IMG/VR virus record: IMGVR_UViG_3300048010_000468 | Coordinates: 1-31,031 of that record | Source of the DNA: a virus | Strand: one strand, 5' to 3' | DNA: 31,031 nucleotides | Shown here: in pieces, positions 1-31,031 of the stretch | Layout: each line of letters starts with the position of its first letter | Numbering within the stretch: position 1 is the stretch's first letter | Notes under the pieces: generated by a model | Databases searched by the model: none | The model's input: the letters and a program-made list of their open reading frames with translations, nothing else | Told to the model about the DNA's origin: nothing | Program-made: the position numbers and the translations under genes

Positions 1-1401
1 ATTGATGATTATATTGGTGAGTGCATTTTAAAAATCTGCCAGAATCTAATTCGCAAAAAAGGATTTATTGAATTCAGTCAGACTCATGCTGAAGATATGA
101 TCGGTGATGCTATCGAAAATTGTTTTCACCGGTCAACTAAAGTGATGACAATCGAACATGGCTCAATTGAAATTGAAAAAATTGTTGGTAAAGAAGTTAC
201 TGTCAAAGCTAAAGATGGTGTCTGGCGCAAAGCAAAAGTTCGAAGTTATGGTGAACAAGATTTGTATGAATATACTTTTGGGGCATTTAATGTAAGTGTA
301 GAAAAATGTTTTCAAAAAGTAATTGCTACCAAAAATCATCGTTGGTTTGTGACTTCGAGAAGAAATAACAAAAGGCACCTAGTTTCTCATGAAGGTGTAG
401 TTACTGATTTGCGAATCGGTGATTGTTTAGAAAATGCAGCAAATATCGACGATATGAATAAAGATGCCATTATTCATGGTTTGGTTTTTGGTGATGGTTC
501 TGGACATAAAACACAAGTTTTCAATGGCCGTTGTGTTGATGTTCAAGGAGAAAAATGGGCAAAACTACGTGTATGTAAACAAGATGCTGTTGGCGAAGAA
601 ATAAACAACATTCTACAATCAAGTGGATATAAACCAACATTTCCAAAAAGCGCACACGGTGATGCGTGTTATGCATTAGGCAATAAACCTTATGTAAAAG
701 ATTTACCTTATACAACAGATCCAGAATATATTAGAGGATTTATATATGGTTGGTGGTTGGCTGATGGAAATAAAACAACAGGACATCGACGTAATACAAT
801 TACAACAAGTAGAAGAGATGCAGCGGAGTGGCTGAAAGAAAATGCATGTTACGCTGGCTATCAAGTAACATCTTTTCTCGAAAAATGGGGAAATACAGAG
901 TTCAAAAAAAATCGGGTATTGTTTACAATTAAATATGCCGAAAATACTACATATGAGCCAAAAGTAAGAGATATTAAATATGTTGGCAAAGATGAAGTAT
1001 TTTGTCTCGAAGAACCAGTAACACATAGTTTTGTTTTAGGAAACGGATTGTTGACTGGAAATTGTATTCTCTACATATCATCATTTGATCCTCGTAAGTC
1101 AAAAGAACCATTTTCATATTTCACACAAGTAGCTACCTGGGCATTTGTTCGCAGAATTGAAAAAGAAAAGAGAGAAGTTTATTTCAAATTAAGATCATTA
1201 CACAATATGGATGGCTTAATGGATTCTTCTTTTCAAGAAGAACATGATGATACTTACGATGGTAAAATTATGAGTGATGATTGGTTGATTCATACACGAA
1301 ATTATGTAAATGAATATGAAAGCAAAATGGAAAAGAAAAGAAAAAGACAACGCAAGAAAAAAGAAGAGAAACAACAGATTCTAAGTTTAGAAAGGGAATG
1401 A
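1..1401 (+). CDS. 55: Late-transcription sigma factor gp55, interrupted by an intein (5' partial)
   Basis: T4 gp55 is the small sigma factor that directs host RNA polymerase to TATAAATA late promoters and is activated by the sliding clamp. The reading frame is open from base 1, so the N-terminus lies outside the window. The segments MIGDAIEN (from 97) and CILYISSFD (from 1063) flank a 314-aa intein. Joined, they align with the conserved T4 gp55 stretch MIADGIEASIKGLHNFD, and FTQVATWAFVRRIEKEKREV matches T4 [20 protein letters not shown], the core-polymerase-binding sigma region 2. The C-terminal tail is very basic (lysine/arginine-rich) and ends QQILSLERE, where T4 gp55 has its clamp-binding peptide. 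Gene 47 starts one base after the stop. The assignment rests on aligned residues and gene order; active protein requires the intein to splice. Confidence 0.9.
   Translation: MDDYIGECILKICQNLIRKKGFIEFSQTHAEDMIGDAIENCFHRSTKVMTIEHGSIEIEKIVGKEVTVKAKDGVWRKAKVRSYGEQDLYEYTFGAFNVSVEKCFQKVIATKNHRWFVTSRRNNKRHLVSHEGVVTDLRIGDCLENAANIDDMNKDAIIHGLVFGDGSGHKTQVFNGRCVDVQGEKWAKLRVCKQDAVGEEINNILQSSGYKPTFPKSAHGDACYALGNKPYVKDLPYTTDPEYIRGFIYGWWLADGNKTTGHRRNTITTSRRDAAEWLKENACYAGYQVTSFLEKWGNTEFKKNRVLFTIKYAENTTYEPKVRDIKYVGKDEVFCLEEPVTHSFVLGNGLLTGNCILYISSFDPRKSKEPFSYFTQVATWAFVRRIEKEKREVYFKLRSLHNMDGLMDSSFQEEHDDTYDGKIMSDDWLIHTRNYVNEYESKMEKKRKRQRKKKEEKQQILSLERE
121..1062 (+). other. In-frame intein with LAGLIDADG homing endonuclease, inside gp55
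   Basis: The insert begins with Cys (codon 121-123) and ends with Gly-Asn before a Cys +1 extein residue (codon 1063-1065), as needed for class 1 protein splicing. Within its 314 residues, block B reads TKNH (the TxxH motif, about intein residues 70-73). Two LAGLIDADG-type helices read IHGLVFGDG (about 118-126) and FIYGWWLADG (about 207-216), each with the catalytic acidic residue. The C-terminal block reads HSFVLGNGLLTGN. The penultimate residue is Gly, not the usual His, a variant that often still splices. Removing the insert restores a continuous gp55. It is therefore a full-size, apparently active mobile intein, not a mini-intein. Confidence 0.92.
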
Positions 1402-1402
1402 T

Positions 1403-2461
1403 ATGCCAAAATGGATTGCACTGGTAACAGACCAGCATTTTGGCGCTCGAAGCAATTCTCAAATTTTTCTTGACTATTTCATGAAGTTCTATGATAACAT
1501 ATTCTTTCCCGCACTTGAAGAATATGGTGTTGAAGAGATCATTGATCTAGGAGATACATTTGACCGCCGAAAATCTGTTGACTTCTATATTTTAAATCAA
1601 GTAAAAGAAAGATATTATGATAAACTATTGAATAAGAATATCAAAATTCATAGTATTGTTGGAAATCATACGGCATATTATAAAAATACCAATAATGTAA
1701 ATACACTTGATCTTTTACTGAGTGATTATGAAAATGTAGTTGTATATCGTGAGCCTACAAAAACAAAAGTAAATGGTCATGAAGTTCTATTGATTCCATG
1801 GATCAATGATGAAAATAAAGCAGATACATTTAAACTGTTACGCAATAAAGAAAAATATTGTTTTGGTCATTTAGAAATTAATGGCTTTGAAATGTATAGT
1901 GGATATGCACATTCTGATGGTGAATTTAATTCAACATTATTTTCACGAATTGAAAATGTATATTCAGGACACTTTCATCATCGAAGTAAGAAGGGTAATA
2001 TAATGTACTTGGGAAATCCATATCACATTACCTGGAATGACTTTGGCGATCAAAGAGGCTTTCACATGTTAGACCTTGAAACATCGGAACTTATATTCAT
2101 TGAAAATCCTTATACAATGTTTCAGAGAATTGAATATTCAGACCGTGTAATTAAACTTGACAAAGAACACATCAAGAATACTTATGTTAAAGTAATTGTT
2201 CGTGAGAAATCAAGTGCTTCAAAATTTGAAAAGTTTATTAAACAATTGTCTGATGCAAGTCCTTTAGATATTACTATTGTTGAAGATGATAAAAGTTATG
2301 ATTCCGAAGGAGAAGATTTCAATCTTGAAGAAGAACACATATATGATCTTTGTAAAAATGCTGTAAAAAAATACACGGCTGAAAATAATATAACTTATGG
2401 TGATAAAATTGAATTGAAAATTATGCAATTACTTAAAGAAGCAGAATTGGAAAACGTATGA
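1403..2461 (+). CDS. 47: Recombination nuclease subunit gp47 (Mre11/SbcD-like)
   Basis: This 352-aa protein is the nuclease subunit of the gp46/gp47 complex, which resects DNA ends for recombination-dependent replication. The metallophosphoesterase motifs appear in order: DQHFG (residues 10-14), DLGDTFDRR, GNHTAYY, GHLEI, YSGHFHHRS and YLGNPYHITWND. The length matches T4 gp47 (339 aa). It starts one base after gp55 and its stop overlaps the ATG of the next gene (ATGA). Its partner gp46 follows after two intervening genes. Confidence 0.95.
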   Translation: MPKWIALVTDQHFGARSNSQIFLDYFMKFYDNIFFPALEEYGVEEIIDLGDTFDRRKSVDFYILNQVKERYYDKLLNKNIKIHSIVGNHTAYYKNTNNVNTLDLLLSDYENVVVYREPTKTKVNGHEVLLIPWINDENKADTFKLLRNKEKYCFGHLEINGFEMYSGYAHSDGEFNSTLFSRIENVYSGHFHHRSKKGNIMYLGNPYHITWNDFGDQRGFHMLDLETSELIFIENPYTMFQRIEYSDRVIKLDKEHIKNTYVKVIVREKSSASKFEKFIKQLSDASPLDITIVEDDKSYDSEGEDFNLEEEHIYDLCKNAVKKYTAENNITYGDKIELKIMQLLKEAELENV

Positions 2462-2889
2462 GAAAAAAGAAAATTGCACCTAGAAAACAAGTTGAAGAAG
2501 TTGATGATTCGATACTTGAACAATTAAAAGGTCAATCTGATCCAGAAGCAACAGGTAAACTTGGTCCAATTGCTGGTACTGCTAACGCACCTATGAAAAG
2601 AAAGGCAGGTGCTCCAGTTGAAGCACTAAAGCCTAAAAAGAAAAAAGAAATACAAGTACCAATTGCAAAATTAAATCGTACTGTAGAAAAGAAAATTCAA
2701 AACTTTGCTGAAGGCATGGGAATTATAAGTATGCAATATAATTCAGAAAATGATTCAATTTCTTTTGAATTAGAAGAAGAGTTCTATCATACACTTAATA
2801 CAATATGTTCATGGAAGAAAATACAACCTGAAGTATATCTTAGCAAATTACTTACAGAATACTTTCTAATTCAAAAAAAGTATAATTAA
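2458..2889 (+). CDS. Unknown protein with lysine-rich N-terminal half, between 47 and 46
   Basis: I do not recognise this 143-aa protein. The first half (about residues 1-67) is low-complexity and rich in Lys, Pro and Ala, including KPKKKKE, and is probably disordered or nucleic-acid binding. The second half (about 68-143) looks folded, with alternating helices and strands and aromatic residues ([20 protein letters not shown]). The ATG overlaps the gp47 stop as ATGA, implying translational coupling. A role alongside gp46/47 is inferred from position only. Confidence 0.75.
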
Positions 2890-2900
2890 TAAGGAATATT

Positions 2901-4034
2901 ATGAGAATTGATAATGAATTGAAACTGGATTACAGTGATGTCTTGTTGCGGCCTAAAAGATCGACTCTTGGTTCTCGCAAAGAAGTTTCTCTTAAAAGAG
3001 ATTTTCGTAAAGTTAACTGGTCTGGTCTACCAATCATGGCTGCAAATATGGATGGTGTTGGTACAATTGAAATGGCGACCGAATTAGCCAAACAGAAAAT
3101 GTTTACATGTCTTAAAAAAACATACGACACAACACAACTTATTGAATTTTTTTCAAATAAACTAAATTGTCAACACACGGCAATGAGTATTGGAATCACA
3201 GATTATGATTTTCGTAAGTTCTGTGATGTTTATAGTATATGTCAAAATTTAAAATTCGTTTGTATTGATGTTGCCAATGGTTATAGTGAAAGATTTGTTG
3301 ACTTTATTAAAAAAATTCGTGAAGTTGATTCACAAGGAATATATGATGCAAAGGCAAATGATACATTTCGAAGACACAATCCTTTGTTCATCATTGCAGG
3401 TAATGTTGTAACTGGTGAAATGACAGAACAATTGATTCTGAATGGTGTTGATATTGTTAAAGTTGGAATTGGACCGGGAAGTGCATGTACCACTCGCATT
3501 CAAACTGGAGTTGGATATCCTCAATTAAGTGCCGTAATTGAATGTGCTGATGCTGCACATGGTCTTGGTGGATTGATCATTGCTGATGGTGGTTGTACAT
3601 GTCCTGGTGATGTTGTCAAGGCATTTGCTGGTGGTGCAGATTTCGTGATGCTTGGTGGTATGTTAGCTGGTCATGTTGAAGGTGGTGGTCAAATCATTGA
3701 AAAACATTATGTCACAAACGAAATTGAATACACCTCTGAAGATTATCCTCAGTATGAATTAGTTCGTGAGACAAAGAAGTTTGTCGAGTTCTACGGCATG
3801 AGCAGCAAGAAGGCAAATGACATTCACTTCGGTGGTCTGAAAGACTATCGGGCCGCTGAAGGTCGTGAGGTGCGAGTGCCCTATCGTGGTGAAGTTGCTA
3901 ATACTGTTCAAGAAATTCTTGGTGGTCTCAGAAGTGCCTGCACATATGTTGGTGCAGATCAATTAAAAGACTTGACAAAATGCGCCACATTTGTTAAAGT
4001 ATCGAATCAGTACAACACAACTTTCTCTGCATAA
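2901..4034 (+). CDS. guaC: GMP reductase (IMPDH/GMPR family)
   Basis: GMP reductase converts GMP to IMP using NADPH. This 377-aa TIM-barrel protein has the N-terminal signature [15 protein letters not shown], the catalytic loop [11 protein letters not shown] with the nucleophilic Cys at about residue 196, the phosphate-binding IIADGGC segment, and the GMPR-type flap and tail ([37 protein letters not shown]). The tail and the absence of CBS domains separate GMP reductase from IMP dehydrogenase. The length is slightly above the bacterial enzyme (about 347 aa). An SD AAGGAA lies at 2891. A metabolic gene between 47 and 46 is unusual. The last quarter (3780-3900) is more GC-rich than its neighbours. 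Probable role: redirecting host purine nucleotides. Confidence 0.92.
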
Positions 4035-4045
4035 GGACATTCTAT

Positions 4046-5782
4046 ATGATCATTGAATTTGAAAAAATCTCTTTCAAGAACTTTCTTTCTTTTGGTGACA
4101 CACCAACTGAAGTCAACTTGAAGGATTTTAAAACAACATTGGTGACAGGTGCAAACTTTTCAGGAAAGTCCTCATCAATTCTTGATACGATTACCTTTGC
4201 CTTGTTTGGCAGGCCTTTTCGTAACATCAACAAACCTCAATTGATTAATGTTTACAATAAAAAGAATTGTTTAGTTGAGTTAACGTTTACTAAAAACAAA
4301 ACTCATTATCGAATTGTTCGTGGTATTAAGCCGAATGTTTTCGAAATCTATCGTGACGGTGAACAATTTGATATTCAATCATCATCAAAAGATCAGCAAG
4401 ATGAATTTGAGAAAACAATTCTTAATTTTACATATCAAACATTTCAGCAGATTGTAGTTTTAGGTTCTGCAAATTATATTCCTTTCATGAAGATGAAGCC
4501 AAATGATCGTCGACAAGTTGTCGATGATATTTTGAATCTTCATGTGTTCACACAAATGAATGATTTATTGCGTAATGATATTTCAGAAACGAAATCAGAA
4601 ATTCAATCAATTGATAATCAGCTATATTTAAAGTCAGAGTTGCTTCAACAAAAAGAAGATTATCTTGAATCATTAAAAAATATAAATGTTTCATCAGTTG
4701 ATAAGGAAGAAGTTGATGCATTACTTAAAAAAATAAAAGATATTGTTGACCAACAAGAAGCAAAACGAGATGAACTTGATAATCTTGATATTGGTTCATT
4801 TATTGAAGAAGATGATTTGCTAGTTAAGATTCGAAAGTATGAAAAGGTAAAAGAAAAAATTATGTACTCTGTAAACTCACAGAAGAAAACATATGATTTC
4901 TTTATTGATAATTATAAATGTCCAACTTGTGAGCAAGAGATTGAAGAAACATTTCGTGAAGATAAAATCAATTCTCTGAAAAATGCAATGCTTGAAAAGA
5001 AAGAAGGTGTTGAACAACTAGTTGATAAAATCAGCGAACTTCAAACTGAGAAGCATCAAGTTGATCATCACAATAGTCTTGTACAATATAAGATACAGCA
5101 ACGAGGTGGCCTGTTATCTGACATTGAAAAGTTGAAGATTGAACATGGTGCATCAACTGATAAGTATCATTATCTACAGAAACCACAGACATTAGATAAT
5201 GAAAAGATTCACCGAACAGAACAGGAGATACAACAACTTAAAGATCAAATTCAAGAATATCAAGAACAATTAGATACATTGCATACTGATGCAGAAATTC
5301 AAAAAGATTGTTCTTTTTTGTTAAAAGATTCAGGTATTAAATCACTCATTATGAATAAATACTTAAATCTTTTAAATAAAAATATGGAATTCTATCTTAA
5401 AAAGTTTGGTCTTAAATTAAACTTTGAGCTTGATAGTTCATTCAATGAAAAGATTACAAATTTTTCAGGACATAGTTTTTCATATTATTCTTTGAGTGAA
5501 GGCGAAAAGCTTCGTGTTGATTTGTCAATGATGCTATCATGGAGAACACTTGCAATTAAACGTGCAAAGATGAAAACTAATCTATTGATTTTAGATGAAG
5601 TAATGGATGGTGCTGCTGACTCAAGTCTTCAGCATGAAATTGTTTCAACACTACATGATTTAAAGGATACAAATGTATTTGTGATTTCTCATCGTACAGA
5701 AGGTCTCGTTGAAAAGTTTCAACGTAATTTACATGTTACTCGACATATTGGTTTTTCAAGTATTCAAGAAACTTTAATCTGA
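4046..5782 (+). CDS. 46: Recombination nuclease subunit gp46 (Rad50/SbcC-like ATPase)
   Basis: This is the SMC-like ATPase partner of gp47 in end resection and recombination-dependent replication. The 578 residues show Walker A GANFSGKSS (about 35-43), a long heptad-rich coiled coil broken by the zinc hook CPTC (Cys292 and Cys295), the ABC signature LSEGEKLRVD (about 483-492) and Walker B LLILDEVMDG (Asp517, Glu518). The length is close to T4 gp46 (560 aa). The ATG follows an AAGGACA ribosome site just after the GMP reductase stop. Confidence 0.96.
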   Translation: MIIEFEKISFKNFLSFGDTPTEVNLKDFKTTLVTGANFSGKSSSILDTITFALFGRPFRNINKPQLINVYNKKNCLVELTFTKNKTHYRIVRGIKPNVFEIYRDGEQFDIQSSSKDQQDEFEKTILNFTYQTFQQIVVLGSANYIPFMKMKPNDRRQVVDDILNLHVFTQMNDLLRNDISETKSEIQSIDNQLYLKSELLQQKEDYLESLKNINVSSVDKEEVDALLKKIKDIVDQQEAKRDELDNLDIGSFIEEDDLLVKIRKYEKVKEKIMYSVNSQKKTYDFFIDNYKCPTCEQEIEETFREDKINSLKNAMLEKKEGVEQLVDKISELQTEKHQVDHHNSLVQYKIQQRGGLLSDIEKLKIEHGASTDKYHYLQKPQTLDNEKIHRTEQEIQQLKDQIQEYQEQLDTLHTDAEIQKDCSFLLKDSGIKSLIMNKYLNLLNKNMEFYLKKFGLKLNFELDSSFNEKITNFSGHSFSYYSLSEGEKLRVDLSMMLSWRTLAIKRAKMKTNLLILDEVMDGAADSSLQHEIVSTLHDLKDTNVFVISHRTEGLVEKFQRNLHVTRHIGFSSIQETLI

Positions 5783-5789
5783 GAATATT

Positions 5790-6647
5790 ATGTTGCTGCA
5801 TTCTGAACTGACTGTAGGAATGGAAATTGAGGCAATTGCTTTCGAATCAAATTACAATGCAATCAAAAATATACTCAAAGGTAACAAAACTGAAACAAAT
5901 GAATGGTCTTATGCAATCACTGGTGATTGCTCAATCGCAATTGATCCAGATATTGATGACCTGTCTGAATTTGAAATCTGCAATTCAGATGGCAGTGTAA
6001 GATATGATCGTGAACAGATTGTTCCATTTGAAATTGATACTGGCTATTTCTCATACACACCAGAGAATCAATTAAAGTTTCGTAAATTATTAGTTAATTT
6101 GTATAAGTCAGGTATCATTACAAATTCAACATGTTCACTTCATGTGCATTTTAAACCTAAGTTTTTAAATATGCGAACAAATGAAGCAAAAATATATTCA
6201 GTAATGTTGTTGGCATATATTGTCGAAAGTAAATTATATGAAAAGTATTTAAAGTTTCAGAATCAAGACATGACAAATACGGCATGGTCATCAGTTGATT
6301 ATATGATTGATGAATATAATTTTTATAAAAATGCCAAATCGTTGTACAGTAAATATGAATATCGAAATCGTGGTTTGTTTCATGTTCATGAACAAGGCAC
6401 TTTAGAGTGGCGTGGGAATCGTAAAGTTTTTGATTGTAATCCAATTATATTCTGCAATAATCATTCATCACAATATGAACAAGATATTGTCAAACATTCA
6501 AAGTTTATGTTTTCATTTCTAAATGATATGTTTAATGCAATGAATGGTAAAGTTGATCTTGATAAAAAGAATTCATTGTATTGGAAACTTTATGATAATA
6601 AAAATTTAATGTATAGTAAATTATTAAGGAAGAAAGAAAATGTTTAA
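5790..6647 (+). CDS. Putative amidoligase-family enzyme
   Basis: This 285-aa protein resembles the amidoligase_2 family, glutamine-synthetase/GCS-fold enzymes thought to form amide bonds with amino acids or peptides. It starts with a Glu-rich metal/ATP motif VGMEIEA (about residues 9-15), followed by W..AITGDCSI and the FEICNSDG stretch. CSLHVHFKP (Cys115, His118, His120) matches the family's CGxHVH motif, and GTLEWRGNR (about 203-211) matches the conserved arginine strand. No substrate can be assigned. The stop overlaps the downstream deformylase gene by eight bases, suggesting co-translation and perhaps a shared peptide or protein substrate (inference). Confidence 0.68.
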   Translation: MLLHSELTVGMEIEAIAFESNYNAIKNILKGNKTETNEWSYAITGDCSIAIDPDIDDLSEFEICNSDGSVRYDREQIVPFEIDTGYFSYTPENQLKFRKLLVNLYKSGIITNSTCSLHVHFKPKFLNMRTNEAKIYSVMLLAYIVESKLYEKYLKFQNQDMTNTAWSSVDYMIDEYNFYKNAKSLYSKYEYRNRGLFHVHEQGTLEWRGNRKVFDCNPIIFCNNHSSQYEQDIVKHSKFMFSFLNDMFNAMNGKVDLDKKNSLYWKLYDNKNLMYSKLLRKKENV

Positions 6648-7158
6648 GTTTACATTAGTAACTGAAGATTCTAAAGAATATCTATCTCAGGTTTCAACAG
6701 AATATGATTACATGAATAGTCCATCTTCTCCATATGAGATTGATGAATTCATGCAACAGTATATTCGTGAAGCAAAGGCATTTGGAATTTCCGGTGTTCA
6801 GCTATCCTTTCCGTATCGTGTTTTTGCTATTCATACAGATGAAGGCACAATTACAACAATGTTTAATCCTAAACTAATTGAAGTAATTGATGATACTCAA
6901 ATTCGTATGGAAGAAGGATGCCTAAGCTTTCCTGGGTTATTTTTAAATGTTAAACGACCAAGAGGTGTACGAATTGAGTACCAAGATAGATTAAAAAAGC
7001 TAAATACTATGGAACTATATGATTATTATGCTAGAGGATTTTTGCATGAATTAGATCATTTGAATGGTGTAGTGTTCACTTCTCATGTAGGAAGACTTTC
7101 TTTGAAGATGGCAAGAAAAAAACTTTCTAAAAGAAAGAAGCGGTACAACATACAATAA
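6640..7158 (+). CDS. def: Peptide deformylase
   Basis: Peptide deformylase removes the N-formyl group from nascent proteins. All three motifs are visible in 172 aa: motif 1 GISGVQLS (about residues 49-56, diverged from GxGxAAxQ), motif 2 EEGCLS (metal ligand Cys94) and motif 3 HELDH (His136, Glu137, His140). The C-terminus is short and very basic. The gene overlaps the amidoligase-like gene. Phage deformylases are known from aquatic phages, where they are thought to help processing of viral or photosystem proteins. Motif 1 has one Ala replaced, but the metal ligands are intact, so activity is plausible. Confidence 0.92.
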   Translation: MFKFTLVTEDSKEYLSQVSTEYDYMNSPSSPYEIDEFMQQYIREAKAFGISGVQLSFPYRVFAIHTDEGTITTMFNPKLIEVIDDTQIRMEEGCLSFPGLFLNVKRPRGVRIEYQDRLKKLNTMELYDYYARGFLHELDHLNGVVFTSHVGRLSLKMARKKLSKRKKRYNIQ

Positions 7159-7170
7159 AGGATATAAAAA

Positions 7171-7968
7171 ATGGCTGTTGATTTAACTCAAGTCTTAGAA
7201 AAACATTTTTCACATATTGGTGGAAATTGGGCTGCTCGTAGTGGTCCATCACAACAAAAGATTACACATTCATTGTCAAAGCCTCACTATTTAACAACTG
7301 AAGAAGCTGGACGATGCATTGCGACAGAAAGAGGATGGGAATTAATACCACCAGGGCAGACTATGGTAGGTAGGAAATCAACTGAACTACTACAGGCGAT
7401 TCCTGGTTTAACTGCACTTCTCGATGTTGATAATATGTCTGCACCACAACAAGCTTTGTTCAATGATGTAGTCAATAATATTGGTCAAGGTTTAGGAGGT
7501 TCTGGTTTCACAGCAATAACTCAAGCAGTACAATTTACTGGTGCGCAAATTGCAAGACGTACAAAACAACGTTATGTGGTTAATGTAGTGTTCTCAGAAA
7601 ATATTGTATTTGCCTCAGCTGGTGGTGGAACAGCAAAGTTTCGAGCAACATTTAATAATGTACCCCAGGGAACAAATGATGGCGGCGTAAATGTGCATCC
7701 CACAGATGCAAATTCAAACACTGTAGATTATGATGTAAATGTTGCTGCTGGCTCAACTTTGGATGTTGCAAGAGTTCCATTCATGATTGAGTATACAGGC
7801 GTAACAGATGGAGTTGATGCAATTAAGGCATTCGAAGTAAGTAATGTTATAATTGTATCTTCAACTGGCGTAACTGCAGCAGACCGCCAAGGTACTACTA
7901 TTGATTTAGGTGCAACAGTCCAAATTGTTAATGGACCTTATGATGTATCTTATGGTACACAATGGTAA
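7171..7968 (+). CDS. Unknown protein, possibly virion-associated
   Basis: I do not recognise this 265-aa protein. The N-terminal third is mixed helical. After about residue 125 it becomes beta-rich with many Gly, Thr, Val and Asn residues and few charges, as in Ig-like or decoration domains of phage virion proteins. No transmembrane segment or signal peptide is seen. TATAAAAA sits directly before the ATG (7163-7170), which is too close for a normal late promoter. A hairpin terminator follows, making it the last gene of its block. The virion role is inference from composition. Confidence 0.75.
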   Translation: MAVDLTQVLEKHFSHIGGNWAARSGPSQQKITHSLSKPHYLTTEEAGRCIATERGWELIPPGQTMVGRKSTELLQAIPGLTALLDVDNMSAPQQALFNDVVNNIGQGLGGSGFTAITQAVQFTGAQIARRTKQRYVVNVVFSENIVFASAGGGTAKFRATFNNVPQGTNDGGVNVHPTDANSNTVDYDVNVAAGSTLDVARVPFMIEYTGVTDGVDAIKAFEVSNVIIVSSTGVTAADRQGTTIDLGATVQIVNGPYDVSYGTQW

Positions 7969-7974
7969 TTAATC

Positions 7975-8005
7975 ATGAGACATCAATTGATGTCTCATTT
8001 GTTTT
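7975..8005 (+). terminator. Hairpin terminator built on a perfect 24-bp palindrome
   Basis: Bases 7975-7998 are a perfect inverted repeat with arms ATGAGACATCAA and TTGATGTCTCAT and no spacer; the RNA would loop at the centre. TTGTTTT follows at 7999-8005. It lies seven bases after the preceding stop codon. The T-tract is interrupted by one G, so termination may be partial. No promoter is visible before the next gene at 8029. Confidence 0.7.
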
Positions 8006-8028
8006 ACTCAATTAGGAGATGTTAATCT

Positions 8029-8220
8029 ATGCGTGACCGTGAATATCGTAGAAAACAAGATCAGAAGAAAAGTTATAAAAAGTTTGTAGCAGAAATGAAC
8101 CGTGGCAAGATCAAAGGTAACCGAAAGAAAGGTTCAAAAAACTTAAATAATATTGATTTTGAAAATCTTACGGAAGAAGAACTTGATGAATTATATGATG
8201 ACATGCAAGACGGGGATTAA
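8029..8220 (+). CDS. Small charged protein of unknown function
   Basis: This 63-aa protein has a strongly basic N-terminal half (RDREYRRKQDQKKSYKK, then GNRKKGSK) and an acidic C-terminal half (LTEEELDELYDDMQDGD). It is mostly helical or disordered and has no recognised domain. A good SD, TAGGAGAT, lies upstream at about 8013. The stop shares a base with the start of the next gene (TAATG). It is the first of five tightly packed small genes. Confidence 0.72.
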   Translation: MRDREYRRKQDQKKSYKKFVAEMNRGKIKGNRKKGSKNLNNIDFENLTEEELDELYDDMQDGD

Positions 8221-8687
8221 TGGGAGTTACAGGTCCATCACTTGCTGATATTCGTGCAGTAAAACAACTATATAATGATGAGACACATTCACTTAATATT
8301 GAGAAAAATATTTTAAAGCCATTAAAAAATATTGTTGATACTCATATTAAAGTATTATATAAAAAATACAATTATAAGTTTTCAGATAAAATTGATAACC
8401 GAATAATTGAAGATATCGAACATCTTCGTTCGAAAATAATGGTGATTCTTGAACAAAGATGCACCGAAATAGTAAATTTATTTGATTCAGATTATGAAAG
8501 ATTTTGTAAAGCATATGGCTGGTGGGCACATCGTGGTGCCCGGGTTCGCCATAATGTTACAAGAGATGAATTGGCATATGAATTAAGTGAAGTTATTCGT
8601 AAATTATATTTTGTTTATATGGAAAGTAAATTTCCTAAAATATATCAAGCAAAAAGTGTAGAGGAATTTTTATTAAGAGAAGATTGA
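8220..8687 (+). CDS. Unknown helical protein
   Basis: This 155-aa protein is predicted by eye to be mostly alpha-helical, with Lys/Glu/Ile-rich stretches and a central aromatic patch GWWAHRGARVRHN at about residues 100-112. No family is recognised. The start codon overlaps the upstream stop (TAATG) and the next gene starts one base beyond its stop, so it is likely translated from a shared small-gene transcript. Confidence 0.75.
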   Translation: MGVTGPSLADIRAVKQLYNDETHSLNIEKNILKPLKNIVDTHIKVLYKKYNYKFSDKIDNRIIEDIEHLRSKIMVILEQRCTEIVNLFDSDYERFCKAYGWWAHRGARVRHNVTRDELAYELSEVIRKLYFVYMESKFPKIYQAKSVEEFLLRED

Positions 8688-8688
8688 A

Positions 8689-8904
8689 ATGAGTAAAAAA
8701 GGGACTGGCGATGTTATTGCATCCACTCCACAGTGGGCTGCTTATTGCGCAAATGAAAAAGGAAAAGGTAAGCCACAATTACCTGACTTCGTTGTAGATA
8801 AAAGAACTGTTGTTGTTGATCCAGTGAGTAAAAAGAAATTCTACAGATGTAGAATGGTCTCAGAATCTGAAATTTACAGAGAAATTAAAAACATGTTGCT
8901 ATAG
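8689..8904 (+). CDS. Small unknown protein
   Basis: This 71-aa protein begins MSKKGTGDVIASTPQWAAYC and carries a basic segment KKKFYRCRMVSE. It is not recognised. Two Cys residues are present but not in a zinc-ribbon arrangement. It starts one base after the upstream gene, and a weak AGGT ribosome site for the next small gene overlaps its end. Confidence 0.7.
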   Translation: MSKKGTGDVIASTPQWAAYCANEKGKGKPQLPDFVVDKRTVVVDPVSKKKFYRCRMVSESEIYREIKNMLL

Positions 8905-8910
8905 GTAAAA

Positions 8911-9084
8911 ATGATTTTTAAGAAAAAAGGACCTGACGTTTTCATGTTTGAATCTGAAGAAGATTTTAAAAACTTTTGTGCTGATACGAAATCATTGACT
9001 ACAAGCATGTTTAAAGATTTTGTTATTCAAAGATATAATAAACGCACAAAAAGAATTGATAAAATAAGTTCGAATAAATTATAA
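8911..9084 (+). CDS. Very small unknown protein (57 aa)
   Basis: The frame from ATG 8911 to TAA 9082-9084 encodes 57 residues beginning MIFKKKGPDVFMFESEEDF. It fills the gap between two small genes exactly (six bases upstream, one base downstream) and has the same Lys/Glu/Phe-rich composition as its neighbours, which supports it as a real gene. AGGT at about 8903-8906 is a weak SD. Function unknown. Confidence 0.6.
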   Translation: MIFKKKGPDVFMFESEEDFKNFCADTKSLTTSMFKDFVIQRYNKRTKRIDKISSNKL

Positions 9085-9085
9085 T

Positions 9086-9289
9086 ATGCATCAAAAAATT
9101 GAGTTTGATAATTACAAACAATATCCCGAACATTTACAAAAGGAATTGTATCTACTTGATATGGAATACTTTTGTATTGAGAAGACACAACTTGCCGGTA
9201 AGTTGCCTGAAATCCATATACCGGAATATCCTCTAGGACTTGGACTTTACATTGACTTATTAAAAGATAAAAAAAACTTGACATTTTAA
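9086..9289 (+). CDS. Small unknown protein
   Basis: This 67-aa acidic/aromatic protein (MHQKIEFDNYKQYPEHL at the start) has no recognised domain. It starts one base after the previous stop. No strong SD is present because the upstream gene covers that region. The last codons overlap the -35 box of the promoter for the metallopeptidase gene. Function unknown. Confidence 0.62.
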   Translation: MHQKIEFDNYKQYPEHLQKELYLLDMEYFCIEKTQLAGKLPEIHIPEYPLGLGLYIDLLKDKKNLTF

Positions 9290-9306
9290 ATTTTTTCTGA
9301 TATGAT
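9278..9306 (+). promoter_or_regulatory. Strong sigma70-type extended -10 promoter for the peptidase-VWA gene
   Basis: TTGACA at 9278-9283, a 17-nt spacer, and TATGAT at 9301-9306 preceded by TGA (extended -10). Transcription should start near 9313, about 30 nt upstream of the ATG at 9345. The -35 box overlaps the end of the preceding small gene. The leader holds a short inverted repeat, TTGAG (9310) and CTCAA (9327). Confidence 0.88.
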
Positions 9307-9344
9307 CTGTTGAGATTCTTTTTAAACTCAATCGGAGACAATCT

Positions 9345-12017
9345 ATGCAAGAAATTTATAGTGAGAGCCTAGCTAGGCTCTTCTCTGCTGAAAATATCAA
9401 AATTGAAATCAAGAATACGCCAACAGCATACTTCGATATTGAAAAACGAAGAATGACATTTCCAAAATGGATTCTACAGTTACCTGTTGCATCCCGTGAA
9501 CTGTTGATGCTTCATGAATCTTCACATGCTCTACACACACCCGAATTTGGTACTCACGAAAAAGCTAAAGACAACCCAATGGTCTTCAAGAATATTTTAA
9601 ACATCCTTGAAGATAAAAGAATCGAAGATGCCATGAAAGATAAATTTCCTGGCTCAAAATCAACATTTATCCGTGGCTTTTATGAGTTAGTAAATCGTAA
9701 TTTATTTGGTATTGTGTTTGATGAAAATACAACAGACATGTGTTTGCTTGATCGTATGAATCTTCATTTCAAGGGTGACTACTATTTCGATTGTGAGTTT
9801 TCAGAAGAAGAACAGTATTGGGTGGACCGTGCTGCAAAAAATAAGACCTTTGAAGAAGTTCAACAAAATGCTATTGAATTATATGAATGGCTTAAAGACA
9901 AACATGCCGAAGAACTTATGAAAGATGTTCGATATGTACATGGTGAATATGATCCAGATGCTAAACCTGCTGATGAATATGAAGATTATTTTGATGACAG
10001 ATCAGACATTACGGACATTCTATCAGATGAGGAAATTGAACAAGCTAAAGAAATGATTGATGATGGTCAAGAAGAAGAACTTAGAAAGTTTTTAAAGAAT
10101 AAAATTGAAGAAAATCCAGGTAGCTTTGAAGATCAAGAATCATCAATGACCGACAATCATTGGGAACGAAATCAAGAACAAATGATGTCAGAAAATAAGC
10201 ATACTTCAAATCCTGTCAATGCTTCATTTCCTAAGCATTTAAAAACTGAAGATTTTATTATCGACAATAAAATGTGTATTTCGGTTTTATCAAAGAATAT
10301 GCAAAGTATGTCGCCTCATCAAAGAAGTCTATATGATTTGTTTATGAGTGAATATAAAAAAGAAACGGCTCCAATACAGTCACATATGGTAAGAGAATTC
10401 TATCGTATGAAAGCGGCTGAAGATTATCGCAGAACTCAAGAGTCAAAGACAGGTAATTTAGACCTACATAAATTGGCACATTATAAGTATACTTCGGATG
10501 TATTTTTAAATAAGTCAATTATAAAAGATGAAAAAAATCATGGCTTTGTTTTGTTACTTGATTGGTCTGGCTCAATGAGCGGAATTATGACAAATGCAAT
10601 TCTGCAATTGATCAATAATGTAATGTTCTGCCGAAGTATTCAAGTGCCATTTGTTGCTTATGCATTCACAACGGATGGTGGAAACTGTTGTGATTATCCA
10701 ATCAATGTAGTTACTCACGCAACAGAGCCTGGTGATTTAAGAATGCCAATTAAATATAAATTATTAAAGTTAGCCGATTCTTCAAGACAAAATTATGATG
10801 AGCAGTTAAGAACGTTGTTCTATCTTGCTTATTGTTTTCTTGGTACAACACATGCGTACAAAGAAACGGCGTTTGCACGTTATAAAAATAATATTCGTGA
10901 AAGACTTGAAAAGGTTTATAGTCCTGAAGAATATGATGCAAAGCAAAGACAATATGAGGCAGAGACAGAAAACATAGTTGAATTGAGTGATCTATTTGAC
11001 CTAAGTTCAACGCCACTAAATGATTCATTAATTATGATGAACTACCTTTTGCCTAAACATCAAAAAGAAATGAATGTTGATGTAATGAATCTAATTGTAA
11101 TTACAGATGGTGACAGTGATGGTCTTCAGGGAATTGCAAATAGTTATGTAGACCGCCATGAAATCGTAACACCGGCGTTTACTGATCGTTTGCGAAAAGA
11201 AAAACTGATGGCTGAAAATAACACTGCATCAGCAAAAGACGAATTTAGTCTTTTTGAAGACCGGTACTTTGACCGTCATGATACATGGAAAAATGATAGT
11301 GGTTCAGATACCGGACCTGTTTCAGAAACAGATGCCGGTGGATTTCATCGTCTATATGAAAAGAATGGCTGTTACAATCATACCGGCAATCCAAATGTTA
11401 ATGACCGAGACCTATTTGTTCGTGGTCTACATAAGTCAACAACATACCGAGTTTATCCAAGAGGGTATGATACTTCAATTTCAAATTATAATCGTGCGAG
11501 AACAAGAGAATGGGCTCGAATCTTAAAAGCGGAAACTGGTGCAAACGTTGTTTGTATTGAACTAGTCAATCATACAAGAAATTCATTCAAGTATGATGCA
11601 CCTAAAAATTATGGAGACTTTACTTTTGAAGAAGTCGAAAAAATGCTCAAAGATTTTCGAACACATGGCTTTATTGCAATTGATAAGAATACTGGTTATG
11701 ATAAAATTTTTGTAGTGAACATTCAATCAATTGGCAATCCTAAGTATAATTCTTACAATTATTTCTATCTTCCTGATGATGAATCATTATTTAGATCTGA
11801 AGATGTTGACCATCTTGTAGGAGTTGAACAATCTGAAAAAACTGGCAAGTTTACTTCGAAATCATTAGCGAATGCTTTGAGTAAAAACGCATCAGTAAAG
11901 AATAAAAGAAAGTTTCTTGCTACTCGTATTGTTGAACTGGTCTCAGAGCAGCAATACGTTAAGAAAGAAAAATTCGATTTAGTAAAAAAATATGTTGACA
12001 ATTTAGAAGAAGTGTGA
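9345..12017 (+). CDS. Metallopeptidase plus VWA-domain protein (CobT-like / DUF2201-like)
   Basis: This 890-aa protein combines two parts. The N-terminal part has a zinc-peptidase motif HESSH (His57, Glu58, His61), followed by LEDKRIEDAM, which may supply a third ligand. A long acidic linker (about residues 190-260) follows. The C-terminal part is a von Willebrand A domain with the MIDAS motif DWSGS (Asp406, Ser408, Ser410) and later VITDGDSDG. Similar phage proteins are often annotated as CobT or peptidase. Paired with the MoxR/CobS-like ATPase immediately downstream, it fits the general MoxR-VWA scheme in which an AAA+ motor remodels a target bound through the VWA protein. Nothing specific points to cobalamin. 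Expression comes from its own strong promoter. Confidence 0.85.
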   Translation: MQEIYSESLARLFSAENIKIEIKNTPTAYFDIEKRRMTFPKWILQLPVASRELLMLHESSHALHTPEFGTHEKAKDNPMVFKNILNILEDKRIEDAMKDKFPGSKSTFIRGFYELVNRNLFGIVFDENTTDMCLLDRMNLHFKGDYYFDCEFSEEEQYWVDRAAKNKTFEEVQQNAIELYEWLKDKHAEELMKDVRYVHGEYDPDAKPADEYEDYFDDRSDITDILSDEEIEQAKEMIDDGQEEELRKFLKNKIEENPGSFEDQESSMTDNHWERNQEQMMSENKHTSNPVNASFPKHLKTEDFIIDNKMCISVLSKNMQSMSPHQRSLYDLFMSEYKKETAPIQSHMVREFYRMKAAEDYRRTQESKTGNLDLHKLAHYKYTSDVFLNKSIIKDEKNHGFVLLLDWSGSMSGIMTNAILQLINNVMFCRSIQVPFVAYAFTTDGGNCCDYPINVVTHATEPGDLRMPIKYKLLKLADSSRQNYDEQLRTLFYLAYCFLGTTHAYKETAFARYKNNIRERLEKVYSPEEYDAKQRQYEAETENIVELSDLFDLSSTPLNDSLIMMNYLLPKHQKEMNVDVMNLIVITDGDSDGLQGIANSYVDRHEIVTPAFTDRLRKEKLMAENNTASAKDEFSLFEDRYFDRHDTWKNDSGSDTGPVSETDAGGFHRLYEKNGCYNHTGNPNVNDRDLFVRGLHKSTTYRVYPRGYDTSISNYNRARTREWARILKAETGANVVCIELVNHTRNSFKYDAPKNYGDFTFEEVEKMLKDFRTHGFIAIDKNTGYDKIFVVNIQSIGNPKYNSYNYFYLPDDESLFRSEDVDHLVGVEQSEKTGKFTSKSLANALSKNASVKNKRKFLATRIVELVSEQQYVKKEKFDLVKKYVDNLEEV

Positions 12018-12023
12018 TATAAT
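11995..12023 (+). promoter_or_regulatory. Consensus sigma70 promoter for the AAA+ gene
   Basis: Perfect TTGACA (11995-12000), a 17-nt spacer and perfect TATAAT (12018-12023), with TGA (12015-12017) giving an extended -10. That TGA is also the stop codon of the upstream gene, so the promoter is embedded in the coding end. The start would be near 12030, about 39 nt before the ATG. Confidence 0.9.
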
Positions 12024-12068
12024 ACATCAGACCACTCTATCTTTTATTATCCAACAAAGGAGTCCTAT

Positions 12069-13547
12069 ATGATGAACCGAATTGAACAACTTCGTGAAGT
12101 GATTGACAAAACTACTGTAACTCGTAAAGAGATTGCCGAAGCCGCAGAAAAGCTTGGATTTCCATGCAATACAAAACTTTTGAAACAACTTCAAAAAGTT
12201 TCTCATGGCGTATATAATCTTGAACTTGCATCCAAAAATGAAGATAATGTTGTGACATTTAAACCTAAGAAAACACAATCAGTGGTTGAACTAACAAAAG
12301 GTTATATACCTGAACGTGATATATGTTTTGTGCCGTTTGGTGATTTCGGTGTAATTGATGCTGTAGTCAAATCAAAGAAGTTCATGCCTGTTGTAATTAC
12401 TGGTGATTCTGGTAATGGTAAAACAAAGATGGTAGAGCAGGCTTGTGCAAAAAACAAGCGTAATTTCTATCGTATGAATATTACGGTTGAGACCGATGAA
12501 ATGGATATTCTCGGTCACTATAATCTGATCAACGGTGAAACAATTTGGGAAGATTCACCTCTTGTAGAAGCAGCAAAAACTGGTGGTGTTGTATTGCTTG
12601 ATGAAATCTTTGCAGGAAATCCAGCCAGAATGCTTGCTCTTCAAGGCATCCTCGAAGGTAAACCATTCTTAGTTAAAAAGACTGGTGAACGAATCATACC
12701 TGTTGAAGGCTTCAATATCATTGCAACTGATAATACAAAAGGTAATGGTTCAGATACTGGACGTTATATTGGCACAAACATTCAGAACACTGCATTCCTT
12801 GAGCGTTTTGTAATGTGCATTGAGCATGATTATCCGTCAAAGTCAAAAGAAACACGAATGCTTGAGAAATATATTGAAGCAAAATCAATTCCAGTTGACG
12901 ATGCTTTGTTTCCTGAGAAGCTTTGTCAGTGGGCAGAAGTAACCAGAAAGTCCTATAAAGATGAGGCAATTGATGAAATGATCACAACTCGTCGACTGTT
13001 TCATATACTCGATATTTATTCTGTTTTGAAAGATAAAGAAAAAGCAATTTTATACGCAATTGCTCGTTTTGATGATGAAGTTCGTGATGCATTTATCTCA
13101 CTTTACAAGAAAATTGATGATACTATTTTCGATGATAATCATGAACCAATTGATCCAAATAACATGATGTCTACTGAAGATATTATTCAACTTGCCTGGG
13201 ATGAATTTTCAGACCACTTTAATCAAGTTTCAATAAGTGAAAGTAAAACTAAGTTGTCGGATCAATTATCAAACAAGGCGTTAGAATATGCATTTCGTGC
13301 AATGCAACTTGAAGAGACAAAGACCTATATTAAACAAACGTATGATCGAACAGATCCTAAAGATGTAGCTAATGGTAAAGAATATTTTAAAATGTTATTC
13401 AACTTTATCATTGAAGGATTCTATGATCATACCGGAGAAGATCATCCTTATTTCAGAAAGAGTAGAACAAATTGGTCTGCCGTTGAAAATCCAGAAGGAT
13501 TTTATGCAGATGTTGTTTTGAAAATAAGAGAAGAAATTATTTATTAA
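12069..13547 (+). CDS. cobS: MoxR/CobS-like AAA+ ATPase
   Basis: This 492-aa protein has Walker A GDSGNGKT (about residues 112-119), Walker B VVLLDEIFAG (Asp178, Glu179) and the midinete-like LALQGILEGK segment typical of the MoxR/CobS branch. The N-terminal 55 residues form a small helical domain of their own. Phage homologues are commonly called CobS, but it is paired here with a peptidase-VWA protein and no cobalamin genes are seen, so the symbol marks family resemblance only. The SD AAAGGAGT fits either ATG at 12069 or 12072. It has its own promoter in addition to read-through, and a strong hairpin terminator follows. Confidence 0.88.
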   Translation: MMNRIEQLREVIDKTTVTRKEIAEAAEKLGFPCNTKLLKQLQKVSHGVYNLELASKNEDNVVTFKPKKTQSVVELTKGYIPERDICFVPFGDFGVIDAVVKSKKFMPVVITGDSGNGKTKMVEQACAKNKRNFYRMNITVETDEMDILGHYNLINGETIWEDSPLVEAAKTGGVVLLDEIFAGNPARMLALQGILEGKPFLVKKTGERIIPVEGFNIIATDNTKGNGSDTGRYIGTNIQNTAFLERFVMCIEHDYPSKSKETRMLEKYIEAKSIPVDDALFPEKLCQWAEVTRKSYKDEAIDEMITTRRLFHILDIYSVLKDKEKAILYAIARFDDEVRDAFISLYKKIDDTIFDDNHEPIDPNNMMSTEDIIQLAWDEFSDHFNQVSISESKTKLSDQLSNKALEYAFRAMQLEETKTYIKQTYDRTDPKDVANGKEYFKMLFNFIIEGFYDHTGEDHPYFRKSRTNWSAVENPEGFYADVVLKIREEIIY

Positions 13548-13564
13548 TAATTTTTAAACTCACT

Positions 13565-13600
13565 AAATAGTAGAGAATTGAGATGATTCTCTACTATTTT
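13565..13600 (+). terminator. Rho-independent terminator after the AAA+ gene
   Basis: A 14-bp perfect stem (arm AAATAGTAGAGAAT from 13565 to 13578) encloses a 7-nt loop, TGAGATG, and is followed by T residues to 13600. It closes the peptidase/AAA+ unit. No clear promoter separates it from the glycosyltransferase gene. Confidence 0.85.
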
Positions 13601-13625
13601 AATTATTAATTTTTATGGAGTTTTT

Positions 13626-14582
13626 ATGGCTGAAGAACAAGCACAACCAGCAGTACAAGATGTTGGTGATGAGCAACCTCAAGATACTGGAATGAAACAG
13701 CAACTTGAACCAAAAGACTTTGAAGGTAAAAGTCTAATGGTTTGTATGCCATGTTATGGTGGACAGATGATTGCTGAAACTGCATCCAGATTAATTGACT
13801 TAAATACATTGTGTTCTTACTTTGGTATTAAACTACAATGTAAGTTTATTATGAATGAAAGTTTAATTCAAAGAGCAAGAAACTATCTAACACATTATTT
13901 TGAAGTATCAGATTTCACTCATATGATCTTTATTGATGCTGATGTTGTTTTTGATCCTCGTGACGTATTGCATCTACTTCACCTTTCTGATGAAGAACAT
14001 GAAATCATTGGTGGTCTATATCCTAAAAAACATATTCTCTGGCCAAGAGTAAATAAAGCCGCAAGCATTGATGGATTCTTAGATGATCCAAATAAACTTG
14101 CTGATTTTGGTGGTGACTTTGTTTTCAATCCTGTTAATCGTGGTGAAATCGAAATCTTCAAACCAGTTGAAGTTCTTGAAATTGGAACTGGTTTCATGAT
14201 GATTCGAAAGTCCGCACTTGAAAGATATAAAACAGAATTCCCACATTATGAATATAAGCCAGATCATAATCACTCAGCCGATTTCAATGGTTCAAAACTC
14301 ATTACTGCTTATTTTCATTGTGACTTTGACCGACCAGATACAACAGGTGGTGAAACAAATCGTCTACTATCCGAAGATTACTTCTTCTGTCAAATGTCTC
14401 GAAAAGTTGGCACTAAGATTTGGGCATGTCCTTGGATGCAATTGAGTCATGTAGGCACCTATGTCTATCGTGGTTCTGTTCAAGCACTCGCCGCAATGGA
14501 ACATGTGTTGTCTACACAAACAACACAAAGTGTTCCTTCAATTGATGTAGGACCTCCACCTCCTGCTGCTGAGGCTGCATAA
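13626..14582 (+). CDS. Glycosyltransferase (GT-A-like)
   Basis: This 318-aa protein has a nucleotide-sugar-binding start, SLMVCMPCYGG (about residues 36-46), and the DxD-type metal motif FIDADVVFDP (Asp104, Asp106). IIGGLYPKK, EIGTGFMMIRKSAL and LSEDYFFCQM follow, all typical of GT-A glycosyltransferases of large phages. The first 30 residues are Gln/Glu-rich and the last 15 are Pro/Ala-rich, both likely disordered. The acceptor is unknown: modified DNA bases, virion proteins or host surface are all possible. SD TGGAG lies at 13616. A terminator precedes the gene and another follows within 40 bases of its stop, so it forms its own unit. Confidence 0.85.
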   Translation: MAEEQAQPAVQDVGDEQPQDTGMKQQLEPKDFEGKSLMVCMPCYGGQMIAETASRLIDLNTLCSYFGIKLQCKFIMNESLIQRARNYLTHYFEVSDFTHMIFIDADVVFDPRDVLHLLHLSDEEHEIIGGLYPKKHILWPRVNKAASIDGFLDDPNKLADFGGDFVFNPVNRGEIEIFKPVEVLEIGTGFMMIRKSALERYKTEFPHYEYKPDHNHSADFNGSKLITAYFHCDFDRPDTTGGETNRLLSEDYFFCQMSRKVGTKIWACPWMQLSHVGTYVYRGSVQALAAMEHVLSTQTTQSVPSIDVGPPPPAAEAA

Positions 14583-14587
14583 AAGCC

Positions 14588-14616
14588 TTGACATTGATTT
14601 AATATTATGTTATAAT
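14588..14616 (+). promoter_or_regulatory. Consensus sigma70 promoter for the clamp gene
   Basis: TTGACA (14588-14593), a 17-nt spacer and TATAAT (14611-14616) with TGT before it (extended -10). The expected start, about 14623, falls inside the stem of the terminator immediately downstream. Transcripts from here should therefore lack the full hairpin, while transcripts arriving from upstream would contain it. Confidence 0.9.
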
Positions 14617-14619
14617 ACA

Positions 14620-14646
14620 GGGCGCCTTTGCGCCCTTTTATTTTTT
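14620..14646 (+). terminator. Rho-independent terminator overlapping the clamp promoter start site
   Basis: GGGCGC (14620-14625), loop CTTT and GCGCCC (14630-14635) form an all-GC 6-bp stem, followed by TTTTATTTTTT to 14646. It ends transcription from the glycosyltransferase side and sits between the promoter and gene 45. Confidence 0.88.
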
Positions 14647-14674
14647 GATCATTATTATATACGAGGTGATTATT

Positions 14675-15355
14675 ATGGAATTATCAAAAGTTGATTTACA
14701 TCTACTCTCAAACTTCTCTTCAATCAATCAATCAATATCCTTTAAAGAAGGTGTAACACAAAGAACAAAGGCAGATTCTGGAAATGTGTTTGCCATTGCC
14801 GAATTCAATCTCGATTTACCTAGAGAGTTTTGCATTTTTGATTTAAATCATTTTATCAATGTGTTCAGCCTTGTTCAATCAACTGGCGATGCTGAACTAT
14901 ATTTTCCTAAAGATGAAGAACATTTGATTATTCGTTCTGACAAAACTGAGCAAGGTATTCGTTTTGCTGATCCTGAAATCATTGCAGAATTTGATGATAC
15001 AAAAGATTATAACATTCGTAAACCAGATGCAGAATTTGTATTGACTGAAGATATGCTTGCATATGGTATTAAAGCTACCAATGTAAACGGCTATCAGCAT
15101 CTAGCATTTGTTGGAGATGAAAAAGAAATCTATATGGTTTCAAATGATTTTTCAAACCCAAGTGCTGAGAAACATAGTAGAAAACTTGACCAAAAAAATA
15201 ATAGTGAACCATTTGAAGCAATCTTTGATATTGCTAAATTAAAAATGATTCCCGATGATTATACAGTAAAGATTAATTTAAAAGGCGGTGCTCAGTTTAC
15301 ATCAAAGAACCGTTCTTATGATTTCTTTTCCGTAATTGAAAACCCAAATAGGTAA
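14675..15355 (+). CDS. 45: Sliding clamp gp45
   Basis: gp45 is the trimeric DNA clamp that confers processivity on the polymerase and activates gp55-dependent late transcription. The 226-aa product (T4: 228) begins MELSKVDLHLLSNFSSINQS, matching T4 MKLSKDTTALLKNFATINSG, and keeps FDLNHFINVFSLV (T4 YDLNGFLGILSLV) and the C-terminal strand pattern. ATG 14675 is chosen over the upstream in-frame ATG because GAGGTGA lies at 14663-14669 and the upstream start would fall in the terminator tract. It has its own promoter. The leader around the SD is a plausible RegA target. Confidence 0.93.
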   Translation: MELSKVDLHLLSNFSSINQSISFKEGVTQRTKADSGNVFAIAEFNLDLPREFCIFDLNHFINVFSLVQSTGDAELYFPKDEEHLIIRSDKTEQGIRFADPEIIAEFDDTKDYNIRKPDAEFVLTEDMLAYGIKATNVNGYQHLAFVGDEKEIYMVSNDFSNPSAEKHSRKLDQKNNSEPFEAIFDIAKLKMIPDDYTVKINLKGGAQFTSKNRSYDFFSVIENPNR

Positions 15356-15359
15356 TATA

Positions 15360-15665
15360 ATGAAAGTATATTCTATGAAAATGATCACTGGTGAAGAGGT
15401 ACTCGCTAGAGTAGGTCTTGATGATGTAGAGTTTTGGCAATCACAAAGCAAACTAAGTTTGTCTAATCCATCTGTTTTTGTTCAATCACCTCAAGGTGTT
15501 GCCTTAATGCCCTGGATAAATACTGGTGATAAAGATTCAGTAATCACTGTTGAAACAAGTAAAATTGTGGCAATGGTAAAACCAAACAAGGAAGTTGAAA
15601 GTGCTTATTTAGGAGCAGTTACAGGTATCGATGTTAGCGCAGAGCAATCACAAATTATACTCTAA
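15360..15665 (+). CDS. Small beta-rich protein next to the clamp (Sm-like candidate)
   Basis: The ATG at 15360 follows an AGGT ribosome site and gives 101 aa beginning MKVYSMKMITGEEVLARV. The pattern of a GEEV-type strand, LSNPSVFVQ, an MPW turn and a closing strand ending AMVKPN is reminiscent of Sm-like (LSm/Hfq-fold) small barrels, but I cannot confirm this by eye. It starts five bases after gp45 and overlaps the transglycosylase gene by 35 bases. Related small proteins next to the clamp occur in other T4-like phages as far as I recall. Confidence 0.72.
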   Translation: MKVYSMKMITGEEVLARVGLDDVEFWQSQSKLSLSNPSVFVQSPQGVALMPWINTGDKDSVITVETSKIVAMVKPNKEVESAYLGAVTGIDVSAEQSQIIL

Positions 15666-16227
15666 GATTTTAATTGGTATTTCAGCACTTTTATTAATGG
15701 GTGCTGAACGTGATCCTTTTAACATGTATTCAAATAGTTCATATTTTAAATATCATGTAAAGAAGTGTGTAAGTAAAGCAAAGACTGATGGTTATCTTGA
15801 ATACATTATACCAGAACTTTATAAAAATAAATTGCCTTATGAACTGGCATATTTGCCGATCATTGAAAGTTGTTTTGAACCTACTGCGGTTTCAATAAAA
15901 GGAGCCAAAGGTCTTTGGCAAATAAATGATTTGACTGCAAAGCATTTAGGTATGGAAACTCGTATCTTAATTGATGAAAGATATGATTGGCGAAAGTCAA
16001 CACATGCCGCAATAAATTATTTAAAGTTTTTGAAAGCAAGATTTCCATCCTGGATACAAGTTCTTGCCGCCTACAATGTAGGTCCAACTTATATCCGTGA
16101 TCAAATGAGAGAAAAAAATTCTGATAAACTTGGTGATTTAAAACTACCAAGAGAAACAGTAAAGTATATTAATCAGTTTGTTGCAATGATTGATATCTTG
16201 CGGAATATTAATCGTAATAAAATATAA
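15631..16227 (+). CDS. Lytic transglycosylase (SLT domain, MltD-like)
   Basis: This enzyme cleaves peptidoglycan between MurNAc and GlcNAc. The 198 residues begin with an N-terminal hydrophobic segment (about residues 11-24), a likely signal sequence or anchor. The SLT fold follows: LPIIESCFEPTAVS with catalytic Glu79, GAKGLWQIN and VLAAYNVGP. The start overlaps the previous gene by 35 bases and lacks a strong SD, so it may depend on translational coupling. A cell-wall enzyme between clamp and clamp-loader genes is out of place, since murein enzymes usually lie with lysis or tail genes. Roles in genome entry, lysis or superinfection control are all open. Confidence 0.88.
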   Translation: MLAQSNHKLYSKILIGISALLLMGAERDPFNMYSNSSYFKYHVKKCVSKAKTDGYLEYIIPELYKNKLPYELAYLPIIESCFEPTAVSIKGAKGLWQINDLTAKHLGMETRILIDERYDWRKSTHAAINYLKFLKARFPSWIQVLAAYNVGPTYIRDQMREKNSDKLGDLKLPRETVKYINQFVAMIDILRNINRNKI

Positions 16228-16237
16228 TGGAGTGAAA

Positions 16238-16516
16238 ATGTCAGAAGAAATTGAAGCAAGTGTGCTACCTTCATTGGAAGAAGACCGTGAGCAAATTCAA
16301 AAAGTGATTCGAGAAATTTCAAATTGTAAAACAAGAATCGAAGGCGAAAATGAATACATCAAGGATGCCTTGTCTGATTTGTCGAAGCAATTTAAAATTC
16401 CGAAAGCAAGTTTGGTTAAACTTGCTAACATCTACCACAAAAGAAATAGTGCTGAAGAAAGAGCAAAGTCAGAAGAAGTTTTCAATATGTATGATGTAAT
16501 CTTCAAAACTTCTTGA
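16238..16516 (+). CDS. dsbA: dsDNA-binding protein DsbA
   Basis: T4 DsbA is a small dsDNA-binding protein that stimulates late transcription. This 92-aa product aligns with it along most of its length: VIREISNCKTRIEGENEYIKD with T4 FIKEASDHKLKISGYNELIKD, LANIYHKRN with LLALYHKDN, and EEVFNMYDVIFKTS with EEVVELYDTVFSK. ATG 16238 is chosen because TGGAGTGA lies just upstream; longer in-frame starts run into the transglycosylase gene. In T4, dsbA sits by gene 33, not in the replisome cassette, so the location is rearranged. Confidence 0.85.
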   Translation: MSEEIEASVLPSLEEDREQIQKVIREISNCKTRIEGENEYIKDALSDLSKQFKIPKASLVKLANIYHKRNSAEERAKSEEVFNMYDVIFKTS

Positions 16517-16541
16517 TTTTAATTTATAAACATGTTATAAT
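16513..16541 (+). promoter_or_regulatory. Extended -10 promoter before the small basic gene and gene 44
   Basis: TTGATT (16513-16518; four of six match the consensus), a 17-nt spacer, and perfect TATAAT (16536-16541) with TGT giving an extended -10. The -35 box overlaps the dsbA stop codon. It would drive the 66-aa gene at 16557 and then 44, 62 and regA. Confidence 0.78.
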
Positions 16542-16556
16542 GAAAGGAGTCTGCCT

Positions 16557-16757
16557 ATGAAAGGTGGTTCTGCTGCAAAAAGATTTCGTCAGAAGTCTGC
16601 TGTGAAACGTCTTGAGAATAACATCAAGGAATATACTGACTTGATTTCAAAGACAAAAGATGAAGATGAATTAAAAAAATTTGGCGATAAGGTCAAAAAG
16701 CATACACTCACTATTGAGAATACAAACAAAAAGATAAGTGAGAAGAAAGCCTATTGA
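16557..16757 (+). CDS. Small basic coiled-coil protein
   Basis: This 66-aa protein is Lys/Glu-rich and helical, starting MKGGSAAKRFRQKSAVKR with heptad-like spacing through most of its length. It is not recognised. AAAGGAGT gives a good SD and it lies directly behind an extended -10 promoter, so it is probably made early. It may bind nucleic acid (inference from charge). Confidence 0.72.
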   Translation: MKGGSAAKRFRQKSAVKRLENNIKEYTDLISKTKDEDELKKFGDKVKKHTLTIENTNKKISEKKAY

Positions 16758-16770
16758 TTAACATTTTTAT

Positions 16771-16790
16771 TATGAGGTTATATTATGAGA
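16771..16790 (+). promoter_or_regulatory. Possible RegA translational operator at the gene 44 start
   Basis: The initiation region TATGAGGTTATATTATGAGA strongly resembles the T4 gene 44 RegA target as I recall it (AAUGAGGAAAUUAUGA): GAGG, an A/U run, then the ATG. A similar arrangement is seen before the 86-aa gene (24101-24113) and more loosely before 45 and 62. Because regA is present downstream, autoregulation of this cassette is plausible, but GAGG plus A/U is also simply a good ribosome site. Confidence 0.4.
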
Positions 16791-17726
16791 TTCGAATTTC
16801 TATGGTCACAAAAATACCGACCTGAAACTGTGAACGACCTTGTCTTGCCTGAAGATATCAAAGAAACTCTCAGCGGTTTCATTCAGCAAGGCGACTTGAC
16901 AAACTTCCTATTTCATTCTCAATCTGGCGGTACAGGTAAAACCAGTGCTGCTCTCGCCATTGCAAATGAACTAAAACTTGAAGTGATGATGATCAATGCT
17001 TCAGAAGAGAGAAGCATTGATGTTATCCGTACCAAGATGGCAGATTTCTCTTCTACAAAATCGTTTGATGGTCGCAGAAAGATGATGATTCTTGATGAGG
17101 CCGACCATCTTCCTGACCTTAGTCAAAATGCCTTACGAAACTTTTTTGAAAAGTATTCTTCAAATTGTTGTTTCGTGATGACCGCAAATCAAGCACAAAG
17201 AATCATTCCTCCTTTGCAATCAAGATGTGCTGTAATTCATTTCAATTTTCCTAAAGAACAAAGACCTGCATTAGCAAAAACGTTCTTCAAGAGAATTTGT
17301 GATATTCTTGAAAAAGAAAATATATCATATGATAAGAAATTAGTTCAGCATGTTGTGATGCATTTCTTTCCTGATTTTCGCCGATGTATTAATGAGATTC
17401 AAAGATATAGTGCAACAGGCACATTATCAGAAAAGATTTTGACTTCAATTGAAAATGAAAACATCACCGTCTTGATGACAGCAATCAAAGAAAAGAAGTT
17501 TCAAGATATACGAAAATTTGTTCTTGAAAAGTGGCATGGTACAGAACAGGAATTATATCGTGCAGTCTATGATGAATTGTTGAGAACCGCATCGGCATCT
17601 TGTTTGCCAGAGGCAATTTTAATTCTTTCGAGATATGGCTTTGAATCGACATTTGCAGTTGATAAAGAAATTCATTCAGTTGCCTGTATGATTGAATTGA
17701 TGATGTTACCTTGTGAATTTGAGTGA
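16785..17726 (+). CDS. 44: Clamp loader large subunit gp44 (AAA+ ATPase)
   Basis: gp44 forms a tetramer that with gp62 opens and loads the gp45 clamp. The 313 aa (T4: 319) show Walker A SGGTGKTS (about residues 47-54), Walker B LDEADHL (Asp104 to Asp107) and the clamp-loader SRC motif LQSRC (about 144-148) with its arginine finger. SD TGAGG lies at 16772-16777. The gene is followed at once by gp62, as in T4. Confidence 0.96.
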   Translation: MRFEFLWSQKYRPETVNDLVLPEDIKETLSGFIQQGDLTNFLFHSQSGGTGKTSAALAIANELKLEVMMINASEERSIDVIRTKMADFSSTKSFDGRRKMMILDEADHLPDLSQNALRNFFEKYSSNCCFVMTANQAQRIIPPLQSRCAVIHFNFPKEQRPALAKTFFKRICDILEKENISYDKKLVQHVVMHFFPDFRRCINEIQRYSATGTLSEKILTSIENENITVLMTAIKEKKFQDIRKFVLEKWHGTEQELYRAVYDELLRTASASCLPEAILILSRYGFESTFAVDKEIHSVACMIELMMLPCEFE

Positions 17727-17733
17727 GGTAACT

Positions 17734-18168
17734 ATGACAAACTTTTTTGGCTTTGAGGAAAAAGAAGAAGAAATAATTGAACCATACAAAAGGACTAAGC
17801 TAGGCCCTTTTGACTATGTGAAATCAATATGTAATAAAACAGAATATCTAGGAGAAAGGCTTGAGGATTATCCACCGTTTATTGTGAATCGTGCCATGGC
17901 GAGTTATGTTGATTGTGTATTATACGCAAAAGAATTGAATATGTATCCATCGTTTCACTCCCGAATGGACTATGATTTCTATTATTATGCCATCAGTAAG
18001 AAAAAAAGATTTGCACAATGGTATAAGAATAATGACGAGGTGATTCAAAATCTTATTGATTATTTTAAAATATCAAGAAAAAAGGCAAGTGAAGTAATTG
18101 ATATTTTAACAGAAGAAGATCTAAAAAAGATAAAGAATTCGCTAACTTATGGAATTGTAGAAAAATGA
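17734..18168 (+). CDS. 62: Clamp loader small subunit gp62
   Basis: gp62 is the single small subunit of the 44/62 clamp loader. The 144-aa product keeps T4-like landmarks: INRAMASY-like FIVNRAMASYVDCV (T4 FMVENALSQF), MDYDFYYYAISKKKRFAQW (T4 FNYLMAAVPRGKRYGKW) and a C-terminal EDLKKI segment. It is shorter than T4 gp62 (187 aa). ATG 17734 is preferred because GTGAGGTA lies six bases upstream; an alternative ATG at 17713 would overlap gene 44 and lacks an SD. Position between 44 and regA supports the call. Confidence 0.88.
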   Translation: MTNFFGFEEKEEEIIEPYKRTKLGPFDYVKSICNKTEYLGERLEDYPPFIVNRAMASYVDCVLYAKELNMYPSFHSRMDYDFYYYAISKKKRFAQWYKNNDEVIQNLIDYFKISRKKASEVIDILTEEDLKKIKNSLTYGIVEK

Positions 18169-18173
18169 AAAAA

Positions 18174-18181
18174 TATAAATA
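18174..18181 (+). promoter_or_regulatory. T4-type late promoter candidate before regA
   Basis: An exact TATAAATA lies just after the gp62 stop, 58 bases before the regA ATG, in a 71-base AT-rich gap. In an AT-rich window of this size a few exact matches per strand are expected by chance, so position is the main support. A late promoter for regA or the following genes is possible. Confidence 0.42.
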
Positions 18182-18239
18182 TGTATAATCTATTATATGA
18201 TTTTTTCGTTTTTATATTTAAATTTAATGGGAGATTTTT

Positions 18240-18656
18240 ATGACTGTTGAAATGGTGGAAGATTTGTTTCGAGGCGTGGGTGCGGAAGTCACTTTGAAAA
18301 GCCAAGATGATTTTTTAAAAGTCCGGGAAACTTTAACTCGTATCGGTATTGCTTCAAAGAAAGAACGTAAACTTTATCAATCATGTCACATATTACATAA
18401 ACGTGGTAGATATGTGATTCTTTCTTTCAAGGAACTTTTCAAACTTGACGGAAAAGAAAGTAACTTTACTGAATCTGATCTGGCACGAAGAAATACTATT
18501 GCTAAACTCCTACATGACTGGGGACTTGTTAATTTAATTGATATAAGTAAAGTAGAAGATCCTACTATTCCTATTTCACAGATTAAAATTATTCCGCATA
18601 AGGAACGAACTCAGTGGGAATTAATAGCTAAATACCAAGTAGGCTCAAAAAATTAA
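18240..18656 (+). CDS. regA: Translational repressor RegA
   Basis: RegA binds the start regions of many early phage mRNAs and blocks translation. The 138-aa product aligns with T4 RegA (122 aa): FLKVRETLTRIGIASKKERK matches T4 FLKVKETLTRMGIANNKDKV, LYQSCHILHKRGRY matches LYQSCHILQKKGLY, and LLHDWGLV matches LLEDWGLI. It carries about 14 extra N-terminal residues before the T4 start, with SD GGGAG at 18229-18233 supporting the longer start. In T4 it is followed by DNA polymerase gene 43; here it is followed by unknown genes. Confidence 0.95.
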   Translation: MTVEMVEDLFRGVGAEVTLKSQDDFLKVRETLTRIGIASKKERKLYQSCHILHKRGRYVILSFKELFKLDGKESNFTESDLARRNTIAKLLHDWGLVNLIDISKVEDPTIPISQIKIIPHKERTQWELIAKYQVGSKN

Positions 18657-18675
18657 TTAAATAAAAAAAGTTTAG

Positions 18676-19176
18676 ATGGACTTTAATACATTTTCTGAAC
18701 GCATTGAAATATATGCAAGGTTTATAAATAAACTTAAATATTATGAAAATATATTATTACAACCAACAACTGTACTGAATGCAACTAAAATTGCAGCCGC
18801 CGAAGTATATGTAACAACATACACACCTTGGTCAGTTCAGTGTAACGTATCAACGTTTAAATTAAAAGATGCATTTGTTGAAAGACATGACAAGGCTTTA
18901 GATTTAATAGATGAATTGATTGGAAATGGATACAATCCTACTGATGCAACTAAACTTACGGATTTGAAAGATGTGAGATACAATAAGTTACTTGTTGTTG
19001 AAGCAGAGCAAATCTTTAAGATGTATTACATTATGGATTATTATCGACGGATGTGTGACGAAACACATCCTGATAGTTGGTTAAATGATTTGAATTTATT
19101 TCAAACAATTAATGACGTATCTTATTCAAATTTAAAGACGGATACTACCAAATTTTTTAGTAATCTATTAATATAA
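18676..19176 (+). CDS. Unknown helical protein
   Basis: This 166-aa protein looks mainly alpha-helical (starts MDFNTFSERIEIYARFINKL; aromatic cluster MYYIMDYYRRM at about residues 116-126). No family is recognised. The ribosome site is weak (AAAAAAAGTTTAG). It is separated from the next gene by 15 bases and has similar Asn/Thr-rich composition, so the two may form a unit; a structural role is conceivable but not shown. Confidence 0.72.
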   Translation: MDFNTFSERIEIYARFINKLKYYENILLQPTTVLNATKIAAAEVYVTTYTPWSVQCNVSTFKLKDAFVERHDKALDLIDELIGNGYNPTDATKLTDLKDVRYNKLLVVEAEQIFKMYYIMDYYRRMCDETHPDSWLNDLNLFQTINDVSYSNLKTDTTKFFSNLLI

Positions 19177-19191
19177 TATAAAGGTAAAAAC

Positions 19192-20157
19192 ATGCTATCG
19201 TTTACTTCGCCGCAAATTAAAGCAATCTTAATGAAGCCTATTCAAATTAAGGCTTGTATTAATGAAGTTATTACACTAGAAAGCACTAGTGTTATTTCTA
19301 CAAGTACTTGTATGGATATTGTTGTTGAATTGTTTGATGATATTCGAACGGGTGATGCAGTTACTTTATTTGCTGAATTAGCAACACTTGAAACTCAACT
19401 TCATGAATGGAGTTCTTATCTATATCGCACAACTGATGAACTAAATGCAGAGATCGGTCTTGCGGGTTCTGACATAAGTCGAGTAAACACACTGAGGTCT
19501 GAACTTACAAATGTGTTTAATTTGATGAATTCAGGTTATAGTGCTGCCGCAAAGGTAACACAACATACAGATTCATTGTCAAATGATTTTTTTGGTAGTA
19601 CACCATATTATCAATTAAATTATCTAACAGCATATCCTGCTTCAACATTTGATTTTATTTATAATGAAACAATAATTGATACTATTGTTTCTGAAATCGA
19701 AACTGCTAAAAACACATTGCTAAATCAACAATCTGAATTGACAAGATTGAAAGCAACTTATGCAACAACAATTGAACCAACTCCTTTAGTTGGTTCTGCA
19801 TCTTGGATGCCAGCAACAATTTGGATTCGTGCAGAAGACAATAATGTCAATCCACGATTAACATTCTATACTGATGCAAATTTAATTACTGGTATGGGCT
19901 CACGTTTCCCAGTTGATTCTCTACTTGTTCGTTCAGGTAGTGCGTATACGATCAACTATGATGATTCATTAGCAGTAAATACAGCACTTAAAATTGTTGA
20001 TTCAGGTGCAAATGTTGTTAGTATTGTTTCTGGATCACAAGGTGTATTCACTGGAGATAAGTTCCGCTCAATGATTGTTCGACAAACTTCTGGTACACCA
20101 GCAGATTTATCAACCCAAAATAATGCTGGTGTAAATTCGTTTGTTGTTGTTCCCTAA
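19192..20157 (+). CDS. Unknown protein, possibly structural
   Basis: This 321-aa protein has a helical N-terminal half with coiled-coil-like stretches (ATLETQLHEW, SEIETAKNTLLNQQSEL). From about residue 200 it is beta-rich and Gly/Ser/Thr/Asn-rich, ending GVNSFVVVP. The composition resembles phage virion or fibre-associated proteins, and the preceding unknown gene is spaced 15 bases upstream. No named domain is recognised. The SD AAAGGTAAAA is moderate. Confidence 0.75.
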   Translation: MLSFTSPQIKAILMKPIQIKACINEVITLESTSVISTSTCMDIVVELFDDIRTGDAVTLFAELATLETQLHEWSSYLYRTTDELNAEIGLAGSDISRVNTLRSELTNVFNLMNSGYSAAAKVTQHTDSLSNDFFGSTPYYQLNYLTAYPASTFDFIYNETIIDTIVSEIETAKNTLLNQQSELTRLKATYATTIEPTPLVGSASWMPATIWIRAEDNNVNPRLTFYTDANLITGMGSRFPVDSLLVRSGSAYTINYDDSLAVNTALKIVDSGANVVSIVSGSQGVFTGDKFRSMIVRQTSGTPADLSTQNNAGVNSFVVVP

Positions 20158-20172
20158 TTAAAAGGATATATT

Positions 20173-20670
20173 ATGAAATTAAAAGTTTTTAAACTGAATG
20201 AAAAAGCAATAATGCCTTCCTTTGCAACGGAAGGCTCTGCTTGTTTTGATTTGTGCGCTTGTCTATGTGAAGGATCAGACGAAATACTAGTATATCATAA
20301 TATTGATAGTGAAAACATTATCATTGCAGATAATGTTTTTGTACTTGAGCCAAGAAAACGTGTAATGATTCCAACGGGATTAATATTCGATATACCAAAA
20401 GGCTATAGTGTTCGTTTGCATCCACGGTCTGGACTTGCATTAAAAAGTGGAATTAATTTAGTCAATCAAGAGGCTGTTATTGATTCCGATTATGTACATG
20501 AAGTAAAAATACTCCTCACAAATACAACAAGTACATCATTTATAGTTGAACATGGTATGCGAATATGCCAAGGTGAACTTGTCAAATCAGTAAATACAGA
20601 GTTTTCCGAAACAAAAAAGAAACCTGTAGAATCTACTCGAAATGGTGGTTTCGGCTCAACAGGTGTTTAA
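20173..20670 (+). CDS. dut: dUTP diphosphatase (dUTPase)
   Basis: dUTPase hydrolyses dUTP to dUMP and diphosphate, keeping uracil out of DNA and feeding dTMP synthesis. The five trimeric-dUTPase motifs are all visible in 165 aa: EGSACFDLCA (1), HPRSGLALKSG (2), NQEAVIDSDYVHEVKI (3), HGMRICQGEL (4) and the flexible C-terminal arm RNGGFGSTG (5). An insertion of about 20 residues lies between motifs 1 and 2 compared with bacterial enzymes. The motif 3 Gly-Tyr region is slightly altered but the catalytic Asp and Tyr are kept. Its stop shares a base with the next ATG (TAATG). Confidence 0.95.
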   Translation: MKLKVFKLNEKAIMPSFATEGSACFDLCACLCEGSDEILVYHNIDSENIIIADNVFVLEPRKRVMIPTGLIFDIPKGYSVRLHPRSGLALKSGINLVNQEAVIDSDYVHEVKILLTNTTSTSFIVEHGMRICQGELVKSVNTEFSETKKKPVESTRNGGFGSTGV

Positions 20671-20843
20671 TGTTATTCACACCAAAAGAAGTCCGTGATT
20701 ACAGATATGATATCTGTCAAGCATGTCCTAAATTTAAAAGAAAAATAAAAATGTGTGGCGTTTGTAAATGTTTTATGCCTGTAAAGGTTAAAATAGCAAG
20801 CACACATTGTCCTGATAATAAATGGGGACCACATCGAAAATAA
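20670..20843 (+). CDS. Cys-rich zinc-ribbon mini-protein (57 aa)
   Basis: The frame from ATG 20670 encodes 57 residues with cysteines paired as CQAC (16, 19) and CGVCKC (29, 32, 34), plus CPDNKW (47) near the end, suggesting one or two zinc sites. Similar short proteins with a CGVCxC-FM-K-CP-W pattern occur in large phages, with no established function. The ATG overlaps the dUTPase stop, supporting co-translation. Confidence 0.75.
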   Translation: MLFTPKEVRDYRYDICQACPKFKRKIKMCGVCKCFMPVKVKIASTHCPDNKWGPHRK

Positions 20844-20846
20844 ATA
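20839..20846 (+). promoter_or_regulatory. Weak late-promoter-like site
   Basis: AATAAATA matches seven of eight bases of the T4 late consensus and lies 11 bases before the GTG start of the membrane-protein gene. This spacing would put the transcription start almost on the start codon, so it is only a weak candidate, perhaps for the endolysin gene further on. Confidence 0.25.
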
Positions 20847-20856
20847 AAGGAGCAAA

Positions 20857-21057
20857 GTGAAATCTGTATTTTATGTAATTTATGTAATTGCTGCTTATCT
20901 AGTTTTAACTTCTTTATTTTCTGCTATATTTTCAGTACAGCAAACTAAGCAAACCAGTTTTCATTATGAAACGTTTGTAAAACTTTGCGATAATAATTAT
21001 GTTGATTTAGCAGACGATGCAAGAAGAAAATGTGATCAAATATATTCTAATCGATAA
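20857..21057 (+). CDS. Small membrane protein next to the endolysin gene
   Basis: A 66-aa product from a GTG start supported by SD AAAGGAG (20846-20852). Residues about 4-27 form one hydrophobic segment (VFYVIYVIAAYLVLTSLFSA), and the rest is polar with two Cys residues. This is an N-in, single-pass or secreted topology. Position 16 bases before the endolysin suggests a lysis-related role such as a holin-like protein, but nothing in the sequence proves it. Confidence 0.65.
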   Translation: MKSVFYVIYVIAAYLVLTSLFSAIFSVQQTKQTSFHYETFVKLCDNNYVDLADDARRKCDQIYSNR

Positions 21058-21060
21058 ATA
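21053..21060 (+). promoter_or_regulatory. Late-promoter-like site before the endolysin gene
   Basis: GATAAATA matches seven of eight bases of the T4 late consensus, 13 bases before the endolysin ATG. The start would fall around the SD, leaving almost no leader. Endolysin is expected to be late, so the site is noted with low confidence. Confidence 0.28.
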
Positions 21061-21073
21061 ATATAGGAGGAAG

Positions 21074-21532
21074 ATGGCTTTTAAATTATCACAAAGGTCT
21101 CTCGGTAGACTTGAAGGTGTTAAACCAGAATTAGTTGATGTTGTTAAGAGAGCAATTGAATTGACAACTGTAGATTTTGGCGTCACTGAAGGAGTCCGCA
21201 CAGTTGAGCGGCAAAAGGAACTTGTTGAAAAAGGTGCCTCTCAAACAATGAAGTCAAAGCATATCACAGGTGATGCCGTTGATTTGATGGCATACATTGG
21301 TGGTAAAGGTTGCTGGGAATTAAATGTCTATGATGAAGTTGCTGATGCAATGAAGGCTGCAGCAAAGGAACTTGATGTAAAAATCAAGTGGGGTGCAGCA
21401 TGGTCAGTTGATTGTCTCAATGATTGGGAAGACACTGCAGAGGCTGCAATGAATTCATATGTAGATTTGAGAAGAAGTCAAGGTCGCCGACCATTCATTG
21501 ATGGACCACATTTCGAACTTGTAATTTCATAA
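21074..21532 (+). CDS. Endolysin, M15-type L-alanyl-D-glutamate peptidase
   Basis: This 152-aa zinc peptidase resembles the T5-type endolysin family, which cuts the peptide stems of peptidoglycan. The start carries a short LSQRSLGRLEGV recognition segment, then FGVTEGVRTVERQ. The metal-binding motifs are SKHITGDAVD (His63, Asp70) and DGPHFEL (His146). No signal peptide is present, so it needs a holin or similar for release. The SD TAGGAGGAAG is excellent. T4 itself uses a lysozyme instead, so this is a replacement lysis enzyme. Confidence 0.93.
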   Translation: MAFKLSQRSLGRLEGVKPELVDVVKRAIELTTVDFGVTEGVRTVERQKELVEKGASQTMKSKHITGDAVDLMAYIGGKGCWELNVYDEVADAMKAAAKELDVKIKWGAAWSVDCLNDWEDTAEAAMNSYVDLRRSQGRRPFIDGPHFELVIS

Positions 21533-21605
21533 ATATTATTATATAATGATCAAGTGATTGTCCTCTCACAGTAGAGAGAGTTTGCCGATCTTTCACAACC
21601 AAAAC

Positions 21606-21634
21606 TTGACAAAGAGGAAGTACAGTGCTATACT
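21606..21634 (+). promoter_or_regulatory. Extended -10 sigma70 promoter
   Basis: TTGACA (21606-21611), a 17-nt spacer, and TATACT (21629-21634) preceded by TGC (extended -10). The start would be near 21641, leaving a leader of about 42 nt before the ATG at 21683. It lies within a 150-base gap that otherwise holds only weak inverted repeats. Confidence 0.85.
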
Positions 21635-21682
21635 GATCTTACTGGGAGAGATTTTTTCAACCCGTAATTCTGGAGATCATTC

Positions 21683-21880
21683 ATGTACACATCGATTCCG
21701 TCCTTTGAAGACACTGAGGTAAATATTACGAAAGTAATGTATCAGTATCCTAAAGCCTGGGAATTTGATTTCGTTTCATCGGGAAATGAACGAATAATGC
21801 GAGGTAGATTTCAATCACCTCTTGACGGAAATGATTTAATCTGGCGAAATATCGCCAAACTTCAGAAGCATGTATTTTGA
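21683..21880 (+). CDS. Small unknown protein
   Basis: This 65-aa protein (starts MYTSIPSFEDTEVNITKV) contains an aromatic patch (YQYPKAWEFDF) and a C-terminal DLIWRNIAKL helix. No family is recognised. The SD CTGGAG and strong promoter upstream indicate early expression. It is followed 41 bases later by another small gene with its own strong SD. Confidence 0.7.
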   Translation: MYTSIPSFEDTEVNITKVMYQYPKAWEFDFVSSGNERIMRGRFQSPLDGNDLIWRNIAKLQKHVF

Positions 21881-21921
21881 AAAAACATTTGTTTTTTGAC
21901 CAGTAATTTATAGGAGGTCTC

Positions 21922-22182
21922 ATGTCTCGAACATACCGAAATCCCAATGCTAAATTTAATCTTTTTCGCAAGCCAAAGCATAAAGGTGTTCTTCAAGCCG
22001 CTACAGATGAATATGGAATTCGCCCAGGTGCAAAGCCACCAACTGACAGAGAGGATATATTTGTGAAGGCCCGCCGAGAAGACTTTAACTTTTATAAAAA
22101 GGAGCAAAAGTATGACAAAATTTTTCGGGATCATCGTAAGGTTAAAGAAAGGAGCTTAGACCGAATTGACATTTCTGCATAA
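21922..22182 (+). CDS. Small basic unknown protein
   Basis: This 86-aa protein is rich in Arg, Lys, Asp and Phe (starts MSRTYRNPNAKFNLFRKPKH; later KKEQKYDKIFRDHRK) and is probably partly disordered. It is preceded by a near-perfect SD, TAGGAGGT, and followed by a hairpin at 22201. No function can be assigned; nucleic-acid binding is possible from charge. Confidence 0.72.
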   Translation: MSRTYRNPNAKFNLFRKPKHKGVLQAATDEYGIRPGAKPPTDREDIFVKARREDFNFYKKEQKYDKIFRDHRKVKERSLDRIDISA

Positions 22183-22200
22183 CTTAACAATCTAAAACTG

Positions 22201-22226
22201 TGAGGACATTAAGTTGTCCTCATTAT
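22201..22226 (+). terminator. Probable hairpin terminator
   Basis: TGAGGACA (22201-22208), a 6-nt loop TTAAGT, and TGTCCTCA (22215-22222) form an 8-bp perfect stem followed by TTATTAA. The T-tract is weak, so termination may be incomplete. It lies 18 bases after the 86-aa gene. Confidence 0.65.
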
Positions 22227-22241
22227 TAAGGCTATTATATT

Positions 22242-23225
22242 ATGAGTAAAAACAGACAAGGTTCTGCATTCAATCCAGAAACTCAAGTTCGTAAAATAGA
22301 ATTTAAAGTTGAAACTATAACAAAAGATCGTGCAATTGCTTTTGTTTCAAAATATCATTATTCACCTGTGATGCCTGTACAAACAAAATATTTTCTCGGT
22401 TTCTTTGATGAAGGTAAGTTAAAAGGTGTTTTGACATTAGGTTATGGTGTGCAGCCAAGACATACAATTAATAAAATATTACCAACATGTAGTGATGAAA
22501 TCATGGAACATCACATTGAGTATAAAGGAAAAAAGTCTAAGAAAATATATCATAATCCACTAGATGAATGGTATTTTGAAATTGGTAAAATGTGTATGTC
22601 TGATGATATGCTAAAGAATTCCGAAACACAAATGCTTTCTGCAACTGTAAAATGGTTGAAACGCCACTCGAAAAAAACTAAGTTTTTGTATACTATGGCT
22701 GATGGCATCATGGGTAAGCATGGTGGTGTATATCAAAGTTTTAGTATGTACTATGGTGGTATGAAATCAACTGAAATCTATCGTAGCAAAACAGGCGAGA
22801 GAATTCATCCTAGAAGTTCAGCCGCAATGTGTAAAGAAGATGCTAGAATAGAAGGTATTGATAAGAGAACAAGATTATCGATATCATATATGGAAAGTAA
22901 AGGTATACAACATGTACATGGATATATGGTTTGTTATATGATACCTCTCAATCCAGAAGGTAAAAGACTTATAGCTGAAGCAATGCCTTTTGAGAGAGCT
23001 TCAAGTACATGTAAATGGCAAAAGGGAAACTATCCTAAATTTGAAGATTTACGATGGTTTATAAGAGTTCGCAAAGAAGGTGATAATGATTATAATCCAA
23101 AAACAGAAAAAGTTGAGATTAATCAACCTGAATTTAATTATGACAATATTGAGTATAATCCTCAATTAAAAAAACGATTGTATAAATCTAACATACCAAA
23201 TTTAGAAGATATTCTTTCAGAATAA
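22242..23225 (+). CDS. GNAT-fold protein resembling Mom-type DNA modification enzymes
   Basis: The 327 residues carry FVSKYHYSPVMPVQTKYFLG (about residues 34-53) and DEGKLKGVLTLGYGVQPRHT, which recall the HYS/P/GxxxxGV layout of phage Mom-like and related GNAT-fold proteins. EWYFEIGKMCM and TQMLSATVKWLKRH continue the acetyltransferase-like core. Mu Mom modifies adenine in DNA and protects it from restriction. The length exceeds Mom (about 240 aa) through a C-terminal tail of about 60 polar residues. The alternatives are a protein or small-molecule acyltransferase. The gene stands between a terminator and two small membrane-protein genes. The SD is weak (AAGG, 10 bases upstream). Confidence 0.6.
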   Translation: MSKNRQGSAFNPETQVRKIEFKVETITKDRAIAFVSKYHYSPVMPVQTKYFLGFFDEGKLKGVLTLGYGVQPRHTINKILPTCSDEIMEHHIEYKGKKSKKIYHNPLDEWYFEIGKMCMSDDMLKNSETQMLSATVKWLKRHSKKTKFLYTMADGIMGKHGGVYQSFSMYYGGMKSTEIYRSKTGERIHPRSSAAMCKEDARIEGIDKRTRLSISYMESKGIQHVHGYMVCYMIPLNPEGKRLIAEAMPFERASSTCKWQKGNYPKFEDLRWFIRVRKEGDNDYNPKTEKVEINQPEFNYDNIEYNPQLKKRLYKSNIPNLEDILSE

Positions 23226-23237
23226 AAGGAGGTATAA

Positions 23238-23414
23238 ATGTTTGATATAGTATTTGGTGGCCTTTTATTTTTTGCATTTGGATTGGGAGCAGTTTTGATT
23301 CTATTATTTTTTGTCTTTTGGCCTATGCAAATAAAGAAACGCCATGATTATTGGTGTCATCGTCAGAATATTGAACATGGTGATGACCATGGAAATCAGG
23401 AGCCACATGTATAA
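23238..23414 (+). CDS. Small single-pass membrane protein (58 aa)
   Basis: ATG 23238 follows a perfect SD, AAAGGAGGT. Residues about 2-29 are hydrophobic (start MFDIVFGGLLFFAFG), followed by a His-rich polar tail with KKRH, GDDHGNQ and a final EPHV. Its last eight bases overlap the next gene's start, so the two are probably coupled. Function unknown; a membrane-associated exclusion or lysis role is conceivable. Confidence 0.68.
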   Translation: MFDIVFGGLLFFAFGLGAVLILLFFVFWPMQIKKRHDYWCHRQNIEHGDDHGNQEPHV

Positions 23415-23592
23415 ACTAATTGATTATATAACACATCATCTACCCGAGACAATTCATATCAATCCTAAAAGAAGAAAGATCCTCTCAAACATTCTGTACT
23501 ATGGTGCATTAGTCAATGCAATTGTTTTTATGTTTTTATATGTGACTTTATATTATGGATATGATGTTTTTGGTCTCAAAGGATTAATCTGA
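23407..23592 (+). CDS. Small membrane protein (61 aa)
   Basis: ATG 23407 is chosen because AGGAG lies at 23398-23402; the longer in-frame ORF starting at 23344 has no SD and runs deep into the previous gene. Residues about 1-27 are polar/basic (HHLPETIHINPKRRK), then one hydrophobic span (about 28-55) ending YGYDVFGLKGLI. It pairs with the upstream membrane protein by an eight-base overlap. Not recognised. Confidence 0.66.
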   Translation: MYKLIDYITHHLPETIHINPKRRKILSNILYYGALVNAIVFMFLYVTLYYGYDVFGLKGLI

Positions 23593-23618
23593 AACTCAAA
23601 ATCGACGAAAAAAAGTTC

Positions 23619-23646
23619 TTGACATTTACATTTCATCTGATATGAT
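23619..23646 (+). promoter_or_regulatory. Cassette promoter 1 (HNH gene)
   Basis: TTGACA (23619-23624), a 16-nt spacer, and TATGAT (23641-23646) with TGA before it. The palindrome ATGATC-T-GATCAT spans 23642-23654, covering the -10 and the start region. Confidence 0.87.
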
Positions 23647-23673
23647 CTGATCATTCATTTTTCAAGGAGTTCT

Positions 23674-24102
23674 ATGAAACGTTCAGAGTTGCCAGAAGGA
23701 ATTGAAATTATTGATAATCGTGAAAAATGTGTTGTGATTGGCTGCAACAAAGTCGGTCAGCACATGGGACAATACCGCAAAGATGGATCAGTGGTTCGCC
23801 GAGCAACCTGTGATATGCATCATGGCCTACGCTACAACATTGGTGGCTGGGAATACAAGCAATATCGCAAAGACTATTGTGAGAACAAAGATGGTCGCCT
23901 CGGTTTCGAATGTACTGCAACAATCATCATGCAATTGATGCTTGACGTAGATCATATCGATGGAAACCCTGAGAACAATTCACAAGAAAACTTGCAAACT
24001 CTCTGCAAGAATTGCCACGCCTACAAGACTTGGGTCAATCAGGACGGTTTGACCGAAGGCCGAAAGACCTTGAAAGAAAAACGTAAACTCTCCAATCAGT
24101 GA
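23674..24102 (+). CDS. HNH endonuclease
   Basis: This 142-aa protein carries the phage-type HNH core LDVDHIDGNPENN (about residues 90-102; catalytic His94), then NLQTLCKNCHAYKT with zinc-binding Cys111 and Cys114 and final His115. More Cys residues (19, 24, 46, 70, 80) suggest a second zinc site N-terminally. Such genes are usually free-standing homing or mobile nucleases. The SD CAAGGAG is strong. It is the first gene of the GC-richer island and is transcribed from cassette promoter 1. Confidence 0.92.
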   Translation: MKRSELPEGIEIIDNREKCVVIGCNKVGQHMGQYRKDGSVVRRATCDMHHGLRYNIGGWEYKQYRKDYCENKDGRLGFECTATIIMQLMLDVDHIDGNPENNSQENLQTLCKNCHAYKTWVNQDGLTEGRKTLKEKRKLSNQ

Positions 24103-24110
24103 GGTATATT

Positions 24111-24371
24111 ATGATAGCAAGAGATCTTGAATTCCAGCTGGAAGAAAGACAACATCTCAAAGTTCTGCATCAATCAATGCAAATGCTCCGTGATGACTTG
24201 GCTGAACAACGGATGGCTTTGCCTGAACGCCACAAAATAAACAGACTTGGAGACCAAATTGCATACGATGAACTAACAATGCAATTGCTTGCCGTGCAAA
24301 TGGATTTGGATCAACTCGCCACCAAACTTGAGAAAACAGGCACAACGAAAATTTTTCCAAAAAGTTCTTGA
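24111..24371 (+). CDS. Small coiled-coil protein of unknown function
   Basis: ATG 24111 is preferred over 24099 because GTGAGG lies six bases upstream. The 86-aa product is helical with heptad-like spacing (LEFQLEERQHLKVLHQSM; DLDQLATKLEK). It starts eight bases after the HNH stop and its own stop lies in the -35 box of cassette promoter 2. The initiation region GAGGTATATTATGA resembles the RegA-type site before gene 44. Not recognised. Confidence 0.7.
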   Translation: MIARDLEFQLEERQHLKVLHQSMQMLRDDLAEQRMALPERHKINRLGDQIAYDELTMQLLAVQMDLDQLATKLEKTGTTKIFPKSS

Positions 24372-24395
24372 CATTTTCGATCCATCTGATATGAT
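24368..24395 (+). promoter_or_regulatory. Cassette promoter 2
   Basis: TTGACA (24368-24373), a 16-nt spacer, and TATGAT (24390-24395) with TGA before it and the GATCTGATCAT extension. The -35 overlaps the stop codon of the upstream gene. Drives the 108-aa gene. Confidence 0.87.
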
Positions 24396-24432
24396 CTGAT
24401 CATTCGATGACAGATCACACACAAGGAGCCAA

Positions 24433-24759
24433 ATGATACCTCAAAGAGAAATTCTTCGAATGGCGATTCAAGCAACCGCTCAGGAAATGGCAGTAAGCCG
24501 AAGACGGTTAGCCCGAATCTCTGATGAGACTATGCAAGAGTTTTGTGAGGAAGTTGAAAATCGGCTTCGTGAAACTCATCTCTGGGGATTCATGGTTGAT
24601 TACCCCCAAGTTCTTCCAGAGCATATTCTTGATATCTTCTTCAACACTGATGAAGAAGATTGGCGAGAACGCCGAGAAATTCACCGCAGACATGAAGAGC
24701 AGTGGGAAGACAGAAGCCCAATTGAATATTGGGAAAACATCAGGCACCTAAACTTCTAA
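24433..24759 (+). CDS. Small Arg/Glu-rich helical protein
   Basis: This 108-aa protein is helical and highly charged (SRRRLARISDETMQEFCEEV; WRERREIHRRHEEQWEDR), with many Trp residues in the C-terminal half. Not recognised. The SD CAAGGAGCC and its own cassette promoter make it a likely early, host-directed protein (inference). Confidence 0.72.
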   Translation: MIPQREILRMAIQATAQEMAVSRRRLARISDETMQEFCEEVENRLRETHLWGFMVDYPQVLPEHILDIFFNTDEEDWRERREIHRRHEEQWEDRSPIEYWENIRHLNF

Positions 24760-24783
24760 TCAACAAAGAATTTCAAAAAGTTC

Positions 24784-24811
24784 TTGACATTTCCTGCTAG
24801 TCTGATATGAT
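24784..24811 (+). promoter_or_regulatory. Cassette promoter 3
   Basis: TTGACA (24784-24789), a 16-nt spacer, and TATGAT (24806-24811) with TGA before it, followed by GATCTGATCAT overlap and the leader AGTGATTGAGACACA shared with promoter 4. Confidence 0.87.
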
Positions 24812-24852
24812 CTGATCATAGTGATTGAGACACAACACACACGGAGCGCACA

Positions 24853-25110
24853 ATGAGCAATCACACTATCACAGTCATCCCTCACAAAATTTGGAAGAAC
24901 AGCAAGACCAATCAGACCGCATCAATTTACGGTGCAGTTCCTGCAGGAGATAACTGGTCTGTAGTTAAAGCCGGATTTACTGTACGCATCAACAACAACG
25001 GTTCACTCAGCACCGGATTGTCATCCCTACCATACAACGCAACAATTGAAGAGGCGACTGAAGTTGCCAACCGCTATGCTGCTCTAAGTCCAAATTGTGT
25101 TGTAATCTAA
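24853..25110 (+). CDS. Small unknown protein
   Basis: This 85-aa protein (starts MSNHTITVIPHKIWKNSKTN) looks beta-rich in the middle (WSVVKAGFTVRINNNGSLST) with a C-terminal helix (ATIEEATEVANRYAAL). No family is recognised. The SD ACGGAGC is good. It is monocistronic between cassette promoters 3 and 4. Confidence 0.7.
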   Translation: MSNHTITVIPHKIWKNSKTNQTASIYGAVPAGDNWSVVKAGFTVRINNNGSLSTGLSSLPYNATIEEATEVANRYAALSPNCVVI

Positions 25111-25129
25111 ACTTTTTCGAAAAAAGTTC

Positions 25130-25157
25130 TTGACTTTCCTGTCCAGTCTGATATGAT
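25130..25157 (+). promoter_or_regulatory. Cassette promoter 4
   Basis: TTGACT (25130-25135; one mismatch), a 16-nt spacer, and TATGAT (25152-25157) with TGA before it and GATCTGATCAT overlap. The start near 25164 excludes the earlier in-frame ATG at 25167 as the main start of the next gene. Confidence 0.85.
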
Positions 25158-25202
25158 CTGATCATAGTGATTGAGACACACCAACCTCAAACGAGAATCG
25201 TC

Positions 25203-25442
25203 ATGTTTCTTCGTCAACAAAAGCTTCTGAAACTCGCCACAATGATGAACCTCACTCCTGCTCAAACCGCTTGGTTGCCAGCAACCTTCGACAAAGCCGC
25301 CGAGAAAGTGAACATGAGCCACGACCTGTTCTACCGCCACATGGAAACTAGTAAAGAATTGCGAGACTACATCAAAGACGGCATCGTGAGATGTAGCCAA
25401 AACATTGCTCTTTCTGTTTACAAGACCCCAGCAACCATCTAA
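25203..25442 (+). CDS. Small unknown protein
   Basis: The ATG at 25203 gives 79 aa beginning MFLRQQKLLKLATMMNLTPA. It contains DKAAEKVNMSHDLFYRHME and an amphipathic C-terminus, and is probably all-helical. The ribosome site is poor (GAGAATC), unusual beside its neighbours. An ATG at 25167 would lie almost at the predicted transcription start. Followed by another small gene after ten bases. Function unknown. Confidence 0.65.
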   Translation: MFLRQQKLLKLATMMNLTPAQTAWLPATFDKAAEKVNMSHDLFYRHMETSKELRDYIKDGIVRCSQNIALSVYKTPATI

Positions 25443-25452
25443 GGAGATGATC

Positions 25453-25665
25453 ATGTCAAAGTCAGAAATGCGACAAGCAATTGAAAATGCCATGGCTCGC
25501 TACGACAAACCAGTCGAGAAAATCGAAAAGGTCCTTGGTGAAAATCTGTTGAACAAATATACTGCCAACTATCGTGCCGGATCCGGTCAATTGAGACTTG
25601 GCAAGAACAGCAGTGGCAAGCATTGCATGTCAGAAACAGGCGGAAAGCAAAAAGCTTTTTATTGA
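25453..25665 (+). CDS. Small basic unknown protein
   Basis: ATG 25453 is chosen for its strong SD, AAGGAGATGA. The 70-aa product (starts MSKSEMRQAIENAMARYDKP) has a helical N-terminal half and a Gly/Ser/Lys-rich tail (GSGQLRLGKNSSGKHC). Longer in-frame starts overlap the previous gene without an SD. It is co-transcribed with the 79-aa gene from cassette promoter 4. Not recognised. Confidence 0.7.
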   Translation: MSKSEMRQAIENAMARYDKPVEKIEKVLGENLLNKYTANYRAGSGQLRLGKNSSGKHCMSETGGKQKAFY

Positions 25666-25684
25666 AATTTTTCGAAAAAAGTTC

Positions 25685-25712
25685 TTGACATTCCTGACCA
25701 GTCTGTTAAGAT
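25685..25712 (+). promoter_or_regulatory. Cassette promoter 5 (AAA+ gene), diverged -10
   Basis: TTGACA (25685-25690), a 16-nt spacer, and TAAGAT (25707-25712) with TGT before it. The -10 is a weaker variant than in the other copies, but the GATCTGATCAT extension is intact. Confidence 0.8.
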
Positions 25713-25761
25713 CTGATCATGTTGAGTGATTGATTAATAACACACACAATGAGGAGCCACT

Positions 25762-26757
25762 ATGGCACTAAAAAGAGTTACCCTTGAGCAGTTCAGCACC
25801 GCTATCATCAACCACTACGGTCGTGAAATCATGAACCGTACCGAAATCAATAGCTTCGCCGCATCTGCCGGTTACTCTCGTCCAAACGGCTGGGATACTG
25901 ACCAAATTGCCAGAGGCAAATACCGCTTCAGCAAGACATCCGCAGCCAAAATCGGTCGTGTAAAGATTGATTATGATAACTTGAGTGATGATTCTCAAGA
26001 AGTCTTTGAAGACCTTGCGATGTTGACTCGAGCTGTTGCTGCAAAAGCAATCAATTCTGTAATCGTAACCGGCTCAGCCGGCGTCGGCAAAACACATACT
26101 GTGACCGATGAGTTGAACCGCCGTGGTCTTCGCAAAGACCATGACTACGTTATTCTCAAAAGTAAGACTAGCCCACTCGGTTTGTACATGACCTTGTTCT
26201 TGCATCATGACAAAATCATCGTTCTTGATGATATGGATGATGCGCTCAAGAACGATGATTGTGCCAGCATCCTGAAAGCGGCACTTGACTCCTACGAAGA
26301 TCGTGAAATCTCCTGGAGTTCGAAGCGTATGGTAAATGTTGTTGGCGCTACGCCAGATACTCGCCGTCAAGTTGAGAGTGATGCCCGTGATGCTCTGCGC
26401 AATGGCGAAACTGATGTACAATTGCCAAATCGCTTTATGTTCAAAGGCAATGTTATCTTCATCTCCAACTTGTCTTCTGACAAGTTCGACAAGGCGGTAA
26501 TGTCTCGTAGTATGAAGATTGACTTGACCATGAGTGACAAGCAAGTGTTTGCTCGTATGAAGACCATCGTGCAGAAGCTGAAAGGCATCTCACCAAACCT
26601 TGCTCGTCGAGCAATGTCTGTCATCATTGATGACTACAATACCGGCAAAGGCGATGTGCCTAACATGCGCACCGTCATCAACTACGCCAAAGTGCTTTCT
26701 GCTCCCGGTGTGACCAATGATCCTCGCAAACTCGAGCGATTGTCAAAATACTGCTGA
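25762..26757 (+). CDS. AAA+ superfamily ATPase
   Basis: This 331-aa P-loop protein has Walker A GSAGVGKT (about residues 104-111), Walker B IIVLDDMDD (about 150-158) and a sensor-like FISNLSSDKF followed by SRSMKIDL with a conserved Arg. The first 75 residues form a separate helical, possibly DNA-binding, domain. Such ATPases occur in large phages with no settled function. It is the largest gene of the island, with SD TGAGGAG, its own cassette promoter and a strong terminator after it. It has a more GC-rich codon choice than the core genes. Confidence 0.85.
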   Translation: MALKRVTLEQFSTAIINHYGREIMNRTEINSFAASAGYSRPNGWDTDQIARGKYRFSKTSAAKIGRVKIDYDNLSDDSQEVFEDLAMLTRAVAAKAINSVIVTGSAGVGKTHTVTDELNRRGLRKDHDYVILKSKTSPLGLYMTLFLHHDKIIVLDDMDDALKNDDCASILKAALDSYEDREISWSSKRMVNVVGATPDTRRQVESDARDALRNGETDVQLPNRFMFKGNVIFISNLSSDKFDKAVMSRSMKIDLTMSDKQVFARMKTIVQKLKGISPNLARRAMSVIIDDYNTGKGDVPNMRTVINYAKVLSAPGVTNDPRKLERLSKYC

Positions 26758-26770
26758 TAGCAGTTTCATA

Positions 26771-26791
26771 GCCTCGCCCTGCGAGGCTTTT
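26771..26791 (+). terminator. Rho-independent terminator closing the island
   Basis: GCCTCGC (26771-26777), loop CCT and GCGAGGC (26781-26787) form a 7-bp GC-rich stem followed by TTTT. It lies 14 bases after the AAA+ stop. Confidence 0.9.
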
Positions 26792-26818
26792 CCCCTTTCT
26801 ATTATTTGAGGAACTGAA

Positions 26819-27007
26819 ATGATTGGATATAAGCTTATTCTAAAAACTAAAACAAATGAGATACATAAGATTGATGGTTGGATTCAGCATGGTAACAAAC
26901 TCACCAAGAAAATGGCTGAACAACTTGCAAGAGAAGAATTAGCAGATCCACAGTATATGTCCGCAACTGTACTTACTGAAACAGGCACTAAAGTATATTC
27001 ACGATAG
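26819..27007 (+). CDS. Small unknown protein
   Basis: This 62-aa protein (starts MIGYKLILKTKTNEIHKIDG) looks like a small alpha/beta fold. SD TGAGGAA is good, but no promoter is visible after the upstream terminator. Its last nine bases overlap the end of the convergent minus-strand gene. Not recognised. Confidence 0.68.
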   Translation: MIGYKLILKTKTNEIHKIDGWIQHGNKLTKKMAEQLAREELADPQYMSATVLTETGTKVYSR

Positions 27008-27508
27008 GCGTGACATGCGAGAAGCATACCATCTTTCCATTTGTTCTGGTGTGTTTACTCGCCCTTTATTTCTTTGACTGATTTTATTTCGTGTTGACTG
27101 GCTCACTGGTAATTTCTCAACACCAAGACGTTTCTTTTCTTTTTCAACAAATTTCAATCTTGATTCAGATTGTTTGCGTTTTGTTTCTTCTGAAACTACT
27201 TTATTCTTTTTTGAAGAGCCAGCACCATTTTCAATAACCATGTTAGCCCATTCATTGCTTTCTACAATATTCCATTTGTGTGAAAGCATTTCTGCAACTT
27301 TTCTAAATTCAGACTTAGAATGTGTTCTAAAGATAACTCTTGTCATAATTTCGTATCCATGTTCATGTAGATGATTTCTCCATTCAACACCAGAACCAAG
27401 ATACTTATTATGATTTTCTCGAATGGTCTTACATAGATACTTGAGACCAGTCTTTTTGTGTTTTTTAATTATCAATTTGATTGGTTTAGCCGAATAATCA
27501 TTTTTCAT
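26999..27508 (-). CDS. Putative homing endonuclease (phage GIY-YIG-like/NUMOD type)
   Basis: This is the only convincing minus-strand gene. The 169-aa product matches a family of phage homing-type nucleases: LIIKKHKKTGLKYLCKT, KYLGSGVEWRNHLHEHGYE and WNIVESNEWANMVIENG. A basic C-terminal part with two NUMOD3-like repeats (SEETKRKQSESR and TRNKISQRNKGR) is probably the DNA-binding region. The start is set at 27508, with GGAG six bases before it, not at the ATG at 27520. A TATAAATA lies upstream on the same strand. It is wedged between two + strand genes, as expected of a mobile gene. Some residues of the family motif are altered (LCKT for the usual FGKT), so activity is uncertain. Confidence 0.78.
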   Translation of the reverse strand: MKNDYSAKPIKLIIKKHKKTGLKYLCKTIRENHNKYLGSGVEWRNHLHEHGYEIMTRVIFRTHSKSEFRKVAEMLSHKWNIVESNEWANMVIENGAGSSKKNKVVSEETKRKQSESRLKFVEKEKKRLGVEKLPVSQSTRNKISQRNKGRVNTPEQMERWYASRMSRLS

Positions 27509-27534
27509 TATTTGCTCCATAATTTGTTTTTAAC

Positions 27535-27542
27535 TATTTATA
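27535..27542 (-). promoter_or_regulatory. T4-type late promoter for the minus-strand homing gene
   Basis: Exact TATAAATA on the minus strand (TATTTATA on +), 26 bases upstream of the 27508 start. The predicted transcription start near 27529 leaves a leader of about 20 nt that includes the GGAG site. Position relative to the only minus-strand gene makes chance less likely. Confidence 0.6.
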
Positions 27543-27575
27543 GCTGAAATTAAAGGAGGTCTTATAGGACTTGAT

Positions 27576-28046
27576 ATGATGGTACATGAAATTCGTACAT
27601 GGGAAAAGCAGGAATTGAAAAGATTTATAACTGCAATTCAATCAGTTACACCAACAATCAATGTGAACAATCCTGATCCGGATGTTGATGAAGTTGATAT
27701 TGATGCAGTGTTTCAACAAAATCCAACAATACCTGTGCCGTATCAAATTGGTATCGAACTATGCTACTGGCGCAAACATCCAGATCTTCATGGTTGGATG
27801 CGAGATTTGTTTTATGAAAAAGGTGGTAAATCAGAAACATCATTCAATGGTGATGTTGTTTTTCTGACTGTTAATGATGTTGAGAATCTAAGAACGGCAA
27901 TTGTTGATGAGAAATTACCATACACTTCTGGATTCTTTTTTGGTGAATCAGAAGGCCGTGCTAAAGATAACGACCTTTTAGAGATTGACAAGATGCTCAA
28001 GGCTCTTGAAAAAGGCTCATCAATCTATTACACTTCTTCATGGTGA
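27576..28046 (+). CDS. Conserved phage protein of unknown function
   Basis: This 156-aa acidic protein has features I recall in a phage-wide hypothetical family: IELCYWRKHPDLHGWM (about residues 60-75), YEKGG, VFLTVNDVENL, LPYTSGFFFG and a final YYTSSW. No function is known to me. Start choice is uncertain: ATG 27576 and 27579 are adjacent, the strong AAAGGAGGT lies 15 bases upstream, and a weaker AGGA lies six bases upstream. The leader is shared in part with the divergent late promoter region. Confidence 0.75.
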   Translation: MMVHEIRTWEKQELKRFITAIQSVTPTINVNNPDPDVDEVDIDAVFQQNPTIPVPYQIGIELCYWRKHPDLHGWMRDLFYEKGGKSETSFNGDVVFLTVNDVENLRTAIVDEKLPYTSGFFFGESEGRAKDNDLLEIDKMLKALEKGSSIYYTSSW

Positions 28047-28050
28047 TCAT

Positions 28051-28407
28051 ATGGCAAAGAGAATCCGTGGTGGCAAATTAACTGCTCGACAGAAACTCAT
28101 TGCCGAATGCAAGGCCTTCAACAAAGGCCTTTCTCCTCGCTTGAGAAAAAGCCTTGAAGAATTTGCTGCCTATAAATATGGCTATGTAACAGCAACCTAT
28201 CGTCCAATACCAAAAGAAGAGGTTGTATATCAACGTGAAGAACAGCATGTACCAAGTTTAAATAGTGGTGTTCTTTGTGCTACAAAAAAGAAAGAACAAG
28301 TGTATACAGGTGAAGTTGTGATTGGTGTGGGAGTTGCACATAAATCAAATCTAACACCAATTATCAACAAACAACAAGCAGAAGATTTAGCATCAATGAG
28401 GCGATAA
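28051..28407 (+). CDS. Conserved phage protein of unknown function
   Basis: ATG 28051 (after GGTGAT) is preferred to the longer ORF starting at 27985, which overlaps the previous gene. The 118-aa product has a basic N-terminus (MAKRIRGGKLTARQK) and the C-terminal pattern VPSLNSGVLCATKK, YTGEVVIGVGVAHKSNLTPI and DLASMRR, which I recall as a widely conserved phage hypothetical. Its stop shares a base with the next ATG (TAATG). Confidence 0.78.
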   Translation: MAKRIRGGKLTARQKLIAECKAFNKGLSPRLRKSLEEFAAYKYGYVTATYRPIPKEEVVYQREEQHVPSLNSGVLCATKKKEQVYTGEVVIGVGVAHKSNLTPIINKQQAEDLASMRR

Positions 28408-29108
28408 TGAGTACACTTAACCTATTTTCAATTCCTATTGAGATTAAACATTTAGATTCTGATTTAGTTAATGAAATAGACCAAGAAGTTAAAGCATGTC
28501 TTGAAATCAATGATAAGTATTGGTCTTCAGAGGGACAAATTGGAAGAGGTTCTGATTTCATGGCTTATGATGATCCTAAAACTTTAGGGTCAGGAATAAC
28601 ACATTCAGGATCAAATTTAGATGTTAAGATGAATTGGGATTTGTTTTCATCGTATGATTTTTCAACTCTTGAATATGTGATTAAAAATGAGTATCTTGAA
28701 TATATTAATATACATACGCATTTATTAACTGATGTTGTCTGGAGTTCAATTGATAAAACTTCAATTAAACTTGAATCATGGTTATTAAAAAATGATAGTG
28801 ATGCTTCAGGATTACTTGCTCATCAACATGAAAATAGATTTTTAAATTGTGTGTATTATCATGAAATGCCAGATTTGAAAGGACAAGATGGTGGTGAACT
28901 AGTATTGTATTCAACAAATCCACTGTTATCATTTTATACTTTCAACTCACAGCAAAAAGAATTCATCAATGTTTCGAAAGGAACACTTATTGTTTTTCCT
29001 TCATTTTTAGTACATGCTGTAAATTCTTTACCAAGAAGTGTGCAATCTAAAAGAATTAGCATATCAACTATTTTATCATTTAATGAAATAAGAAAACTAT
29101 ATGACTGA
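28407..29108 (+). CDS. 2-oxoglutarate-Fe(II) oxygenase
   Basis: This 233-aa double-stranded beta-helix oxygenase resembles the TIGR02466-like phage group. It has LLAHQHENRFLNCVYYHEMP (metal-binding region, His139/His141), GTLIVFPSFLVHAVN (His203) and RISIS with Arg216, which would bind 2-oxoglutarate. The acidic second metal ligand is not obvious by eye. Substrate is unknown: nucleic-acid base, protein or small molecule. It is translationally coupled to both neighbours (one-base and eight-base overlaps). Confidence 0.8.
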   Translation: MSTLNLFSIPIEIKHLDSDLVNEIDQEVKACLEINDKYWSSEGQIGRGSDFMAYDDPKTLGSGITHSGSNLDVKMNWDLFSSYDFSTLEYVIKNEYLEYINIHTHLLTDVVWSSIDKTSIKLESWLLKNDSDASGLLAHQHENRFLNCVYYHEMPDLKGQDGGELVLYSTNPLLSFYTFNSQQKEFINVSKGTLIVFPSFLVHAVNSLPRSVQSKRISISTILSFNEIRKLYD

Positions 29109-29475
29109 AAAAGATCGTGCTGAATTGAGATATAGTTGTGAATATAATTACAAATATAAACTATATAAAGAAGTAACAGCGGGGTTTCTTTGCTCGTTAG
29201 GTATTCGTGATATTTTTCAAGGTTTTGCTAATCCTCAAAAAGATGGCGGAATGATTGGCATTCTTCATTTAAAATGGACTCTTGATATTGATAATGAAAC
29301 TGGCTATTTTAAAAGCATATGGTATGATTCGGTAGAAGATGCTGCAATGGCTGCATTTGACATTGAAAGTAGTAAAAAAATTGATACTGTAAAATGTGTA
29401 CAAACTGTAAAAGATTTTGTTCGTACAAAATATGAGGGCGCAAAACCCGTATCTGATGATGTACTTCTAAACTAA
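29101..29475 (+). CDS. Unknown protein
   Basis: This 124-aa protein has aromatic-rich N-terminal helices (YSCEYNYKYKLYKE) and a central GGMIGILHLKWTLDIDNETG strand pair. Not recognised. It overlaps the oxygenase gene by eight bases (ATGACTGA), so it is likely translated with it. Confidence 0.73.
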   Translation: MTEKDRAELRYSCEYNYKYKLYKEVTAGFLCSLGIRDIFQGFANPQKDGGMIGILHLKWTLDIDNETGYFKSIWYDSVEDAAMAAFDIESSKKIDTVKCVQTVKDFVRTKYEGAKPVSDDVLLN

Positions 29476-29483
29476 GGAGATGT

Positions 29484-29810
29484 ATGACAACTGAAGAGCA
29501 TATGTTTGGTGAAAGAAAAGATTTGCCATTTTATCATCGTTTTGAAGAAGGTTCAGAAGCTTATGAAAAATATGGTCCTGGTGATCAATATATCAAAAGA
29601 TTTGATAATGGCTACTCAACATCAGTAATTCGGCATTGTACTTCTTATGGTGGAATGAAAGGCCTTTGGGAAATGGCATTGTACTACAAAGACCAACAAG
29701 TTTATGTCGAAGAAATTCAAGGTGAATGGGAAGATACTGTGATTGGTTGGTTGAATGAAGATGATGTATTGGATATCTTTGAAAAAGTTAAGGAACTAAA
29801 ATCTAGATAG
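29484..29810 (+). CDS. Conserved phage protein of unknown function
   Basis: This 108-aa acidic protein contains KRFDNGYSTSVIRHCTSYGG, GLWEMALYYKD and a C-terminal VIGWLNEDDVLDIFEKV, a pattern I recall in many phage hypotheticals with no known role. SD AAGGAGAT is strong. Confidence 0.75.
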   Translation: MTTEEHMFGERKDLPFYHRFEEGSEAYEKYGPGDQYIKRFDNGYSTSVIRHCTSYGGMKGLWEMALYYKDQQVYVEEIQGEWEDTVIGWLNEDDVLDIFEKVKELKSR

Positions 29811-29814
29811 GTGT

Positions 29815-29901
29815 ATGAAGCCCGAAGAATATATTCTAATTTTTAGTGCGGCAGGAGCAATCATTGCCGCAATCGTTGTTATAATTTTATTATTTTTATA
29901 G
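29815..29901 (+). CDS. 28-aa membrane peptide
   Basis: The frame from ATG 29815 to TAG 29899-29901 encodes MKPEEY followed by one hydrophobic helix (LIFSAAGAIIAAIVVIILLF). The ribosome site is weak (AGGT). It fits exactly between neighbours (four bases before, five after), which supports expression. Candidates include a membrane peptide for lysis or exclusion; too short to assign. Confidence 0.5.
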   Translation: MKPEEYILIFSAAGAIIAAIVVIILLFL

Positions 29902-29906
29902 GTAAG

Positions 29907-30059
29907 ATGAAATACTCAATTTTGCTTTTTTTTAGTCTTTTTATTTTCGGATGTGGTTTGATACCTGAGGGTGAAAATTATTACTCTAATGAGAGTATTA
30001 ACAACGATGACAATGCATCTGTGACTAACCAAGAGGTGTTGGCAATTTTTCGAAAATAA
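29907..30059 (+). CDS. Small lipoprotein (50 aa)
   Basis: ATG 29907 gives a short lysine-containing signal (MKYSILLFFSLFIFGCG) with Cys16 placed as a lipobox (IFGC; Phe at -2 is unusual). A polar Asn/Glu/Ser-rich mature part of 35 residues follows. This resembles phage lipoproteins such as o-spanins or receptor-blocking exclusion proteins. An i-spanin partner is not evident, since the upstream 28-aa peptide is too short. The SD is weak (AGGTAAG). Confidence 0.62.
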   Translation: MKYSILLFFSLFIFGCGLIPEGENYYSNESINNDDNASVTNQEVLAIFRK

Positions 30060-30062
30060 TTC

Positions 30063-30091
30063 TTGACATCCACAAATTCAACTGCTATGAT
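30063..30091 (+). promoter_or_regulatory. Extended -10 sigma70 promoter for the ADP-ribosylglycohydrolase gene
   Basis: TTGACA (30063-30068), a 17-nt spacer, and TATGAT (30086-30091) preceded by TGC. An A/T tract with TTTCGAAAA lies just upstream, as in the promoter cassettes. An inverted repeat, TAAGAAT (30093) and ATTCTTA (30106), overlaps the start region. Confidence 0.87.
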
Positions 30092-30120
30092 CTAAGAATA
30101 AACAAATTCTTACGGAGTAA

Positions 30121-31008
30121 ATGATGATGCGAAAGCAGAACGCCATCGGAATGATGGTCGGACTTGCAATTGGTGATGCAATGGGTTCAGCACTTGAATT
30201 TATGCCAATGAGAGACCGTGGTGATTTCATCACAGACTATCAGAAAAGTCCCTCATTTCCAATTGCTGCAGGACAGTGGACAGATGATACAAGTATGGCA
30301 CTTGCTCTTGCTGATTCACTCATTGAGAATGATGGTGAATGGACTCCACTTGCAGCAATGCAGAATTTTCTTGACTGGTATCAAACTGGTAGATTTTCTG
30401 CAATTGACCATTGTTTTGATATTGGCAATACTTGCCGAACTTCGATTGAAAATTGGATGTTAGATCCTGGGAATCCTTACCAAGGTAGCACAGATCCAAA
30501 TACATCTGGCAATGGTGCATTGATGAGAATGGCTCCCGTGATTATATCATCCTGTTCATTACATGAGGCAAGAAGCAGAGCAGAAGAACAAACATTATTA
30601 ACGCATGGTAGTTCTGAATGTATAAAATATTCCCGTGCATTTGCCTATGAATTGTTCTATTATTGTTATAGTCCGACACTTAACGTTGATTTTAAGATTC
30701 CTCGTGAAAATGTAAGACCTACTGGTTATGTGAAAGATAGTTATGAGGCTGCCTGGTGGGCAGTCAAGAATGGTAAGGACTTTGAATCAACAATCATTAA
30801 AGCAATTAATCTTGGTGGTGATGCAGATACTATTGGTGCAATTGCAGGACAAATTGCTGGTGCCTTGTATGGCGCACATAACATTCCTGATTGGATGAAA
30901 AATGGTTTATATGAATATAAAATGATTGAAGATACAGCAATCAAGCTTTTTAACATTGCAAGAAAAAGGGCAAAGAATGAACGAGAAATCAGAAAGCAAC
31001 TCAACTGA
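30121..31008 (+). CDS. ADP-ribosylglycohydrolase (DraG/ARH family)
   Basis: These enzymes remove ADP-ribose from arginine, other residues or nucleic acids. The 295-aa product shows the full metal site: GLAIGDAMGSALE (about residues 14-26), WTDDTSMALAL (53-63), GNGALMRMAP (130-139), HGSS (162-165) and INLGGDADTIGAIAG (229-243), with Asp234 and Asp236. Length matches the family. Start: three ATGs at 30121, 30124 and 30127; SD GGAG (30114-30117) fits the second or third best. Strong early promoter upstream. A role in reversing host defence or phage-made ADP-ribosylation is inference. Confidence 0.93.
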   Translation: MMMRKQNAIGMMVGLAIGDAMGSALEFMPMRDRGDFITDYQKSPSFPIAAGQWTDDTSMALALADSLIENDGEWTPLAAMQNFLDWYQTGRFSAIDHCFDIGNTCRTSIENWMLDPGNPYQGSTDPNTSGNGALMRMAPVIISSCSLHEARSRAEEQTLLTHGSSECIKYSRAFAYELFYYCYSPTLNVDFKIPRENVRPTGYVKDSYEAAWWAVKNGKDFESTIIKAINLGGDADTIGAIAGQIAGALYGAHNIPDWMKNGLYEYKMIEDTAIKLFNIARKRAKNEREIRKQLN

Positions 31009-31031
31009 TGTATTAAAAAAGACCATTCTTG
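30977..31031 (+). CDS. Start of a further gene (3' partial)
   Basis: An ATG at 30977, with AAGGG seven bases upstream, opens a frame (MNEKSESNSTDVLKKTIL) that runs off the window edge. It overlaps the end of the ADP-ribosylglycohydrolase gene by 32 bases, as other genes here do. Too little is visible to assign a function. Confidence 0.42.
   Translation, partial: MNEKSESNSTDVLKKTIL

Follow-up and report, generated by a model that had tools for sequence, protein, structure and literature searches.

Inteins of phage ribonucleotide reductases are in print, including seven nrdA and two nrdJ cases from ocean metagenomes (PMC3653736). The element described here is a 314-residue insert in the late sigma factor gene gp55 of a T4-like phage. 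The reductase inteins of Vibrio phage V6Aob, Morganella phage MP1, Klebsiella phage FBKp34 and Thermobifida phage P318 are homologous to it over 314 residues, and phage reductase inteins, including that of the metagenomic locus L036, have the same blocks, an N|C-type insertion and mostly the same LAGLIDADG layout. The gp55 intein is 24.8-27.6% identical to the GenBank phage reductase inteins and 45% identical to L036, and it differs from them in its host gene, theirs being a reductase and not gp55. PI-SceI, the yeast VMA1 intein, likewise consists of a HINT domain with an inserted LAGLIDADG endonuclease, but it is eukaryotic, occupies another host gene and is about 13-20% identical over the aligned part. 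Class 3 inteins (mycobacterial DnaB, 6bs8 and 6rix) have a triplet in common with the gp55 intein and resemble it in fold (Z 16.2 and 15.9); unlike them, the gp55 intein has Cys1 and TxxH. The Mja TFIIB mini-intein (5o9j, among the Foldseek matches) also lies in a transcription initiation factor, but is archaeal, and its likeness to the gp55 intein is one of fold. T4 gp55 is a homologue of the extein (7d7c, E 9.6e-13; Z 15.0) but has no intein, its residues 78 and 79 being contiguous. By analogy with T4, the gp55 of this phage would direct transcription from late promoters.

The window, i.e. the whole stretch of DNA that was analysed, is an entire virus record of 31,031 bases and possibly a fragment. 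Positions 1-1401 form a single 466-aa frame with an open 5' end and a stop at 1399-1401; the 5' end of the gp55 gene is cut off by the contig end, a point that the sequence-only reading had missed. Residues 1-40 and 355-466 of the frame match PHROG 234, 'late sigma transcription factor' (E 5.4e-9 and E 8.7e-21), and the 314 residues between them, 41-354, have no PHROG 234 match. A second contig, L004, shares the first 127 nt of the window without a difference and breaks off after 7 nt of the intein. It adds 62 N-terminal residues of gp55, with which the precursor would be 528 aa long. Contig ends overlapping by exactly 127 nt would be expected from an assembly graph with k=127, and L004 may therefore repeat the evidence of the window instead of adding a second line. 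The features of the locus are as follows.

1..1401, + strand: gp55 precursor frame, 5' end missing (open frame, PHROG 234; the missing 62 residues are in L004)
1..120, + strand: N-extein, last 40 residues (PHROG 234, E 5.4e-9; identical residues in the intein-free contig L002)
111..114, + strand: two nucleotides (111 and 114) at which the empty sister allele differs, a presumed tract of co-conversion
121..1062, + strand: intein, 314 aa (precisely absent in L002; homologues; predicted fold)
121..159, + strand: block A, Cys1 at 121-123 (alignment)
319..348, + strand: block B, TKNHRW, with Thr70, His73 and Trp75 (alignment)
466..501, + strand: first LAGLIDADG motif, Asp125 at 493-495 (alignment, model)
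727..768, + strand: second LAGLIDADG motif, Asp215 at 763-765 (alignment, model)
991..1038, + strand: block F, Cys295 (F:4) and His302 (alignment)
1039..1062, + strand: block G, Thr312-Gly313-Asn314 (alignment; TIGR01443 above cut-off)
1063..1401, + strand: C-extein, Cys+1 at 1063-1065, stop at 1399-1401 (PHROG 234, E 8.7e-21)

The insert is in frame, 942 nt long, with the junction EN|C. Family models alone make a weak case for an intein: TIGR01443 (intein C-terminal region) passed at 17.1 against a cut-off of 15.6 bits, and on the same insert Pfam Intein_splicing (20.2 vs 35.8) and TIGR01445 (11.2 vs 24.5) did not reach their cut-offs. The main evidence comes from homologues, the empty site and the fold, which confirm what the sequence-only reading had proposed, a full LAGLIDADG intein of 314 aa at EN|C of gp55. 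The residues of a class 1 intein are all present (Cys1, Thr70 and His73 of TxxH, Asn314 and Cys+1), and the precise in-frame insert is accompanied by relatives with an intact empty site and by a HINT fold in the model. Two LAGLIDADG motifs end in catalytic Asp-Gly (Asp125 and Asp215) and lie in helices of the model (114-124 and 201-215). The AlphaFold2 model of the intein (pLDDT 80.9, pTM 0.79; weak stretches at 128-144 and 218-223) predicts a HINT domain with an inserted PI-SceI-like endonuclease. Foldseek with this model ranked PI-SceI first (E 4.1e-12) among 23 matches with E no higher than 0.001, and VIA gave Z 18.1 to NpuDnaE and Z 17.7 to 1jva. Position, splicing blocks, endonuclease motifs, empty site and kinship are shown at the level of sequence, and the fold at that of the model.

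Alleles of gp55 with and without the intein were compared. L002, which lies on a 58-kb contig, carries gp55 without the 942 nt, a precise empty site at the EN|C junction, where the sequence-only reading had suggested a comparison with insert-free relatives. The flanks of L002 and the window agree at 457 of 459 nt and, when joined, encode the identical 152 residues; with the L004 residues included, spliced gp55 equals the L002 protein at 214 of 214 residues. The site is also empty in L003, which is less closely related (364 of 459 flank nt). On the 3' side, comparison of the window with the sister contig gives 43 differences in 25,944 nt (99.83% over 25.9 kb), the first of these lying 2.8 kb past the intein. 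Upstream, differences from the sister were seen at -6 and -9 and next only at -334, the left-flank comparison past -120 using another contig, G003; -6 and -9 are the sole differences between -333 and +2812, about 3.1 kb of flank. Both are silent and leave the gp55 protein unchanged. By a hand count made after they had been seen, the chance of both falling at most 9 nt from the junction is about 3e-5. Phage intron homing is known to co-convert flanking DNA (PMC2988022), and the junction-adjacent differences are presumed to be a co-conversion trace of recent homing.

One allele with a gp55 intein was found in total. The donor lineage was sought in viral_contigs through a gp55 pattern carrying the codons of the presumed donor flank, and there were 0 matches. 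As to a source within the phage itself, the three related fragments G001-G003 gave no NrdD match, and an L036-type reductase was absent from the six related fragments examined for it, all of these fragments being incomplete. The comparison with the sister contig G001 also revealed mosaicism elsewhere. The 99.83% match ends at window position 27006, differences cluster ahead of this boundary near 26830-26983, and 27007-28136 is 82-92% identical to G001 with unmatched gaps. On the other side, a further mosaic segment lies in the adjoining helicase-like frame: after 324 identical nt, G003 (L016/L017) has 49 differences from G001 between -334 and -1199.

The relatives of the intein were sought in two collections. 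Of 50,697 phage records, seven aligned to it across its full 314 residues (best E 3e-18). Five of the seven carry a ribonucleotide reductase annotation, and the other two are unannotated faecal contigs with frames that are NrdD-like by eye. A first scan of IMG/VR found 25 loci with a related intein. For ten of these the host gene was examined with Pfam, giving six reductases, of which three have a B12-dependent insertion domain, as well as two NrdD, a RecA and one unassigned; the remaining 15 were read by eye. A second scan added seven loci, whose hosts were, by eye, reductases (L149-L151 and L153), terminase-like (L152) and primase-like (L154 and L155). Members in genes other than reductases include those in RecA (L051 3001-3885, by Pfam), in the terminase-like gene (L152 3001-4002) and in a primase-like gene (L154 3001-3933). 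The closest relative, L036, is an intein in a class II reductase. A tree of 21 rows groups it with the gp55 intein at 98/90 support, some of the deeper forks being weak. No gp55 match was found on the L036 contig, and the L036 locus has a G+C content of 59.7% compared to 34.5% for the window. Alignments and tree place the gp55 intein in a family that sits mostly in phage ribonucleotide reductases; the kind of intein is already known, and the novelty, within the collections and open literature searched, is the host gene, gp55. With the intein alone as query, viral_contigs gave 13 pattern matches, 0 of them confirmed. An alignment of the window and L036 gave 95 pattern matches in genome_contigs, again with 0 confirmed, so that a search of this sensitivity showed no cellular relative. 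The likeness between the reductase and gp55 insertion-site DNA was not notable beyond N|C, as judged without a chance estimate.

The ungapped alignment to T4 gp55 (7d7c) puts the insert between T4 residues 78 and 79. T4 gp55 binds the polymerase clamp helices through E70, D74 and E77 (PMC7892883). These residues align to D94, D98 and E101 of the present gp55, and the intein follows N102, so that this one residue separates it from the last of the three aligned acidic contact residues. D98, E101 and C103 are invariant among 26 aligned gp55 homologues; L132, which is outside this alignment, has Ala instead of the Cys at C103. In the predicted structure of gp55 (pLDDT 84.5, pTM 0.69; Z 15.0 to T4 gp55), the insertion site lies within helix 85-105. 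Both the T4 alignment and the model agree with the initial placement of the intein in the core-binding region and put it in the polymerase-binding helix. PHROG 234, 7d7c and the model all point to homology with T4 gp55 in a Sigma region 2-like domain; Pfam Sigma70_r2 scored below its cut-off on L002 gp55 (17.2 vs 24) and was seen in 21 of the 26 homologues at E up to 1. From the position of the insert it is fair to infer, as had been suggested from the sequence, that unspliced gp55 would be inactive and that splicing is a prerequisite for active gp55.

The impression that an intein is uncommon in gp55 held up when other gp55 genes were inspected. The near clade comprises eight contigs (L002, L003 and L023-L028) with frames of 214-219 aa or less and without the insert; they represent four distinct gp55 proteins, one of which is common to five contigs. 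Among more distant loci, the best 80 of 591 (79 distinct frames) were all uninterrupted at the site, with EN|C kept in 77 and deviating in L106, L132 and L139. In GenBank, 1,781 phage records matched gp55, at one place each, and all 60 taken evenly down the ranking, a sample that includes near-copies, crossed the site uninterrupted. In the open literature, covered by titles and abstract starts and with InBase, nr and subscription papers outside the scope, no intein in gp55 or sigma factors was found. As far as searched, gp55 is a host gene without intein precedent in these collections and the open literature. A different homing element is present at the gp55 locus of Sinorhizobium phage phiM19, where a MobE homing endonuclease gene (L020 803-1074) overlaps the gp55 end on the opposite strand.

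The active-site residues were compared across the intein family. Cys1, TxxHxW, Cys at F:4 and a penultimate Gly are present in 24 of 24 distinct full-length members, and Thr at G:5 in 23, L154 having Ser. When six members cut on the 5' side of the match are added, Cys F:4 and the penultimate Gly are found in 30/30, Thr in 29/30 and Asn as the last intein residue in 29/30 (Gln in L011). Trp at B:12 occurs in 29 of 29, L150 being without the block. For the IMG/VR relatives the Trp and Cys counts are biased, since the search patterns contained both residues; the six members found without those patterns (the window and L008-L012) all have Trp and Cys. The gp55 intein has the class 3 triplet, Trp75 (B:12), Cys295 (F:4) and Thr312 (G:5), but in place of the missing first nucleophile of class 3 it has Cys1, and its penultimate residue is Gly313 rather than the His that is common, though not obligatory, in class 1. 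By its aligned residues the family combines features of class 1 (Cys1, TxxH) and class 3 (Trp-Cys-Thr) with a penultimate Gly, a combination that, like the kinship with reductase inteins, goes beyond the sequence-only reading. Mixed-signature inteins with Cys1 and the class 3 triplet were reportedly described by Tori and Perler in 2011. Splicing by the class 1 route is the more cautious assumption, with class 3 chemistry a lesser possibility, because class 3 inteins are without the first nucleophile (PMC5050341), Cys is the second commonest F:4 residue among inteins (PMC4031507) and Trp at B:12 is possible in class 1 inteins (PMC7891396). The mycobacterial DnaB class 3 example has DxxH and a penultimate His (PMC6195587). 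A phage RDF intein with a penultimate Gly splices well, and changing this Gly to His makes it slower (PMC5050341); a penultimate Gly is compatible with splicing.

Several other features were seen in the window. TATAAATA occurs 5 times compared to 2.66 expected, a count reached in 12 of 100 shuffles, which is no clear enrichment. Between 23599 and 25729, TTGACA-16 nt-TATGAT plus CTGATCAT forms the core of five similar 65-nt copies, 65-100% to the reference copy, which are repeated early-promoter-like cassettes; their core pattern has 4 exact matches vs 0 expected, and a 66-nt stretch of the same kind, 98.5% identical, lies reversed at G003 3030-3095. A gene of the phage IMP dehydrogenase/GMP reductase family at 2901-4034 (Pfam IMPDH, E 1.9e-62) has no intein; split inteins are known in an IMPDH gene of ocean phage-like DNA. 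The 890-aa frame at 9345-12017 matches phrog_459, 'peptidase' (E 3.6e-119), with no Pfam match at E 0.01. No tRNA or Rfam family was found in the window.

Collectively, these results make it very probable that a complete, mobile intein of the reductase family recently homed into gp55 of a T4-like phage and splices out of it. After translation, Cys1 would start splicing by the class 1 route, which Cys295 at F:4 may assist or replace; the N-extein would pass to Cys+1, Asn314 would cyclise and ordinary 214-aa gp55 would be released. During mixed infections, the LAGLIDADG part would cut intein-free gp55 alleles, and repair would copy the intein into the cut allele with a short flanking tract. An intact empty site would likewise be left if an old intein, inherited with gp55, had been lost precisely from the relatives, and with a single full allele known the direction is inferred. 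Such a history is very unlikely given that 8/8 near-clade contigs (four distinct proteins) and 80/80 of the best 80 of 591 loci are empty, that the two sister differences adjoin the junction and that the nearest intein relative is in a reductase. It is more doubtful still that the intein has decayed and no longer splices, leaving gp55 broken: the penultimate His is replaced by Gly and two family models are under cut-off, but the frame is open, all nucleophiles are kept, Gly is present in 30/30 family members and a Gly-type phage intein splices (PMC5050341). The contig begins 120 nt before the intein and the data are metagenomic only, as would suit an assembly artefact that joined an intein to gp55 at a contig end. 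The probability of this is negligible, as both junctions are in frame at catalytic residues, the right one continues into 25.9 kb matching the sister, and the left one is also in L004, possibly from the same assembly.

The unspliced precursor should bind RNA polymerase improperly, so splicing would be needed, and it is probably constitutive. The sequence-only reading had gone further and proposed that the intein could time or condition the late programme, which found no support, since near-isogenic and related phages are without the insert and the active-site signature is common to inteins in reductases, RecA and other genes; a timer role is without positive evidence. Conditional splicing that holds back or gates gp55 and thereby sets the timing of the late genes, e.g. 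through the redox state of Cys1, Cys295 and Cys+1, would suit the location in the polymerase-binding helix and the several catalytic cysteines. Oxidants inhibit the mycobacterial DnaB class 3 intein via its block F Cys (PMC6195587), and penultimate residues tune splicing in phages (PMC5050341). We nevertheless consider it very unlikely: besides the intein-free phages, the signature is common to inteins in unrelated genes, no gp55-specific adaptation was seen and no residue was found to separate this intein from its reductase kin.

There is a slim chance that the intein is a post-translational gate whose mixed Cys1 and Cys(F:4)/Thr(G:5) site ties splicing to the state of the cell, e.g. redox. 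If so, gp55 would dock on the polymerase only under given conditions and, because the signature is fixed in the phage reductase inteins too, a single cue would act, through one intein family, on both the supply of DNA precursors and late transcription. Under the favoured reading of a recently homed, self-removing intein, a late switch of the sigma family is added to the genes invaded by inteins, with the insert beside the polymerase contacts. The nearly fixed class 1/class 3 signature offers a good test of the relation between the two splicing routes, and the near-identical phage pair with and without the insert would be a clean system for homing, co-conversion and any effect on cost or timing.
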